Below, in pieces: positions 1 through 64,000 of a DNA stretch of 64,000 nt. Below the pieces are notes generated by a model that was not told the origin of the DNA, did no database searches, and was given only the letters and a program-made list of their open reading frames with translations. The stretch comes from Methylobacter sp. Its GTDB lineage: Bacteria; Pseudomonadota; Gammaproteobacteria; Methylococcales; Methylomonadaceae. Position 1 is the stretch's first letter. Each line of letters opens with the position of its first letter. The position numbers and the translations under genes were made by a program. The DNA is taken from NCBI RefSeq assembly GCF_030680395.1, contig NZ_JAUXVR010000041.1:1-64000 (forward strand), read 5' to 3'.

Positions 1-1
1 C

Positions 2-3000
2 ATGTTCAATAATGAAGGCATAGACATAAGCCGCCTTCATGTCATCCCCAGCAGTTATGAAATTCATGATTTGGTTGACGGCAAGGCAGATGCCTTTAAT
101 TCCTATCTGAGCAACGAACCTTATTTTCTAAAGCAACAAGGAGTTGAATTCACCGTACTCAATCCGCGCAACTACGGTGTCGATTTTTACAGCGATATTC
201 TGTTTACAACGGAAGATGAGCTTAAACAGCATCCCGAACGCGTCAAGGCCTTTCGCCAAGCCAGCCTTGAAGGCTGGTATTACGCAATGGATCATCCGCA
301 GGAAATTATCGATCTATTGCTCAACAAATATCACGTCAACAAATCCAGGGATCATCTTAACTTTGAAGCCGACGCAATACGTTCGTTGATCATGCCGGAT
401 GTCATCGATCTGGGACACATGAATCCCTGGCGCTGGCGGCACATGGCGGAAACTTTCATCAAAGCGGGCATGGTTGAAAATGACAAGTTTTTGCAAGGTT
501 TCAGCTACGACCCTGATCCCAAAGCCGACAAAGAAAAACTGCTCCAATATGTCAAGATTGCCGTAATCATCAGCCTATTAACCGGTGTTATTACCTTAAC
601 GCTATTGGCTTCCTATCGAACGCTAAGGCAAAAAAATAAAACAGCCGCCCGTAACGAAAAACTCTTACGCTTGGCGCATGAGACGGCTGAAATAGGTTAT
701 TACATAACCGATCTGACGACCGGTCGCTGGAAAAGTTCCCCTTTGCTCGATCGGATTTTCGGCATTGACGCGCACTTTGAACGAGATATTCCCAATTGGG
801 TAACATTGATTCACCCTGAATACCGTCAGCATGCGCTTGATCATTATCAAAAAACAATTCGTAATCGCGAACGGTTTTCGATGGAATATGAAATCACCCG
901 CCCAAACGATAACGAAACACGCTGGGTAAGCGCTCATGGCGACATCGAATACGACAAAGCCGGCAATCCCGTGCAACTGGTGGGTACCATCCAGGATATT
1001 ACCGAGCGCAAGCAAGCGGAACAGCAACTAACCCGCCGACTTCGTCATCTGAAGATAATGGAGCGCATATCCCGAATAAGCTCTACGGCCGACAGCCTTG
1101 AAACCATGCTTGATGGAGTACTCAAAGAAATCCAGTTGATTTTTGATGCTGACCGTGCCTGGTTTTTGTACCCCTGCGATCCCCAGGCAAGCTTTTGGTC
1201 CGTACCGATAGAGCAAGCCCGTCCCGAATGGCCCGGCGCTTTTGTTCGCGACAGAAAAATCCCGGTCACCGAAGAATTTGCAGAACTGTTTCAAGCGGCG
1301 CTTGAAACAGGCGAAACCTTGCAATACGGCCCCACTTTAGCCCTTGCCGTTCCAACGCTAGCCGCCGATGAATTCTCGGTAAAATCTCAATTACTTATTG
1401 CACTTCGGCCGCAGATCGGCAGCCCCTGGTTACTTGGCATTCACCATTGTTCTAAAGCGCATATCCACGATTCGGACGATCTATGGATATTCACCCAGAT
1501 TGCACAAAGAGTTACCGAAGCTTTGAGCAGCCTGATTTCGATCAAAAGCCTGCGGGAGAGCGAGGAACATTTCCGCCTGCTTATTCAAGAATCACCTGTT
1601 GCTATAGGTATAGCCAATAAACAGGGCGGAATCGATTTATTGAATGACCGGTTTACCCAGACTTTCGGTTACACACTGGACGATACTCCAAACTTGGATG
1701 CGTGGTGGCCGCTTGCTTATCCTGACGAATATTATCGGAATCAGGCAAAAGAAATATGGCTAGGCTCAATGGAAAAAGCCATCCTTGACGGGAAAGAGTT
1801 TGAACCTATGGAGTTTAGGGTAACCTGCAAGAACGGAATGATGCGCGATATAATTTTTTATAATGCAATCGTCGGCGAACGGATTCTGGTATTTTTTGAT
1901 GACATCACCGAACGCAAGGCTGTCGAAAATAAATTACGTACCCGCACCGACGAACTGGCTTTACAGAACCAAATTCTTCAACTTATTAATCAAGGGGGAG
2001 ATCTATCCACGGTATTGGATGAATTAGCTCGTCAAATTGAGGCACTGCATCCCGATATGCTGTGCTCTATCTTACTGCTGGATGAAAACAACAAACATCT
2101 GCGCCATGGCGCAGCGCCCAGTTTACCCGACTTTTATAATCAAGCCGTTGATGGCCTGCCGATTGGAGATGGCGTAGGATCTTGCGGCACGGCGGCGTAT
2201 CGCGGCGAGAGCGTCATCGTTGAAGATGTGCAACATCACCCCTACTGGGAACCGTTTCGCGATCTTGCCAACCTAGCCGATCTGCAAGCCTGCTGGTCGT
2301 ACCCGATTAAAAATAATCAGGGACGCGTACTCGGAACTTTCGCCATCTACCATCGACTGCCGACACAACCAACGGATAAGGACATCAGCCTGATTAGCCA
2401 CTATGCCGGACTGGCGCAATTGGCGATTGAGCGAGGTCAGTCAACGATACAAATAGCGGAATCCCTCTCAGTATTAAAGGCTACCTTGGAATCCACCGGC
2501 GAAGCTATTCTGGCTGTAGACCTGAACAATAATTGGCTGCTACATAACCAAAAATTCATTGATTTGTGGCAAATTCCGGATGAAGTCATTGCCGCTAAAA
2601 CAGGAGCTAAAGACGGTAATGCGGAGCTGTTGTACGGACCCAATCAAATCAAAAACGCAGAGGCTTTCTCAAATAAAGTAACCGAACTATATGCTACGCC
2701 CGAAGCCCATTCCTTCGATGTTATTGAATTCAATGATGGAAAAATCGTCGAGCGATACTCTATCCCCAAGATAATTAACAACAAAGTAGTCGGCAGGGTA
2801 TGGAGTTTTCGCGACGTTACCGAGCAAAAACAGGCCGAGGCAGAACTTCGCATCGCCGCGACCGCCTTTGAATCGCAAGAAGGCATGTCCATTACCGATA
2901 CCAATCAGATTATCCTGAAAGTCAACAAGGCGTTTACCCGCATTACCGGCTACGGCCCGACAGAAGTCGTTGGAAAAACCCACGCGTTACTTAACTCAGG

Positions 3001-4537
3001 GCGTCAGGATACTCATTTCTATAGGGTACTGCAACATACCCTGAAACAGGATGGCTACTGGGAGGGGGAAATATGGAACCGACGCAAAAACGGGGAAATC
3101 TACCCTCAATGGCTCAGCATTACCACGGTTAGCGACGCGAACAACCGGATCACCAATTACGTTGCCGCTTTCACCGACATCACCAAAGACAAAGAGGCTG
3201 AAGAAACTATTCACAACCTGGCTTATTACGACCCGCTCACGGCACTGCCTAATCGTCGTCTGCTATGGGAGCGACTAAAGCATGGTATAGAAATGGAGCG
3301 ACGTGACGGCAAACAATTGGCATTGCTGATGCTTGATCTGGATCGTTTCAAAGTAGTTAATGACAGCATGGGACACTTGGCAGGCGATGAATTACTGCAA
3401 CAAGTCGCTACCCGCATCAAAGCAAGGTTACGCGATGTCGATATGGTGGCGCGTTTGGGCGGCGATGAATTTATCGTGCTATTGGAAGACATTACTCATC
3501 CGGAAGATGCGGCACGGGTCGCAGAAAATATCGTTGCCGACTTAAGCATGCCGTTTCAATTGCTTAAAAATAACAGCACCTGCCCTGATCCTGAGCTACA
3601 CCGAAAGGTAAGAATCGGAGCCAGCATAGGCATTAGCTTGTTCCCACAGCACGGCGACAGTCCTGAAACATTGATGGATAACGCTGACATCGCTCTCTAT
3701 AGAGCTAAAGATGAAGGACGCGGCTGTTTTGCCTATTTTTCCGAAGAGTTTACCATTATCGCTCGCGAGCGTATTGCACTGGAAGCGCGTCTGCGCCGCG
3801 CTACTGAACAGCGAGAATTATGCGTCTATTACCAGGCACAAATAGATATCGACAGTGGCCTGATCATCGGCGCAGAAGCGTTGGTACGCTGGCATGATCC
3901 CACCGCGGGACTGATTCCACCAGCCAACTTTATTCCCATTGCCGAAGAAACCGGTCTGATTGTAGAGATTGGCGCCTGGGTGCTGCGCGAAACCTGTCGA
4001 CAAGGCCGACGCTGGATAGACGCGGGTTTACCCTCATTAACTTTAGCGGTCAATGTCTCCCCTCATCAGTTCCGCCGTAGCGATATTAACGCCCTGGTGG
4101 CAGAAGTATTGAACGAGACCGGCTTCCCGGCCGAGCTATTAGAATTGGAATTAACTGAAAGCGGCTTAATGGAAAACGAAGAAAAAGCCGTCGAAGTGCT
4201 TAATAATTTGCGTGCTCAGGGCGTTCGACTTGCTATTGACGACTTCGGCACCGGTTATTCATCACTGGCCTACCTCAAACGCTTTCCTCTGGATGTACTG
4301 AAAATCGACAAAAGCTTTATAGATGATATTCCTTCGGTGCAAGACGACATGGAAATTACCGCGACGATTGTTGCGATGGGCCATATTTTAGGGTTCAAGG
4401 TACTGGCCGAAGGCGTAGAAACGCTTGAGCAACTGGCATTCCTGCGCGAAAAAGGCTGTGACACTTATCAAGGTTATATCAAAAGCAAACCCCTGCCACC
4501 GGAAGATTTTGCCCGGTTATTGCGTGATCAAATCTAA
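2..4537 (+). CDS. SBP-PAS/GAF-GGDEF-EAL cyclic-di-GMP signalling protein (5' end outside window)
   Basis: Membrane-anchored sensor predicted to make and/or break cyclic-di-GMP. The visible N-terminus (about 1-175) reads as the C-terminal lobe of an NMT1/THI5-like periplasmic substrate-binding domain, so the true start probably lies left of the window. One transmembrane helix follows (about 184-206). Then come PAS/PAC, a GAF-like region, PAS, a second GAF (about 650-820), two further PAS regions, GGDEF (motif near 1150, with an RDVD inhibitory I-site five residues before it) and EAL (GAEALVRW near 1290, DDFGTGYSS near 1416). The catalytic motifs of both output domains look intact, so direction of activity cannot be read from sequence. 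A motA/motB pair lies downstream, which would fit motility control, but the 250-bp gap argues against one operon. The ligand is unknown. Confidence 0.9.
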   Translation: MFNNEGIDISRLHVIPSSYEIHDLVDGKADAFNSYLSNEPYFLKQQGVEFTVLNPRNYGVDFYSDILFTTEDELKQHPERVKAFRQASLEGWYYAMDHPQEIIDLLLNKYHVNKSRDHLNFEADAIRSLIMPDVIDLGHMNPWRWRHMAETFIKAGMVENDKFLQGFSYDPDPKADKEKLLQYVKIAVIISLLTGVITLTLLASYRTLRQKNKTAARNEKLLRLAHETAEIGYYITDLTTGRWKSSPLLDRIFGIDAHFERDIPNWVTLIHPEYRQHALDHYQKTIRNRERFSMEYEITRPNDNETRWVSAHGDIEYDKAGNPVQLVGTIQDITERKQAEQQLTRRLRHLKIMERISRISSTADSLETMLDGVLKEIQLIFDADRAWFLYPCDPQASFWSVPIEQARPEWPGAFVRDRKIPVTEEFAELFQAALETGETLQYGPTLALAVPTLAADEFSVKSQLLIALRPQIGSPWLLGIHHCSKAHIHDSDDLWIFTQIAQRVTEALSSLISIKSLRESEEHFRLLIQESPVAIGIANKQGGIDLLNDRFTQTFGYTLDDTPNLDAWWPLAYPDEYYRNQAKEIWLGSMEKAILDGKEFEPMEFRVTCKNGMMRDIIFYNAIVGERILVFFDDITERKAVENKLRTRTDELALQNQILQLINQGGDLSTVLDELARQIEALHPDMLCSILLLDENNKHLRHGAAPSLPDFYNQAVDGLPIGDGVGSCGTAAYRGESVIVEDVQHHPYWEPFRDLANLADLQACWSYPIKNNQGRVLGTFAIYHRLPTQPTDKDISLISHYAGLAQLAIERGQSTIQIAESLSVLKATLESTGEAILAVDLNNNWLLHNQKFIDLWQIPDEVIAAKTGAKDGNAELLYGPNQIKNAEAFSNKVTELYATPEAHSFDVIEFNDGKIVERYSIPKIINNKVVGRVWSFRDVTEQKQAEAELRIAATAFESQEGMSITDTNQIILKVNKAFTRITGYGPTEVVGKTHALLNSGRQDTHFYRVLQHTLKQDGYWEGEIWNRRKNGEIYPQWLSITTVSDANNRITNYVAAFTDITKDKEAEETIHNLAYYDPLTALPNRRLLWERLKHGIEMERRDGKQLALLMLDLDRFKVVNDSMGHLAGDELLQQVATRIKARLRDVDMVARLGGDEFIVLLEDITHPEDAARVAENIVADLSMPFQLLKNNSTCPDPELHRKVRIGASIGISLFPQHGDSPETLMDNADIALYRAKDEGRGCFAYFSEEFTIIARERIALEARLRRATEQRELCVYYQAQIDIDSGLIIGAEALVRWHDPTAGLIPPANFIPIAEETGLIVEIGAWVLRETCRQGRRWIDAGLPSLTLAVNVSPHQFRRSDINALVAEVLNETGFPAELLELELTESGLMENEEKAVEVLNNLRAQGVRLAIDDFGTGYSSLAYLKRFPLDVLKIDKSFIDDIPSVQDDMEITATIVAMGHILGFKVLAEGVETLEQLAFLREKGCDTYQGYIKSKPLPPEDFARLLRDQI

Positions 4538-4787
4538 ATGGCAGCAGATGATCTAAACAAGTACGTAATCAGAAAAAGCAAAGCAGCGAAAGATTAGCTC
4601 CTGCATTTCAAAATCAAGTTAAAATAGTCTCAAGATTATTAAATCGGGAACAAAGAAAATCCAGCTTTAAAATCAGTTTTTTGCGTTGACCAATATATAA
4701 ATCATGCAGTGATCATTGTTTAAATATTAATGTGTACTAAATTTCATTTAGTTATTTCAATATAAACCAACCACAAAAAGAGAACAC

Positions 4788-5636
4788 ATGCTAGTTATCG
4801 TTGGATATATAATCCTCTCTGTATCAATCATGGGTGGATTTATGGGCGGCGGCGGACACCCCGGCGTTCTTTTTCAACCCTTTGAATTTATTATTATCAT
4901 TGGCGCTGCCGTAGGTGCTTTCATCTGCGGAAACTCGATGTCCGTTATAAAAGCCTCTATCAGTCAGGCCACTGCTACCTTAAAAGGTACCAAGTATAAT
5001 AAAGACTATTACCTTGATCTGCTGTTGTGCTTTTATGCAATTACCACTAAAACACGCAAGGAAGGCTTGTTATCGCTGGAAAGTATTATCGACGACCCGA
5101 AAAGCAGTCCGGTCTTTACGCCCAGAATTCTCGGCGATCATCATTTAATGGAGTTTATTTGCGACAACCTTCGTTTGATCGTTACCGGAGTTGAGGTCTA
5201 CGCGCTGGAAGAACTGATGGATCAGGAACTGGAAACTCATCATGAAGAAGCCCATGCGCCCATTAAAGCCGTCCAGAATATCGCTGACGGTTTACCCGCC
5301 TTTGGGATTGTCGCGGCGGTAATGGGCGTCGTACATACCATGGAGTCGGTCGGTATTCCGCCTTCAGAACTGGGCAAACTGATTGCGGCGGCCCTGGTCG
5401 GAACATTTCTCGGTATTTTACTGGCCTATGGTTTTATCGGTCCCGTCGCAGCGGTGATGTCAGAACGCTTTGAAGCATCGGGCAACGTCTATAAGTGCGC
5501 CCAAAAAGGATTGCTGTGCTGCGCCAAAGGCGTATCGCCTGCTATGACTGCCGAGTATATGCGCACCATGATTGCCTCCTCCATGCGTCCTGGCTTTTTG
5601 GAATTGGAAGAACAGTTGAGAGCCAATAAAGGTTAA
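4788..5636 (+). CDS. motA: Flagellar motor stator protein MotA
   Basis: Proton-channel subunit of the flagellar stator, in the inner membrane with MotB. The 282-residue protein has the usual MotA layout: two N-terminal membrane segments, with a glycine-rich stretch at 11-24, a cytoplasmic loop of about 100 residues, and two C-terminal helices (about 165-225) where the family proline and channel residues fall. Length is normal (E. coli 295). The start at 4788 follows an AGAG ribosome-binding site. motB starts 8 bp after the stop, so the two are an operon. No flagellar structural or chemotaxis gene is in the window. Confidence 0.95.
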   Translation: MLVIVGYIILSVSIMGGFMGGGGHPGVLFQPFEFIIIIGAAVGAFICGNSMSVIKASISQATATLKGTKYNKDYYLDLLLCFYAITTKTRKEGLLSLESIIDDPKSSPVFTPRILGDHHLMEFICDNLRLIVTGVEVYALEELMDQELETHHEEAHAPIKAVQNIADGLPAFGIVAAVMGVVHTMESVGIPPSELGKLIAAALVGTFLGILLAYGFIGPVAAVMSERFEASGNVYKCAQKGLLCCAKGVSPAMTAEYMRTMIASSMRPGFLELEEQLRANKG

Positions 5637-5644
5637 TTTGAACA

Positions 5645-6568
5645 ATGGCTGACCAACAACCGATCATCATAAAAAAAATAAAAAAAGGCGGCCATGCTCA
5701 TCATGGAGGCGCCTGGAAATTGGCTTACGCCGATTTCGTTACCGCCATGATGGCTTTTTTTTTACTGATGTGGCTATTGGGGACAACCACTGAACCTGAA
5801 CGCAAAGGAATTGCCGAATACTTTCAAGATCCTTTTAAGGCATCGACGCAAGAAAAAGGAGCCGATGTCGGTGATCGAACCAGCATTATTGAAGCGGGGG
5901 GTGCAGATATTACCTCGCAAGACCAGGGCCAGATCGACAAAGGCATGACAACAGAAATTAAAGACATTTCTCCTGAAGAAATTGAACGGAAAGCCGAAGA
6001 AATTGAGCAGGAAAAACTTGAAAATTTAAAGGAAAAAATCCAGGAAAAAATAGACTCGACTTCTGAATTAACCGAGTTCAAAGATCAAATCAAACTGGAA
6101 ATAACATCAGAAGGCTTACGCGTTCTAATCGTCGATGACCAGAACAGACCCATGTATAAACTGGCCAGCGCAGAACCTGAGCCGCAAATCAAATTGATTT
6201 TGAGGGCGTTGGCGCCGGTTATCAACGAGATACCCAATAGAGTCAGTCTCAATGGACACACTGATGCACGGCCTTTTCCGCCCAATCAAAAAAAATATAC
6301 CAATTGGGAGCTTTCCAGTGACCGAGCCAACGCTGCTCGATACGAACTGACCCAAGCAGGGCTTGCCGAAGGCAAAATTTTAAGAGTGATCGGATTATCG
6401 TCCAGTGTTCCCTACAATCCCACTACCGAACCACTCAATCCGATTAACAGGCGAATTTCCATTATTGTTATGAACAAAAAAACCGAACAAGAAATTTTGG
6501 AAAGTGTAGGCGATAAAGCGAGTACGGAGACCGCACCACCTCAGGGAACAGAACAAAAACAGCATTAA
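5645..6568 (+). CDS. motB: Flagellar motor stator protein MotB (OmpA-type peptidoglycan anchor)
   Basis: Partner of MotA that couples proton flow to rotation and pins the stator to peptidoglycan. Seen: a basic N-terminus (IIIKKIKKGGHAHHGGAWK), one transmembrane helix with the family motif YADFVTAMMAFFLLMWLL carrying the essential Asp, a plug/linker rich in Glu and Lys (about 110-150, probably helical), and a C-terminal OmpA-like domain (about 170-285) with NGHTDARPF and NRRISIIV. Length 307 is typical. It converges on the yggU-type gene with only 15 bp between the stops. Confidence 0.95.
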   Translation: MADQQPIIIKKIKKGGHAHHGGAWKLAYADFVTAMMAFFLLMWLLGTTTEPERKGIAEYFQDPFKASTQEKGADVGDRTSIIEAGGADITSQDQGQIDKGMTTEIKDISPEEIERKAEEIEQEKLENLKEKIQEKIDSTSELTEFKDQIKLEITSEGLRVLIVDDQNRPMYKLASAEPEPQIKLILRALAPVINEIPNRVSLNGHTDARPFPPNQKKYTNWELSSDRANAARYELTQAGLAEGKILRVIGLSSSVPYNPTTEPLNPINRRISIIVMNKKTEQEILESVGDKASTETAPPQGTEQKQH

Positions 6569-6583
6569 TATTTTTTACTTATC

Positions 6584-6910
6584 CTATCGTGCTTCTTGAG
6601 ATAAATGTTTGTTAATGACAGAGGGTAGATTCTTGGGCGCTTTAATGCGTAGTTGTTTGTTGACATTGAACCTGCCAAAAACCACTTCAATATCATTGGC
6701 TGCCACCCCAAATTCCTTTGTCAGAAACCGAACCATATGATCGGTTGCTCTGCCACCCACTGGCGCGGCAGTGACACTGATTTTGAGTTGCTTGCCTTTA
6801 ACCTTGCCGATAGCATCCTGTTTTGCACTGGGTTGGCCGAGAATATTAAGCACAAACGTTTCACCATCCCAAGCACAGAAAGAATTAATTACCAACCCTT
6901 TGTTTTTCAT
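6584..6910 (-). CDS. yggU: DUF167/YggU family protein
   Basis: Small conserved protein of the DUF167 (YggU/UPF0235) family, 108 residues, matching the normal family size. The recognisable part is the C-terminal two thirds, with the family signature VTAAPVGGRATDHMVRFLTKEFGV (read at about 50-75) followed by basic residues. Structures exist for family members but no agreed function is known. It is alone here, convergent with motB and separated from the MFS gene by 122 bp, so context gives no role. Confidence 0.85.
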   Translation of the reverse strand: MKNKGLVINSFCAWDGETFVLNILGQPSAKQDAIGKVKGKQLKISVTAAPVGGRATDHMVRFLTKEFGVAANDIEVVFGRFNVNKQLRIKAPKNLPSVINKHLSQEAR

Positions 6911-7032
6911 AAATTCATGTAGTTGATTGTTTTATGGACATTATCGCGCAGAATCCCGGTTAACCTCAGTATTGGACATAATTGCAGAAAACCGTCCGAT
7001 GCGGGCAAGATGAGTGAAGCCAAACCTACTAT

Positions 7033-8310
7033 TTACACCCAACGGTTATCACGGGTTTCGCGCAATAAGTATACGGCAAGCAGGCTGATAGCTGCAGCCA
7101 AAGAGACATAGCCGCCGACCCAAGCCAGCCCTCCTTCGGCGACCAGCCGTTGCGCGATATAGGGTGCAAACGAAGCGCCCAGTATGCCGCCCAAGTTGTA
7201 AGCCGTTCCCGCTCCGGTATAGCGCACCTTGGAAGGAAATAGCTCCGGCAGCAGGGCTCCCATCGGCGCGAAGGTGGCTCCCATCAGGAACAGCTCCAAA
7301 GACAGGAAAGCGGTAATCATCAACGGCGAGCCGCTTTCCAGCATCGGCTTTAACAGGAAACCGGACAGGAATGCGGCGCTTCCGGCAATCAGCAATACTG
7401 GGCGTCGTCCGAAACGATCGCCTGCCCAGGCCGATAATGGCGTGGCGGCGGCCATAAATAGTACGGCCACACACAACATGCCGAGAAATTGCTGGCGCGG
7501 GATTTGCAGCGTGGTGGTGCCGTAGCTCAGCGAAAACACGGTTGAAATATAGAACAGCGCATAACAGACGACCATCGCCATCGCTCCCAGCGCCAGCGGG
7601 GCAGCATGAGATTTAAGTATTTCTTTGAGCGGCAAGCCGACCTGTTGGTGCTGCTGCAAAACTTTGGCAAATACCGGGGTTTCGGCCAAAGCCAGCCGCA
7701 CATACAAACCGACCATGACCAGTACCGAACTGGCAAGAAACGGGAGTCGCCAGCCCCAGTCTTTAAACTCTTGATCACTTAGAAAATGGGCCAACAGCAA
7801 AAAACTGCCTGTAGCTAATAAAAATCCCACCGGCGGCCCCAACTGAGGAAACATGCCGTACCAGCCGCGTTTTCCGGCCGGCGCGTTCTCGGTTGCCAGC
7901 AGTGCCGCCCCGCCCCACTCTCCGCCCAAGCCGATACCCTGACCGAAACGCAACAGGCACAACAACGCCGGAGCCCATGCGCCGATAGCGTCATAGCCCG
8001 GCAACACGCCTATCAAGGTAGTGGAGACGCCCATCACCAGCAGCGATGCGACCAAGGTTGTTTTGCGCCCGATGCGGTCGCCGAAATGTCCGAAAAGCGT
8101 CGCGCCCAGAGGCCGGGTCAGAAAAGCGACGGCAAAGGTGAGGAAGGCGCTGAGGGCTTGCGTTGTCGGGTTGTCGCCGGGGAAAAACACCGGGCCGATA
8201 ACCAATGCCGCCGCCATGCCGTAGATATAAAAATCGTAGAATTCAATAGCGGTGCCGATGAAGCTGGCTAAGGCGATACGGGTAACGGAGGGAGAGGTGG
8301 TTTTGCTCAT
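7033..8310 (-). CDS. MFS transporter, metabolite:H+ symporter (MHS) type
   Basis: Inner-membrane secondary transporter of 425 residues with about twelve hydrophobic segments. Features of the MHS subfamily (shikimate, proline/betaine and alpha-ketoglutarate permeases) are the N-terminal SFIGTAIEFYDFYIYG, the loop 2-3 motif GHFGDRIGRKTTL, GQGIGLGGEWGGAALL, and RLALAETPVF. The substrate cannot be read from sequence, though a dicarboxylic or zwitterionic organic acid is usual for the family. The gene is visibly more GC-rich than its neighbours, which may reflect transfer. It follows the 95-aa gene on the same strand, but a long perfect inverted repeat lies between them, so co-transcription is doubtful. 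Confidence 0.85.
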   Translation of the reverse strand: MSKTTSPSVTRIALASFIGTAIEFYDFYIYGMAAALVIGPVFFPGDNPTTQALSAFLTFAVAFLTRPLGATLFGHFGDRIGRKTTLVASLLVMGVSTTLIGVLPGYDAIGAWAPALLCLLRFGQGIGLGGEWGGAALLATENAPAGKRGWYGMFPQLGPPVGFLLATGSFLLLAHFLSDQEFKDWGWRLPFLASSVLVMVGLYVRLALAETPVFAKVLQQHQQVGLPLKEILKSHAAPLALGAMAMVVCYALFYISTVFSLSYGTTTLQIPRQQFLGMLCVAVLFMAAATPLSAWAGDRFGRRPVLLIAGSAAFLSGFLLKPMLESGSPLMITAFLSLELFLMGATFAPMGALLPELFPSKVRYTGAGTAYNLGGILGASFAPYIAQRLVAEGGLAWVGGYVSLAAAISLLAVYLLRETRDNRWV

Positions 8311-8414
8311 GAATGCCTTGGAGGTCCGATGCGGAATGAAACCACAGCAATTTATTTTAGAAATCGATATAACGAATGCACCCGCTCAAGTTTTGAATCG
8401 GCGCGACGGAGCTT

Positions 8415-8495
8415 CATGTAGGGCGCGCCGTGCGCGCCAATGGCTAACAAGATTATTCGGGTATCCGAAAAGGCGCGCACGGCGCGCCCTACATG
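8415..8495. repeat. 24-bp perfect inverted repeat (GC-rich palindrome)
   Basis: Arms at 8415-8438 and 8472-8495 are perfect complements (core GTAGGGCGCGCCGTGCGCGC), separated by a 33-bp AT-richer loop. It begins 2 bp beyond the stop of the 95-aa gene and could act as a terminator, or it may be a REP-type mobile palindrome. No T-tract follows. Confidence 0.85.
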
Positions 8496-8497
8496 CA

Positions 8498-8785
8498 TCA
8501 GTCCAATTTAATCCAATCTTCCAGCGCTTCGATAATAGCTTTCGCCTGATCCTTACTGGAAATATTAAACTTCGATTTTTGCTTGTACTCGCCGTTTTGT
8601 TTTTGATAGCGGCGAATGGTGTATTTATCGGGACCGTATTCTTCTTTGGCACGATTCCAGTCCTGATAACGGTACATAACCGTAGCCCATGCACCTTTGG
8701 TCAGCACTTTTTTGTCCAGTTCCTTGACTGTTTCAATGCCGCCGTCTTCGTACGTTACAGTCAATTCGTCTACAGTTTCAGCCAT
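8498..8785 (-). CDS. Conserved hypothetical protein, 95 aa
   Basis: Small soluble charged protein without a signal peptide or membrane helix. The reading frame is open further upstream, but the start at 8785 (MAETVDELTVTYEDGG) is chosen because CCGGAG lies about 6 bp before it; the longer version would run into purA. The C-terminal half has a YRRYQKQNGEYKQKSKFNIS-type region and ends in an acidic helix (KAIIEALEDWIKLD). I do not recognise a named domain. It sits 31 bp after purA on the same strand and is probably the last gene of the hfq-purA run. Confidence 0.75.
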   Translation of the reverse strand: MAETVDELTVTYEDGGIETVKELDKKVLTKGAWATVMYRYQDWNRAKEEYGPDKYTIRRYQKQNGEYKQKSKFNISSKDQAKAIIEALEDWIKLD

Positions 8786-8816
8786 GTTAACTCCGGGTAA
8801 TTTATGCGACAGCCAT

Positions 8817-11311
<2,495 letters not shown>

Positions 11312-11398
11312 GTTTTGTATGTCCCACTCAAACAAAACGCCCCGCATGCGGAGCGTTGGTTACTGGTTCCCAGGCTAAAACTTGGGAATCGTGTTTAA

Positions 11399-12253
11399 CT
11401 ATTTCTGCTGTTTAAAGTATCTAAAGAAGTCCGAATCAGGATCAAGCACCATCATGCTTGAACTTGTAAATGTCTTCTTATAGGCATTCAAGCTGCGATA
11501 GAAAGTGAAGAACTCCGCGTCAGCGCCATAGGCTTTAGCATAGATTTCAGCAGATTTTGCGTCGCCCTCACCACGAAGCATTTCCGCATCCCGGAACGCG
11601 TTGGCCATAGTAACGACCCGTTGTCTGTCGGCATCGGCGCGAATTCTTTCTGCCGCCTCAGCACCTTGCGAACGGAACTCGCGGGCGACACGCTCACGTT
11701 CAGCTTCCATTCTACGGAACACGGAACTGCTAACTTCGTCCGGCAAATCGATGCGCATGACTTGAACATCAACAATTTCCATACCCAAATCAGCTGCAAG
11801 AGGCTTGGCGTTTTTAATCAATACTTCACGAATGACCTGACGGTCGGTTGACAGCAATTGCTTGATATTCCGCTTGCCGAATTCGCCACGAAAAGCGTCT
11901 TTAACAATTTGATCCAGACGTAAATTAGCCTGATCTATATCACCGGCAACAACCGTATAAAACGTAGTTACGTCACCGATGCGCCATTTAACGAAAGAAT
12001 CAACAATGACGTTCTTCTTTTCAGCCGTTAAAAAACGTTCAGGCTTCGCATCCATAGTTTGAATGCGTTTATCAAACTTTTTTACATTGTTGATAAGCGG
12101 CCATTTAAAATGCAATCCAGGCTCGTAATCATTCTTTACAATCTCACCTAAACGAAACTTAATGGCTTTTTCTGTTTCACTGACGGTAAACAAACACATC
12201 ATGCTGATAAACAACAATGCACCCAGACTTACCAAAATTTTATTCTGTGTCAT
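11399..12253 (-). CDS. hflC: FtsH protease modulator HflC
   Basis: SPFH/Band-7 membrane protein that, with HflK, forms the large periplasmic assembly around the FtsH protease. The 284 residues show one N-terminal transmembrane segment (about 5-24), the SPFH domain, and a long Glu/Arg-rich helical stretch (about 175-240, RMEAERERVAREFRSQGAEAAE-type). Its start overlaps the last base of hflK, so the pair is translationally coupled. Length and gene order match other gammaproteobacteria. Confidence 0.95.
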   Translation of the reverse strand: MTQNKILVSLGALLFISMMCLFTVSETEKAIKFRLGEIVKNDYEPGLHFKWPLINNVKKFDKRIQTMDAKPERFLTAEKKNVIVDSFVKWRIGDVTTFYTVVAGDIDQANLRLDQIVKDAFRGEFGKRNIKQLLSTDRQVIREVLIKNAKPLAADLGMEIVDVQVMRIDLPDEVSSSVFRRMEAERERVAREFRSQGAEAAERIRADADRQRVVTMANAFRDAEMLRGEGDAKSAEIYAKAYGADAEFFTFYRSLNAYKKTFTSSSMMVLDPDSDFFRYFKQQK

Positions 12254-13452
12254 TAGCGTCCCCTTGCGTCACGACCGCGAGTTGAAGTTCGCACAGCGGG
12301 CTGCGCCGCTTCAACCGCTGAATGAGGTGGTTGATCTGCTGTGCTTTGAGGAACATTGGGTTGCTGAATCGAAGGCTGATGCTGGATCATTTTATCTAAT
12401 GGCAGGTAAAGCATATTATTACTGCCTTTAACATCAACCATCACGGTATTGGTTTCACTCAATACGGATTCCATAGCTTCGATATAAAGACGTTTTCGGG
12501 TCACATCCGGCGCTTTAGTATATTCAGCAAGCAATTTTGAAAAACGGTTGGATTCACCTTCTGCCTGAGCAATAACCTGTTCTTTATAGCCCTCGGCTTC
12601 CTGCATTTTTCTGGCTGCGGCACCGCGTGCTTTAGGAACAACGTCATTGGAATAGGCTTCCGCCTCATTAATCAAGCGCTGCTCATCTTCACGCGCCTTA
12701 ATAGCGTCTTCAAATGCGTTTTGTACCTGTTCAGGCGGCTGTGCATCCTGAAGGTTGACACTGGTGATCTGAATACCGGATTTGTAGCTATCCATAACCT
12801 CTTGAATTTCCTTTTTAATCTGAGCCACGACTTCACTACGGCCTTCGGTTAAAACAAAGTCCATTTCGCTGCTGCCGATGACTCCGCGCTGCGCACTTTC
12901 AGTAACTTGTTTCAAGGTAGCTGCAGGATTGACTATGTTAAAAACAAATTCTTTTGCGTTTTTAACTTGATACTGTACAGCTAGGCGGATATCGACAATA
13001 TTCTCATCTTTGGTCAGCATTAATGCTTCTTTCGGCACCGAGCCAAGAGTCTGTTCATTGCCTCCGCTACGATAACCTACTTCGATATAACGCTGCTGTT
13101 TAACATCAACGATATCAACTCGCTCAATAGGCGCCGGTAAATGCCAGTTCAAACCTGATTGAGTTGTGGCAACATATTTACCGAACCGGGTTTCAACACC
13201 ATGCGTACCTTCATTAATAATATAAAAGCCGCTTAATCCCCATAACGCTACTGCGCCAGCTGCGAGAAAACCAAGACTTTTCCATGGAGGAGTGCCGGAA
13301 GAGCTACCATCGCCTTCTTGTCCGCCGCGAAAAAAACCACTTAACTTTTCTTGCAATGAACGTATTGCTTCGTCTAGATCAGGTGGACCTTTTTGGTCAC
13401 CACGACCGCTCCAGGGGTCTTTCTTATCGCCGCCAGGCTCATTCCAGGACAT
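12253..13452 (-). CDS. hflK: FtsH protease modulator HflK
   Basis: Partner of HflC in the FtsH-modulating complex. 399 residues: a glycine/aspartate-rich cytoplasmic N-terminus (MSWNEPGGDKKDPW, typical of HflK), one membrane helix at about 62-82, the SPFH/Band-7 domain (about 85-260), a charged helical region with NLQDAQPPEQVQNAF, and a low-complexity Gln/Pro/Ala tail ending RTSTRGRDARGR. It is separated from hflX by 114 bp and overlaps hflC by one base. Confidence 0.95.
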   Translation of the reverse strand: MSWNEPGGDKKDPWSGRGDQKGPPDLDEAIRSLQEKLSGFFRGGQEGDGSSSGTPPWKSLGFLAAGAVALWGLSGFYIINEGTHGVETRFGKYVATTQSGLNWHLPAPIERVDIVDVKQQRYIEVGYRSGGNEQTLGSVPKEALMLTKDENIVDIRLAVQYQVKNAKEFVFNIVNPAATLKQVTESAQRGVIGSSEMDFVLTEGRSEVVAQIKKEIQEVMDSYKSGIQITSVNLQDAQPPEQVQNAFEDAIKAREDEQRLINEAEAYSNDVVPKARGAAARKMQEAEGYKEQVIAQAEGESNRFSKLLAEYTKAPDVTRKRLYIEAMESVLSETNTVMVDVKGSNNMLYLPLDKMIQHQPSIQQPNVPQSTADQPPHSAVEAAQPAVRTSTRGRDARGR

Positions 13453-13566
13453 AACTTTGCTCCATATAGGTTACTTAAACTTACCAATTCATGTTCGACA
13501 TTCTATCGTAAATATCGGCGAAAGGCTAAAAACCGACCACTTTCACCTTTCGCCTTTAGCCTTTTT

Positions 13567-14832
13567 TCAAAATACTTCCTCAATCTCAACCGTTTTCAGC
13601 AAACCCAAATATTTTGTATCAATTTCAACAACTAATTCACAGGCACCAAAATCATCAGTTTTCTCACTGATTATCCTTGCGCATGCAAATAACTTAGCCC
13701 TTATATCCCCTTGATCAGGCTGCAAATAACACGTTCTTTTGACTTTGGTATTTGAAAATATTTCGGCCAACGCCTGATAAAGCAGATCAACACCGACTCC
13801 TGTTTCGGCTGACAACCATACCCGAACAGGATTACCGACATCATCCCGCTCAATCCGCGGTTGGATGTCAGTCAATAAATCTATTTTATTAAAAACTTCA
13901 AGTTGCCTGACTTCATTAGCCTTAATATCTTCAAGCACCTGATTGACCTGATAGATCGTCTCAGCCCTGTCATCACTGCTGGCATCAATTACATGCAATA
14001 ATAAATCCGCTTCGCTGGCTTCCTGCAACGTGGATTTAAACGCCGCCACCAGTTCATGCGGTAAATGTCGTATAAAGCCCACCGTGTCGGCCAAAACAAT
14101 TTCGCTGCTATTGGGTAGCTTGCAGTTGCGCAAGGTCGGATCGAGGGTGGCAAACAACTGATCTGCCACGTAAATATCGGCACCCGTCAGTTTATTAAAC
14201 AAGGTTGATTTACCGGCATTGGTATACCCCACCAGAGAAACCGATGGCACTTCGGCTTTTTTTCTTTTGCTGCGTCCCTGATGTCTTTGTTTATCGACTT
14301 TATCCAAACGCTGTTGAATTTGTTTAATGCGTAAACCCAATAACCGCCTGTCGGTTTCGAGCTGCGTTTCACCCGGTCCGCGAAGTCCGATACCGCCTTT
14401 TTGACGCTCCAAATGCGTCCAACCGCGAACCAGTCGGGTCGATAAATGCTGCAATTGCGCCAACTCAACCTGTAGTTTACCTTCAAAGGTTTGCGCACGC
14501 TGGGCAAAAATATCAAGAATCAGCCCATTTCTATCGACTACCCGAACGCCCAAAAAGCCTTCAAGATTTCTTTCCTGACTGGGTGAAAGCGGGTGATTAA
14601 ATAAAACAATGTCAGCTTCATAGGTTTCGATAATATCTTTAAGCTCTTCAAGCTTACCTTTGCCGACAAAATATTTTGGATCAGGTTTTTTGCGGCTGCC
14701 TGTTAATACATAGACAGGATCGGTTCCTGCTGACTTAGCCAGCTCTTTTAATTCTAAAAGATCTTCCTGCATGGAGCGAAGTGTCAGATGAACAAGGACT
14801 GCTCGTTCGCCTGATTCGGGACGATCAAACAA
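13567..14832 (-). CDS. hflX: GTPase HflX
   Basis: Ribosome-associated GTPase that in E. coli splits stalled 70S ribosomes under stress. 421 residues: the HflX N-terminal domain (about 1-195, with KPDPKYFVGKGKLEEL and FNHPLSPSQERNLE), a linker helix, then the G domain with G1 GYTNAGKSTLFN, G3 DTVGFIRHLP and G4 NKID. The C-terminal tail is short. It lies 105 bp after hfq on the same strand in the usual hfq-hflX-hflK-hflC order; miaA, often upstream of hfq, is not adjacent. Confidence 0.96.
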   Translation of the reverse strand: MFDRPESGERAVLVHLTLRSMQEDLLELKELAKSAGTDPVYVLTGSRKKPDPKYFVGKGKLEELKDIIETYEADIVLFNHPLSPSQERNLEGFLGVRVVDRNGLILDIFAQRAQTFEGKLQVELAQLQHLSTRLVRGWTHLERQKGGIGLRGPGETQLETDRRLLGLRIKQIQQRLDKVDKQRHQGRSKRKKAEVPSVSLVGYTNAGKSTLFNKLTGADIYVADQLFATLDPTLRNCKLPNSSEIVLADTVGFIRHLPHELVAAFKSTLQEASEADLLLHVIDASSDDRAETIYQVNQVLEDIKANEVRQLEVFNKIDLLTDIQPRIERDDVGNPVRVWLSAETGVGVDLLYQALAEIFSNTKVKRTCYLQPDQGDIRAKLFACARIISEKTDDFGACELVVEIDTKYLGLLKTVEIEEVF

Positions 14833-14937
14833 TTAAATACCCCATAGGCGTGATTATAAAAAAGCTTTTGTTTTCCAGGCACATGTAATCGTGCTGCAGA
14901 TTTATCGGCAGTAGGGAACGCTCATACAAAGGGTTAA

Positions 14938-15177
14938 TCATTCGTCATTGGGCTCGTTGTCATGCGTCAGCTTTACTGCTTTACTGGGCACAATGGTAGA
15001 TATAGCATGTTTGTAAACCATCTGACTTGACGTATTTTTCAGCATAACCACGTACTGATCAAATGAGTCTACCTTCCCCTGTAACTTTATCCCGTTAACA
15101 AGGAAAATAGAAACAGGTGTATGCTCTTTTCTAAGCGCATTTAAGAAATTATCCTGTAAATTTTGACCTTTTGACAT
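14938..15177 (-). CDS. hfq: RNA chaperone Hfq
   Basis: Hexameric Sm-like RNA chaperone for small-RNA regulation. 79 residues: proximal-face N-terminus [15 protein letters not shown], Sm1 motif ([20 protein letters not shown]), and Sm2 motif [12 protein letters not shown] with the conserved KHA. The C-terminal tail is very short and acidic (HDNEPNDE), shorter than the E. coli tail. The 278 bp upstream, before the fumarase stop, are AT-rich and probably hold its promoter. A clear AAGGAG-type site precedes the start. Confidence 0.98.
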
Positions 15178-15455
15178 CCGATTTCTCCTTATTATTTTAA
15201 AACTATTGATTAAGATAACTGCAATTACAAATCAATACAAATCAATACTCCAGTTTCAGAATATTTTTAGCTAAAACTGCGCATATTTTGAGTTTTCCTG
15301 ATTTCACCTTGTAATCACAAAATACAATGGGGTACATTTTTATAAATTCAAGCAGGTTTACCTTTAGCCATCGACATAATCTTTGCACTCATTTTTATCT
15401 AACGTTTGATGACATCACCGACTGTTGAATCTGCTAGACCGATAAAAAACCGGAT

Positions 15456-16982
15456 TTAATTTTCCTCAATAACTGGAATCCTGCCAATTCTGACTTGCCA
15501 GACCTTTGGCGCGATTTGATGTACCGAAACGCCCTCAGTATTTACAGCCACCGTAACCGGCATATCCTCAACAACAAACTCGTGAATGGCTTCCATGCCA
15601 AGATCTTCAAAAGCGACAATACGTGATTTACGGATGGCTTTTGACACCAGGTAAGCCGCACCGCCAACCGCCATTAAATAAACGGCTTTATGCTTTTTAA
15701 TGGCGGCAATTCCCTCCGGCCCCCGCTCGGATTTACCGATCATGCCGAGCAAGCCGGTTTTGTCCAGCATGACTTCGGTGAATTTATCCATGCGTGTTGC
15801 CGTAGTGGGACCTGCAGGCCCGACTACCTCATCGCGAACCGGATCGACCGGCCCTACGTAATAAATGAATTTGTTAGTAAAATCGACGCTGTCAGGCAAT
15901 GCTTCGCCTCGTTCAAAAAGCTCGGCCATGCGCTTGTGCGCCGCATCCCTTCCGGTCAGCAGGGTGCCGCTAAGCAATAAGGTTTCTCCCGGCTTCCAGC
16001 TCTCCAGATCCTGCTGAGTCACGGTATCCAAATTAACTCTGCGGGCAGTAGCGCCTGCGTCCCAGGTAATTTCAGGCCAATCTTCGAGACGCGGCGGCTT
16101 GAATTCGGCAGCGCCACTACCATCCAGAACAAAATGCACATGCCGGGTGGCGGCGCAATTAGGAATGATCGCAACCGGTTTGTTGGCCGCATGGGTTGGA
16201 TAATCGTTGATTTTAATATCCAGCACTGTGGTAAGACCGCCCAAACCTTGAGCACCGATACCCAACGCATTGACTTTGTCATACAGCTCCAGACGCAGCT
16301 CTTCAAGCGAATTGCAAGGGCCGCGCGCGATTAACTCGTGAATGTCTATCGATCCCATGCATGCCTGCTTTGCCAACAGCATGGCTTTTTCAGCCGTACC
16401 GCCTATGCCTATGCCCAAAATGCCGGGCGGACACCAGCCCGCGCCCATGGTAGGAACGACTTTCAACACCCAGTCAACAATACTGTCGGAAGGATTGAGC
16501 ATCGCAAACTTTGCTTTAGCCTCAGAACCTCCGCCTTTGGCGGCTATTTCGATGTCGAGCGTATCGCCGGGCACGACTTCCATGTGAATCACCGCCGGAG
16601 TATTATCTTTGGTGTTGATGCGCTTACCTGCCGGATCGGCCAGTATCGAAGCGCGCAAAACGTTATCAGGATGCCGATAAGCACGTCGAACACCCTCATT
16701 AATCATATCGGCGACACTCATATCGGCATCCCATCGAACATCCATGCCGATTTTTAAAAATACTGTAACAATGCCGGTATCCTGACAAATCGGGCGATGG
16801 CCTTCCGCACACATCCGGGAGTTGATTAGAATTTGCGCCATCGCATCCCTGGCCGCCGGATTCTCTTCTTTTTGGTAGGCCTCATGCATGGCTTGGATGA
16901 AGTCCAGCGGATGATAATACGAAATATACTGCAAAGAATCGGCAATGCTTTGAATAAGATCGTCTTGACGAATGATGCTCAT
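15456..16982 (-). CDS. fumA: Class I fumarate hydratase (iron-sulfur, single chain)
   Basis: Oxygen-sensitive 4Fe-4S enzyme interconverting fumarate and malate in the TCA cycle. 508 residues hold both the alpha-like region (about 10-290) and the swivelling beta region (about 325-500) in one chain. Candidate cluster ligands are the cysteines in RPICQDTG, GAGWCPPG/RGPCNS and IPNCAATRH. GPTTATRMD and GKSERGPEG mark the C-terminal part. The paralogous L(+)-tartrate dehydratase family is the main alternative, but tartrate dehydratases are usually two chains. It is a single gene, in the same direction as hfq but 278 bp away. Confidence 0.9.
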   Translation of the reverse strand: MSIIRQDDLIQSIADSLQYISYYHPLDFIQAMHEAYQKEENPAARDAMAQILINSRMCAEGHRPICQDTGIVTVFLKIGMDVRWDADMSVADMINEGVRRAYRHPDNVLRASILADPAGKRINTKDNTPAVIHMEVVPGDTLDIEIAAKGGGSEAKAKFAMLNPSDSIVDWVLKVVPTMGAGWCPPGILGIGIGGTAEKAMLLAKQACMGSIDIHELIARGPCNSLEELRLELYDKVNALGIGAQGLGGLTTVLDIKINDYPTHAANKPVAIIPNCAATRHVHFVLDGSGAAEFKPPRLEDWPEITWDAGATARRVNLDTVTQQDLESWKPGETLLLSGTLLTGRDAAHKRMAELFERGEALPDSVDFTNKFIYYVGPVDPVRDEVVGPAGPTTATRMDKFTEVMLDKTGLLGMIGKSERGPEGIAAIKKHKAVYLMAVGGAAYLVSKAIRKSRIVAFEDLGMEAIHEFVVEDMPVTVAVNTEGVSVHQIAPKVWQVRIGRIPVIEEN

Positions 16983-17109
16983 CGGAGGTTCCCTTGCTAT
17001 ATAGTTGCTAATAATTCAGTTGACATATTATATATTATGGATTCAGGGCTACCTGACATTATTCAATGCTGATTGATGCAAATCAATCCAAGGTTCACCC
17101 GCACGGGCA

Positions 17110-17948
17110 CTAGAAAAACGGGTTGCTATCCAAGGCAAAGCCCGCGGCATTCCTGTGCCCTCCTCCACCAAAACTTAAGGCCAGATGACCTACGTCGTAA
17201 TCACCGATTGAGCGAAGCGAGAACGTCCATTGTTGTTTTCTGCCGTCATATTGATACGTCATCCCAAACGTGCCTGACTTTTCGGCCAGCACATGCCCAA
17301 GATCGCTTGAAAATAATGACGGAGCATTAACGGCAAGCCCAACCTGACCAGCCACCGAAACGCTATGTGCAGATTTGGCGAGCCTTTGCACCATTCCGGA
17401 AAATTGCTCAACCTGTATCCGCCCTACTGCCAACAGTTCCGCCAGGTCAAGCGCACCTATTTCGGCAAAAGCGATCGGCATTCTTTCATACAGTGCCGTT
17501 GTTATCTCTCGGGTTCCGTCCAGCTTGAAGCGCCAAAGATCACGGTCTTCGATATGCAACAGAATCTTGGGTGGCTTCAGATCGTGGAAAAAATACTGCC
17601 AGGTTAAAACGCAACCACTCCGGGACATATCGAAATTGATCGACAGGTTTTCAGGAGGTGGCTGTACCTTAAAAAAGGCATCGCATTGTTCCATTGCGGT
17701 CATATGGTGATCGATCAGTATGACCTGGCCTGCTTTTTCGCTGAAGCATCGATCAATAGCTGTGGCGAGTAGGAATAATCTAATATATAGAGTATCGCTC
17801 CCGGTTCAAAATCGGGAATATCGTCGCCATAGCGAGCCGGAATGTAACGAACTTGATTGCCTAACTTGCAAAATGCACTCCATGCTGCGCCTAAACCATC
17901 CAAGCAATCGGCATGATAAATAACTAAGATTTCATTGGTTTCTAACAT
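17110..17948 (-). pseudogene. DHH/DHHA1 phosphoesterase, split by a frameshift
   Basis: The first part (17715-17948) begins MLETNEILVIYHADCLDG and stops early. The second (17110 to about 17738, other frame) continues with the DHH motif (VILIDHHMTAM) and ends in a DHHA1 signature GGGGHRNAAGF. Together they make one protein of about 279 residues, a DHH-family phosphoesterase probably acting on nucleotides or short oligonucleotides. The frames switch at a run of five A on the coding strand (T at 17734-17738); adding one A or removing two restores an unbroken reading frame. This could be a sequencing or assembly slip, a recent mutation, or polymerase slippage. No other lesion is visible, so decay, if real, is recent. 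Confidence 0.8.
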
Positions 17949-18353
17949 GCTCTTAAAATCCCTGTGTACTTGTATGGGTCAAGGGCTATTGCCCAGCAAT
18001 TCGATCCTACATTTTACACGACCCGAGCCCTAATCATAAGCGTACACTCTGATTTTCAGGTATTAATGCCAAAAAACCGCTTTACAGCCTAGCCATACTG
18101 ACAATGAGAAACGAATATACAATCAGTAAGCTGCGCTGAATATTAAGTATCAAGCCATTTGGTTTGACCAGCCCGACGGGCTGAATATTGAATTTTTGCT
18201 TGCCTTGCAATGTAACCTGCGGTCCCTTGAACTCTGCCATTCCGGCTATGACGCTTAAGCTTGTTCGATGCGAGGCACAGAGGTTATTTAACTTGATTTT
18301 TTCAGCGTATAAGATTAACCGCGCTTGCTTGTTTTACCGCTGTTACTTAGTGG
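17949..18353. other. Intergenic stretch without a recognisable gene
   Basis: About 400 bp between the DHH gene start and the RlpA-like stop. It should contain the DHH promoter near its left end. I see no conserved reading frame, RNA gene or repeat family. Confidence 0.5.
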
Positions 18354-18803
18354 TTATAATGCTTCGTTACGACTTAGCGGTGTAATTTCTACAGACCCTA
18401 ATCCCCGGATACCCAGTTCTTTTGCAGCTGCATAGGATAAATCCATATCCCTTTTTCCGTAAAAAGAACCTCGGTCATTGATGCGAACAACAACGCTACG
18501 ATGATTTTTCAGGTTGGTCACTTTAGCGTAAGACAAAAGAGGTAGTGTTTTGTGTGCGGCAGTCATGGCATACATATCATATTTTTGGCCGCTGGCCGTC
18601 TTTTTGCCGTGAAACTTAGAGCCATACCAGGAGACTGTACTTCGATGATTATCTGACTGATGTCTGGCTTTATGAGTTGCTGCCGAAGAGTGTTTGGAAG
18701 CCTTATGACCGGAGCGATGTTCGGACGCTTCGGCTGTTGATATTGGGTTAACAAAATAACTGCACATAAAAAAAACAGGAACTGCTAGCATGATTTTATT
18801 CAT
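18354..18803 (-). CDS. rlpA: RlpA-like septal/cell-wall protein (DPBB domain)
   Basis: Exported protein of 149 residues with a signal peptide (about 1-26, ISTAEA cleavage region), a His/Ser/Lys-rich spacer (about 27-55) and a double-psi beta-barrel domain starting VSWYGSKFHGKKTASGQKYD and containing VVVRINDRGSF and DLSYAAAKELGI. RlpA proteins bind denuded septal glycan and some are lytic transglycosylases. This one lacks the C-terminal SPOR domain and has no clear lipobox, so it is a short RlpA-family member rather than the full protein. The gene is single, divergent from the small membrane gene. Confidence 0.85.
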   Translation of the reverse strand: MNKIMLAVPVFFMCSYFVNPISTAEASEHRSGHKASKHSSAATHKARHQSDNHRSTVSWYGSKFHGKKTASGQKYDMYAMTAAHKTLPLLSYAKVTNLKNHRSVVVRINDRGSFYGKRDMDLSYAAAKELGIRGLGSVEITPLSRNEAL

Positions 18804-18993
18804 AGGGTAGAGCCTTTTTTATTTAAATCTGGCTCGATTTTAACTTAGCGAGTCTTAAGCTTGGCTTAAGCGCGCAAAATCAATGCCTTGTAAAAAAAGC
18901 TCTCTGGGCAGCATTCACATTAAAAATTCTTTTGTTAATTAATTTCACAAGTATTGTATTATTCCGGCTTTTTTAAGATTTCAGGAATCCATT

Positions 18994-19143
18994 ATGAACA
19001 GCTATGAACAGGGAAAAAAGGCCAGACGCATCGCTTCGGTAGTTTATATCTTAATAATGGCCGTAGTTATGGGCGGAACCTACCTGTCGCAACAGCAAAA
19101 AGAAGCTGCTGATAAAACATCGCAAAACTCACCCCGTGATTAG
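18994..19143 (+). CDS. Small single-helix membrane protein, 49 aa
   Basis: A short frame, MNSYEQGKKARRIASVVYIL onward, with a basic N-terminus, one hydrophobic helix at about 13-29 and a polar tail ending SPRD. The positive-inside pattern suggests Nin-Cout. AGGA sits about 7 bp before the ATG and an AT-rich promoter-like region lies upstream. No family is recognised. It stands alone between the divergent RlpA-like gene and the GGDEF-EAL gene. The sequence composition is protein-like, but the case rests only on the frame and its ribosome-binding site. Confidence 0.55.
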   Translation: MNSYEQGKKARRIASVVYILIMAVVMGGTYLSQQQKEAADKTSQNSPRD

Positions 19144-19515
19144 ACAATATCGATTTTAAAATACAAGACCGCATCAACCGAACTGACAGCATTAGTTTAA
19201 AGAACTGCTTACTATTTCCACTGACAATCGATTGAAAAAAGACCTGCTCTTGACCTATTAATATAGGTTTCGGATGCCGACTTACAGCCAGAAGTTATCA
19301 TTCGCAAAAGAGTATGGGCTAAAAAATTTAGCCTTAATACAGCCTGAATTGCACCAGCCAGGTGCCTCTGCACCATTTCAACACAAATCAATCCTTTATC
19401 TGCCCTGCAATGGTCTGCTCTATAGGCGTTCCGCCTTTCGGTATGAATATTGCTTATTGCCTAATACACAAACTAGCCATTAGTCAATTTTTCATTTCCT
19501 GATATTGGAAGGCAG
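19144..19515. other. Leader region before the GGDEF-EAL gene
   Basis: 372 bp without a supported gene. I looked for a c-di-GMP riboswitch, since the next gene handles that messenger, and did not find the GEMM core. GGCGTTCCGCC near 19427 can form a small hairpin. Confidence 0.4.
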
Positions 19516-21639
19516 ATGTCTTCATCCTTAATCACTAAAAATTTTAGCCCCAACCTGAGAAAATTATTGCAGGACAGAGAGCGTATGCTGAGCACTCTCA
19601 TGAGCAATCTTAAAGGGATGGTGTATTGCTGCCTGCTGGATGAAAACTGGACCATGGTATTTGTCAGCGATGGCTGTAATAGACTGACCGGCTATGATGC
19701 CGAGGATCTGCTTTTTAACCACCGGATCACTTATGAGGTGCTGACGCTGGAAGATGACCGTGCTTGGGTGCGCGATAGAATTGACAGTGCGGTGAAGTCC
19801 GGCAAACATTTCGATCTGGAATACCGCATTACGCATGCCAATGGCAGTATCCGCTGGGTGCATGAGAGCGGGGGACCGCTGTTCAACGAAATGGGAGAAC
19901 TGGAGGCGCTGGAGGGATTCATTCAGGACATCACCCGCCGCAAACAGAGCGAGCAACAGGCGCACGAAGCGGAAGAGCGCTACCGCTCCATTTTTGAAAA
20001 TGCCATGGAAGGCATCTATCAGACCAGTCCCTCCGGGCAGTATCTCAACTTTAATCCTGCGTTGGCTCGTATCTATGGTTACGATTCGGCAATCGACCTG
20101 ATGCATGGCATTCGCGATATCCAAAAGCAGCTTTATGTCGATCCCGGCAAGCGCGCCGAATTTATCGCATTGATGAAAGCGCATGGACATGTACATAACT
20201 TCGAAGCACAGGCTTACCGTAAAAATGGCGATATTATCTGGATCACCGAGAACGCACGCGAAATCCGCGACGCTGCAGGAGAGCTGCTGTTCTATGAGGG
20301 CTCAGTGGAAGATATTTCCGAGCGCAAGGACTACGAGCGCCAGATCGAATACCAAGCGACGCATGACAGCTTGACCGGGTTGCTGAATCGCACCTTGCTG
20401 GCAGACAGGCTTCAGCAGTGCATGAGCTTTGCAGACCGAAACGGCACCAAGCTGGCTGTAGCTTTCGTCGATCTTGATCAATTCAAACTAATCAACGACA
20501 GCATGGGTCACCACGTCGGGGATGAACTGCTGGTGACTATGGCCAGGCGGTTATCGAACTGCGTACGCGAATCCGATACGGTGGTGCGGCTAGGCGGGGA
20601 TGAATTCGTGCTACTGCTAACCAGCCTACAAAAAGTCGAGGACATCGCACAGAGCATGCAGCGCATTCTTGCCGCAGTAACAACCCCTTGGCTGATTGAG
20701 GGGCGCGACTTCGTCGTTTCCTGCAGTATCGGCATCGGCATATATCCTGACGACGGACCTGACCCCAACACACTGCTCAAGAATGCCGACTCTGCAATGT
20801 ACAAAGCCAAGCAATCGGGTCGCAACAATTTCCAGTTTTATACCAGCGAGCTCAACAAAGTATTGACGGAGCGGATGGAGATTGAATATCGCCTGCGCCA
20901 CGCGATGGAAAATGAAGAGTTCTTGCTGTACTACCAGCCCAAGGTCGACTTCGCAACCGGCAAGATATGCGGAGCCGAAGCGCTGATCCGCTGGCAGCCG
21001 CCGGGCGAAGCCATGATACCGCCCTTGAATTTCATTCCGATAGCCGAAGAGACCGGACAAATCGAAGAAATTGGCCATTGGGTACTGGTCAACGCCTGTC
21101 GCAAGGCCGGCGAGCTAAAAAAGCTTATGGGACGTCCCATCCCTGTCGCCGTCAACGTGTCGCCGAGACAGTTCCGGCAACTTGATCTGGTCAATATGGT
21201 GGAGTCTGCGCTCAAAAATACAGAACTCGATCCGCAATGTCTGGAGCTGGAGATTACCGAAAGCAGTCTGGCCCAAGACCCTGTTAATTTCATCAAAACT
21301 CTACATGACCTCAAGACACTGGGCGTCAAGCTGTCGATTGACGATTTCGGCACCGGCTATTCCAGCATGGCTTATCTCAAGGACTTTCCGGTTGACCGGC
21401 TTAAGATCGACAAGACCTTTGTCGGCGATTTGGAAACCGCGTCGGCCAATATCGCCATCCTTAAAGCCATCGTCGCGCTTGGACACAGCTTGGGCCTGAA
21501 GGTGGTGGCGGAAGGCGTGGAAACGGCCTATCAGCAAGCATTTCTGCACGGGATCGGCTGTGATGAATTACAGGGCTACTACTTCAGCAAACCCCTGCCG
21601 GCCGAGGCGTTCGTGGAATTGCTGACTAACAATGCTTGA
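19516..21639 (+). CDS. PAS-PAS-GGDEF-EAL cyclic-di-GMP protein
   Basis: Cytosolic 707-residue regulator without membrane segments. Order: PAS/PAC (about 28-145), second PAS/PAC (about 155-275), GGDEF (motif near 360 with an RESD I-site five residues before) and EAL (GAEALIRW near 486, DDFGTGYSS near 608, and the later LGLKVVAEGVET). Both output domains keep their catalytic motifs. It resembles the C-terminal half of the larger protein at the left edge of the window. The chosen start follows a GGAAGG-like site. No partner gene is adjacent, and a strong hairpin lies downstream. Confidence 0.93.
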   Translation: MSSSLITKNFSPNLRKLLQDRERMLSTLMSNLKGMVYCCLLDENWTMVFVSDGCNRLTGYDAEDLLFNHRITYEVLTLEDDRAWVRDRIDSAVKSGKHFDLEYRITHANGSIRWVHESGGPLFNEMGELEALEGFIQDITRRKQSEQQAHEAEERYRSIFENAMEGIYQTSPSGQYLNFNPALARIYGYDSAIDLMHGIRDIQKQLYVDPGKRAEFIALMKAHGHVHNFEAQAYRKNGDIIWITENAREIRDAAGELLFYEGSVEDISERKDYERQIEYQATHDSLTGLLNRTLLADRLQQCMSFADRNGTKLAVAFVDLDQFKLINDSMGHHVGDELLVTMARRLSNCVRESDTVVRLGGDEFVLLLTSLQKVEDIAQSMQRILAAVTTPWLIEGRDFVVSCSIGIGIYPDDGPDPNTLLKNADSAMYKAKQSGRNNFQFYTSELNKVLTERMEIEYRLRHAMENEEFLLYYQPKVDFATGKICGAEALIRWQPPGEAMIPPLNFIPIAEETGQIEEIGHWVLVNACRKAGELKKLMGRPIPVAVNVSPRQFRQLDLVNMVESALKNTELDPQCLELEITESSLAQDPVNFIKTLHDLKTLGVKLSIDDFGTGYSSMAYLKDFPVDRLKIDKTFVGDLETASANIAILKAIVALGHSLGLKVVAEGVETAYQQAFLHGIGCDELQGYYFSKPLPAEAFVELLTNNA

Positions 21640-21709
21640 CTCGACTTCAGGTTCCGGTCAAAGCTGATCAACGGATTAACTGTTACAAATCATCTCTATC
21701 AGCGTAACA

Positions 21710-21738
21710 GGATGCGGTTCCCGGTGGGAACTGCATCC
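21710..21738. terminator. 13-bp stem-loop between convergent genes
   Basis: Arms 21710-21722 (GGATGCGGTTCCC) and 21726-21738 (GGGAACTGCATCC) pair fully with one G-T wobble across a 3-base loop. It lies between the convergent GGDEF-EAL and HpnN-like genes. There is no T-tract, so it is a probable rather than canonical terminator. Confidence 0.5.
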
Positions 21739-21811
21739 GGTACACCACTCGAAAAATTCTCGTTATGTTGAGAAGCCCAAAACTATAAATCCCGGTCGAA
21801 TTCGACGGTAG

Positions 21812-24463
21812 TTACTTGTTATTTTGAACCTTTAACGCCAATTTACTCAGCGCAGGAAGAATAATAAACGTACAAACCATAATCCAGAATATACCTATGG
21901 TAATAATCAGCCCCATGCTGGCAATGCCCTGATGCGTCGAGAATGCCAATCCGGCAAAGCTGGAGGCGGTGGTCAATGCGCCGTAAAACATGGCTCTGGC
22001 GGTGCTGGATTGATAGATATTCTGCTCTTCGGAAAGCGAATGGTGCAGCTTTTCAACCATGTGGATGCCGTTATCAACGCCGAGTCCGAGCAACAGCGGC
22101 AAAGCGATGATGTTGGCAAAATTAATGGGCGTGTTGGTGATAACCGCACTCGCCATAGTAAACAATCCGGCCAATATCAGCGGTGTCATGACCAGCGCGG
22201 TATCGAAAATATTGCGCCTGATAGCAAACAGCAGCAATGCGATAGTGATCAGGGCGATCATAATGGCTTGCTGAAAAGCGGATATGACTTCTTTCATAGA
22301 TTCCCAGTACATGATCGGCAAATCGGTTGTTTCTGGCGCAACGGACTGTACCTCGGTAATAAATTCCTCCAGGCTGGCCAGGTCGTTCAGGTCTTTTTTA
22401 GGAAATATCTGGATGCGGTAGGAACCGTTCTTGCTCAGCCATTTGTCCTTGATGTCGGCAGGCAGGTCGGCCAGAGTAACTTCTCTGGCATTGAAGCTGG
22501 CGGATAATTCGTTCATGATGCTCGGTAATGTGCCGAGTAACGTCGTCTGGATCTTTTCAATAAACATGCGCCGACCGGGCTCTTGCCGCGTATCAAGCTC
22601 GATCAAAATATCCTGTAATTCTTTTTTAAAATTTGTTAACGCGGTACGCTCATGGGCATCGGTTTTTTGAGGCAGGATAGTGTCGATAGTTTTTATCAAC
22701 CGATCAATGCCGGGAACCGGGTCGGTATCGGGTTGTAACGCCGGGAAATTCTCGATCTGCGCGCCAAGCATCAGCCCTGTTTCTTCAATCAAAGCCAGTT
22801 TTTCGCCCTGGTCGGTAGGCTGAAAATCAAAAAGACTGACGGTTTTATCAACCGAAGCTAACCCCGAAAGCTTTTGCTCCAAGGCTTTGGCGCTGTTTTC
22901 ATCCTTGGCCAGGACGGTCAAGGTCATCGGCGTGGTTTCCTTGTCTTTCATCAAATTTTTAAACGCAATAACCGATTCGGTATTAGGGTCGCGAAGATTG
23001 ATCGGATTGAAATCGGTCTTCACGTTAAAAGTCAGCACAATGGAGACAACTGCGAGAATAAAGGTTGCTACGGCAATCGGTTTGGCGTAATGGAGCGGCA
23101 AGAATGCCAGTTTTTCCGACAATTTCGTAAGTCCATTATGACTTTCCCCGGTCTGGAACTTTGATGGAACCGGAATAATCCTTAACAACGCCGGTAAGGC
23201 GATCAGTGTAATCAACAGACAGATAAACAGACTGGTGCCTGCCAGCAGACCGAGCTCGGATACACCTTTGTAATCGGTCGGGATAAACGCATAAAGCCCA
23301 ATGGATGTGGTGCCGGCGCACAATAATAACGAGGGCGCTGTGCTTGTCAATGTATTGCGTAGCGCCAGATCTTTATGAATATGATGGGTCAGATTATCCC
23401 GGTAACGTAAACAAAAATGGATCGCATATTCCACGCCCAAACCGATATTGGATACCGCAAAAGCCACTGAAATCAGATTTAATTCTTTTACGGAAAAAGC
23501 CGCGAACGCCCCGCAAAAAAGCATCCCCAAGGCCAGCGTCATCAATGTCGCTACCGTCAGCAATATGGAGCGGTAGGCAATTAATAAAATAAACAACACC
23601 AGCACAATGGAAAAAATACTGGCGGTAAAAGTGCCGGTGCTCATGCCTGATAGTTCGTCATCTTCAAGACCGACTTCGCCGGTGACCCAAACTTTAACCG
23701 CAGGCAGATTGGGATCCTGAACTTCGGCAACAGCTTTGCGGATAGACTCAATCGCATTTTCCGCCGGACGGATTTGCGAGAAATCAAACTTGGGCGAGAC
23801 AATAATAAAACTGTTGCGCTCATGCATTTTCTTATCGCTAATCAACGACTCCCAGGACAGCAAAGTGTTTTCGCCATTGAGCGTTTTATGCAAGGCCGAC
23901 GCAACCTTGTCAATCAGCGAGGTCAGATCGATAGGCACAATCTGAGTCTTGTCTTCGGACGCCAGCGCATCTTCAAAAATTGAAAAAAAGCCGGTGAGAT
24001 TAGGTTGCTGGGCAATTCTGCCGATAAACGGCTGGGCCAGCGACAGGTTGTTTGATAAGGTCTGCAACTCGTCGGTATCAAGGTAAAGCAGGCCGTTCTG
24101 ACGGAAAAATTCGTTATCATTGGGAATATAGGCCGAATTAAAATGATCTTTGTCGGCGGTTATCAGGCGCAGCAATCTTTTAGCGGCCGATTTAGTCAGT
24201 TCCGGCGAGTCCGATTCAACCACCAGCAACAGCGTGTGCAAGTCCTGAGAAAAGGCTTTTTCATAATTGCGGCGGTTTTGCTGAAAAGGCGCATCGGGCG
24301 CTACCAGTTCGGCGGTGTCGGTATTGATGCTTAAGTGCTCGACTGTGTATTGCAAGGCAAAAACGCTGAGTAGAACCACTATTGACAACACCACAAGCGG
24401 CTTGCCTAGAGTGAAGTTTCCCCAACGTAAAAAAAAAGTATAACTACGGGTTTTTAACGACAT
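21812..24463 (-). CDS. hpnN: MMPL/RND-family transporter, HpnN-like
   Basis: 883-residue inner-membrane protein with the RND/MMPL two-fold layout: a first helix (about 22-43), a large periplasmic loop (about 45-265), five helices, a second long helix-loop repeat (about 465-710), and five C-terminal helices. Signature stretches include VAFAVSNIGLGVEYAIHF and LPLLLGLGVDNGIHM, the membrane positions where RND proteins carry proton-relay acids. In the HpnN subfamily it moves hopanoids to the outer membrane. No other hopanoid gene is nearby, so the subfamily call is less firm than the fold. The apbE gene ends 17 bp upstream, in the same direction, and the two may be co-transcribed. Confidence 0.75.
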   Translation of the reverse strand: MSLKTRSYTFFLRWGNFTLGKPLVVLSIVVLLSVFALQYTVEHLSINTDTAELVAPDAPFQQNRRNYEKAFSQDLHTLLLVVESDSPELTKSAAKRLLRLITADKDHFNSAYIPNDNEFFRQNGLLYLDTDELQTLSNNLSLAQPFIGRIAQQPNLTGFFSIFEDALASEDKTQIVPIDLTSLIDKVASALHKTLNGENTLLSWESLISDKKMHERNSFIIVSPKFDFSQIRPAENAIESIRKAVAEVQDPNLPAVKVWVTGEVGLEDDELSGMSTGTFTASIFSIVLVLFILLIAYRSILLTVATLMTLALGMLFCGAFAAFSVKELNLISVAFAVSNIGLGVEYAIHFCLRYRDNLTHHIHKDLALRNTLTSTAPSLLLCAGTTSIGLYAFIPTDYKGVSELGLLAGTSLFICLLITLIALPALLRIIPVPSKFQTGESHNGLTKLSEKLAFLPLHYAKPIAVATFILAVVSIVLTFNVKTDFNPINLRDPNTESVIAFKNLMKDKETTPMTLTVLAKDENSAKALEQKLSGLASVDKTVSLFDFQPTDQGEKLALIEETGLMLGAQIENFPALQPDTDPVPGIDRLIKTIDTILPQKTDAHERTALTNFKKELQDILIELDTRQEPGRRMFIEKIQTTLLGTLPSIMNELSASFNAREVTLADLPADIKDKWLSKNGSYRIQIFPKKDLNDLASLEEFITEVQSVAPETTDLPIMYWESMKEVISAFQQAIMIALITIALLLFAIRRNIFDTALVMTPLILAGLFTMASAVITNTPINFANIIALPLLLGLGVDNGIHMVEKLHHSLSEEQNIYQSSTARAMFYGALTTASSFAGLAFSTHQGIASMGLIITIGIFWIMVCTFIILPALSKLALKVQNNK

Positions 24464-24480
24464 AACTTAGGACTCAGGCA

Positions 24481-25575
24481 TCAATGTATGGTGAGAGTGG
24501 TCAACGTGTTCAGCGCATCACTTCGGGATTCGATCAGTTCAGCACCTTGCAGTTCAATGAACAGTGCGGGGATTTTTGCAGCATTTGCCGCTGTCATGCC
24601 GTCTTTTTGGCCCAGACACAGCAGCGCAGTAGACCAGGCATCGGCAATTGACGGATCACCAAGCAAAACGGTGACGGAAACCAGGTTATGAATAACCGGC
24701 CTCCCGTTACGGGCATCAAGGATGTGGCTATAACGCTGGCCATGGTCATCGAAATAATGCCGGTAAGTGCCGGAAGTCATCACTGCCATCGGCGCATCCT
24801 TGGGCATGGTAACAATTTTATGCATTGTGCGTTCTTCGGGTAACGGCCTTTCCACGGCAATGCGCCAAGGCTGAAGGCCCGGTTTATAGCCGTTGGTTTT
24901 CAGTTCGCCGCCGATCTCGACCAGATAATGGGTTATGCCTTTTTGGGTCAGCACCTTGCCGATCCGTTCCACGCTATAGCCTTGAGCAATGGAGGATAAA
25001 TCGACTTTCAGATCGGCCTGTTTTTTACGCAGATGCGTTTCATCCACGACTTCCAGTTTTTCCATGCCGATTTTTTTCAGTGTATTCAGAAGGGTCGAAT
25101 CAGTAGGAATCGTCGGGGTATCGCCGCGAAAGCCCCATAAATCGAACAACGGTTTGATGGTTAAATCGTAACAACCCTGGCTGGCCCGATTTACGATTTG
25201 TGCGATTTTAACCAGGGATACTATTTCACCGCCGACTTCCTGGCTGCCGGTGTTCTCGACGCTATTGAAAATTTCTATGGTCGAATCGGTGCGATAATTG
25301 GACAGCAGTTTATCGATGACCGCAAATTCGTTTTCGATACCGGATTTGATATCTTTAGTATCTACAGGGGATTCCGACCAGTAACTGATATGATAGGTCG
25401 TGCCCTGAACCGGGCCTTCAAGCTTTTGAATGGTCGGTTCCGAACAGCCTGTCAGCATGATTAGGGTCATACAGGCGGTGAAACAATGCCGGGGAGTGCT
25501 ACGCGAAAAAACAGATAATGTCGTTTTTATAGTTCTTGGGTTAGTCATCCATGTCTGCCGTTTCTTTGTCATCAC
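24481..25575 (-). CDS. apbE: FAD:protein FMN transferase ApbE (lipoprotein)
   Basis: Periplasmic enzyme that attaches FMN from FAD to threonines of flavoproteins such as the Rnf and Nqr subunits. 364 residues as listed; a later start (for example Met10) is possible because the signal peptide with lipobox LTGC begins around residue 30. Seen: the conserved LSNYRTDSTIEIFN, DLTIKPLFDLWGF, DLSSIAQGYSVERIG, YLVEIGGEL and YSHILDARNGRPV segments. It lies upstream of the HpnN-like gene. Substrate flavoproteins are not encoded in the window. Confidence 0.93.
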   Translation of the reverse strand: MMTKKRQTWMTNPRTIKTTLSVFSRSTPRHCFTACMTLIMLTGCSEPTIQKLEGPVQGTTYHISYWSESPVDTKDIKSGIENEFAVIDKLLSNYRTDSTIEIFNSVENTGSQEVGGEIVSLVKIAQIVNRASQGCYDLTIKPLFDLWGFRGDTPTIPTDSTLLNTLKKIGMEKLEVVDETHLRKKQADLKVDLSSIAQGYSVERIGKVLTQKGITHYLVEIGGELKTNGYKPGLQPWRIAVERPLPEERTMHKIVTMPKDAPMAVMTSGTYRHYFDDHGQRYSHILDARNGRPVIHNLVSVTVLLGDPSIADAWSTALLCLGQKDGMTAANAAKIPALFIELQGAELIESRSDALNTLTTLTIH

Positions 25576-25840
25576 AAGTCATTAATAATAAACTTCATAA
25601 AACGCGCTGTGCATCCGAACAAACGTTGGTTTGAAACGATGATTCACTGCGCCATAACTGCGCTCGTTAAATATCGTATTTAAAGCGCCGTTTATTATAA
25701 TCTGAAAGGCACTAAAGCTTTTTAAAAAATGAGCTATCCCTAACCCGAAACCATGCGTGTAGAGAAGATCCACAAGCCGTTTCAAAATTTATGCAATTTC
25801 ACGTGCCGGATATCGCCCAATGGCAGTTGAGTACCCTTCT

Positions 25841-25954
25841 CGTTCCCATGCGCTGCGCGGGAACGCAATATGGGGACGCGCTGCGTCCTAGCGTTGAGAT
25901 ACCTTGCATTTAGGCGCGTTGCCCGCAACTCGCGGCGCAACGCGTGGGAATGAG
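25841..25954. repeat. REP-like palindrome cluster (GTTCCCA/CGCGGGAAC type)
   Basis: Cluster of imperfect hairpins: CGTTCCCATGCGCTGCGCGG with its complement, a GGACGCGCTGCGTCC palindrome, and a closing CGCGTGGGAATGAG that pairs back to the opening CTCGTTCCCATGCG. It fills most of the 400-bp gap between apbE and the amylosucrase stop. The rest of the gap shows no supported gene. Confidence 0.7.
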
Positions 25955-25979
25955 ACCAATCCCGGTCAAACAAACCACT

Positions 25980-27935
25980 TCATATTTCCGTTAACCAATA
26001 AAACTGATAACCCTGCAAAACAATCCGGCGATCATACTGGGCCGGACTTCTGCCGCTGTATAAATCGACGAACTGGCCGTAAAGATTAATGCCCCGGCCG
26101 CTGATGACATCCAGATCAAGATACTGGGGGTTGGCGTCGAAATTGGCAATCACCAGGACTCTTTCCGATGGCCGCAAATAATTGAAGCGGGTAAAACACA
26201 GTAAGTGCTCATTATCGACGTCAAGTAATTCGCGGTTGTTGAAATCGGCAAATGCAGACGTTTCCTTGCGGATAGCGATCATCTTTTTCAATGCACTGAA
26301 CAGACTGTATTCCACCGTGCCTTGTTTTTTGCGCAATTCGGCTCGTTCCCAATTGATTTTGGGGCGGTGAATCCAGCGGTTGTCACTGTTTTTACTGTCG
26401 TCATCGCGATAACTGTAATCGTTCACGACGCCAAGTGCGTCGCCATTGTAAAGCAGAGGAATGCCGCCGAAAGACAGGATCACACTATGCAGTAACAGGA
26501 TTTTATTGACTGCGGCAGAAATCAGGTCCGGATCGCCGCTTTCTGCTGCGGCTTCCAAACCCGCCAGGGACGCAAGCGAACCGCAAATGCGCGCGTCTCC
26601 GGTTGCATCGTTAAGCATAAACACCATGCCCCTGGCCGGCGAACCTTCGAATTGGCCGCTGAAATAATCGACCAGATACTTCCGGTGTGTGTAGGGCTCG
26701 TAACCTGCCGCCAGGACATCGTTATCATCGAAACCGAAGCCAATGTCATCATGACAACGCACATAATTGAGCCAGGTCGCCCGTTCCAGTTTGTCGGGCA
26801 GATTTTTCAGCCCTTGGTAGAGCAGTTTGGCGTTTTTGGTGGCAATGCCGTCCCACAGCAACGCCATTAACGTGGCGTTGTAAGCGATTTCGCATTCCTT
26901 GGCGATAATGGCGTCTTCGCCAAAATATTTGATGACCTCAACCGGCGCGACGATCGCTTCGGCAATAAACAACACACCGGGAGCGCTCACCTGGCAACAA
27001 TCTTTCATCAACTGAAGAATCAGGTGCGCATTGCGCTCGTTCTGACAAGAGCTGCCGATTTTCTTCCACAGGAAGGCAACAGCGTCAAGGCGCAGCACAT
27101 CAACCCCCTGATTTGCCCAAAACAGAATAATATCGATCATTTCAATAAACACTTCGGGATTGCTGTAGTTCAAATCCCACTGGTAGTTATGAAAAACGGT
27201 CATTACCCATTTTTGCATGTCCGCATTCCAGGTGAAATTACCCGGTGCGCTTTCGGGAAAAATGTCAGGCATGCTTTGTTCGAACATGTCGGGAATTTCC
27301 CGGTTATCGAACATGAAGTAATAATCCTGATAGCGCCGCTCCCCCATGACCGCCTTTTTGGCCCATTCATGCTCGTCCGAGGTATGGTTGAGCACTATGT
27401 CCAAGACTAGCAGAATATCGCGTTTCCTGAATTCCTCGGCAACCCGGCGTAAATCATTCAGGTCGCCGAGCCTGTCGTCGATTTTCCGAAAATCGCTGAT
27501 CGCATAACCGCCGTCGCTTTTGCCGGCGGGACACATCAAAATCGGCATGATATGCACCATGTTAATGCCCAGCTCCTGAAAATAAGGCGTTTTATCGGCC
27601 AAATCGTCCAAATTTTCCGCAAAACCGTTGGTGTAAAGCGCCATGCCGACCCATTTTTGCGACAAGAACCAGTTATGATCCAGTTCGCGCTCGATATCGA
27701 CGCGTTCCAGCTCTGCAGGCCGGTTGATATAGCCTTTAGCCATGGTTTCCACCAAACGCTGCATTTGCGGCTTGAAGTCCTTGCGCTGTCCGTAGAGGTT
27801 AAAAAACAGCGAATAAATCGCATAAAAATTAGCGCCTAGCCGGGTATAAAAATGCCGCAAATCCTGTCGGCTGATTTCCGGTTTTAAATCGTCCAGAATG
27901 GCATTCAACAGCGAGTGGGAAACTTGTTCGTACAT
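25980..27935 (-). CDS. ams: Amylosucrase (GH13)
   Basis: Cytosolic glucan-forming or sucrose-splitting enzyme: it uses sucrose as glucosyl donor, releasing fructose and extending an alpha-1,4-glucan. The start at 27935 (MYEQVSHSLL) follows AGGA by seven bases and gives 651 residues, close to known amylosucrases. GH13 motifs are intact: DIVLNHTSDEHEWA, VDVLRLDAVAF with the nucleophile Asp, FIAEAIV with the acid/base Glu, and YVRCHDDIGF. It is the last gene of the sucrose operon, 180 bp after the fructokinase. Together with sps, spp and fruK it fits the methanotroph sucrose cycle. Confidence 0.92.
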   Translation of the reverse strand: MYEQVSHSLLNAILDDLKPEISRQDLRHFYTRLGANFYAIYSLFFNLYGQRKDFKPQMQRLVETMAKGYINRPAELERVDIERELDHNWFLSQKWVGMALYTNGFAENLDDLADKTPYFQELGINMVHIMPILMCPAGKSDGGYAISDFRKIDDRLGDLNDLRRVAEEFRKRDILLVLDIVLNHTSDEHEWAKKAVMGERRYQDYYFMFDNREIPDMFEQSMPDIFPESAPGNFTWNADMQKWVMTVFHNYQWDLNYSNPEVFIEMIDIILFWANQGVDVLRLDAVAFLWKKIGSSCQNERNAHLILQLMKDCCQVSAPGVLFIAEAIVAPVEVIKYFGEDAIIAKECEIAYNATLMALLWDGIATKNAKLLYQGLKNLPDKLERATWLNYVRCHDDIGFGFDDNDVLAAGYEPYTHRKYLVDYFSGQFEGSPARGMVFMLNDATGDARICGSLASLAGLEAAAESGDPDLISAAVNKILLLHSVILSFGGIPLLYNGDALGVVNDYSYRDDDSKNSDNRWIHRPKINWERAELRKKQGTVEYSLFSALKKMIAIRKETSAFADFNNRELLDVDNEHLLCFTRFNYLRPSERVLVIANFDANPQYLDLDVISGRGINLYGQFVDLYSGRSPAQYDRRIVLQGYQFYWLTEI

Positions 27936-28115
27936 AGCGTTATCCTGATGGTGTAAGTGAGTCCATGTGACTTTTAGGGGAAAAAGCACGAAAAGCACAA
28001 TATAAATCAGTATGCTTTATTACAAAACCATCCATCTTCCGAGGCGGGATGAGGCTTGGTAGCTCTTTGGCTATTTTCGTGCTTTTCGTGTCTTTCGTGG
28101 ACGAAAATCTCTAAA

Positions 28116-29000
28116 TCACTCGCCCCATTGTTCGCTGAACGCACGATAAAACGCCCTATCGGCGACGGTTGCGCCGCGTCTGCCGACCAATGCGCAGGCA
28201 AACGTTTGTGCCCGTTCCAGGGTCGTTTTTAAAGGCCATTGCCGGCTTAAGCCCATTAGCAACAGCGCGGCGAAAGCGTCGCCCGCGCCCACCGTATCAA
28301 CCACAGCGGTGCTTTCCGGTGGCTGCACGGTTACAAAGTGCTGTCTGTCGTAAGCGACAGCGCCTTGTTCGCCGCGTGTTACCACCAGCGTTTCCAAATC
28401 GAACTTAACGCAAAATGCCTGCATGGCTGTTTCCAGTTCGGATGCTTCGGGGCATAACGCAGCCAGTTCGGCTTCATTGAGCTTGACCCAATCTGCATCA
28501 TGAAGTAACGACAGCAGCGTTTCCAGATCCCACCAGGGCGGCCGCAAATTGACATCGACAAAAACTTTGCCTTGATGTCGGGCTTTGGCGGCTTGCAGCG
28601 CCGTGCGCGAAACCGGGTTCCTGATTGCCAATGAGCCGTGATACAAAATGCCCTGCGTCTGTTGTTCCTCAAGCAATTTGCTGTCGATAAAATCGTAGGC
28701 GCAATCGGCGACGATTTCATAATGCGGTTCGCCGTCCCGGATGAGTACCCGGACGCTGCCGGTAGGGTGTTCGTTGTCGGTTTGCACCGCTTCACGGCTC
28801 ATGTCCCAGTCATCCATTAACGCAGTAATTTCGTATCCGGACGGATCGTTGCCGATCCGGCTGATGAAACGGGGCGATTGTCCGAACGCCTGTAAATGCC
28901 AGGCGACGTTAAACGGCGCGCCGCCCAGCACGCGGCTGCCATCGGGAAAATGATCGAACAGCACTTCGCCGAAAATATGAAAAAGGGGATTATTGTTCAT
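28116..29000 (-). CDS. fruK: Fructokinase (PfkB family)
   Basis: ATP-dependent ribokinase-family sugar kinase that phosphorylates fructose, which would recycle the fructose set free by amylosucrase. The start at 29000 (MNNNPLFHIFGEVLFD) overlaps the spp stop by 11 bp; the longer frame from 29054 lacks similarity in its extra residues. Seen: the N-terminal GGAPFNVAWHL substrate region and the C-terminal VDTVGAGDAFAALLL with the catalytic Asp. The name fruK follows usage in methanotrophs and is not meant as 1-phosphofructokinase. A spacer containing GTGCTTTTCGTG-type repeats separates it from ams. Confidence 0.9.
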   Translation of the reverse strand: MNNNPLFHIFGEVLFDHFPDGSRVLGGAPFNVAWHLQAFGQSPRFISRIGNDPSGYEITALMDDWDMSREAVQTDNEHPTGSVRVLIRDGEPHYEIVADCAYDFIDSKLLEEQQTQGILYHGSLAIRNPVSRTALQAAKARHQGKVFVDVNLRPPWWDLETLLSLLHDADWVKLNEAELAALCPEASELETAMQAFCVKFDLETLVVTRGEQGAVAYDRQHFVTVQPPESTAVVDTVGAGDAFAALLLMGLSRQWPLKTTLERAQTFACALVGRRGATVADRAFYRAFSEQWGE

Positions 29001-29844
29001 GGTTTTGTTCCATCCAAACCTGTGTGTCGGGGTGATAATGAGCGACGCCCTCAAGAATCCCGGCGCTGTAATTGCCGTTCATGCCTAAAAAACTGCCTTG
29101 CGCCACATAAAATGCCGCTATCGTTCCCTGTTGTCGCGCTTGAGTTCTGGCTTGCTCGACAACATCAAGGTCGGCGTTGGCAACCAGTACGGACTGAATC
29201 GCACTGGCGAGCACCGGCAAATCGTTACCGCTGTCACCGGCGAAAACCGTGTTGGCATAATCGAAGCCCTGATGCTGCATTAAAAATTCCACGGCATGAA
29301 GTTTCGTGGCGTGGGCGGGTAATACATCCAACAGGCCCGTCGATGTCGCTTCATCGACACTGTAGATTAAGCCGGCCGCTACCTGCAGGGCTTCAAGCCG
29401 CCGCAGCATTTCTTGTTGCAGCGCGTCGACATCCGTTAACAAGGGCAGATAATAGCTGAGCTTATAGCGGTTTTGCTTGGCTTCTTCCTGTAGGCGCAAA
29501 GACGATAAATCGGCAAACAAGGGCCGTAAATCATGTGCCGTCAACCCCCGCCAATCGGCGGCGATGTTCTGCTCCCATTCAGACCAATGCCGCCATTCCC
29601 CGGTACGCACCTGGTAAATAGTCGTGCCGACATCGCCGACGACCCAATCGGGCAGCGGCAGCCGGTATTCCCGGATAGCCTCTTCAACCAACTCGCGGTG
29701 CCGACCGCTGACATAAGCCAGGGTCACCTCCGGGCGCGAAACCAGTAGGCTAAAAGCCGCCCGCGCACCGGGCGATTCGGGTTGTCTGCCGTTCGGCAGC
29801 AGGGTGCGGTCGAGATCGGTACAAATCAGAATGCGCTTGATCAT
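28990..29844 (-). CDS. spp: Sucrose-phosphate phosphatase (HAD superfamily)
   Basis: Hydrolyses sucrose-6-phosphate to sucrose. 284 residues with the HAD motif I intact (CTDLDRTLLP, nucleophile and acid Asp), and motif IV as FAGDSGNDLPVL. It belongs to the HAD-IIB/S6PP group. It lies 15 bp after sps and overlaps the fructokinase start. The mannosylglycerate-phosphate phosphatases are the nearest alternative; the sps neighbour decides for sucrose. Confidence 0.92.
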   Translation of the reverse strand: MIKRILICTDLDRTLLPNGRQPESPGARAAFSLLVSRPEVTLAYVSGRHRELVEEAIREYRLPLPDWVVGDVGTTIYQVRTGEWRHWSEWEQNIAADWRGLTAHDLRPLFADLSSLRLQEEAKQNRYKLSYYLPLLTDVDALQQEMLRRLEALQVAAGLIYSVDEATSTGLLDVLPAHATKLHAVEFLMQHQGFDYANTVFAGDSGNDLPVLASAIQSVLVANADLDVVEQARTQARQQGTIAAFYVAQGSFLGMNGNYSAGILEGVAHYHPDTQVWMEQNHEQ

Positions 29845-29859
29845 GGACTGTGTACTGTA

Positions 29860-31998
29860 TTAGCGATTGAAAAAGTTGTAATGTTCGATAGCCTCCAATA
29901 TGCCCCAGGCATGCGAGGCCTCGGCGAAATAGACGTACTCGGTATCGCCAAGAATAGACAATTCCTCGCAATGGCGATTGGCAATTACGACGCCAAGCGT
30001 GTTACCGCGCAACATATCTTCATCGCCACCGGAACCGCCGGTAGCCAGAATACGCTCTAGCGGAATATGCCATTGCTGGGCAATATAGCGTAACGCCTGT
30101 CCTTTGGAGGCTCTGGCCGGGACAAAATCCAAAAACTGTCCGAACGAGAGCGTCGGATTGGCCGACAATTCCTGTTGCCGCAGTAGACTGAGGATTTCTA
30201 CCATCGGCGGCGCGGTATTGCTGTCGTAATGATATGACAGTTTAAACCGGCTCTGTTCATTTTTAGCTTGCGGGGTCAGACCGGGCAACCCGCCGATCAC
30301 GCGTCGCAATACCTGCGGTGTCCACAAATGATCGATATGGTACGCCCAAGCGATATCGGCGATCAGTTGCGGGGCATAATAGATTTCAGTGCCGAGGCTG
30401 GTAATTAAAATATCCGGCATCGGGATACGGTACTTTTTTAAAACCGCCAGTGCCGAATCCAGTCGCCGTCCGGTAGCGATGCCAAATAGAAGTTCCTTAC
30501 GTTTTTCGCGGATAAGTTTTACAAATTGCGCCAAGCCTTCGACATCGCCCAACAGGGTATTATCGATAGTGGTGAAAATGGCTTGCTTCCGGTAGCGGCC
30601 GGTTTTAGCGAGCGGCGGAGTTTTAGGGAGCCGCTCCCCTTGCTGCGACAGCATCTGAATTTTTCGCAGATAGGCTTGTGCGTGGGCATCCCAGGAATAA
30701 TACCGGGCGACGTTTTGTAAGCCGTTTGCAGAAAACTCCCGCCAAATTTTCGGATTTTCGATAATGGTCAACAACGCCTCGGCAATCGCCGACTTATCCA
30801 AGGGGTCAACCAACAAGCCGTTACAGCAATTGCCAATGATATCCACCGGACCGCCGTTTTCGGTGGCGACCAGCGGCAAACCGCTGGCGGCCGCTTCCAG
30901 CAGAGTCAAACCGAACGGCTCGGTTAAGGCAGGATTGATGAAAACACCTCCGGACGCCGCCGCAAGACGATAAATATCGGCGACGTCGTCAGCCGTGTGG
31001 TGCTTCGGCAAGGCGACCCGGCCGTATAGATCGTAATAATCGGCAACCAGCAACAACTCCGTCAAAACCCCTTGCGAACCCTCGCTCAATTCCCTGATAT
31101 CGTCACGATTGCCGGCAACGATCACCAGATTAGCCAATTGCTGCAAACGTGGCGATTCCCCGTAAGCTTCCAAAAGCCCAACGATATTTTTGCGTTCGTC
31201 GGGCCGGGATAGCGCCAATATCATCGGTTTATCCGGCTCATGCAGCGACATTTTAAGGTTTTTTGCAAAGGCGATATCTTCGCCGGCAGAAGCGGGCGGA
31301 TGAAACATGTCGAGATCGGTTCCCGGCGGAATGACCGTCATCTTGTCCGGCGTGTAGAAATCATAGAGTTCGTATTGCTCTTCGATTTCATTGCGGGTGC
31401 TGGTAATCACCAAATCGGCGTTGGTCAGCGTATCCTCTTCGGCGTCGATGCGGCGTGACATATGATAACGCTGCTCGATAGCCTCCATCGGCAAGCCCAT
31501 AGCGAGCAGCCTGCGACATTTGTCGCGTCCCAGAGAATGGCCGGTATGAATCAACGGCAAACCGGTCCAATGCGCAAGGCGCACGCCTACATAGCCGGCG
31601 TCGGCATAATGGCTGTGCAGAATATCCGGCCAGCGCGGCTGACGGTGCAGCCAGGTCAGCAAATTATCGGCAAAACTATCCAGATGGTCCCATAGCTCTT
31701 CTTTATGGATATACGCGTCGGGACCCGCTTCAATGCGGACTATTTGTGCATTTTCCGACAGCGGTTCGATGAGTTCGGCGTAATCGGGGCCGACTTCGCT
31801 GTCGATGATCCTCCGCGTTACCAAATCCACACGCCCGACATTCGGCTGTTTTGCCAGCGCTTTAGCCAGCTCAACGACATATTTGGTTTGGCCGCCAGTA
31901 TCGGCGTCGCGTCCCAATTCCAGATCGCGACCTCTAATTAAGCCGTGGACGCTGATTAACAGGATATACAGTGGCTCAGTAGTAGTGTTTTCAGTCAT
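29860..31998 (-). CDS. sps: Sucrose-phosphate synthase
   Basis: Glycosyltransferase forming sucrose-6-phosphate from UDP- or ADP-glucose and fructose-6-phosphate. The start at 31998 (MTENTTTEPLYILLIS) gives 712 residues. The N-terminal GT4 domain (about 1-460) shows HGLIRGRDLELGRDADTGGQ, HSHYADAGYV, SRPDERKNI and EPFGLTLLEAAASGLPLVAT. The C-terminal HAD-like domain (about 465-712) has lost the motif I nucleophile: FTTIDNT where spp has TDLDRT. This is known for SPS proteins, which rely on a separate phosphatase. It is the first gene of the operon. Sucrose would serve as compatible solute or carbon store. Confidence 0.93.
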   Translation of the reverse strand: MTENTTTEPLYILLISVHGLIRGRDLELGRDADTGGQTKYVVELAKALAKQPNVGRVDLVTRRIIDSEVGPDYAELIEPLSENAQIVRIEAGPDAYIHKEELWDHLDSFADNLLTWLHRQPRWPDILHSHYADAGYVGVRLAHWTGLPLIHTGHSLGRDKCRRLLAMGLPMEAIEQRYHMSRRIDAEEDTLTNADLVITSTRNEIEEQYELYDFYTPDKMTVIPPGTDLDMFHPPASAGEDIAFAKNLKMSLHEPDKPMILALSRPDERKNIVGLLEAYGESPRLQQLANLVIVAGNRDDIRELSEGSQGVLTELLLVADYYDLYGRVALPKHHTADDVADIYRLAAASGGVFINPALTEPFGLTLLEAAASGLPLVATENGGPVDIIGNCCNGLLVDPLDKSAIAEALLTIIENPKIWREFSANGLQNVARYYSWDAHAQAYLRKIQMLSQQGERLPKTPPLAKTGRYRKQAIFTTIDNTLLGDVEGLAQFVKLIREKRKELLFGIATGRRLDSALAVLKKYRIPMPDILITSLGTEIYYAPQLIADIAWAYHIDHLWTPQVLRRVIGGLPGLTPQAKNEQSRFKLSYHYDSNTAPPMVEILSLLRQQELSANPTLSFGQFLDFVPARASKGQALRYIAQQWHIPLERILATGGSGGDEDMLRGNTLGVVIANRHCEELSILGDTEYVYFAEASHAWGILEAIEHYNFFNR

Positions 31999-32263
31999 GG
32001 TAGATATGCTCCCAATTACCGGTGCATTTAAAACGCGCGTCAACGATTATCCAAATAGAAACCGTTAGTACACAGCGGTACTCTGACTCCCGCAACCTGA
32101 TTGTGCCGATTATAAACTCCAGATTTTTAGCTTGGGTAAGCCCGAGCCATATTCTCCTATCGCTAATCGTCTACAAACCGGTTGCTGTTGCAGAAGATTA
32201 GTTCCAGTGGAAACCTGTTGATTATAAAACCAAACACATTAATTCTTTCTTAAAGCACACTGC

Positions 32264-32420
32264 TCAGCGGTTGTCGAAGCGGGTCGACTCTACCGAGGTC
32301 CATAGTTCGTCCACGATCATTACTTTGCAGTGGAACATCGTCGGCCGGTATTCGTAGATTTCGATGCGCCGCCCGCAACAATGCGCCCCATTCGACGCGC
32401 GGCGCATGTCGAAGCACTTC
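32264..32420 (-). pseudogene. Remnant of a phospholipase D-family (cardiolipin synthase-like) gene
   Basis: One frame reads RIEIYEYRPTMFHCKVMIVD followed by ELWTSVESTRFDNR and a stop at 32264-32266. This is the second HxK(x)4D motif region of cardiolipin synthase/PLD enzymes, normally followed by GSTNFDNRSF; here the motif Gly is Glu. A neighbouring frame upstream reads EWGALLRA, as expected just before it in intact proteins, so a frameshift lies between. Only about 45 residues survive. It sits upstream of the nif promoter. Confidence 0.6.
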
Positions 32421-32561
32421 AAATTACGGTTATAACGAGTGTGCTAATAATGATTGTCATATATGTAAGCTGTTAAAAACTTTACGGACATAAAAGATAG
32501 CCTTATTCAGGCCTACGCCATTGCTCCAATGAGCCTGCTTGTAATATCCACGCCTCAACTT

Positions 32562-32577
32562 TGTCAGCTTTACTACA
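32562..32577 (+). promoter_or_regulatory. NifA upstream activator sequence (TGT-N10-ACA)
   Basis: TGTCAGCTTTACTACA matches the NifA consensus exactly and lies 45 bp upstream of the -24/-12 promoter of nifE. Such a match is expected by chance about once in 4 kb; its position is the support. Confidence 0.65.
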
Positions 32578-32621
32578 AACCCACATCCCATAAACCCTAG
32601 TAATTTCAATGCAATACAAAA

Positions 32622-32637
32622 TGGCACAATGGTTGCT
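32622..32637 (+). promoter_or_regulatory. Sigma-54 (-24/-12) promoter of nifE
   Basis: TGGCACAATGGTTGCT is a perfect TGGCAC-N5-TTGCT with GG-N10-GC spacing. The transcript would start near 32648, leaving a leader of only about 24 bases before the nifE ATG. Confidence 0.9.
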
Positions 32638-32671
32638 TTAGCTTAGATAAACAAAGCTATTGGTTAAGCCG

Positions 32672-34069
32672 ATGAAATCAACTAAAGACATTGCCGCGCT
32701 GCTGGACGAACCTGCCTGTGAGCATAACAAGAAGGAAAAGTCCGGTTGCGCCAAACCCAAACCCGGCGCTTCGGCGGGCGGCTGCGCTTTTGACGGCGCG
32801 CAGATCGCGCTGCTGCCGATTGCCGATGTCGCGCATATCGTCCACGGACCGATTGCCTGTGCGGGCAGTTCCTGGGACAACCGGGGCACACGCTCTTCCG
32901 GGGCGGATTTATACCGCATCGGCATGACGACCGACCTGACCGAGCAGGACATTGTGATGGGGCGCTCGGAAAAACGCTTGTTCCATGCCATCAAACAGGC
33001 GATTGATACCTATCATCCGCCCGCCGTGTTTATTTACAACACCTGCGTTCCGGCCTTGGTCGGCGATGATATTAACGCCATCTGTAAATCAGCTCAGGAA
33101 CGCTGGGGCGTTCCTGTCGTACCGATCGATAGCGCCGGATTTTACGGCACCAAAAATCTGGGCAATCGCATTGCCGGTGATGCGATGGTTAATCATGTGA
33201 TCGGTACCCGCGATCCCGATCCCTTGCCTTTAACCGTTCAACGCGCGGAAATCAAGATCCATGACGTTAACCTGATCGGCGAATACAACATTGCCGGTGA
33301 ATTCTGGCATGTGTTGCCGCTGTTCGATGAACTGGGTCTGCGCATCTTGTGCACGCTGTCCGGCGATGCGCGCTTTCGCGAAGTGCAAACCATGCACAAA
33401 GCCGAAGTCAATATGATGGTTTGCTCCAAAGCGATGGTCAATGTCGCCCGCAAGTTACAGCAACAATACGGCACGCCTTGGTTTGAAGGCAGTTATTACG
33501 GCATAACCGACACCAGCCAATCGTTACGGGATTTTGCCAAAGTACTTAACGATCCGGACTTAACCGAACGCACCGAAGCACTGATATTACGCGAAGAAAC
33601 CCGGATTCAAAAAGCATTGGAACCGTGGAAAGTGCGCCTGAAAGGCAAGCGGGTATTGCTGTTTACCGGCGGCGTAAAAAGCTGGTCGGTGATTTCCGCG
33701 TTGCAGGATTTGGGCATGGTGGTCGTTGCGACCGGCACCAAAAAATCCACCGAAGAAGACAAAGCCAGAATCCGCGAACTGATGGGCGAAGATACGGTAA
33801 TGATCGACGACGGCAGCCCCAAGGCGTTACTGAAAATCGTCCATGACTACAAGGCCGACATCCTGATTGCCGGCGGCCGCAACATGTATACCGCATTAAA
33901 AGCCAAGGTTCCGTTTTTGGATATTAACCAGGAACGCGAATTCGGTTATGAAGGTTATCAGGGCATGCTGGAGCTGGTGCGCCAACTGGCATTGACGATT
34001 GAAAGCCCGGTATGGGAGGCGGTTAGAGCGCCCGCACCGTGGAAAAACAGGAAGGTGAACAATGGCTGA
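32672..34069 (+). CDS. nifE: Nitrogenase FeMo-cofactor scaffold protein NifE
   Basis: Alpha-type subunit of the NifEN scaffold on which NifB-co is matured to FeMo-co. The ATG at 32672 ([16 protein letters not shown]) gives 465 residues; a TTG at 32660 is possible, and neither has a strong ribosome-binding site. Cys-rich N-terminus ([14 protein letters not shown]), [26 protein letters not shown] and FTGGVKSW are typical of NifE and differ from NifD. It overlaps nifN by 8 bp. It is the first gene after the sigma-54 promoter, so this cluster is detached from nifHDK, which is not in the window. Confidence 0.96.
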
Positions 34070-35459
34070 CATCCTGAAAAGAAACAAAGCGCTATCGGTC
34101 AATCCTCTGAAAGCCAGCCAGCCGATAGGCGGTTCCCTGGCTACGCTGGGTTTTAACCGCGCTATGCCGATGTTGCACGGCTCGCAAGGCTGCACCGCAT
34201 TCGCCAAGGTGTTTTTTGTGCGCCACTTCCGGGAACCCATTCCGTTGCAAAGCACGGCGATGGATCAGGGCAGTTCGGTGATGGGTGCGGACGAAAATGT
34301 ACGAGAAGGCATTCTTACCATTGCCGAAAAATCCCGCCCTGCCCTGATTACCATTTTGACTACCGGCCTGGCTGAAACGCAAGGCGCCGATGTGCATCGA
34401 AATGTCAGGGAATTCAGGGAAGCTAACCCGGAATTTGCCGATGTCGCCGTCGTCGCAGTCAATACCCCCGATTTTACCGGCAGTGTCGAAACGGGCTTTG
34501 CACTGACTCTCACCGAAATTATTCGCGCATTGGTACCGGATGCCAAGGAAGCGGGAACCTACCCCGGCAAACGCAAGCGTCAGGTCAATGTATTGGTCAA
34601 TTACATGCTGACTCCAGGCGACCTGGAAGCGCTTCGGGATATTTTCGAGCAATTCCAACTCAGGCCGGTTTTCGTACCCGACATCTCCGATTCGCTGGAT
34701 GGCTGTTTGACCGATGAGGATTTCAGCCCTGTCACTATCGGCGGCACCTTGGTATCTGAAATGGCGACGCTCGGCGATGCGCTGGCGACGGTGGTTATCG
34801 GCCCGTCGCTGACCAAAGCGGCGGAATTGCTGAAACAAAAAACCGGTGTGCCGACTTATGCTCTCGATCATCTTTACGGCTTAAAAGCCAATGATGCGCT
34901 AATGTCAGCATTAGCCGAAATCAGCGGCCATGACGTACCTGAGCGCATTGAGCGGCAGCGTGCGCAGTTACAGGATGCGATGCTGGATACGCATTTCATG
35001 CTCGGCCAATTGCGTATCGCCATTGCCGCCGATGCGGATTTACTGAATGCGTTTGTCGATCAGGTTCAGGAAATGGGCGCGGAAGTCGTTGCCGCCGTCA
35101 CCTCCTGCAACGTGCCGTTGCTGGCGCGAATCCCTGTCGACAGCATCAAAATCGGCGACCTTGAGGATATGGAAATCATCGGCAAGGCCAACAAGGTGCA
35201 ACTGGTGATCGGCAACTCCCATGCGGTCGATACCGCAGAACGGCTGGGTACGCCCATTTTGAGAGCCGGATTTCCGTTATACGACATTATCGGCGGCTAC
35301 CAGAAAACCTGGATCGGCTATCGCGGCTCCCGGCAAACGCTGTTCGATCTGGCCAATCTGGTCATCAATTATTCGCATGAAGAGATTCCGGTCTACCGCT
35401 CCATTTACAGCCAAAAACCCGCTAGCGAAATAACAGACTACCCGCTGTCATGTCATTAA
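34062..35459 (+). CDS. nifN: Nitrogenase FeMo-cofactor scaffold protein NifN
   Basis: Beta-type partner of NifE, 465 residues, homologous to NifK. Seen: [40 protein letters not shown] and the [12 protein letters not shown] region that lines the NifK/NifN group, with [13 protein letters not shown] following. The start overlaps the nifE end and the stop overlaps the nifX start, so nifE-N-X are translationally coupled. The protein acts in the cytoplasm. Confidence 0.96.
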
Positions 35460-35935
35460 CAAGACGCATGCACATAGTGCAAAGCACTGATGAGAGGAAA
35501 CTTATGGAAACCGCATTAAAGATAGCGTTTGCCACGACCGACATGGAGACGGTAAACCAACATTTCGGCTCGGCCAAGTCTTTCGCGATTTATGCGGTGG
35601 ACATGGACGACGCGCAATTGCTGGAAGCCGCCCAGTTTGGCGAGCTCAGCCAGGACGGCAATGAAGATAAGCTGTCGGTCAAGATCGAATTACTGGACGG
35701 TTGTGCGGCGGTATATTGCCAGGCCATTGGCGGTTCGGCCATCAACCAGCTGATCGCCAAAAACATACAGCCGGTCAAGGTGCATGAAGGCGGCAAGATT
35801 AAAGACCTGATCGTTGACTTGCAAAATGAGATGAAAGCCGGGCCGTCCAGTTGGCTGGCAAAGGCGATTAATCAGCATAAGTCGCCCGATCCTCAGCGTT
35901 TTAACAAGATGGAAGATGAGGGTTGGGATGAATAA
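35450..35935 (+). CDS. nifX: FeMo-cofactor/NifB-co carrier NifX
   Basis: Small carrier that binds NifB-co and the VK-cluster and exchanges them with NifEN. 161 residues. The start at 35450 ([12 protein letters not shown]) overlaps nifN by 10 bp and aligns with the short N-terminal arm of Azotobacter NifX; an internal Met at 35504 would remove it. The core shows IAFATTDMETVNQHFGSAKSF, DGNEDKLSVKIELLDGC and CQAIGGSAINQL. A palindromic repeat cluster interrupts the operon directly after it. Confidence 0.95.
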   Translation: MSLTRRMHIVQSTDERKLMETALKIAFATTDMETVNQHFGSAKSFAIYAVDMDDAQLLEAAQFGELSQDGNEDKLSVKIELLDGCAAVYCQAIGGSAINQLIAKNIQPVKVHEGGKIKDLIVDLQNEMKAGPSSWLAKAINQHKSPDPQRFNKMEDEGWDE

Positions 35936-35946
35936 TATATCCGCTC

Positions 35947-36050
35947 GTTCCCAAGCTCCAGCTTGGGAACGCAGTCTACGAAGCTCCGGCTTCGTGAGAC
36001 GGGAAGCTAGAGCTTCCTGCACCGGGTTCCCAAGCTGGAGCTTGGGAACC
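35947..36050. repeat. REP-like cluster of four hairpins inside the nif operon
   Basis: Four successive stem-loops: 35947-35970 (GTTCCCAAGCT arms), 35979-35994 (CGAAGCTC/CGGCTTCG), 36002-36017 (GGAAGCT/AGCTTCC) and 36025-36050 (GGTTCCCAAGCT arms). The same four-hairpin order recurs at 62170-62272 and, less perfectly, at 39841-39942. It fills the nifX to DUF269 spacer. Confidence 0.85.
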
Positions 36051-36086
36051 AGAACTACCAAAATTACCACTTAACGGAGAAAAAAC

Positions 36087-36560
36087 ATGGCCATTGCTGC
36101 ATTAGTCGTACAAGAAGACGACACCAATCTAGGTTCCGATATTGTCAAAGACATGATCAAACAATTACGCGCGATTGATACTTACGATACCTATGAAGGT
36201 TGGTCGGAAGCAAAAATCATCGACCCTATCGTGCTGACCAAAGAACGCAAAAAGAACATCCCGGTCATCGGCGATCCCGATGAAATCACCATTGCCCGCT
36301 TAAAAGCCTATTACAACTCACTGGCGACGCTGATTGAGAAAAAAACCGGCCTGATGGCTGCACCGATGGTTCATATCAGCCACGAAGGCTTCGGTCGCGC
36401 GTTAATCATGGTCGGCAAGCTGATTGTGGTCGATAAAATCTTGCGCGATACCCATCGTTTCGGCTTCTCAAGCCTGGAAGACCTGCGCGAAAAAAGCGAT
36501 CAAACCATCGAAAAAGCGCTGGGCTTAATCGAAAAATACAATGCGGCTGCAACTGATTAA
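36087..36560 (+). CDS. NifX-associated nitrogen fixation protein (DUF269)
   Basis: 157-residue member of the DUF269 family, found almost only next to nifX in diazotrophs; its biochemical role is not settled. Typical features are the N-terminal FVK-like segment QEDDTNLGSDIVKDMIKQLR, YDTYEGWSEAKII, GDPDEITIARLKAYYN, and MAAPMVHISHEGFGR. A GGAGAAAAA site precedes the start. It is followed after 10 bp by the DUF683 gene, which is the usual order. Confidence 0.93.
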   Translation: MAIAALVVQEDDTNLGSDIVKDMIKQLRAIDTYDTYEGWSEAKIIDPIVLTKERKKNIPVIGDPDEITIARLKAYYNSLATLIEKKTGLMAAPMVHISHEGFGRALIMVGKLIVVDKILRDTHRFGFSSLEDLREKSDQTIEKALGLIEKYNAAATD

Positions 36561-36570
36561 GGAGGCGCGC

Positions 36571-36783
36571 ATGTCTGAAGAATTGAAAAAACTGGAAAAA
36601 GAAGTCAAAAAAAACAAACGCTTGGCTAATGAGCAAGCGATGGTATTGCATGACCTCATTGAAGACAGCTTACCCGAAGGATACGGTGATCTGCTGGGTA
36701 TCGCCCAAGCGACTTACGATGCCTGTAAAGCCTGGGATGAAGCCAACCAAAAATTGACTGCCGCTCAAAGCGATGCGGCCTGA
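36571..36783 (+). CDS. Nif-associated CCE_0567/DUF683 family protein
   Basis: 70-residue helical, charged protein ([20 protein letters not shown]) with the DUF683 core: two helices separated by [22 protein letters not shown]. Cyanobacterial CCE_0567 forms a helical hairpin bundle. The start at 36571 is fixed by GGAGG seven bases before; the frame is open 10 codons further but lacks a site there. It lies between DUF269 and fdxB, as in Azotobacter-type clusters. Function unknown. Confidence 0.9.
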
Positions 36784-36797
36784 GCAGGAGAATAGCC

Positions 36798-37115
36798 ATG
36801 TCTGATTTTGTAACCGGCGTTACCTTTGGCGGCACGGAGTGGACGCCCGCTTACGTCACCGACATCAATCAAAAGACCTGCATCGGTTGCGGCCGCTGCT
36901 TTAAAGTCTGCCCGCGCGATGTTTTCGATTTAATAGAAAAATCCGAAGCGCTTGATCCGGATGACTTTGATGATGATTACGGCGATTTTGAAGACGACGA
37001 TGATAACAGCATGGTCATGAGTTTAAAAAACAAACTCGATTGTATCGGCTGCGAAGCGTGCTCCAAAGTATGCCCGAAAAGCTGTTTTACCCACGAACAT
37101 AAACAAGCGGCGTAA
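36798..37115 (+). CDS. fdxB: Nif-specific ferredoxin III (FdxB), 2[4Fe-4S]
   Basis: Low-potential ferredoxin of the nif cluster, 105 residues. Two cysteine sets are present: [12 protein letters not shown] (about 29-40) and [12 protein letters not shown] (about 79-90), each a C-x2-C-x2-C-x3-CP motif. The long acidic insert between them ([17 protein letters not shown]) is typical of FdxB. The start follows GGAG. It may supply electrons to cofactor assembly. It is followed by a repeat-filled spacer of 283 bp, so the next ferredoxin may be less tightly linked. Confidence 0.94.
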
Positions 37116-37144
37116 CAAGAAAGACACGAAATAGAATAATTATT

Positions 37145-37363
37145 CACCACGAAGACACGAAGAACACGAAGATTTTTCTCGTCCCCACGCGCCGCGTGGG
37201 GACGCCGTGCAGGACGCGCTCCGTCCCAGACGCTGGTGACTCACCGTGCAGCGCGCCTTACCTGCATTCCCATGTAGCACGTGGGAACGACAGTAGATAC
37301 GAAATTTTATTTTCTTCGTGTCCTTCGTGTCGCCTAGAGGCGCCTACTTTTGGCTTCGTGGTG
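37145..37363. repeat. Composite repeat bounded by CACCACGAAGACACG arms
   Basis: Left arm CACCACGAAGACACGAAGAA and right arm TTCGTGTCCTTCGTG...CTTCGTGGTGAG are inverted. Inside are a GTCCCCACGCG/CGCGTGGGGAC palindrome (37180-37202) and a TGTAGCACGTGGGAACGA hairpin half. The right part, CGCCTAGAGGCGCCTAC, is shared with the similar element at 45.1-45.4 kb. It fills the fdxB to 2Fe-2S ferredoxin spacer. Confidence 0.75.
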
Positions 37364-37398
37364 AGCATTTCTACGATTTACAATTAAGGAACAAAACC

Positions 37399-37722
37399 AT
37401 GCCCAGACCTGAAAAACACGTATTCGTATGCACCCAAAACCGTCCGCAAGGACACCCTAGAGGTTCCTGCGCCAGCAGCGGTTGCGCCGAAATCATGAAT
37501 GAATTCATGAATGAAATTCAAGCCCGCAACCTGTTCGAAAAAATCGCCCTGACCAACACCGGCTGCATGGGCCCTTGCATGATGGGTCCCAGCGTTCTGG
37601 TTTATCCTGAAGGGATTATGTACGGCAAGCTGAAAAAAGATGACGTAAAAACCATCATCGAGCAACATCTGCTCGGCGGCGAGCCGGTTGCCAATTTGAT
37701 GGTTCCTGCCGAGATCTGGTAA
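37399..37722 (+). CDS. Thioredoxin-like [2Fe-2S] ferredoxin
   Basis: 107-residue ferredoxin of the thioredoxin-fold 2Fe-2S family (Azotobacter/Aquifex type), often placed in nif clusters. Cysteines fall as in that family: FVCTQNRPQGHPRGSCASSGC near the N-terminus, then TGCMGPCMMGP near residues 55-62. The start at 37399 is chosen by AAGGA upstream; the frame is open further back but runs through the repeat. The stop overlaps the next start by one base, so it is coupled to the following gene. Confidence 0.92.
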   Translation: MPRPEKHVFVCTQNRPQGHPRGSCASSGCAEIMNEFMNEIQARNLFEKIALTNTGCMGPCMMGPSVLVYPEGIMYGKLKKDDVKTIIEQHLLGGEPVANLMVPAEIW

Positions 37723-38222
37723 TGAGTTCAGTTGCGTTTGTAGAAGAACGGGTGATGTTCAGCCCGAATATGCCCGCCGAAGTTAATAGTCTTCTGCAAG
37801 CGGCTGTGGCCGCAAGCTCGGTTGATCAAAGCCGCGCAGAAAATCTGTTTTTACAGGCGCAATCGCTGGATAGCCATTGTTTGCAAACCTATTTTGCGCT
37901 GTATAAGTTTTATTTCTTCCAAAAACGTCTCGTTGATGCGGAACGGATTGTTTTGGCAGGTCTGGAGGAGTCGGCAAAACAAGGCGGCTTTCCCAATGAT
38001 TATCGTAGACTGGTTCAAAGCCGGCCAAAATGGAACTTGTATGCCAATGACAGCACCTTGTTTTATTTGTATACACTGAAAGCCTTAGCATTTATCAAGC
38101 TCAGGCAAGGTTTCACCACTGACGCGCAGCTTGTTTTGTCGCACCTGCAACAACTGGACCCCAAAGACCTTTCGGGCGCGTCAGTCATTATGGATTTAGC
38201 CGCGGGGATTACCGAGTCATGA
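37722..38222 (+). CDS. Nif-cluster hypothetical protein, TPR-like, 166 aa
   Basis: Cytosolic protein without recognised enzymatic motifs. The pattern of paired helices (about 18-75: AEVNSLLQAAVAASSVDQSR, LFLQAQSLDSHCLQTYFALYK) and later YTLKALAFIKLRQGFTTDAQ resembles tetratricopeptide-type repeats, suggesting a protein-binding role. It overlaps its neighbours on both sides (1 bp and 4 bp), so it belongs to the same translational unit as the 2Fe-2S ferredoxin and the 124-aa protein. I do not recognise a named family. Confidence 0.75.
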   Translation: MSSVAFVEERVMFSPNMPAEVNSLLQAAVAASSVDQSRAENLFLQAQSLDSHCLQTYFALYKFYFFQKRLVDAERIVLAGLEESAKQGGFPNDYRRLVQSRPKWNLYANDSTLFYLYTLKALAFIKLRQGFTTDAQLVLSHLQQLDPKDLSGASVIMDLAAGITES

Positions 38223-38593
38223 ATTTATCCGAACACATCGCACTAAACCGTCCGCTGGCTGAATGCGTCTGCCAGCGGCTGACTGAAGAAATCAACGAAC
38301 TGGGCTTTACTGAAGCGGACATTCGACACTATCCACGCTACGATGACGCCGATTTTGTACTCATCAAAGACCCTTATGCCGGAGCGGATAACCTAGCCTG
38401 CTATTGGTACGATGAGCCTAAAAAACAGCGCATCGGCAGGCTCCAGTTTAATAGCGACGGCACCTTTTACGCAGAGTACGATGTTGTCAAGCCGCATCCG
38501 ACCAAGACCCGACGCTTTGTTGAAGGTGTCACTGCCTGGGGCAAAGCCGAACAGATTAAATCCGAACCCAAGTTGCTGGAAATGCCCGAATAA
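38219..38593 (+). CDS. Nif-cluster hypothetical protein, 124 aa
   Basis: Cytosolic protein, start MNLSEHIALNRPLAECVCQR overlapping the previous stop by 4 bp (ATGA). No membrane segment, no cysteine cluster. The middle looks like beta-strands (DDADFVLIKDPYAGADNLAC, RIGRLQFNSDGTFYAEYDV). I do not recognise it. Overlap with neighbours shows it is expressed with the ferredoxin and DUF364 genes, so a part in nitrogenase maturation or protection is plausible but unproven. Confidence 0.75.
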   Translation: MNLSEHIALNRPLAECVCQRLTEEINELGFTEADIRHYPRYDDADFVLIKDPYAGADNLACYWYDEPKKQRIGRLQFNSDGTFYAEYDVVKPHPTKTRRFVEGVTAWGKAEQIKSEPKLLEMPE

Positions 38594-38598
38594 CCGCT

Positions 38599-39576
38599 AT
38601 GGAAAATCCGGCGCGAATTTATGAGCTGCTGCTGGATTATGCCGGTAGCGATACGCAAGTCTCTCAATTAAACATCGGCCTGGTTTGGACGGTTTGTGAA
38701 GCTCGGCATATCGGCATGGCGATGAGTCCCGGCATCCCGACCCGTACCTTATCGTGGCCGGGTACCTTGGCCGGTAAAACATTGTCGGAATTGGCCGGAT
38801 GGATTACCGACTGGGAGCCTTACAAGGCGACGGTTGCCATGGCGGCTATTAATTGCAGCTTAAACCGTTATGAACTGCCGTCAGGCATAACCCTGCTGCC
38901 TGCGCCCGACAGCGCCAATCTGGCTGTTTTCGATCATTTCCTACCCCGGCTGCAAGGCAAAAAAGTCGTTGTTATCGGCCGTTATCCGGGCATTGAACGC
39001 TATGCCGACCAGGTCAATCTCAGCATCATCGAACGGCAGCCCATGCCGGGCGATTATCCCGATCCCGCCTGCGAATTTTTATTGCCCGATGCCGACTGGG
39101 TATTTTTAACGGCCAGTTCCATTACCAATAAAACCTTCCCGCGTCTGGCCGAGCTTGCTCAGCACGCCACTACCGTATTGATGGGCCCGACCGTGCCGTG
39201 GTTGCCCGAACTGCACGAATTCGCTATCGATTATCTGGCAGGCGTTGAAGTTGTCGATCCGGTAAAACTGTATCAAACTGCGGCGGAAGGCGGCGGCGTA
39301 CGCATTTTTGACGACGCGGTACGTTACCGGATTGTCGATTTAACGCCCGGTAACAGCATGATGTGGCTGAAGGGCCAGATAGCTCAGGACTATACAGACA
39401 GGCAGCTACTAACCCTGGCGATGGAGCGATGGTACAGTACCGGCAACAAAGGACGGTTTCCTGAATTTAACCGGCTCAATCGGATAACAACCAAGCTTTC
39501 GCGTATGGATAGCAGTTATAAGCGGCTGTGGGATGTCCATAGCAACGCGCTTCCAAATCAAATTAACGCAAGCTGA
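38599..39576 (+). CDS. DUF4213/DUF364 domain protein (putative heavy-metal chelation)
   Basis: 325 residues: an N-terminal DUF4213 region (about 5-95, LVWTVCEARHIGMAMSP) and a DUF364 domain (about 110-235, VVVIGRYPGIERY, FLTASSITNKTFPRL and LMGPTVPWLPEL). Family members are linked by genome context to molybdenum, tungsten and iron handling, but no reaction is established. The C-terminal 80 residues (LTPGNSMMWLKGQIAQDYTD) are an extension outside the usual domain. It starts 5 bp after the 124-aa gene and ends the first nif transcription unit before a large repeat region. A link to metal supply for FeMo-co is an inference. Confidence 0.85.
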   Translation: MENPARIYELLLDYAGSDTQVSQLNIGLVWTVCEARHIGMAMSPGIPTRTLSWPGTLAGKTLSELAGWITDWEPYKATVAMAAINCSLNRYELPSGITLLPAPDSANLAVFDHFLPRLQGKKVVVIGRYPGIERYADQVNLSIIERQPMPGDYPDPACEFLLPDADWVFLTASSITNKTFPRLAELAQHATTVLMGPTVPWLPELHEFAIDYLAGVEVVDPVKLYQTAAEGGGVRIFDDAVRYRIVDLTPGNSMMWLKGQIAQDYTDRQLLTLAMERWYSTGNKGRFPEFNRLNRITTKLSRMDSSYKRLWDVHSNALPNQINAS

Positions 39577-39600
39577 AAAAATTTTCACCACGGCTTCGCG

Positions 39601-39808
39601 GCGCAGCGCGCTCGTCGTTATACACAAGTTTCTACGAGACACCGTCGTTCCGGCAGGGATGCCGGAACCCAGGCACAAGGAGGTGAAACGTCGTATTACT
39701 CAAGTATCTGTAGAGCCGCCAAGTACCGTCCATGGTGCTGGATACCGGCATCCATGCCGGTATGACGACTCAGAAACACACTTGTGTATAAAGACGAGCG
39801 CAGCGCGC
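39601..39808. repeat. Nested foldback MITE-like element
   Basis: Outer arms 39601-39628 and 39781-39808 are imperfect complements (TTATACACAAG / CTTGTGTATAA plus GCGCAGCGCG parts). An inner element at 39644-39769 has its own ends, GTCGTTCCGGCAGGGATGCC and GGCATCCATGCCGGTATGACGAC-like. The inner element has a second copy at 48698-48837. No transposase is present. Confidence 0.75.
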
Positions 39809-39840
39809 GGGAACGAGGTAACGATTTTAGTGGGCGCTAG

Positions 39841-39942
39841 TTCCCAAGCTCCGGCTTGGGAATTCGGGGTGGGAAGCTCCAGCTTCCCGTCTCGCGAAGC
39901 CAGAGCTGCGCCTTCCGGGTTCCCAATCTGGAGTTTGGGAAC
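39841..39942. repeat. REP-like hairpin cluster, second copy
   Basis: TTCCCAAGCTC/CGGCTTGGGAA (39841-39862), GGGAAGCTC/CAGCTTCCC (39871-39888) and a closing GGTTCCCAATC/TGGAGTTTGGGAACC hairpin near 39917-39942. It matches the clusters at 35.9 and 62.2 kb with a degraded third hairpin. Confidence 0.75.
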
Positions 39943-39977
39943 CAGCGCAACTCCGCACATTTAATCATCCCGCTAAA

Positions 39978-39993
39978 TGTAAGGTTCCCGACA
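39978..39993 (+). promoter_or_regulatory. NifA upstream activator sequence (TGT-N10-ACA)
   Basis: TGTAAGGTTCCCGACA fits the consensus and lies 117 bp upstream of the -24/-12 promoter at 40110, a normal distance for NifA looping. Confidence 0.6.
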
Positions 39994-40109
39994 ATTTCTT
40001 ACAAAATCAATTTGCGTTGTTGAATTAAATATCAATAACCACCCCGATCAAACGGCTAAAAAACGCCCATCCATCTGTTTTAAAAGAAAAACAAAGCAAC
40101 ACTCCAACA

Positions 40110-40125
40110 TGGCATAAACCCTGCT
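40110..40125 (+). promoter_or_regulatory. Sigma-54 promoter of the 189-aa/AAA+ pair
   Basis: TGGCATAAACCCTGCT keeps GG-N10-GC and most consensus bases (TGGCAY, TGCT). It is 52 bp before the next start codon. Confidence 0.7.
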
Positions 40126-40176
40126 TTATCAAGGTTAATACTAAAATTTACACCTTACCCATCCGGAGAAAAAACA

Positions 40177-40746
40177 ATGCTACTAGAAACCTATCAAGAT
40201 AAAGGCTTATTAACTGTCACTTTGGTCAACGGTCAAACCGGCACTGCGGGTGTTTATGCTTATCGCGGCGACCTGGTTTTAAAAGAAGGATCTCTGCGCG
40301 AAGGCTCAACAACCGACCGCAGACCGCCCGAGGCTCTGTTGATTCATTCAGCCTTTATCGTTGAAAACGACAAGATCAAATTTATCAACGGCCTGTTGCC
40401 TACGCTCGATTTACTGCCCGTTCTTGTCGAAAAATATAAAGCCGATCTTGCCGAAGACTGCATCGCTTTAATCTACGTGGAAAATATCGGTAAAGGCTTG
40501 CAGGTTGAACTGGAAGGCCTTACCTATAAATTAATGCCTTTCAAACAAGGCCTGGTATGGAATGAATTGCTCGAAGAACTGTATATTGAGAAAAGCGAGC
40601 TGAAAGGTCAATCCGCTGAAGATAAGGTCGCCATCGCTTATGCAGCCGCCAAATCGTATAACCCGAAAACGCCGCTCGTTTCATTTGCCGAAGCCGAAGA
40701 CAACACTATCGAAGTAATTAAAGACGCGGCGGTAGGCGCAATTTAA
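40177..40746 (+). CDS. Unknown protein, 189 aa, under a nif-type promoter
   Basis: Soluble cytosolic protein with no cysteine clusters, P-loop or membrane helix. The N-terminal part looks beta-rich (LLTVTLVNGQTGTAGVYAYR, GDLVLKEGSLREGSTTDRRP) and the second half helical and acidic. A strong GGAG site precedes the ATG. A sigma-54 promoter and a NifA-type site lie directly upstream, so expression should follow nitrogen fixation. It is 146 bp before the AAA+ ATPase gene on the same strand. I do not recognise a family. A substrate adaptor for the ATPase is one possible reading. Confidence 0.8.
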   Translation: MLLETYQDKGLLTVTLVNGQTGTAGVYAYRGDLVLKEGSLREGSTTDRRPPEALLIHSAFIVENDKIKFINGLLPTLDLLPVLVEKYKADLAEDCIALIYVENIGKGLQVELEGLTYKLMPFKQGLVWNELLEELYIEKSELKGQSAEDKVAIAYAAAKSYNPKTPLVSFAEAEDNTIEVIKDAAVGAI

Positions 40747-40812
40747 GATTGTGATTACTGCCCTTCTGAACCCCCTGCTTAAAAGATAATTTTCCGCTTT
40801 TCACTGATGCTG

Positions 40813-40848
40813 ACAACACTGCCGGGTTTAAATGCCTGTCAGTGTTGT
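40813..40848 (+). promoter_or_regulatory. 9-bp perfect stem-loop between the 189-aa and AAA+ genes
   Basis: ACAACACTG (40813-40821) and CAGTGTTGT (40840-40848) pair across an 18-base loop. No T-tract follows, so it is more likely a processing or stability element, or a weak attenuator, than a terminator. Confidence 0.5.
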
Positions 40849-40892
40849 ATAGCTACCCGCTTCATTATTCAACGCATTGATAGAGAGATCCT

Positions 40893-42620
40893 ATGAAACT
40901 TCAGATTGAGCGCAAGTATGTCGAAGCCATGGTGAGTGAGTTTCCGGGGCTGGCGGCATTGAATGATCAATTGCGTTTCGGCAATAAAGCCGAGGTGTCA
41001 TTCAAGCAACTGTCCAACACCGAGCTAAGTTTTTTACAGACGCTTTACAAAAATGCCGGGACTGAAATGCAAGGCCATGTCGCGTTGCTTTCAACGCTGC
41101 AAAAAGCGATCAACGACGATACCGTCAAGTTTGAAGAACACGACCTGGAACTGCTGCTACCCGCAATTGCCCGTTATCTTATCAATGACGCGATACGCGG
41201 TTGGTTATTCCAGACCAACGTTGCCGGAAAACCGATGGCCTATGTGGTCACCCGGCTGGACTTTACGCCTTCGGGCGAAGAGGAAACCGGACGGGTCACG
41301 CTTGAACTCAAAGCCAACGCCAAAGGCAAAGTGGCGACCTCAACCGTTACCATCCGTGCCAGGGACATTGCCGACAAAACGATTACAGAAATTTTCGTCG
41401 CCAAAGGCTTTCTTAAAGAAACGCCCGAGCTTATCGCCACTTACGACGATGCCGCCGGACGTTATTTCGAATGGTGCGGCCAGTCCGGCACACAGTTTTT
41501 AGGCAAAGGCACTGGATTTTATGCGGAAGACCCGACCGCTTCGCACCGCAGCACCGATTGGGCGCGCAAGGATGTTGTGGTTTTGTCTACCGAAGGCGGA
41601 ACTGCGCGTCTGGTGAATGATGAAAGCATCCTCAGCGAACGCGCCTTATCGGTAGATGCCAAAGGCGACATTCTTGCCAAGTATTTACGCAAAGCCGCCA
41701 AAAGCAACCGCTACGACCTGAAGATCGAAAATGAAGTTGAAGCGTCGGAAAAAGAAATTCCCAAAGGTTTATTTACCGAACTACCGGTACATTGCTACCT
41801 GCTGATGTTTCATCTGGAGCTGCATCATCATTTATGGGTGCATGTGAATGACATCAAGCCTTATCGCTATCAACCGGAATTAAAACAAAAACTGATTCTG
41901 CGCGAAGAACAGATCGACCTGATCGACATCCTTACCGCCGAAATGGATGTCCTGATGGATGACATTATCGAAGGCAAGTCGGGCGGCACCACGGTGCTGT
42001 GCGCCGGGCCTGCCGGAGTGGGTAAAACTTTAACTGCCGAAGTTTATTCCGAAATTATCAAGCGCCCGCTGTACCGGGTGCATTCCGGGCAATTGGGACT
42101 CAATGTCGGCGAGATGGAAAAAGCCTTGAAAGACGTGTTAACCCGCGCTCAGCGCTGGGGCGCGGTGATGCTGATCGACGAGGCCGATGTTTACATCAAG
42201 CGGCGCGACAATAACATCGCGATGAATGCGGTCGTCGGGGTATTTCTCAGGCTGCTTGAATATTTCAACGGCTTGCTGTTTTTGACCACCAATCGTGTCG
42301 ATGACATTGACGAAGCCATTGTTTCCCGTTGTATCGCGCTGATTAAGTATTATCCGCCGGACAGCGATGCGCGCCGCCAAATCTGGCAGGTCATGATCGA
42401 TCAATTCGAGCTGGACGTTGATGCTGCTTTAATTAATCAATTAGTCGACAGTTTCCCGGAAGCGACAGGACGCGACATTAAAGGGCTTTCCAAACTGGTC
42501 GCAAAGTTTTGTCAGCACAAAAAAGCAACGCCGACTTTGGATGTATTCAAACGTTGTTCAATATTCCGGGGCATGGATCTGGAAAAATCCGCAGAAAGCG
42601 CACTAAATCAGGGCAGTTAA
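40893..42620 (+). CDS. AAA+ ATPase in the nif region, novel N-terminal half
   Basis: 575-residue cytosolic ATPase. The C-terminal AAA+ module (about 340-560) has Walker A GPAGVGKT (372-379), Walker B VMLIDEAD (425-432), sensor 1 LFLTTNR, an Arg in VSRCIAL at the finger position, and sensor 2 GRDIKGLSK. The single AAA core resembles Rubisco-activase/CbbX and proteasomal-type remodellers more than MoxR or NtrC proteins; there is no sigma-54-contact GAFTGA loop. The first 330 residues match nothing I know. It follows the NifA-type-promoter gene and ends the unit, with a terminator 170 bp on. Remodelling of a nitrogenase component is an inference. Confidence 0.85.
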   Translation: MKLQIERKYVEAMVSEFPGLAALNDQLRFGNKAEVSFKQLSNTELSFLQTLYKNAGTEMQGHVALLSTLQKAINDDTVKFEEHDLELLLPAIARYLINDAIRGWLFQTNVAGKPMAYVVTRLDFTPSGEEETGRVTLELKANAKGKVATSTVTIRARDIADKTITEIFVAKGFLKETPELIATYDDAAGRYFEWCGQSGTQFLGKGTGFYAEDPTASHRSTDWARKDVVVLSTEGGTARLVNDESILSERALSVDAKGDILAKYLRKAAKSNRYDLKIENEVEASEKEIPKGLFTELPVHCYLLMFHLELHHHLWVHVNDIKPYRYQPELKQKLILREEQIDLIDILTAEMDVLMDDIIEGKSGGTTVLCAGPAGVGKTLTAEVYSEIIKRPLYRVHSGQLGLNVGEMEKALKDVLTRAQRWGAVMLIDEADVYIKRRDNNIAMNAVVGVFLRLLEYFNGLLFLTTNRVDDIDEAIVSRCIALIKYYPPDSDARRQIWQVMIDQFELDVDAALINQLVDSFPEATGRDIKGLSKLVAKFCQHKKATPTLDVFKRCSIFRGMDLEKSAESALNQGS

Positions 42621-42791
42621 ACAACATAAATAGCTGCGTTTGGTGCAAATATTACATTGCTTATTATTTAAATCGAGGCTGTAAATAGTAACCCATTGAA
42701 ATATAAAATAATTAAATATTGGCACTATTACTGCATAATAATTTACATAGTTAGTTTCGTTTGCATGGCCTTTCCTGAGCGTTGTACCTTC

Positions 42792-42826
42792 AGCGTCCTA
42801 TTTTCTCGACTAGGGCGCTTTTTTTT
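42792..42826 (+). terminator. Rho-independent terminator
   Basis: AGCGTCCTA (42792-42800) pairs with TAGGGCGCT (42811-42819) with one G-T wobble, followed by an eight-T run. It ends the 189-aa/AAA+ unit and insulates it from the rhodanese promoter. Confidence 0.85.
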
Positions 42827-42874
42827 GCCTGAAATATCTCATCACCCTCAGAAATTTCACGCTGTTCAAGATTA

Positions 42875-42890
42875 TGGCAACTAATTTGCT
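42875..42890 (+). promoter_or_regulatory. Sigma-54 promoter of the rhodanese-ankyrin-NafY operon
   Basis: TGGCAACTAATTTGCT has GG-N10-GC spacing and TTGCT at -12. It starts an mRNA with a leader of about 140 bases before the rhodanese ATG. Confidence 0.75.
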
Positions 42891-42977
42891 AGAGTAATTT
42901 ATAGAATATCTATATAGCCCTTAACGCCAGCAAACAGAGCCGCTAACGACATTGAATAGCAACAAAATCTATTTTAT

Positions 42978-42993
42978 TGTTAGTTTTACTACA
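42978..42993 (+). promoter_or_regulatory. TGT-N10-ACA site downstream of the promoter
   Basis: TGTTAGTTTTACTACA fits the NifA consensus and nearly repeats the sequence of the nifE UAS (shared TTTACTACA), but lies about 88 bp downstream of the -24/-12 element. Enhancers can work from there, but chance is a real alternative. Confidence 0.4.
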
Positions 42994-43008
42994 ACCTTCG
43001 CATCCCCT

Positions 43009-43042
43009 GGAGGAATGACTTTCTTAAGTCATTAACACTACC
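43009..43042 (+). promoter_or_regulatory. Ribosome-binding site separated from its start by a hairpin
   Basis: GGAGG at 43009-43013 is 29 bases before the rhodanese ATG, too far in linear terms. A perfect hairpin (AATGACTT, loop TCTT, AAGTCATT; 43014-43033) begins right after it. Folding would place GGAGG nine bases from the ATG, as described for phage T4 gene 38. An overlapping six-codon frame (43015-43035) is too close to GGAGG to be well used. Confidence 0.55.
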
Positions 43043-43363
43043 ATGAAATACAAAACAATCTCCATTGCCGATTCCGAACAACTGATTAAAGAATCCAAGC
43101 CTATGATTCTGGACTGTAGAGACATGAAAGATTACAGGGCCGGACATCTGGAAGACGCTCTGCATGTTCATGAAGGCTTAAAAGAGTCCTTGGTTAAACG
43201 CGGCGATAAGCAGCGCAGCCTGTTTATTTATTGCTATTACGGCCATGCCAGCGAGCATTTGGCCGAATTTTTCAGCGATTTCGGCTTTAAGGATGTTTAC
43301 AGCCTGGAAGGCGGTTATTCCGGCTGGAAAGATAAGCGTCAGGAAGCCGTTAATGAAGCCTGA
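43043..43363 (+). CDS. Rhodanese-domain sulfurtransferase
   Basis: 106-residue single-domain rhodanese, probably moving persulfide sulfur. The active-site Cys is C64 in FIYCYYGHAS; N-terminal MILDCRDMKDYRAGHLEDAL and C-terminal SLEGGYSGWK are the standard family segments. Rhodaneses are found in nif clusters (for example rhdN of Azotobacter), where sulfur for cluster assembly is a plausible role. It overlaps the ankyrin gene by 11 bp. Its ribosome-binding site is unusual, as described in the preceding entry. Confidence 0.92.
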   Translation: MKYKTISIADSEQLIKESKPMILDCRDMKDYRAGHLEDALHVHEGLKESLVKRGDKQRSLFIYCYYGHASEHLAEFFSDFGFKDVYSLEGGYSGWKDKRQEAVNEA

Positions 43364-43805
43364 AATACGGGATTGGTTGCAAAATAACTATTTCTCCGTA
43401 GCCCAACCGGTTTTAAAGAACAGTGCCGACATTTACCCTTTGATTTTGGCAAGTCAGCAAGGTCGTAGCGATGTGGTTCGCTTTTTGATCGAACAGAATG
43501 CAGTGCTGGATGTAAAGGATCAATACGGCAATAACGCATTGTGGGCAGCTTGTTATGCTGAAAACGGCGACTGTATCGATGCCCTGATTCATGCAGGCAT
43601 CGACATTAATTACCAAAACGCCGCCTCCGGCGCTACCGCCTTGGTTTTTGCGGCATCCAGCGGCAGGGAAAAGGTTGTTGAACAACTACTGGCGGCCGGC
43701 GCTGATCCGGGCCTTAAAACGCACGACGATTTCACCGCGTTGGATTTAGCCTCCACCCGAAAAACACTCAAATTATTATCCAAGCTTGTTAAATCAGGAG
43801 ATTAA
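43353..43805 (+). CDS. Ankyrin-repeat protein
   Basis: 150-residue protein starting MKPEIRDWLQNNYFSVAQP, chosen because AGGA lies about 7 bp before it and it overlaps the rhodanese stop. At least three ankyrin repeats are visible: IYPLILASQQGRSDVVRFLI, NNALWAACYAENGDCIDALI and ATALVFAASSGREKVVEQLL, followed by DFTALDLAS. It is a protein-interaction module with no enzymatic domain. Its place between the rhodanese and NafY-like genes suggests a partner in cofactor insertion or sulfur delivery, which is an inference. Confidence 0.9.
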   Translation: MKPEIRDWLQNNYFSVAQPVLKNSADIYPLILASQQGRSDVVRFLIEQNAVLDVKDQYGNNALWAACYAENGDCIDALIHAGIDINYQNAASGATALVFAASSGREKVVEQLLAAGADPGLKTHDDFTALDLASTRKTLKLLSKLVKSGD

Positions 43806-43806
43806 A

Positions 43807-44520
43807 ATGGAAGCATTGCCCCGTGAACTGGCCTTACGCATTGCCTTGGCATCGCGCATCCTGCCCGGTATAGACGTACCCAGGCTACTGGAAATATTAC
43901 ACGAGCGCGTCGGCTCGCCGCTGGATGACGAGAAATTAAAATCCATCACCGTCACCAATCTTAAAACCGGTTTAGGCAGTCTGGACGGCGAAGAGGACGG
44001 CGAGGATATCGGCATCGGTCTTGCCAACATCAAACTGGCGGTGCGTTACCTGTGGGGCGACGAAGCCGAAGATGAAGACCTGCCGGAAATAATGTCTTAT
44101 AAAGACGGCGACATGCCCGATTCCATCCGCGTCGCCATCGGTTCAAACAGCGGCGCGTTAATTAACGGGCATTTCGGCTCCTGCATCCGTTTTCTGGTTT
44201 ATCAGTTGTCACGACATGATTACCGGCTGGTTGATATACGCTCCACTATCGAAGCCGACAGCAGCGATGACAGAAACCTGTTTCGAGCCAACTTGATTAA
44301 AGATTGCCATGTCATGTTCGTGCAATCTATCGGCGGCCCGGCTGCGGCTAAGGTGATACGCGCCGATATTTACCCGATCAAGATTCCCGATGTCACCGAA
44401 GCGGTCGATCAGTTAAAGGAGTTTCAAAAAGTATTCGATGCGCCGCCGCCCTGGTTTGCCAAAGCCTTGGGACGTTCGGCTGAAGAACGGGTCAGGTTTA
44501 CGCATGATGAGGTTTGTTAA
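43807..44520 (+). CDS. nafY: NafY-like FeMo-cofactor binding protein
   Basis: 237 residues with two parts. The N-terminal helical region (about 1-90, LPRELALRIALASRILPGID) matches the SAM-like domain of Azotobacter NafY. The C-terminal NifX/NafY fold (about 105-235) contains IRVAIGSNSGALINGHFGSC and DCHVMFVQSIGGPAAAKVIR. NafY binds FeMo-co and apo-NifDK and helps cofactor insertion. The start at 43807 follows CAGGAG at good spacing. A NifY protein is the close alternative. It ends a probable three-gene operon; a G/C hairpin with an A-rich loop follows. Confidence 0.88.
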   Translation: MEALPRELALRIALASRILPGIDVPRLLEILHERVGSPLDDEKLKSITVTNLKTGLGSLDGEEDGEDIGIGLANIKLAVRYLWGDEAEDEDLPEIMSYKDGDMPDSIRVAIGSNSGALINGHFGSCIRFLVYQLSRHDYRLVDIRSTIEADSSDDRNLFRANLIKDCHVMFVQSIGGPAAAKVIRADIYPIKIPDVTEAVDQLKEFQKVFDAPPPWFAKALGRSAEERVRFTHDEVC

Positions 44521-44536
44521 GACGCACTGAACTCAA

Positions 44537-44562
44537 GTAGGGCGGACAAAAAACCGTCCTAC
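44537..44562 (+). terminator. Stem-loop after the NafY-like gene
   Basis: GTAGGGCGG (44537-44545) and CCGTCCTAC (44554-44562) pair with one G-T wobble around ACAAAAAA. No T-tract follows, so termination is likely but weak. Confidence 0.45.
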
Positions 44563-44625
44563 CCGCTCCCCTATCCCTCCAATCCATCATAGAGGGCCGC
44601 TATGTAATTCGCTTAGGCCCTTAAC

Positions 44626-45054
44626 ATGACAGATTGGACTTTAGACCGGGAGGCGCAACTTGCCTATTCCTATGAACGTTTCGCGCAAGCCAAGATCTTT
44701 GTGTTTCGTAAATGGTGCGAGCAAGCTGCCGAGCGGCGCGTACTGCCCCCATCCGATCTTTCCGGCTCATGCAAATATGGAAGCCTGTTCATGAATCAGG
44801 TTTTCGGCGGGGCGATCTGCGGCCATTATGAACATCAATACAACATCATCGGCGGGCGAATTGTCGATCTCAGCCACGATGCCATCGATGTCGGCAGAAT
44901 CGCAAATCCCTATCTTCATGAACCCGATTTCTTCGCTATCCCCGAAAAGCAGGCCTCGCTGAATAGCTGCCTGCCGCGCGTAGAACGCTGGGTCGCCCAA
45001 TTCCTCAAGGAGATCGAAGGCGCTGAAGCCCTATCTTCATCTGGAGTTTTGTAG
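44626..45054 (+). CDS. Hypothetical protein, 142 aa, possible Cys-His-Asp hydrolase fold
   Basis: Soluble protein that I cannot place in a family. A central block has, in order, a cysteine at a helix start (SGSCKYGSLFMNQVFGG), histidines (GHYEHQYN) and an aspartate-rich strand (IVDLSHDAIDVG). Cys-His-Asp in this order is the pattern of papain/transglutaminase-fold enzymes and immunity-type relatives, so such a fold is possible. It starts 106 bp after the NafY-like stop on the same strand, without a visible promoter of nif type. No signal peptide. Confidence 0.7.
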   Translation: MTDWTLDREAQLAYSYERFAQAKIFVFRKWCEQAAERRVLPPSDLSGSCKYGSLFMNQVFGGAICGHYEHQYNIIGGRIVDLSHDAIDVGRIANPYLHEPDFFAIPEKQASLNSCLPRVERWVAQFLKEIEGAEALSSSGVL

Positions 45055-45126
45055 GTCAGGCAACAGCATTATTCTCGTCTAACTTTACGGTATTAGATGA
45101 AGGAGCGAGGCTATGAAAATATTTTT

Positions 45127-45353
45127 CACCACGAAGACACGAAGAGCACTAAGTTTTATTCTTCGTGCTCTCGGCAATTGCTAAGTTACATGGATGTAAT
45201 GAATGCAGAAAATGCAGGAGCATTTTTCTGCCCTGCATCGCCTAAAGCGCCTACTGTTGGTGCTCTACCTCCTGCGTAATCCACATGGATGTGGTGAATG
45301 CAGATATTGCAGGAGCAAATATCTGTCCATACAGTCGTTCGTGTCTTCGTGGT
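45127..45353. repeat. Composite repeat with CACCACGAAGACACG arms and two covarying hairpins
   Basis: Inverted ends: CACCACGAAGACACGAAGA and CGTGTCTTCGTGGT. Inside are two related units at 45189-45232 and 45284-45327, each CATGGATG...GAATGCAGA followed by a hairpin with loop AGGA. Stem 1 is GCAGAAAATGC/GCATTTTTCTGC, stem 2 GCAGATATTGC/GCAAATATCTGT. Between them lies CGCCTAAAGCGCCTAC, also found near 37330. Confidence 0.75.
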
Positions 45354-45414
45354 TATTCTTTAATTTGATCTAAAAATGAATACTGTCACAGCCTCGCACT
45401 CTTGTATATCCGGT

Positions 45415-45846
45415 TTAAATATTACTATTGACCCAGCGCACAATATCCGCAGCGCTCATCGCGCCTGACATACGGGCGGTTTCCCGGCCGGATTTGAATA
45501 TGACCAGCGTAGGAATGCTGCGAATATTAAATTGCGCGGCAATATCCTGTTCCTGCTCGGTATTAAGTTTGGCTAAGCGTACCTTGGGTTCAAGTGTAGC
45601 CGCCGCTTGGGCATAAGCTGGAGCCATCATCTTGCACGGCCCACACCAGGACGCCCAGAAATCGACAACCACAGGAATGTCATTACGGGCAATATGCTGT
45701 TGAAAATTTCGGCCGGTTAATTCCAAAGGATGCCCGGTAAACAAAGCTTCTTTACATTGACCGCAACGGGGATGTTGGCTCAAGCGCTCGGAGGCTATAC
45801 GATTTACCGCATGGCAATGGGGACAAACGATGTGCAATGTAGTCAT
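45415..45846 (-). CDS. trxC: Thioredoxin 2 (TrxC, zinc-binding)
   Basis: Cytosolic disulfide reductase, 143 residues. The N-terminal zinc region has two CxxC pairs (CPHCHAVNR, HPRCGQC) and the thioredoxin domain carries WCGPCK near residue 70. Both are diagnostic for TrxC, which in E. coli is induced by oxidative stress. It is a single gene on the minus strand. A widespread GTTCGCCCT palindrome lies upstream in the spacer toward the hydrolase. Confidence 0.95.
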   Translation of the reverse strand: MTTLHIVCPHCHAVNRIASERLSQHPRCGQCKEALFTGHPLELTGRNFQQHIARNDIPVVVDFWASWCGPCKMMAPAYAQAAATLEPKVRLAKLNTEQEQDIAAQFNIRSIPTLVIFKSGRETARMSGAMSAADIVRWVNSNI

Positions 45847-45958
45847 GGGATGGCCTTGTTGTTGAGTTTGGTTATTGACGATATGAGGCCATCAGCTCTA
45901 AAACTCAACTTTTAAATCAATTCGATAATCCCTAAAAGAAGTTGAGCATTCCAAAATT

Positions 45959-45991
45959 CCGTTCGCCCTTCGACAAGCTCAGGGCGAACGG
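45959..45991. repeat. CCGTTCGCCCT/AGGGCGAACGG palindrome
   Basis: Perfect 11-bp arms around TCGACAAGCTC. This palindrome type is a common interspersed repeat of environmental proteobacterial genomes. It lies upstream of trxC and downstream of the hydrolase. Confidence 0.8.
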
Positions 45992-46025
45992 CTTTCACAC
46001 TTTTCAACTGGAGTTTTGAGGATAA

Positions 46026-46529
46026 TCACCCGCCAAACCCAGCCAAAAACCGGCTGAATTCATCAGCCAACTGAGGCATTACGCTCAGCATCCGGTGATC
46101 GGTATCGTATACATTCAAACGGACGCGATACTTTTGGCAAAACCGCCAGGCATTTTCCGGCGCAACAATATCATCATTCCAGCCATGGAATACCCGAATA
46201 TCCTCAGCCGTTGGCTTAAACTCCGTTTGCCGGTAGCCGGGCAAATAAAACGCAGGCGCCAGCAGGAAAAGCCCCTTGGGCTTAATCGATTCCGAGGCCA
46301 CGGTTGCAACATAAGCGCCCATGCTGGAACCGATTAATACGACTTCATCGTAGTCGGATAAATCTATCGCCAGTAATTGTTCGACCCGCTTATCAGGGTC
46401 CGGATGTTCCCGGTAATCCGGACTTTCAAACAAATAACCGTAACGCTTGGCAACCTCGGCAAATTGAATGGTCTTTTCGCCCCAAGGAATGCTGTCTTTT
46501 CCGTGATTGTAAATAACCATTTTTTTCAT
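46026..46529 (-). CDS. Alpha/beta hydrolase, YqiA/UPF0227-like
   Basis: Small cytosolic esterase-type protein, 167 residues from MKKMVIYNHG. The nucleophile elbow is GSSMGAYV (Ser near 69), the acid is probably in VFHGWNDDIV, and the histidine in DTDHRML, all in the expected order. Small size and the HGKDSIPWG start resemble the YqiA esterase group. Substrate unknown. It is divergent from the yheT-like gene with 79 bp between them. Confidence 0.8.
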   Translation of the reverse strand: MKKMVIYNHGKDSIPWGEKTIQFAEVAKRYGYLFESPDYREHPDPDKRVEQLLAIDLSDYDEVVLIGSSMGAYVATVASESIKPKGLFLLAPAFYLPGYRQTEFKPTAEDIRVFHGWNDDIVAPENAWRFCQKYRVRLNVYDTDHRMLSVMPQLADEFSRFLAGFGG

Positions 46530-46608
46530 AGCGGTAACCTCGGACATTGATTAATTGCTCTCGAATGGTATTACAATCAGCCATTATTGTTACAAAAATC
46601 TATCGCCC

Positions 46609-47607
46609 ATGCAGACCAAAACAACATTTAAAGCCGCTTGGTGGTTAAGAAACAGCCACTTGCAGACTATTTATCCGGCCTTATTCAGACATGCGCCCAA
46701 TCCGCCTGATTATCGCCGCGAACGATTAACCACTCCCGACCATGATTTTATCGATGTCGATTATTGCGGAACCGGCAACCAGCCGTTGATTATCCTGATA
46801 CATGGCTTAACCGGCAGCTCGCAATCGGATTATATCAAAGGCTTGCAAAGCGTCTTGCTCAAACAAGGCTTTCGCAGTGCGGCGCTTAATTTCCGCGGCT
46901 GTAGCGGCCAATCCAATAACAGGGCGCGCAGTTATCATTCAGGCGAAACAGAAGACATTCATTTTCTCTATCAAACCTTGCGCCAACGCGAACCCGAAAC
47001 GCCTTTAGGCGTCGTCGGTTTTTCATTAGGCGGCAATGTGGTTTTAAAGTGGTTGGGCGAACAAGGCGATCAATTAGATTTGTTTGCCGCTGTCGCGGTT
47101 TCGGTGCCGTTGCTGTTGGACATTTGCGCGACAAAACTGGATAACGGCTTTGCCAAGTGCTATCGCGGCAACCTGCTGAAAGAGTTAAAAGTCTATATGC
47201 ACGTTAAATTACGGCATCTGGAAAATATAGGCCCGTCTCAAGAAGCAGAAAAAATCAAGGAATTGGGCGACTTATCGGCCATCGATTCGTTCTGGCAATA
47301 TGACGATCGGGTCGTAGCCAAATTGCATGGCTTTAACGATGTACACGACTATTACCGGCGTTCCAGTTCCAGACAGTATCTCAAATCGATCTCGGTGCCG
47401 ACGCTATTGATTCAGGCGGTTGACGATCCGTTTATGACCAAAGAAGTGCTACCCGAACTGAACGAAATATCGTCCTGTGTACATTTGGAGTTGACCCAAC
47501 ACGGCGGTCATGTCGGCTTCATCTCAGGATTAATCCCTTTTAGACCGGAGTATTGGCTGGAGCAACGGATACCGGAGTTTTTGATGGGATGCATTGTTAA
47601 GTTATAA
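46609..47607 (+). CDS. yheT: YheT-family alpha/beta hydrolase
   Basis: 332-residue hydrolase of the YheT/ABHD1-3 group. The start at 46609 (MQTKTTFKAAWWLRNSHLQT) fits the family; the open frame 18 codons upstream lacks similarity. Seen: the WWLRNSHLQTIYPAL N-terminus, oxyanion strand LIILIHGLTGSS, RGCSGQSN, nucleophile GFSLGGNVVLKW, acid in AVDDPF and histidine in HGGHVGF. These enzymes are carboxylesterase-like and substrates are poorly defined. The gene is single. Confidence 0.9.
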   Translation: MQTKTTFKAAWWLRNSHLQTIYPALFRHAPNPPDYRRERLTTPDHDFIDVDYCGTGNQPLIILIHGLTGSSQSDYIKGLQSVLLKQGFRSAALNFRGCSGQSNNRARSYHSGETEDIHFLYQTLRQREPETPLGVVGFSLGGNVVLKWLGEQGDQLDLFAAVAVSVPLLLDICATKLDNGFAKCYRGNLLKELKVYMHVKLRHLENIGPSQEAEKIKELGDLSAIDSFWQYDDRVVAKLHGFNDVHDYYRRSSSRQYLKSISVPTLLIQAVDDPFMTKEVLPELNEISSCVHLELTQHGGHVGFISGLIPFRPEYWLEQRIPEFLMGCIVKL

Positions 47608-47739
47608 ATTTTTATTACGAACGATTGCATCAACAGATATTTGACTTTAATAGTAGGGTACGCATCGCGTACCTTTATTGCTTGATGTGGTGATTGCAAA
47701 ATGGTATCCGATGCGCACCCTGCTGTACTTTCGTCTATA

Positions 47740-47768
47740 CAGCGCAACACCTGATCAGTGTTGCGCTG
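47740..47768. terminator. 11-bp perfect stem-loop between convergent genes
   Basis: CAGCGCAACAC (47740-47750) and GTGTTGCGCTG (47758-47768) around CTGATCA. A second small hairpin, GGTACGC-ATC-GCGTACC followed by TTTATT, lies at 47657-47673. They separate yheT from the convergent secreted-protein gene. Confidence 0.55.
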
Positions 47769-47782
47769 CCACAGATACGAGT

Positions 47783-48355
47783 TTAAGCCTTGTCTACCAC
47801 CGATATACAAAGATTGGTCACTTTCTTGTTGGGGTCCAGTATCGGTTTCAGCGTGAATGATACAACCGATTCCACGCCCGCATCGCCCAGGTCGGAGACA
47901 GGGACTTTTTCGACGGAAATTTTGGTATCGTCGATTTTCCACTTGTAGTTGGCGTCGAAAGCGGTATTCTTGCCGGAATTTTCCAGGTCCACTTCAAAAT
48001 TGGCCCCCGGGCAGGCTTCAGTCGGCGTTTTCAAGTCCAGAACATGGGTATGAAATCCGGAAGGGGTGGCTTCATGGGAGCTGTCATCGATAGGCAGGTG
48101 CGTCGTCAAGACCAGCACGTTATTGCCGCCGTCAGTCAATACCCCATAGCCAAAAGCGCCGGACTTTCCGTCAACCGGTATGTCCTGATTGGTTTTGATT
48201 TCCACTTCCAGCATTTTTTTATCGGCTTTTCCCTCCCATTCCACTTCCACTTCCTTGAGCGATAAGTAGCCGGCAGTTTCGGCCACAACTATGCCGCAGG
48301 CGAATGTCAAGCCAATGGCTGATGCAAGTAAGGATGTTTTGCTAGTAAATATCAT
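47783..48355 (-). CDS. Secreted hypothetical protein, 190 aa
   Basis: Exported protein with a clear signal peptide (about 1-25, GIVVAETA cleavage region). The mature part is acidic and beta-rich (VEVEWEGKADKKMLEVEIKT, FGYGVLTDGGNNVLVLTTHL), contains GFHTHVLDL, and has one cysteine in each half (EACPGANF, TNLCISVVD), which may form a disulfide. I recognise no domain. A good GGAG-like site precedes the ATG. It is a single gene facing yheT. Confidence 0.75.
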   Translation of the reverse strand: MIFTSKTSLLASAIGLTFACGIVVAETAGYLSLKEVEVEWEGKADKKMLEVEIKTNQDIPVDGKSGAFGYGVLTDGGNNVLVLTTHLPIDDSSHEATPSGFHTHVLDLKTPTEACPGANFEVDLENSGKNTAFDANYKWKIDDTKISVEKVPVSDLGDAGVESVVSFTLKPILDPNKKVTNLCISVVDKA

Positions 48356-48612
48356 GACTGATCTCCATTAAATTAAGTATTGATTCGATACTATTTATAA
48401 CCTATACCGATAAACCAAGGCAAGTGCATATTTCATAGTGACACTACTTTATTAGTTCACGGCAAAGGCCATTGCGTTCCACCATCCATAAACTCCAGCG
48501 ACTGCACTGCTCAGGCGAAACAGCGGCAATGGCCCGCGTAAACTGGCTAAGCAGTACAAAATAAATTCAACAGTAAGGTAGGTAAAGGCGGGACGACTGC
48601 AAACGGGTTCGC

Positions 48613-48868
48613 CCCTGAGGTATCCCCATAAAATAAGTTTATAAAACAACAGGTTTTTGATATTTTGCGCATTCAATATATACAACATAGCCGAAAAGTC
48701 GTCATGCTGGCAGGGATGCCAGTATCCAGCCACAAGGATGTGAAACTTTAAAATACCACTCGCTTTTATTAAGCACCTGGAAAGTCACCAAAGTTACCAT
48801 CCATGGCACTGGATTCCGGCATCCCTGCCGGAACGACGAGCTTGGGAAATTCGTGGGATACCTCAGGG
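48613..48868. repeat. MITE-like element with 14-bp terminal inverted repeats, containing a 140-bp inner repeat
   Basis: Ends CCCTGAGGTATCCC (48613-48626) and GGGATACCTCAGGG (48855-48868) are perfect complements. An 11-bp direct repeat GGGTTCGCCCC overlaps both ends (48605-48615, 48866-48876). Inside, 48698-48837 is the second copy of the inner element of 39644-39769. The rest of the 550-bp gap shows no gene. Confidence 0.7.
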
Positions 48869-48908
48869 TTCGCCCCGCCCTGCTTTCAGATCCAAAAAGA
48901 CAGGCGTA

Positions 48909-49415
48909 TCAGCTGTCGATAGTTTCCAGGCAGGCGGTCATCGCATGACGGACTATGAAAAAAGTCATCGCTATCGGGTAAAGCGCGTAATGACGGGTAA
49001 TCAGCAGGCTAACCAGCACAAACACCACAATCGTACTGATATTAAAATGGCTGTTTTTTTCCAGATAACGCAGGTGCTCGATAGATTCCTGATCGAAATA
49101 TGGACTCTTGTTGATCAAGGTTAACGTCACGATCGAAGTTAACAACGCGTAATACAGCGGGAAGAAAAAAAACATCGGCGCATCGTCGTTAAACTGCGGC
49201 ACCCAGTAGGCATACCAGATCAACAGGCAACTTGACGCAAAGCCATCGTGCCAAATGACGGTGGGAACTTTTCTCAAATAGCCCGCCAGCAGGCTGATAG
49301 CCATGACTGTCAGGCCGACACCCAGAGCCACAGGAGTGGTTAGGAACGGTAGAAATTCGTTTTGGTTCTGTACCAGAACCGCCAACAAAAAGCTGCAAAG
49401 AACAAATCCGATCAT
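48909..49415 (-). CDS. Small polytopic membrane protein, unknown
   Basis: 168 residues from MIGFVLCSFLLAV, with about five hydrophobic segments (near 1-18, 25-45, 58-70, 78-98, 128-150). The open frame extends upstream to 49703 but that part covers a cis-prenyltransferase remnant read in the wrong frame, so it is excluded; no strong ribosome-binding site fixes the start. The loop NKSPYFDQESIEHLRYLEKN is the only long polar stretch. I recognise no family. Confidence 0.55.
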   Translation of the reverse strand: MIGFVLCSFLLAVLVQNQNEFLPFLTTPVALGVGLTVMAISLLAGYLRKVPTVIWHDGFASSCLLIWYAYWVPQFNDDAPMFFFFPLYYALLTSIVTLTLINKSPYFDQESIEHLRYLEKNSHFNISTIVVFVLVSLLITRHYALYPIAMTFFIVRHAMTACLETIDS

Positions 49416-49557
49416 GGTCAAATATCGTATGAATTTTCCCAGACTATAACATTGCAGACGAGAGAACAGAAGCCCCAAGAAAGCGTTGGAAAGGTCTGCG
49501 GTTAGTTGGCTCCGATGAGGGCGAATTGTTAAAGCAAGTCCTGTTACCGCTACAGTT

Positions 49558-49674
49558 TTAACCTCCGAGTATCTGATCCTGGTTTTTAAACCAGCCGAGT
49601 GCGTGCTCAAAATGCTGCGGGCCAAAATCCGGCCAATATTCATTCCTGACATAAAAGTCAGCATAAACCGGCAG
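49558..49674 (-). pseudogene. C-terminal remnant of a cis-prenyltransferase (UppS family)
   Basis: One frame reads LPVYADFYVRNEYWPDFGPQ and goes on to HFEHALGWFKNQDQILGG before a stop at 49558-49560. This is the YWPDF C-terminal block of UppS-type enzymes ending in the QD-x-LGG tail of one subgroup. A stop precedes it and no N-terminal part is present nearby. Only 38 residues survive. Confidence 0.6.
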
Positions 49675-49810
49675 TCATGCCAACTAACTTGAGCATGAAG
49701 CAATTAACGGACATATGAGATATTGATATTTTTCACTACGCTCCTTGATAAAATAAAAAGAGTGTCCTGAAACCGCTTCAAATCAAGTTAGTTGGCCCAA
49801 CTGCGGGGCA

Positions 49811-50257
49811 TCAGGAGATTCGGCCCGATTTATCCGGCTGTCCTGGGTGCCTCATTTCCAATGCTGCAGGCGACACGAAACCGAAATAAGCCGCTGCTAA
49901 TGATGTCAGTAAATGTAACCAGACGTCATGGCTGAAAAGCGGGACCAGTCCAAAGAGTGTACTTAATCCGGGAATAAGCCCAAACACGGCAAGTGCGCCA
50001 TAGAGAACGGCGATACTGCGGGTGTAAGTACGGGCGTCGTCAATATCTCTATAAGCCAACATACCCCACACGCCAATACCCAGATGCACGATATTGTGCA
50101 GCGTATTTACCGGAAACATGCCGAACAGCAAGCCGTAGGGAGTAGACATGACCGGAGCATCTTGAGGTGGAGCTGTCATTAAGGCGGGCAAAAAACCCAG
50201 TATGCCAACAATAAAATAAATAATACCTATAGATAAAGTGAATGTACGTATATTCAT
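49811..50257 (-). CDS. DUF4383 family membrane protein
   Basis: 148-residue inner-membrane protein with four hydrophobic segments (about 5-27, 55-75, 85-105, 112-132) and the family features NTLHNIVHLGIGVWGMLA and LFGLVPLFSHDVWLHLLTS. DUF4383 proteins have no assigned function; histidines within the helices are conserved in the family. A GGAGGAAG site precedes the start. It is a single gene. Confidence 0.85.
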   Translation of the reverse strand: MNIRTFTLSIGIIYFIVGILGFLPALMTAPPQDAPVMSTPYGLLFGMFPVNTLHNIVHLGIGVWGMLAYRDIDDARTYTRSIAVLYGALAVFGLIPGLSTLFGLVPLFSHDVWLHLLTSLAAAYFGFVSPAALEMRHPGQPDKSGRIS

Positions 50258-50839
50258 CGCTTCCTCCAGTTAATTTAAAATCCGGGATTTAGATATAAAT
50301 TGGAAAAGCTATTCGACCCTTTCCACCGTGTCCATGTCCATCTCCGCAGCAAGATCATCCTTATGCTTGCTTATCCTTTTGTCCAATACGGCTGTATCCA
50401 TGTTAGCCCTTTTTTCCTTAACGAAAATCTTGTCTTGTTTATTTTGCACATCAATAATCAGTGCTTGTATTGCGACAACAAGTTCCGATAATCACCCTAT
50501 CCGAAACGGCGATAACGGACCGCAATTCATCCGATTGACGAAAATAATACGATTACCCGGCTGCAACGTCTGTACGTTGACCCACATAAATCAGCGTTCG
50601 TTTGGTTTTATCCAAAGTTTGTAAAATGACAATTTGCCGGATCGACGCCGATTAACACAACAAGAACCGAACGGGCAGATGGTTTTCTACTGTTGTTAGC
50701 GCAACTGGAAAAATGAAAATAGCCGACTATTGGACAAGTAATTTTCGGCGTACGGAACGGGTATGGACTGAGTTGAAGCCGGACAGCAGCCATACGGTCG
50801 GCGTGTATTCTGAGCGAAGATGCCGCTGTATCCTGTTAC
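50258..50839. other. Gene-poor spacer with a possible 30-aa frame
   Basis: A minus-strand frame at 50309-50401 (MDTAVLDKRISKHKDDLAAE...) has a GGG-rich site upstream and protein-like composition, but is too short to judge. The rest has only broken frames and no recognised RNA or repeat. It may be degraded coding sequence. Confidence 0.25.
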
Positions 50840-52900
50840 TTAATCACTCTTTCGGTTTTCAGCTACCTTCACCCAGACACGAAGTATCTCTGCTACGCTC
50901 CATGCCTGAGCGATACAACCTCGCGGGGTGAATAAGCCTTCGGCATCAAAAATTTCGCTGACGGAGCCGATACAGGCTTCATGCAGGTGTCTTTCCAATA
51001 ATCGATTAAGAAAATCGTGTGCCTCTTCGCGTTGTTCGGGATAAACGCGCAGCCAGGCATCCAGGTAGGGTCCTATCAGCCAGGGCCAAACCGTGCCTTG
51101 ATGGTAAGCGGCATCGCGGGTACGAAGATCGCCGTGGTAATCGGCTTTATAGTCGGGATGGTCCGGAGACAGTGTGCGCAGGCCCACGGGAGTCAACAGC
51201 CGCTCCTTGATGTTCTGAAATACCGATTGCCAATGCTCTTTATCCAGTACCGGATGGGGTAGCGATAGCGCAAGCAATTGATTGGGCCGACACGCCGGGT
51301 CGTCTTTGCCGTTTTCGCCGTCAACCAAATCATACAGGTAGCCTGTCCGGGCATTCCAAAACCGTTGATTAAAGCTAAGCCGGGCGGCATCGGCAAGCTC
51401 TGCAATCTCGCTCACGCGTGAGCTCTGGTTTTCCTTTATCATCCACTTTTCCATAACGCGCAGTGCGTTGTACCACAACGCATTGATTTCAACCGCTTTG
51501 CCTCGACGCGGCGTCACCACCCAATCATCCAGTTTGGCATCCATCCAGGTCAACGCAAAACGCGGATCACCCTGAATAAGCAGACCGTCGCCGGGATCGC
51601 AGTGAATGCCGAAACGAGTGCCCTGAAGGTGATGATCAATGATGTCCAACAGCTTGGGCAGCAAATCATTGAATATGTCCCTGTCTCCGGTAATCTCGAT
51701 ATAGCGATCCAGCGCATGAAAAAACCAGAGCGTGGCGTCGGCGGTATAGTACACACCCTCGCTTTCGCCTTCCGGAAACATGTTGGGAATGAGGCCATCA
51801 CGCAGATGATAGGCAAAAGTACGCAAAATATGTCCCGCTTCGACATGCCGACCGGTAATTAGCGCCAGGCCTTCCAGGCTGATCATGGTGTCCCGTCCCC
51901 AATCGGTGAACCAGTGGTAACCGGCAATGACGGTTCGCACATCGCCCCCGGTTGCGCGGATTCGCGTAGTTTCGCCAACCCGCTCGGTCGGCGCGATAAT
52001 AAACTGATCGGCTGCCAACACCAAATGCCTAGCCAGGCCTTTATGCAATGCCGGATGTGCTGCTGCCAGTAACCGTTGACGCCGTTCCAGTTCAGCCTGA
52101 AGTGCCTCTGCGGGAGACAGCGCCAGAATGCTTTCCCAACTTTCAGCAGACGCTATAAGGGTCACATCCTTACCCGCCGCAAGGTCAACGCGGAAATAAC
52201 CCGGACTCCACAGATCACCCTGAGCGCCATAGCCTCTTTGTTTTTCTATACGGTAAAGAATGTCGGTAAAGCGTTTGGTTTCAATCGTGAACGCCGAACT
52301 CTCGCCATCCATGTAAAGACGCAACGGCGGAATTGAAAGCCCATGAATTTCCAAACGTCCGGCGGAGGCTTTAAGGTCGTATGAATCCGCGGGCAGGCCT
52401 TCGTCCAAAGGATCGCTATGGCGGCGAAAATGTACGGCTACGCGAATCTTAAGCCGCACCGGTCCTATTCCTGAAACCAGGCGATAGCTTATATGAACCG
52501 TATTACTCATATAGGGCATCAGTATTCTTTTTTCAAGCACATGGCCTGCCAGTTCATAGCGCCACACCGGCAACCCGGAGTCCAGGCGAAATTCGCGCAA
52601 ACTGGACATGCCGTGCAAATCCAAGGCTCCGCCTGCCCATTCGAAACCGCCTATTTTCTGGACGCTTCCATCAGAAAACCGAACCAACTCACTGAGTTGA
52701 TTAAGCATCACGTAGCGCCCCAGCGGATCAGGATGCGCAACGGTTAAAAAACTGTGGAAACGACGAGTGGGTACACCCGAGATCGTCCCGGACGCATAGC
52801 TGCCAAGACCATTCGTTACCAGCCATTCGTGTTTTAATAACGATTCCTGTTCGGCAGGATCTCCGGTCCAATGGGTTCGGATAACAAGATCACTATTCAT
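50840..52900 (-). CDS. Amylo-alpha-1,6-glucosidase / glycogen debranching enzyme
   Basis: 686-residue enzyme of the bacterial GDE type (N-terminal GDE_N domain, about 1-230, with EWLVTNGLGSYASGTISG; C-terminal GH133-like toroid, about 290-680). Key stretches are YHWFTDWGRDTMISLEGL, WMDAKLDDWVVTPRRGKAVE and the late YHQGTVWPWLIGPY. It removes alpha-1,6 branches of glycogen or related glucans. The start overlaps the treZ-like stop by 8 bp, so they are one operon. Fits use of a glucan store, possibly linked to the amylosucrase operon. Confidence 0.9.
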   Translation of the reverse strand: MNSDLVIRTHWTGDPAEQESLLKHEWLVTNGLGSYASGTISGVPTRRFHSFLTVAHPDPLGRYVMLNQLSELVRFSDGSVQKIGGFEWAGGALDLHGMSSLREFRLDSGLPVWRYELAGHVLEKRILMPYMSNTVHISYRLVSGIGPVRLKIRVAVHFRRHSDPLDEGLPADSYDLKASAGRLEIHGLSIPPLRLYMDGESSAFTIETKRFTDILYRIEKQRGYGAQGDLWSPGYFRVDLAAGKDVTLIASAESWESILALSPAEALQAELERRQRLLAAAHPALHKGLARHLVLAADQFIIAPTERVGETTRIRATGGDVRTVIAGYHWFTDWGRDTMISLEGLALITGRHVEAGHILRTFAYHLRDGLIPNMFPEGESEGVYYTADATLWFFHALDRYIEITGDRDIFNDLLPKLLDIIDHHLQGTRFGIHCDPGDGLLIQGDPRFALTWMDAKLDDWVVTPRRGKAVEINALWYNALRVMEKWMIKENQSSRVSEIAELADAARLSFNQRFWNARTGYLYDLVDGENGKDDPACRPNQLLALSLPHPVLDKEHWQSVFQNIKERLLTPVGLRTLSPDHPDYKADYHGDLRTRDAAYHQGTVWPWLIGPYLDAWLRVYPEQREEAHDFLNRLLERHLHEACIGSVSEIFDAEGLFTPRGCIAQAWSVAEILRVWVKVAENRKSD

Positions 52901-54839
52901 GATTAACGGCTCCCTTTGGCTGGTTAACGGGATTTAGCACAACAGCAGATTCGCCTTGCAGATACCAATTGCCTTTCGTGGGCCAGGGCGGCATGCCCAT
53001 ACCGCCATAACGCGGATCTTCGCTGGCCCACACCGCATCCCAAACGCAGTTCTTAGGTGGAGCCAATAGCGGTTCCGGAGCCGGAACAAGATGAATGTCC
53101 CGGCTCAGGTTAACCAATAAAAGACGGTCATCACCCGGATTTCCTCCGAAAAAACGTATCACCAGTGCATCCGGACTTAACACTGCACCATCAATACCGC
53201 CGCTCTGTCGGCTGGCCTGAAACACCGGATCATTACGGCGCAGGCTTAACAAATCGCAATGCAAGGCATATTCTTCTTTATGCAGATGACGGTCGTTCAA
53301 GTTGAGTTTTGAATGCGTAAACGTCATCGGGTCGCCGGGATCCGGCAGTCGGGCCTGCATTTCGGGTGTTGCCAGGGAACGGAATTGGGCCAGAAACTCA
53401 GAGCGTCCCCGCGCCACCAAATAGGCAATTTCATCTTTATGGTCGGCAAAATAAAAGAACGGACTGGTGGCGGCAAACTCCTGGCCTTGAAACAACATAG
53501 GCGTCTGCGGAGCCAATAAGAACAGGGCAGTTAAAGCCCGATAGCGATTAGGGCTGGTCAATAAGTGGACACGCTTGCCGCTGCCGGAATTGGCTAATTG
53601 ATCGTGATTTTGTATGAAGTTGACGAATTTGGCTGGGGGCATGTCCAACACCGGGGTTCCGCGCGTATTGTTTTGCCATGAGTACCATTGGCCCTGATAC
53701 AAAAAACCTCGCTTCAAGGTGGAGACAAACTCCTGAGCGACACCCCGGTAATCGCTATAGTAAGCATCTGCGCGCCCTGTTATCGCTACCATTGCGGTAT
53801 GGTGAAAATCGTCGTTCCATAGTGCGTCTATGCCGAAGCCTTCGTGTTCGGGAGGCAAAAACAATTTTGCGTCTTGCGGCTCATTCTCGCCGATAATAAA
53901 GGTAAGGCGCGGTGCTCCTGCACTGCGCACAGCCTGCACGATGGCGGCAATAATATGTTCAGGGGAGCTGTCGAAAATCTGCTGGGTGGCATCAATACGC
54001 AAGCCGTCAAGGTGAAACTCTTTAATCCAATACGCGGCATTGGCAAGCACATAAGCGCGCACTGCGCTTGAGTCGGGCCCATCAAAATTCAGAGGGTCGC
54101 CCCAATCGCACTGATAGCGGGTAGAAAAGTAAGTGCTTGAGAATTTCCCCAGATAATTGCCGTCCGGCCCCAAATGATTGAACACCACATCCAGAATAAC
54201 GCCAAGACCCACCGCATGAGCCTGGTTAACAAAATACCGGAATTCGTCCGGCGTTCCGTAAAGTCGCGTCGGCGCAAACAAATTGACGCCGTCATAACCC
54301 CAGCCGAACCGCCCCGGAAAATCGGCTACCGGCATGATCTCCAGCACAGTGATACCCAGCGCAGCCAGTTCAGGCAGTTCTTTGGCGGCTGCGACCCAGT
54401 TGCCTTCATGAGTAAACGTGCCGATATGCATCTCATAAATGACCTGACCTTGGGCTTCAATTCCCGTCCAGGCAGCATCCGTCCAGTCAAACGTTAAAGC
54501 ATCGATTACTTGCGAGGGTCCGTGTGGACCCTGAGGTTGAAAACGCGAGGCAGGATCCGGATACGGTTGCGGGTCATCATCGAGCAGGTAGCGATATGAT
54601 GTCCCTACGCAGACATCCGGCAAAATTACCGAAAAATAACCGTTTCCTTCGCTTTGCAGTTCAACTTCGATGGGCGGATGAAGGGGATCAACATCTTCAC
54701 CCTGAGAATTCATCACCAGTTTCACTATCTTTTTCTCAGGCGCCCAGACCCGAAAATGCACGCTTTTATCATGCGCGCGCTCTGCCCCAACTGGAAATCG
54801 CCGGCCATCGACTAATTCGATAGTGGTCTGTTCGCTCAT
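52893..54839 (-). CDS. treZ: Malto-oligosyltrehalose trehalohydrolase-like GH13 enzyme
   Basis: Frees trehalose from maltooligosyl-trehalose in the TreY/TreZ route. 648 residues from MSEQTTIELVDGRRFP at 54839; the ATG at 54845 has its site too close. An N-terminal CBM48-like domain (about 20-110, VHFRVWAPEKKIVKLV) precedes the GH13 barrel: ILDVVFNHLGPDGNYL, DGLRIDATQQIFD (nucleophile Asp), FIIGENEPQD (acid/base Glu) and NFIQNHDQLANSG. No treY is in the window. A branching or debranching GH13 is the alternative. It is the first gene of the pair with the debranching enzyme. Confidence 0.85.
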   Translation of the reverse strand: MSEQTTIELVDGRRFPVGAERAHDKSVHFRVWAPEKKIVKLVMNSQGEDVDPLHPPIEVELQSEGNGYFSVILPDVCVGTSYRYLLDDDPQPYPDPASRFQPQGPHGPSQVIDALTFDWTDAAWTGIEAQGQVIYEMHIGTFTHEGNWVAAAKELPELAALGITVLEIMPVADFPGRFGWGYDGVNLFAPTRLYGTPDEFRYFVNQAHAVGLGVILDVVFNHLGPDGNYLGKFSSTYFSTRYQCDWGDPLNFDGPDSSAVRAYVLANAAYWIKEFHLDGLRIDATQQIFDSSPEHIIAAIVQAVRSAGAPRLTFIIGENEPQDAKLFLPPEHEGFGIDALWNDDFHHTAMVAITGRADAYYSDYRGVAQEFVSTLKRGFLYQGQWYSWQNNTRGTPVLDMPPAKFVNFIQNHDQLANSGSGKRVHLLTSPNRYRALTALFLLAPQTPMLFQGQEFAATSPFFYFADHKDEIAYLVARGRSEFLAQFRSLATPEMQARLPDPGDPMTFTHSKLNLNDRHLHKEEYALHCDLLSLRRNDPVFQASRQSGGIDGAVLSPDALVIRFFGGNPGDDRLLLVNLSRDIHLVPAPEPLLAPPKNCVWDAVWASEDPRYGGMGMPPWPTKGNWYLQGESAVVLNPVNQPKGAVNHE

Positions 54840-54845
54840 GATCAT

Positions 54846-55273
54846 TGTTCCAAGTCAGTTACTAAAAGTTAAAAACTAAAATATTGCTACTTCAAATTTT
54901 TTACTACAGTTTAGAAACCCAACAAGCCAATTCACCTGCTGATAAACAAATAAAGCCCGGATCTAAAATAACATACTATCGATTGGCTTAAAATCATATT
55001 AAGCTCAAATAGAACACACATAAATCATGCCTTAATGCTGTCCGCTTTAAGGATTAATCGTTGATAAAGAGGCGACCCATGTTCTTGCCGAATTCCGGCA
55101 ACAACCTTCCGACACTATTCAATAACCGGGATAGCATGCCTGATTTTGGAAGTTATCCCGATAAGAAAAGCCTCTACAACCTCTTGCCCCTTTCTACAGG
55201 CGCAACGTTATAAAGTCTTAAAGGGTATATGTCTTCGGGACTTCATTGGCGGCTTCATATTCTTACCTACTCA
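54846..55273. other. Spacer with a possible 44-aa frame
   Basis: About 430 bp between the treZ-like start and the arsA stop. A plus-strand frame at 55079-55213 (MFLPNSGNNLPTLFNNRDSM...) has AGAGG seven bases upstream; no similarity is recognised, so it may be spurious. The treZ promoter should lie at the left end. Confidence 0.25.
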
Positions 55274-57028
55274 TTATCTTGAGGTCAGCAGCACCTGTAA
55301 CCGTTGCACACCGACAGGTTCTTCCATTAACACGGGCACGATGGCAAGCCGTTTTGCATAATGTTGCCGGACATTTTCGATCTGCTGCTGTTCCTGAACC
55401 GCGCGTTGCCGCAACAGCATAGAAGACGGTTGGGCCGCCGCCAGGCTGTTGTTCACAATCCACGCCCAGGGCTCAATCCCGGCCCGGCGCAAATCTTCCT
55501 GCAGACTGGCCGCCTCAAGTACTGGGGTGGTTTCCGCCAGTGTAACAATCAGCACTTTGGTCTGTTCAGGGTCCTGAAGACGCATCATCGGCGTCGTAAA
55601 ATGCAAGGATTTGCCTTCCATGTGCCGGGCAATTTCACGGTGATAGGCGCCTGTTGCATCGAGTAACAACAGGGTATGCCCGGTCGGCGCGGTATCCATT
55701 ACGATAAAATGCGCCGTAGCCTCGCGAATGATGCGGGAGAATGCCTGAAACACCGCGATTTCCTCGGTGCAGGGAGAGCGTAAATCTTCTTCGAGCAAAG
55801 AACGCCCCTGCGCATCCAGATTTTTACCTTTGCTTTCGAGCACGTGCTGACGATAAAGTTCTGTTTCTGCGTGCGGATCAATGCGACTGACCGTCAGATT
55901 ACCCAACTCGCCAATCAGTGTTTCGGTCAGATGTGCAGCCGGATCGGAGGTTGTCAGATGCACCTGATAACCGCGTTCGGCCAGCGCCACGGCAATGGCA
56001 GCGGACATCGTCGTTTTACCTACGCCGCCCTTGCCCATCAGCATAATCAAACCGTGGCCCGGCTTAGCCATCTCATCAACCATCTCTTGCATGGAAGGCA
56101 GCAAAGGCGACTGATAGTCACCGGCGGACGCAATGGCACGGCTCTGCTCCCCGCTCAACAGGGAGCGCAATGCCTCCAGACCCACCAGATTGCAAGGCAA
56201 TAACCGGGTATGATCGGTTACCAATTCGCGTAGAGGCTCAGGCATGGTTTGCAATGCTTGCCGTTCGCGCCGATAAATCGCTGCGGCGAGCGGATCGTCG
56301 ATCTCGCTCTCGGGCATGCAGCCATTGATCACCAGATACTGATTGTTAAGTCCGATGTCGGCCAACTCGCCGCTGGTTCGCGCCACTTCCTGCAAGGTCG
56401 AGTTCTGCGCTCGGGCAACCAGCACCAAGCGCGTGCGCGCCGGGTCCGACAATGCCGTAACGGCCTGATGATAACGCTGCCGCTGTTTTTCGAGACCGGC
56501 CAGAGGCCCCAGACAGGAAGCGCCTTCGGGATTCTTTTCGATAAAGCTGTCCCAGGCGCCGGGTAATTGCAGCAGGCGGATGGTATGCCCAGTGGGCGCG
56601 GTATCGAAGAGGATATGATCGTATCGGCTGGTCAGTTCGGAATCGGTCAGCAGTGCGGTGAATTCATCAAAGGCTGCGATTTCAGTGGTGCAGGCGCCGG
56701 AAAGCTGCTCTTCAATGCTTTTGACGGCTGACTCCGGCAATTTGCCGCGTATCGGGCCGACAATGCGCTCGCGATAAAGTGCGGCTGCTTGCGCCGGATT
56801 AATTTCCAATGCATCGAGATTAGTCACTCCGGGAATCGGCGTTATCTGATGACCGATTGCCGCATCGAAAACCTGGCCGACATTGGATGCGGGATCGGTG
56901 CTGACCAGTAAAATCCTCTTTCCGGCCTCGGCCAGATAAACCGCAGTTGCACAAGCCAGCGAGGTCTTGCCGACGCCGCCTTTGCCGGTGAAAAATAAAA
57001 AACCCGGCGCTTGCTGTAGAAATTTCAT
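55274..57028 (-). CDS. arsA: Arsenite-translocating ATPase ArsA
   Basis: Cytosolic ATPase that energises arsenite efflux through an ArsB/Acr3-type channel. 584 residues with two fused halves, each carrying GKGGVGKT (near 16 and near 331) and the DTAPTGHT signature. This matches the classical duplicated ArsA. Metalloid-ligand cysteines are expected around SGACTTEIAAF and SPCTEEIAVF and are present in both halves. It follows arsD by 9 bp, the usual arsD-arsA order, at the end of the operon. Confidence 0.95.
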   Translation of the reverse strand: MKFLQQAPGFLFFTGKGGVGKTSLACATAVYLAEAGKRILLVSTDPASNVGQVFDAAIGHQITPIPGVTNLDALEINPAQAAALYRERIVGPIRGKLPESAVKSIEEQLSGACTTEIAAFDEFTALLTDSELTSRYDHILFDTAPTGHTIRLLQLPGAWDSFIEKNPEGASCLGPLAGLEKQRQRYHQAVTALSDPARTRLVLVARAQNSTLQEVARTSGELADIGLNNQYLVINGCMPESEIDDPLAAAIYRRERQALQTMPEPLRELVTDHTRLLPCNLVGLEALRSLLSGEQSRAIASAGDYQSPLLPSMQEMVDEMAKPGHGLIMLMGKGGVGKTTMSAAIAVALAERGYQVHLTTSDPAAHLTETLIGELGNLTVSRIDPHAETELYRQHVLESKGKNLDAQGRSLLEEDLRSPCTEEIAVFQAFSRIIREATAHFIVMDTAPTGHTLLLLDATGAYHREIARHMEGKSLHFTTPMMRLQDPEQTKVLIVTLAETTPVLEAASLQEDLRRAGIEPWAWIVNNSLAAAQPSSMLLRQRAVQEQQQIENVRQHYAKRLAIVPVLMEEPVGVQRLQVLLTSR

Positions 57029-57037
57029 GACCGGTAC

Positions 57038-57400
57038 TCAACAACAACCAGGCTTACAGCAACTGCTTTCGGAAGGCGCAGAGTCGGCAGAAACCTCATG
57101 AGTACCGCACCAATTTCCCAGTTCATCCCTGGAAGGATAGCGACCGGCCAGGGCGATTTCGCCATCGACCAGAACCAGCGGCAGCCCTTGCTCGCCTGAG
57201 CGTTCCAGAAAGGCATGCACGACCGGATTTTCAACAAAAACCATCGGCTGCTGGGAAAGGTTATAGCGGTTGATTGTTCCACCTTGCTGTTTTAACCAGT
57301 CCACATCGACAGAAAACGTGACCAGCGCCTGGTCTACATCAGTTCCGCAGACGCCGGTGTTGCAGCACATGGCAGGATCGAATACTTCAATTTTTTTCAT
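57038..57400 (-). CDS. arsD: Arsenic metallochaperone ArsD
   Basis: Delivers As(III) to ArsA and raises its activity. 120 residues with a thioredoxin-like fold. The three essential cysteines are at C12, C13 and C18 (PAMCCNTGVC), and the C-terminus has vicinal pairs (C114-C115 and C119-C120, SCCKPGCC). The second pair group is also seen in the E. coli plasmid protein. It sits directly before arsA. Older literature calls ArsD a weak repressor. Confidence 0.95.
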   Translation of the reverse strand: MKKIEVFDPAMCCNTGVCGTDVDQALVTFSVDVDWLKQQGGTINRYNLSQQPMVFVENPVVHAFLERSGEQGLPLVLVDGEIALAGRYPSRDELGNWCGTHEVSADSAPSESSCCKPGCC

Positions 57401-57490
57401 AATGCGTTACCTTTTTAATTAAGTGGATTGTGTGAGTTTACGATTATTCAAAATACAAAGATGGGGTTGCGTTAATAATCCGCCTTTGCT

Positions 57491-58600
57491 TTATGCGACA
57501 CCCAAAGTCGTAAAATATTTTCGCCTGAAGTAAAGGGCCACTTTGACCAGGCCGATTAGTACAGGAACCTCCACCAGAGGACCAATGACCGCGGCAAATG
57601 CTTGCCCTGACTGGAGGCCGAAAACTGCTACGGCCACCGCAATCGCCAATTCAAAGTTGTTACTGGCGGCGGTAAACGAAAGCGTGGCGCTAATGCGATA
57701 CCCGGCACCGGCCTTGGCTGACATGTAAAACGTAACCAGAAACATGATAATGAAATAGATCACCAGGGGTATGGCAATGCGCACCACATCCAGCGGCAAC
57801 TGCACGATATATTCACCTTTAAGGGAGAACATCACCAGTATCGTGAACAACAGGGCTATGAGCGTAATGGGGCTGATTTTGGGAATAAATTTTTCTTCAT
57901 ACCAGTCTCGTCCTTTGCGCCGCACCATAAAAAAACGGGTGAGCATGCCGCCAAAAAAAGGGATACCCAGGTAGATCAGCACGCTTTCGGCGACCTGAAG
58001 AATGGTAATCGGGACTTCAAGGCCGGAAGCGATCCCTAACCAGTCGGGCAGGACAGTGACGAAAACGTAGGCGTAGATGGAAAAAAACAGCATCTGGAAG
58101 ATGGAATTGAACGCCACCAAGCCCGCACAATATTCGGTGTCGCCCTGAGCCAAATCATTCCAGACCAGAACCATGGCGATGCAACGGGACAGGCCGATAA
58201 TGATCAGTCCCACCATATAATCAGGGTAATCCCGGAGAAAAGTGATAGCCAAAACGAACATAAGCACCGGGCCGATTATCCAGTTCTGGATCAAGGAAAG
58301 CATAAGAACTTTAGTGTTCCTGAAAACCTTGGGCAGTTCCTCGTAACGGACTTTGGCCAACGGCGGATACATCATAAGAATAAGGCCAATAGCAATGGGA
58401 ATAGAGGTGGTTCCAACCTGAAAACGGGTTAGCCACTGAGTGAAACTGGGCATGAAATAGCCCAGGGCAACGCCGGTTGCCATGGTTATAAAAATCCATA
58501 ATGTCAGAAACCGCTCAACAAAACCCAGACGTTTGGGCGTGTCTATAGAAGCCGGAGGGCTGGCAATCTTCCTGGATAATTGTATTTTTATCTTACTCAT
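57491..58600 (-). CDS. acr3: Arsenite efflux permease Acr3
   Basis: Inner-membrane arsenite transporter of the Acr3 (BASS) family, 369 residues, ten predicted helices. The helix with the essential cysteine reads [19 protein letters not shown], and GVALGYFMP is near the N-terminus. With ArsA and ArsD present it may work as an ATP-coupled pump. It begins 18 bp after arsC and ends 90 bp before arsD on the same strand. Confidence 0.94.
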
Positions 58601-58618
58601 GGACGTGGTCCTGGTTAA

Positions 58619-59098
58619 TTAGCTATCGAGTTGGCCAATGGCATTGAGTTCTGCGGTCAATTGTTCAGGGGGCATCGTTTCCAGGGGTAATTCAAGCATT
58701 TTTTCGACACGCAACTTCAGCGTACTGAATGTCTGCTCGAAAGCAGCAATTTTTTCGTCTTCAGTCCCTTCCACATGCCCCGGATCGGAGACGCCCCAAT
58801 GCGCCCGAACCGCTTTAGTCAAATAAACCGGGCAGGTTTCACCGGCGGCGTTGTCACAAACGGTAATGACGATATCCATCGGCTGGTCTTCAAACTCTTC
58901 CCAGGATTGGCTTTTATAACCTTCCGTCGGCAAATCATGGCGTTTCAAGGTGGCCAATGCGCCTGTGTTAATTCTGCCTATCGGCTGACTGCCGGCAGAA
59001 AAGGCTTTGATACGGCCTTGACCCAAATGATTGAATAAGGCTTCTCCCATAACACTGCGGCAGGAGTTACCGGTACAAATAACCAGAATGTTTAACAT
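58619..59098 (-). CDS. arsC: Arsenate reductase ArsC (low-molecular-weight phosphatase type)
   Basis: Reduces arsenate to arsenite. 159 residues with the P-loop CTGNSCRS (C8 nucleophile), and a second and third cysteine in TVCDNAAGETCPVY, the layout of thioredoxin-coupled ArsC. The trailing 20 residues are an acidic extension (PPEQLTAELNAIGQLDS). Its start overlaps the end of a degenerate permease frame by 7 bp, so it may depend on that frame for coupling. Confidence 0.94.
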   Translation of the reverse strand: MLNILVICTGNSCRSVMGEALFNHLGQGRIKAFSAGSQPIGRINTGALATLKRHDLPTEGYKSQSWEEFEDQPMDIVITVCDNAAGETCPVYLTKAVRAHWGVSDPGHVEGTEDEKIAAFEQTFSTLKLRVEKMLELPLETMPPEQLTAELNAIGQLDS

Positions 59099-59268
59099 AT
59101 TGTCTCTCGAATAACGTTATTGAAGGGGTTGCAAAATTTTCTTGATTTCTTCTTGGCAGTCAGCACGATGGCCGCCGCGTTTATAGATACCGGCAGATAA
59201 AAACAGGCAATAAAAACCGCCGTTATCAGGATCAGCGATTTCCGCTCGGCTTTCCAAAATACGCGCAT
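59092..59268 (-). pseudogene. Remnant of an ars-operon permease (YraQ/DUF318-like)
   Basis: 58-residue frame. The start MRVFWKAERKSLILITAVFI and ACFYLPV reads like the first helix of permeases found in ars operons. It continues directly as INAAAIVLTAK, which fits a later helix of the same family (AINVLAIVLTA-type), then loses similarity. An internal deletion of roughly a hundred residues, plus loss of the C-terminus, would explain this. Such permeases include methylarsenite exporters (ArsP), but the subtype cannot be told. A small functional membrane protein is possible but less likely. Confidence 0.55.
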
Positions 59269-59307
59269 GTTTTTACCCTCCTTTGCAGCAAATTATTAGC
59301 GTGTCAG

Positions 59308-59760
59308 TTATCCGCAACAGGATGAGTCGGCATTTCCGGCAGGTCGGCAAGCGAATGGGTTTTCGCCGTCGGATGGCGCTTTTTTATCGTTAAACGTGGG
59401 AACCTCGGACAGCGAATGAAACGACTCCCAGGCAATGCCTTGCGGATCGGTGATCCAGTGTTTGTCGGAACGCATATAACAGCAAGCGGACTGTTCCTGG
59501 GTTTCGACAGGTTGTTGCGTGGCGTCCAGGCGCTGTTTGATCGCCTGTAATTCCTGATCGTCCTCCGCCTGAATGCCGAGGTGGTCGAGGCCGAGTTGGG
59601 CGCTGCGGTTGGAAATAGCAAAATTAACCCGTGGATCGTCCAGCATCCATTTCGCATAATCGTCATGTTGTACGGTGGGTCCGCAGCCGAACAGCGTGCT
59701 GTAAAAATGAATGTTCTGCTCGAGGTTTTCTACCGCCAAGTGGATGTGTAGTCTTTTCAT
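59308..59760 (-). CDS. arsI: ArsI-type C-As lyase (VOC family)
   Basis: Dioxygenase of the vicinal-oxygen-chelate fold that splits the C-As bond of trivalent organoarsenicals. 150 residues. The diagnostic vicinal cysteines are C93-C94 in SACCYMRSDKHW, and metal-ligand histidines fall in RLHIHLAV and GLDHLGIQ, with a Glu in IAWESFH. It ends in SSCCG, a further thiol pair. CadI-type relatives of unproven function share the fold. It is second in the operon, after arsR. Confidence 0.92.
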   Translation of the reverse strand: MKRLHIHLAVENLEQNIHFYSTLFGCGPTVQHDDYAKWMLDDPRVNFAISNRSAQLGLDHLGIQAEDDQELQAIKQRLDATQQPVETQEQSACCYMRSDKHWITDPQGIAWESFHSLSEVPTFNDKKAPSDGENPFACRPAGNADSSCCG

Positions 59761-59778
59761 TTTAATACCTATAAAGTG

Positions 59779-59798
59779 ATATGCGAATAAGCGGATAT
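59779..59798 (-). promoter_or_regulatory. Candidate ArsR operator before arsI
   Basis: ATATGCGAATAAGCGGATAT is an imperfect dyad (ATATGC/GCGGATAT) 19 bp before the arsI start. It resembles the element upstream of arsR in its ATATGC half. Binding is not shown. Confidence 0.35.
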
Positions 59799-59813
59799 AG
59801 TAGCTTTAAAAAA

Positions 59814-60161
59814 TCAGCAGCAGCTTGCCATTTCAGGCCTGTCTTCCATGTTATGCAGGCGTTCCAAATCCTTATGAAAAACACTGCCATTTTCAACCGC
59901 CACTAAAGCATTCTCCAGAATCGGAAAGGCCCAGGCAGGCAATTTCGGGTTGATCTGATAAAAAACCCACTGCCCTTCGCGGCTGTCCAGTAATAATCCG
60001 CATTGACGCAGCAACGCTAAATGCCGGGAAATTTTAGGCTGAGATAAATCCAGCGCCGCCGTTAATTCGCAGACGCAGAGCTTGCCTTGCTTTTGCAGCA
60101 AAGCAACGCACCGTAAACGCGTTTCATCAGACAAACATTTAAAAAATTGAGCCGGAGACAT
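59814..60161 (-). CDS. arsR: Arsenical-resistance repressor ArsR
   Basis: ArsR/SmtB winged-helix repressor released by As(III). The start at 60161 (MSPAQFFKCLSDETRLRC) gives 115 residues; the frame opens 12 codons earlier without a family match. The As(III) site is C29-V-C31 (GKLCVCELTAAL) at the start of the DNA-binding helix pair, and SQPKISRHLALLRQCGLL is the recognition helix. The C-terminus ends in a CC pair, which may add a ligand. It is the first gene of the operon and probably self-regulates through a dyad upstream. Confidence 0.93.
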   Translation of the reverse strand: MSPAQFFKCLSDETRLRCVALLQKQGKLCVCELTAALDLSQPKISRHLALLRQCGLLLDSREGQWVFYQINPKLPAWAFPILENALVAVENGSVFHKDLERLHNMEDRPEMASCC

Positions 60162-60182
60162 TATTTTCAACCCTGTTATGAA

Positions 60183-60200
60183 CATATGGATAAGCATATA
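60183..60200 (-). promoter_or_regulatory. Candidate ArsR operator/promoter of the ars operon
   Basis: CATATGGATAAGCATATA contains the dyad ATATG-N6-CATAT just upstream of the arsR start, within AT-rich sequence. This is where ArsR operators normally lie. Confidence 0.45.
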
Positions 60201-60349
60201 TTAAAATATTCAGCCATTCAACTTTTTATTGTTTACGTTTAGTGATTTTGAGTAGGTTTGCAACTTTGCAATAATTTTTAATGTCCAGCCAACCGCAATA
60301 AAACGTCCTGCATCGCGTAATCATGCAATAAACCGAGCATTCCGATCTT

Positions 60350-61156
60350 TTATTGACACACTTCCGAACAAACCATGCTGATTCTTTCAGGCGTTGCCGC
60401 CAGCTTTAATGCGGATAGCTGTCCTTGGGTTGGTAATGGATAAATGCCGGGGAAGATGTCGTCTTCAAAATCAGAGTCATCAGCAAAAATGATATTCAAA
60501 TTGGATGTAAGACGGTCGGGTAACCGGTACCAGGGCACCCAACCTTCGGCTTGCGTTCCTGTCGCGCCGCTGGTATTGAAATCCAGTTTGCCTTGCTCGT
60601 TGCAATATTTCATCAGGGTATAGGCATTGGCGATAAAACGCAGCCGCTTCCAACCCCTGAGTTTTGCATGCCAAAGCGATTGGTCTGGCTCCCTGTTTTC
60701 GAGTAAAGCCAGATAATTACCCTGAGACAATACCGATTCAACTTCGTAGGCAAACGTTAACGCCTGGCTAAAACTCCATTCAGCAGGGATGCCCGCATGC
60801 ACCAGGGTAAAGTTGAGTTTGGAATCATGATGAATAAGTGCCCGGCGGCGCAGCCACTTTAATAGCTCGTCCCGATCCGGGGCATTAAGAATTTCATCCA
60901 GGGTGTCACCCGCTTCCGATTGTTCAAAGCCTTCCGCTACTGTCAACAAATGCAACTCCTGATTGCCCAGCACCGTAACTGCTTTTTTGCCCAAGCCCTT
61001 GACAAATCTGAGTACAGCCAGAGACTCCGGCCCTTCATTGACTAAATTACCGGTAAACCATAAGCAGTCGTTTTCCGGATCAAACTGTATTTTCTCCAAT
61101 AACTTTAATAGTAACTGATAATTGCCTTTTACATTGCCGATGGCGTAGGTGGTCAT
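60350..61156 (-). CDS. ApaH-like protein with lost catalytic residues
   Basis: 268 residues aligning along their full length with ApaH (diadenosine tetraphosphatase, PPP fold). However, the metal-binding motifs have changed: GDVHG is GNVKG (N8, K10), GDLV..G is GNLVNEG (N37, E41), GNHD is GNQE (Q66), and the late GHW is ADD in IIFADDSDF. The VHAG histidine and overall framework (LLKWLRRRALIHH, LRGWKRLRFIANAYT) remain. Most metal ligands are gone, so hydrolysis of Ap4A is unlikely. A binding or regulatory role is an inference. It is a single gene upstream of the ars operon, same strand. Confidence 0.85.
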   Translation of the reverse strand: MTTYAIGNVKGNYQLLLKLLEKIQFDPENDCLWFTGNLVNEGPESLAVLRFVKGLGKKAVTVLGNQELHLLTVAEGFEQSEAGDTLDEILNAPDRDELLKWLRRRALIHHDSKLNFTLVHAGIPAEWSFSQALTFAYEVESVLSQGNYLALLENREPDQSLWHAKLRGWKRLRFIANAYTLMKYCNEQGKLDFNTSGATGTQAEGWVPWYRLPDRLTSNLNIIFADDSDFEDDIFPGIYPLPTQGQLSALKLAATPERISMVCSEVCQ

Positions 61157-61495
61157 AATATTTAGCTCCCAAATCGATAGTGCTTATGAAGCATCAATTA
61201 TGATGCCATTCAGGGAGAGCGTGGCTTGACAAGGAGAAAAACCGACAACAAATAATTATAATACATTGATAATTAAGCGTTCTTAAGGCGTCCGCAAATT
61301 AAACGATCAAGTTTAATCGTGTCTGACTGAACTTAGGCATCACGCTTATGCGTCGTTATTTTGTAACAAAGCTACCCACTTTCCGGCCATATTGTTACTA
61401 AGATGACCAGAAAAAAGCATAACTAATCTGAAGTATGTTGTTTCTGAAGCGGACTACCGGTCACTTCTGCGAAATAATCAGAAGAAAGCGGGTGT

Positions 61496-61511
61496 TGGTT
61501 TAAATATTGCT
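61496..61511 (+). promoter_or_regulatory. Candidate sigma-54 promoter of the flavodoxin gene
   Basis: TGGTTTAAATATTGCT has GG-N10-GC and a perfect TTGCT, with a weaker -24 half. It lies 35 bp before the flavodoxin ATG. No perfect TGT-N10-ACA site was found in the 390-bp spacer, which otherwise shows no gene. Confidence 0.5.
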
Positions 61512-61545
61512 GTGCAGTTAGTGGACGATTAACTTGGATTTAATT

Positions 61546-62091
61546 ATGAACAAGATCGGAATATTTTACGGCACTGAGACCGGCATGACAGAAGCGATGG
61601 CCCAGATTATGTACCGGGTTTTAGGCGATGAAATCGCCAGCGAACCGGCTAATGTTAATCAGGCCAAGGTATCGGAATTATTGCAGTATAAAGCCCTGAT
61701 TCTGGGCGCGCCCAGTTACGGGGTCGGAGAATTGCCCGGCAGAACGACAGGCAGTGAGCAGGGAAACTGGGAAGAGTTTTTATTCCGCCTCGATGATGCC
61801 GACTTATCCGGAAAACGGGTCGCCCTGTTCGGTTTGGGCAACCAACAGAAATATTACGATCGCTTTGCCAGTTCCCTGATTCATTTGTATCAGCACTTTG
61901 TTGCTTACGGCGCAGAGGTTATAGGGGCCTGGAGCACCGAAGGCTATCACTTCACCCGCTCGCACTCGGTTATCGACAATCAGTTTGTCGGCCTGGTGCT
62001 GGATCATCATAGCCAACCCGAAATGACCACAACCCGGATTATCGGCTGGCTGGACCAGATTAAGCCGGCGTTGTTGGAGAAATTGAATTAA
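61546..62091 (+). CDS. nifF: Long-chain flavodoxin, NifF-like
   Basis: FMN electron carrier of 181 residues, possibly the donor to nitrogenase reductase. The phosphate loop is FYGTETGMTEAMA; PSYGVGELPGRTTGSEQGNW and the GLGNQQKYYDRF region with the long-chain insert match the NifF/FldA group. The start at 61546 (MNKIGIFYG) is standard. A sigma-54-like element upstream favours NifF over housekeeping FldA, but this is not decisive. Its 3' end is duplicated in a 73-bp direct repeat just downstream. Confidence 0.85.
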   Translation: MNKIGIFYGTETGMTEAMAQIMYRVLGDEIASEPANVNQAKVSELLQYKALILGAPSYGVGELPGRTTGSEQGNWEEFLFRLDDADLSGKRVALFGLGNQQKYYDRFASSLIHLYQHFVAYGAEVIGAWSTEGYHFTRSHSVIDNQFVGLVLDHHSQPEMTTTRIIGWLDQIKPALLEKLN

Positions 62092-62352
62092 TGCTTTCGT
62101 CGTATTTAACCGAAGGACATTTATGGTTCCCACGCTCTGCGTCGCTGCCATTAAGTTAAGAGATACGCTGGTTCCCAAGCTCCCGCTTGGGAACCCAGTG
62201 AGCAAAGCTCCAGCTTTGCGAGCCGGGAAGCTAGAGCTTCCCGTACCGAATTCCCAAGCAGGAGCTTGGGAACTAGCGCAGCCGGCGTTGTTGGAGAAAT
62301 TGAATTAATGCTTTCGTCGTATTTAACCGAAGGACATTTATGGTTCCCACGC
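62063..62352. repeat. 73-bp direct repeat flanking a REP-like hairpin cluster
   Basis: 62063-62135 and 62280-62352 are identical and include the last 29 bases of the flavodoxin gene plus 44 bases beyond. Between them, 62170-62272 holds the four-hairpin cluster seen at 35.9 kb (GTTCCCAAGC arms, GCAAAGCT/AGCTTTGC, GGGAAGCT/AGCTTCCC, AATTCCCAAGC arms). After copy 2 the palindrome GTTCCCACGC/GCGTGGGAAC is intact; after copy 1 it is broken. Confidence 0.9.
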
Positions 62353-62416
62353 AGAGCGTGGGAACGATGAGTTTATGTTTCGGGAAGTTATTACCGACCA
62401 TATCCTAAGGACATAA

Positions 62417-62869
62417 ATGATGAACAACGCCGACAGCATTGCTCAATTGTGCCGCTATATCGCCGAACGAAAGCCGGTGTTGAAAAAACAATATGAGCAG
62501 TTACTCGCCCAAGATCTTTCGCGGCAACAATGGGACGGCTGTTTTCAACGCAATGTGTTGATCGTTTTGGAACAGGCTTATGACGAGGCGCTGGCATTTG
62601 TGAAAACGCTGCCGTTCGATAGCGCCGCAAGTTCCGTTAATCAAGGGTTATCGAATGTAACCCAGCAAGCGCTGGGCGCTTTCGACGGATTCGTTGACGA
62701 TTTCTTAGTGTTTGTCGTCGATAAACATCGCACCTCCTGCGCGTTATCCAATTTTCCCGACGAACATAAACCGGACAAAACCTACGTTAACGCGGTGATG
62801 CGGGACATCGCCGGGCTTTGGCAGAGCTTTGCTTTAACTATTAATGCTTATTTTCTGGAATGCAGGTAA
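62417..62869 (+). CDS. Hypothetical protein, 150 aa
   Basis: Soluble, mostly helical protein (NADSIAQLCRYIAERKPVLK, YEQLLAQDLSRQQWDGCFQR) without signal peptide or recognised motif; three of its four cysteines are scattered. AAGG lies six bases before the ATG at 62417; a second ATG follows at once. Its stop lies 32 bp before the GST start, so the two may be co-transcribed, perhaps with the flavodoxin. No family is recognised, and a nif link is only contextual. Confidence 0.75.
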   Translation: MMNNADSIAQLCRYIAERKPVLKKQYEQLLAQDLSRQQWDGCFQRNVLIVLEQAYDEALAFVKTLPFDSAASSVNQGLSNVTQQALGAFDGFVDDFLVFVVDKHRTSCALSNFPDEHKPDKTYVNAVMRDIAGLWQSFALTINAYFLECR

Positions 62870-62901
62870 CGCAGTCCGTTCAAAACACACAGGAAAATCG
62901 A

Positions 62902-63522
62902 ATGAAATTGTATTTAACGCCCGGCTCCTGCTCGACAGGCATCCATATTTTAATGGAAGAGATCGACTTGGTTTTCGAAGCGCATCTCGTGAATTTATTG
63001 GCTGGGGATCAAAATACGCCGGATTATCTTGCCGTAAACCCGAAAGCCACCATCCCGACGCTGGTGCGCAACGACGGCACTGCACTGACCGAATTTCAAG
63101 CGATCGCCTATTGGTTGGCGCGAAGCTATCCCAAAGCCAAACTGTTGCCCGGCGACCCGGACGGCGACGCGCACGTCATTGAGCTGATGGATTACGTGGT
63201 CGGCACTGTTCACGGACAGGGTTTCGCCAGAATTTTTACGACCGACCGGTTCGCGCTCAATGAAGCCGATTTTGAGGCCGTCAGAGCTCAAGGCATGGAT
63301 ATCGTTAGACGAGGGTTTGCGGTCATTAATGACGGTTTGCCGCCTGAAGGCTATGTCATGGGTTCTTTCAGCATCGCCGATGCGGCTTTGTTTTATGTCG
63401 AGTTTTGGGCCTACAAAACCGGGATTGTACTGCCGGAAAATTGCTTGAAACATTATCGATTGATGCTTGAGCGCCCGGTAGTCAGGCGCGTCTTGGCCGA
63501 AGAAGGCTATCGTTTGGATTAG
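62902..63522 (+). CDS. Glutathione S-transferase family protein
   Basis: 206 residues from MKLYLTPGSCSTGIHILMEE, chosen since AGGA precedes it and the fold starts here. The N-terminal thioredoxin-like domain has the cysteine/serine region GSCSTG of beta-class bacterial GSTs, the cis-Pro loop KATIPTLV and ALTEFQAIAYWLA. The C-terminal helical domain carries SIADAALFYVEFW, the family N-capping motif. Detoxification or a redox role is typical; the substrate is unknown. It lies after the 150-aa gene in the same direction. Confidence 0.88.
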   Translation: MKLYLTPGSCSTGIHILMEEIDLVFEAHLVNLLAGDQNTPDYLAVNPKATIPTLVRNDGTALTEFQAIAYWLARSYPKAKLLPGDPDGDAHVIELMDYVVGTVHGQGFARIFTTDRFALNEADFEAVRAQGMDIVRRGFAVINDGLPPEGYVMGSFSIADAALFYVEFWAYKTGIVLPENCLKHYRLMLERPVVRRVLAEEGYRLD

Positions 63523-63576
63523 CCTAAAAACCATAGTTGAGCATTCTGCGGCTGGACGGGGCATGCGCTATGCACA

Positions 63577-63603
63577 CCTTCCAGGTTTTAAAAACCTGGA
63601 AGG
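63577..63603 (+). terminator. Perfect hairpin after the GST gene
   Basis: CCTTCCAGGTTTT pairs with AAAACCTGGAAGG around a single A. Strong stem, no T-tract. It adjoins the tandem repeats and may belong to that repeat family rather than being a terminator. Confidence 0.45.
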
Positions 63604-63604
63604 C

Positions 63605-63884
63605 GTGGCTGGACGGGGTTTGCAACCCCGTCCGAAACGTTTGGCGGATGAAGATATGACAGTAGTTATCGAAAACGCTGGGGACGAGGGTGCAAACCCC
63701 GTCCCGCTCGGGGTCATAACTCGCGGCGTGTGGGAACCAGCGCTGTGGCTGGACGGGGTTTGCAACCCCGTCCGAAACGTTTGGCGGATAAAGATATGAC
63801 AGTAGTTATCGAAAACGCTAGGGACGGAGGTGCAACCCCCGTCCCGCTCGGGGTCATAACTCGCGGCGTGTGGGAACCAGCGCT
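63605..63884. repeat. Two tandem 140-bp palindromic repeat units
   Basis: Units 63605-63744 and 63745-63884 are nearly identical. Each contains GGACGGGGTTTGCAACCCCG, the sequence ACAGTAGTTATCGAAAACGC, a second GGGACG...CCCCGTCCC palindrome, and ends GTGTGGGAACCAGCGCT. The spacing is exactly 140 bp. Short frames across it are artefacts of the repeat. Confidence 0.9.
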
Positions 63885-63904
63885 CACTAAAATTATTAAC
63901 TTAA

Positions 63905-63920
63905 TGGCAGTGACATAGCA
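63905..63920 (+). promoter_or_regulatory. Candidate sigma-54 promoter of the right-edge gene
   Basis: TGGCAGTGACATAGCA has TGGCA at -24 and GG-N10-GC spacing, 23 bp before the next ATG. One base in the -12 half departs from TTGCA. Confidence 0.5.
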
Positions 63921-63943
63921 CCTAAAAATGAGGAAAACACAAA

Positions 63944-64000
63944 ATGACAATAATTGAAAAAACCGACGCACTTATCGTCGGCTATACGCTGATCGATAAC
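63944..64000 (+). CDS. Start of an unidentified gene cut by the window end
   Basis: The first 19 codons read MTIIEKTDALIVGYTLIDN and run into the right edge. GAGG lies about 9 bases before the ATG, and a sigma-54-like element lies just upstream, so the gene may belong to the nitrogen fixation set. Too little is visible to name it. Confidence 0.55.
   Translation, partial: MTIIEKTDALIVGYTLIDN

Follow-up and report, generated by a model that had tools for sequence, protein, structure and literature searches.

The two proteins encoded by a NifA/sigma-54-type gene unit of Methylobacter sp., a 575-residue AAA+ ATPase (AAA575) and a 189-residue protein (p189), probably assist nitrogen fixation and have been overlooked in this role, because in the genomes searched each is nearly confined to nitrogen fixers and each has relatives that are expressed together with nif genes. 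For AAA575 we propose a role as a dedicated, NifA-induced remodelling ATPase of the nif regulon in part of the diazotrophic Pseudomonadota, a reading to which we give an even chance.

Organization and regulation of the gene unit

The unit lies on the forward strand of a 64-kb stretch of DNA, which was analysed as a whole and is referred to here as the window. It begins with a putative NifA upstream activator site (UAS; TGTAAGGTTCCCGACA, TGT-N10-ACA) at positions 39978-39993, located 132 bp from a sigma-54-type -24/-12 promoter (TGGCATAAACCCTGCT, GG-N10-GC) at 40110-40125, both identified by motif scan. The open reading frame of p189 (40177-40746) is separated by an intercistronic gap of 146 bp (40747-40892) from that of AAA575 (40893-42620), and a putative rho-independent terminator follows at about 42792-42826, with a stem present in both the MFE and the centroid structure and then eight T residues. 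The span of the unit agrees with that given in an earlier note on this DNA. The terminator was called by eye from stem and T-run, since the 71-nt segment containing it folds no better than shuffled sequences (z -0.60; 47/200 shuffles fold as well). The same note had described a self-contained two-gene unit; promoter, genes and stem with T-run bear this out, but a single transcript is in doubt, because a strong RNA hairpin without a T-run lies between the two genes at 40809-40853 (z -4.75; 0/200 shuffles as good).

When both strands of the window were searched for sigma-54-like sites with a score of at least 18.5, a TGT-N10-ACA site 30-260 bp upstream was found for two of the 22 sites. One is the promoter of the unit, and the other, on the forward strand at 32622-32637 with its UAS 60 bp upstream, precedes nifE (32660) and serves as an internal positive control. 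Placement of the unit under NifA/sigma-54 control within a nif island is thereby supported. In three close relatives (L005, L006 and L007) a NifA site also lies upstream of p189, and the 16 bases of the -24/-12 element are identical to those of the Methylobacter unit. Of 74 upstream regions from relatives, 18 combine a UAS with a sigma-54 site, compared to about 0.06 in dinucleotide shuffles (the loci are related and not independent), as do 8 of 12 further loci; the 74 regions are those left of 80 loci after removal of L034, L041 and L055, with cut genes, and of loci with less than 300 bp upstream. The promoter sites also recur in distant members of the nif clade described below.

NifA-dependent expression is already in print for relatives of both proteins. 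According to one study, azo3791 of Azoarcus olearius BH72 is a 'conserved hypothetical ATPase' that is NifA-regulated and N2-induced, and belongs to a set of eight genes that carry an RpoN site as well as a NifA site (PMC3916325). By synteny, azo3791 is the orthologue of AAA575: an Azoarcus-type genome (G603), matched to the BH72 species via an exact BH72 primer, has the gene order hupL, cytochrome b, HTH, GPx, AAA575, hupD, hupF, and HupL and HupF of BH72 are azo3787 and azo3793 (PMC3534401). In nodules formed by a nifA mutant, the p189 relatives Bphy_7752 and Bphy_7807 of Paraburkholderia phymatum show log2 values of -11.54 and -11.11, the two lowest among the table entries examined (PMC8305402). 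The listings and abstracts of open-licence PMC papers gave nothing on a described nif AAA ATPase or on p189 beyond PMC3916325, PMC8305402, PMC3534401, PMC8467165 and PMC12727197.

Domain structure of AAA575

AAA575 is an AAA family ATPase by the curated cut-off of PF00004 (residues 368-480, E 5.4e-17; 62.9 bits versus a cut-off of 21.2). No other Pfam family exceeds its cut-off, and Pfam displays AAA-type domains only. The Walker A (GPAGVGKT, residues 372-379) and Walker B (VMLIDEAD, residues 425-432) motifs are found where the earlier note had placed them, and the GAFTGA motif is absent from the translation, so that its dismissal of a sigma-54 activator (bEBP) holds, all the more as PF00004 alone is over cut-off. 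An alignment of 60 nif-clade members has a mean column identity of 77%, with residues G377, K378, T379, D429, E430, N467, R468, R479 and R527 invariant in all 60. The pore-loop residue at position 404, which aligns near the W or Y of CDC48-type ATPases, is N in 53 and S in 7 of these sequences, and aromatic in none.

The N-terminal half (residues 1 to about 330) has no placement in Pfam or PDB, the latter searched by sequence, as the earlier note had anticipated; it is not specific to nif, however, as proteins of plasmids and of phages AR9 and PBS1 have the whole architecture as well. The AF2 model of AAA575 is poor (mean pLDDT 61.6) and gave no Foldseek match in PDB at E <= 0.001. In BFVD, the model matches giant-virus AAA ATPases over its full length (best E 5e-9), which is a lead only, given the weak model and an rmsd of 16-21.

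Several named functions were rejected. An ATP-dependent protease, the annotation used in phages, is not consistent with a chain in which Pfam, searched up to E 1, reveals no peptidase family, and FtsH models score 19.5 versus 1008 bits, far below the NCBIfam cut-off. The IteA/IetA anti-phage ATPase scores 42.4 versus 510 bits in NCBIfam, and the best PADLOC IetA match (E 5.4e-15) covers residues 331-559 only. Proteasome-activating nucleotidase and CDC48 were discarded on the basis of scores (39.7 versus 500 bits and 36.6 versus 802.65) and of the non-aromatic pore loop 1.

Distribution among nitrogen-fixing bacteria

The nif clade of AAA575 is nearly restricted to diazotrophs. Within the wider AAA+ family it is separated with an SH-aLRT of 100, and spans Gamma-, Beta- and Alphaproteobacteria as one clade, in a tree of 70 out of 104 rows for which the program warned of long branches meeting; broken copies (L128, L154, L155), a piece (L134), repeats (L135, L136) and a random part of the close relatives were left out. 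For 75 of the best 80 of 249 AAA575 loci, the host genome also yields a nifD-family match, which in 69 cases exceeds the nifD cut-off, and the remaining five genomes are all titled MAGs; in a sample of the phylum, 41 of 398 Pseudomonadota genomes have nifD. Full-length AAA575 was found in 33 of 101 relatives, each with a nifD-family match (31 over cut-off), i.e. in 33/48 nifD-positive versus 0/53 nifD-negative genomes (Fisher 2.5e-15), where 'full-length' excludes a 38% copy and a 71% fragment in G006, fragments in G002 and G044, and all weaker AAA matches (E 5e-82 and up). Frequent occurrence without nif genes, which according to the earlier note would refute its reading, is therefore not seen for the nif clade. 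One further genome (G168) lacks nifD and has a broken copy of the gene.

Full-length AAA575 is absent from 15 of the 48 nifD-positive relatives and, in the phylum sample, from 37 of the 41 genomes with nifD, which implies that the protein is not required for nitrogen fixation generally. The remnants in G002, G006 and G044 suggest that nif-positive genomes lose the gene. Of 199 AAA575 matches, 26 belong to the Azonexus family; five of these resemble the non-nif type, and p189 was present in all 17 of the 26 that were tested for it. Our impression is that the named carriers of AAA575 are mostly aerobic or microaerobic.

Gene neighbourhoods and alternative roles of AAA575

A core nif marker was identified at no fewer than 39 of the 80 loci, a lower bound because the nif query set was small, and the Methylobacter and Methylococcus copies lie beside nifENX or within an isc-nifV-nifW block. 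No fixed neighbour was found in most of the loci examined. Genes for glutathione S-transferase (14 of 47 loci, 8 within 1.5 kb) and SelO (7 of 47 loci, 4 within 1.5 kb) occur near AAA575, as do glutaredoxin/BolA in Methylococcus and glutathione peroxidase in the Azoarcus-type genome, while on two of the four named plasmids p189 has a truncated haemoglobin beside it. This company would suit an ATPase that repairs or protects against oxidative or NO damage, with general Fe-S or redox proteins as clients instead of nitrogenase; since any one such neighbour is missing from most AAA575 loci, we consider this unlikely, but worth bearing in mind.

The wider family was found on 157 plasmid records and in the Bacillus jumbo phages AR9 and PBS1, with recurrence of the full architecture, suggesting that its ancestral task was not related to nif. 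Together with the patchy and decayed copies among nif-positive relatives, this could mean that AAA575 is a passenger of mobile elements, a plasmid or jumbo-phage ATPase captured by a NifA promoter without a role in nitrogen fixation. We regard this as improbable in view of a single clade across three proteobacterial classes, in which sequence identity is high, the catalytic residues are invariant and the promoter sites recur. Scans of viral contigs with AAA575 and p189 confirmed no relative.

The client may be something other than nitrogenase, as the gene of the Azoarcus-type genome is embedded in the hup cluster, where it runs antiparallel and is flanked by glutathione peroxidase and hupD. 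That AAA575 would instead serve the maturation of an uptake hydrogenase, or of another metalloenzyme co-regulated by NifA, is nevertheless quite improbable considering the many loci with a core nif marker and the nif surroundings of the Methylobacter and Methylococcus copies.

p189 and its relation to AAA575

In the phylum sample, p189 is present in 13 of 398 genomes, all of them among the 41 with nifD. It has no match of note in Pfam, NCBIfam, PHROG, PDB or by fold, the best scores being E 0.021 in NCBIfam (14.1 versus 399 bits), E 0.14 in PHROG and E 0.021 by fold (TM 0.28). PDB gave no match of note by sequence, and none at E <= 0.001 by Foldseek with the AF2 model (pLDDT 92.6).

The earlier note had suggested p189 as a possible partner of the ATPase. 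An obligate two-protein machine might be suspected from p189 being immediately upstream of AAA575 in 27 of 74 regions analysed, and present in 31 of 33 relatives with full-length AAA575 and in 54 of 64 AAA575 genomes tested (a test that left out the genomes of L005-L034, L038, L041 and L055). However, the other 10 of the 64, among them Ferrovum G533, lack p189, and 13 nifD-positive relatives have p189 without full-length AAA575; with the two genes so often apart, an obligate partnership is not supported and is highly improbable. In the named plasmid records examined, too, p189 occurs apart from any nif-type ATPase. Among plasmid records, an AAA575 match of at least 60% is limited to Methylococcus EFPC2, so that the P. 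phymatum plasmids are without a nif-type ATPase. Where the two genes are apart, each tracks nif.

Proposed role

The most likely task of AAA575 is to remodel a nitrogenase-system protein. Its AAA core would hydrolyse ATP, probably as a ring, and the N-terminal half of about 330 residues may recognise the client. BCS1 and Rubisco activase are ATPases that re-shape or dismantle a folded client or complex, and AAA575 is more likely to re-shape or take apart its client in such a way than to thread it for degradation, since it has neither a peptidase domain nor an aromatic residue in pore loop 1. The client would most likely be a metalloprotein of the nitrogenase system: the MoFe protein, NifEN, or an Fe-S or cofactor assembly protein. 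We see p189 as a separate small protein of the nif regulon, which would share its promoter with AAA575 here and not be an obligate subunit. A bolder variant makes AAA575 a nitrogenase activase of aerobic diazotrophs, which, driven by ATP and in the manner of Rubisco activase, would re-open or repair MoFe protein or NifEN that is damaged, inhibited or carries the wrong metal, while p189 would act independently as another protector of nitrogenase. This strikes us as rather improbable; to our knowledge, no such repair machine for nitrogenase has been described.

Two conserved proteins of the nif regulon, one of them an energy-using AAA+ machine, are thus without an assigned function, although in published NifA-regulon data an AAA575 orthologue and p189 homologues are already present, unnamed. 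Should the two proteins turn out to assemble, protect or repair nitrogenase, this would bear on the difficulty of running nitrogenase in aerobic hosts, and would make both genes candidates for gene sets to transfer nitrogen fixation. The link of AAA575 with diazotrophy is now precise enough for a test by single gene deletion.

Comparison with known systems

In regulation, AAA575 resembles azo3791, as both have RpoN and NifA sites (PMC3916325); the azo3791-type copy of the related genome G603 differs in its location within the hup cluster, away from p189. Bphy_7752 and Bphy_7807 belong to the p189 family (25.7% identity, E 2e-5) and are oriented divergently from nifH, but have a longer N-terminus and a C-terminal ENRPV.

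Outside the nif clade, the most extensive similarity is with PHROG 29662 ('ATP-dependent protease' of AR9 and PBS1), in which residues 48-562 of AAA575 align with profile positions 52-546 of 548 (E 5.4e-105). The phage proteins are 35.6% identical to AAA575 over 97%, and the AR9 protein shows AAA-type domains only in Pfam, which leaves the name 'protease' unsupported. An 'ATP-binding protein' on plasmids of Pseudomonas, Providencia, Xanthomonas, Vibrio and others is similar to AAA575 in length and order of parts. It shares 33-41% identity with AAA575 among the matches listed, also falls outside the nif clade, and has no annotated nif genes nearby in the six neighbourhoods examined.

The best solved relatives are classical AAA proteins of the CDC48/AFG2 type (5vc7, 7wd3), which have the PF00004 core in common with AAA575. 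AAA575 differs from these in having N or S for the aromatic pore-loop residue, a different N-terminal half, and a single SRC where the partner sequences of the 5vc7/7wd3 type have a GR-F-D stretch. CbbX and Rubisco activase do not appear by name among the AAA575 matches listed (one listing giving the best 60 of 118), and the likeness in mechanism that may connect them with AAA575 would be one of analogy.

Organisation of the nif island and the two-gene unit

The window comes from a 4.36-Mb genome, where it lies in contig C18 and nifD on a separate contig, C46. In a model search of the window NifE and NifX passed the model cut-offs, or nearly so; the nifN, DUF269, DUF683 and ferredoxin genes are named by reading and place, with no model behind them. 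The island also encodes, in a run ending at 39576, a thioredoxin-like 2Fe-2S protein, a TPR-like protein (weak model match, below cut-off), an unnamed 124-residue protein (p124, 38219-38593) and a DUF364/DUF4213 "heavy-metal chelation" protein (38599-39576). Methylococcus EFPC2 likewise has a DUF364 gene close to nif genes.

The unit itself consists of a NifA site (TGT-N10-ACA, 39978), a -24/-12 promoter (40110), the genes for the 189-residue protein p189 (40177-40746, + strand) and the 575-residue AAA+ ATPase AAA575 (40893-42620, + strand), and a terminator 3' of the latter. The 146-bp gap between the genes contains a strong hairpin (40809-40853, z -4.75), possibly with a role in processing or attenuation; hairpins of different sequence are present there in several relatives. 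A rhodanese gene, an ORF named by reading as ankyrin-like, and a gene for a NafY-like protein (DIMCO_N and Nitro_FeMo-Co domains) form the block beyond the terminator. Among the loci fetched, the closest ATPase is that of Methylobacter tundripaludum SV96 (98%).

NifA-type promoters

The 64-kb window has 22 sigma-54-like sites, and a NifA site stands 30-260 bp upstream of two of them, those of nifE and p189. Two further sites (42720 and 42875, score 20.0) precede the rhodanese-ankyrin-NafY block, and the window scan found no TGT-N10-ACA 30-260 bp upstream of these. For relatives, the region tested was the one preceding AAA575, or preceding p189 when that gene comes directly before it. A sigma-54 site preceded at 30-260 bp by TGT-N10-ACA was found in 18 of 74 regions (7/47 and 11/27; related loci enter more than once), against a chance level of 0.04 and 0.02 (means of dinucleotide shuffles) or 0 and 1 (reverse complements) for the sets of 47 and 27. 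The other 56 regions had no such pair at the thresholds used, some of the genes lying inside longer operons. Among 12 additional loci the pair was present in eight (L127, L138, L140, L141, L143, L144, L152 and L153, with L138 and L140 being near-copies) and missing in four, two of which have a misplaced start codon.

Co-occurrence with nitrogen fixation genes

Among 101 relatives of the same genus, family or order, 48 have a nifD-family match, above cut-off in 44. Full-length nif-type AAA575 (at least 66% identity) was found in 33 of the 101, all with a nifD-family match, which is above cut-off in 31; the two genomes under cut-off have a completeness of 80% (G013) and 77% (G026). Presence of p189 was recorded in 45 relatives, 44 of them with a nifD-family match, the exception (G012) being 81% complete. 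Fisher tests gave 2.5e-15 for AAA575 against the 48 nifD-family genomes and 9e-23 for p189, values which overstate independence since the genomes are akin. Fifteen of the 48 lack full-length AAA575, with remnants in G002, G006 and G044.

A wider contig scan gave 249 AAA575 relatives, of which the best 80 were kept (67-98% identity). Of these 80 genomes, 75 gave a nifD-family match (E <=1e-60; NifE by itself can produce one) and 69 passed the nifD cut-off (34/40 and 35/40); the five without a match (those of loci L034, L041, L050, L054 and L065) are all MAGs by title. In a sample of 398 Pseudomonadota genomes, 41 have nifD above cut-off. AAA575 was detected in eight of the 398 (E <=1e-25): four nif-type with nifD (G000, G176, G106 and G110), one nif-type whose gene is broken, in a genome that lacks a nifD match (G168; loci L128 and L134), possibly a trace of nif loss, and three of the other type (G349, G355 and G460), none with nifD above cut-off. 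A profile search found p189 in 13 genomes, all within the 41. These nifD counts indicate that both families are nearly confined to diazotrophs, and the check proposed in the earlier note, co-occurrence with nif, came out in its favour for the nif clade. The majority of diazotrophs in the 398-genome sample have neither protein.

AAA575 and p189: probably not obligate partners

The earlier note had raised p189 as a possible partner of the ATPase; an obligate partnership is not supported. p189 is present in 54 of the 64 AAA575 genomes tested (absent from a 65th, G168, where AAA575 is broken), an association explained by both following nif. In Methylococcus EFPC2 AAA575 lies far from p189, within an isc-nifV-nifW block, and in G603 the genes are at about 4.24 Mb and 1.30 Mb, respectively. 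Adjacency is mostly a Methylobacter-type feature. On named plasmids of EFPC2 and Paraburkholderia sprentiae p189 has a gene for truncated haemoglobin as its neighbour, divergent from nifH; in P. phymatum each of the two plasmid copies is directly divergent from nifH. On the Cupriavidus taiwanensis plasmid it precedes an ankyrin gene near nod genes, with no nifH annotated in the 18-kb stretch read. Over the loci L122, L123, L124, L175 and L186, p189 is repeatedly accompanied by a truncated haemoglobin and/or ankyrin gene, divergent from nifH in four of the five.

Published expression data

In Azoarcus BH72, eight genes with RpoN and NifA sites are described as NifA-regulated and up-regulated under N2 fixation, among them azo3791, a "conserved hypothetical ATPase" (PMC3916325). 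The NifA effect on these is probably positive, because in the same paper negatively NifA-controlled genes with sites showed no N2 response. The exact BH72 primer azo0805for was found in one of nine genomes tested, G603; there AAA575, on the opposite strand, is fifth in the series hupL, hydrogenase cytochrome b, HTH protein, glutathione peroxidase, AAA575, hydrogenase maturation protease, hupF. As HupL is azo3787 and HupF azo3793 in the part of Table 1 available (PMC3534401), the fifth gene, AAA575, should be azo3791, provided that BH72 numbering counts the HTH gene; azo3791 is thereby identified, by synteny, as the predicted AAA575 counterpart. In this Azoarcus olearius-like genome the ATPase gene (8204-9898 of locus L185) is antiparallel within the uptake-hydrogenase cluster, flanked by glutathione peroxidase and maturation protease genes.

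The P. phymatum p189 homologues Bphy_7752 (BPHY_RS38250) and Bphy_7807 (BPHY_RS38505), identical at 199 of 202 residues, have log2 fold changes of -11.54 and -11.11 in nifA-mutant nodules, the two lowest values in the table passages available, compared to -10.05 for nifD (Bphy_7754), -7.40 for nifH (Bphy_7753) and -7.11 for the ankyrin gene Bphy_7751 (PMC8305402). As far as our literature searches of open-licence papers show, linking azo3791 and Bphy_7752/7807 from published work to these two families is new, as is the nif-bound clade with its NifA promoter.

The ATPase family

Pfam assigns residues 368-480 to an AAA domain (62.9 bits, cut-off 21.2), and among the matches listed CDC48/AFG2-type AAA modules are the best solved relatives; a PDB sequence search found no solved relative of residues 1-326 (best E 0.32). 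The AAA core and wider architecture are already present in databases and, as far as seen, uncharacterised. Judged by sequence, the whole chain is a family. Matches at E <=1e-30 occur in 157 plasmid records, 156 of them below 60% identity, and in 151 records a single place spans 80% or more of the query. A relative at about 35.5% over 97% is encoded by the Bacillus phages PBS1, AR9 and Goe21, PHROG 29662 aligns to residues 48-562 (E 5.4e-105), and a Rhizobium phage relative touches Pfam DUF7025 below cut-off (21.6 against 27 bits).

In a 70-row tree (quick method, LG+G4), 55 rows labelled nif-type by identity are separated from 15 others by a branch of SH-aLRT 100; the program warned that long branches meet, one being a Methylibium plasmid copy beside the nif clade. 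Non-nif members on large plasmids and one jumbo phage (L114-L118, L125 and L192) are annotated just as ATP-binding protein, AAA ATPase or protease, and one non-nif member lies close to type I-F Cas genes. The AF2 model of the ATPase, which is weak, is matched over its entire length by giant-virus AAA ATPases in BFVD (A0A481Z0A9, E 5e-9; A0A3G4ZLA5, E 8e-9), a hint that the family may be old and spread across domains of life.

Proposed mode of action

The AF2 model of p189 is confident (pLDDT 92.6), and a fold search against the PDB gave nothing noteworthy (best E 0.021, TM 0.28). Since its gene stands beside nifH in several lineages, p189 may act at nitrogenase. For AAA575 the AF2 model can be used only over roughly residues 1-200. 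All 60 AAA575 members compared share the catalytic residues that were checked, so ATPase activity is expected. At pore-loop position 404 all 60 have N or S, where W or Y is aligned in CDC48-type modules, and a Pfam search found no peptidase domain. We propose that AAA575 would be a stand-alone remodeller that engages a folded client by way of its N-terminal half; the chances that this client is a protein of the nitrogenase system are about even. Such a manner of remodelling would liken AAA575 to BCS1 and Rubisco activase.
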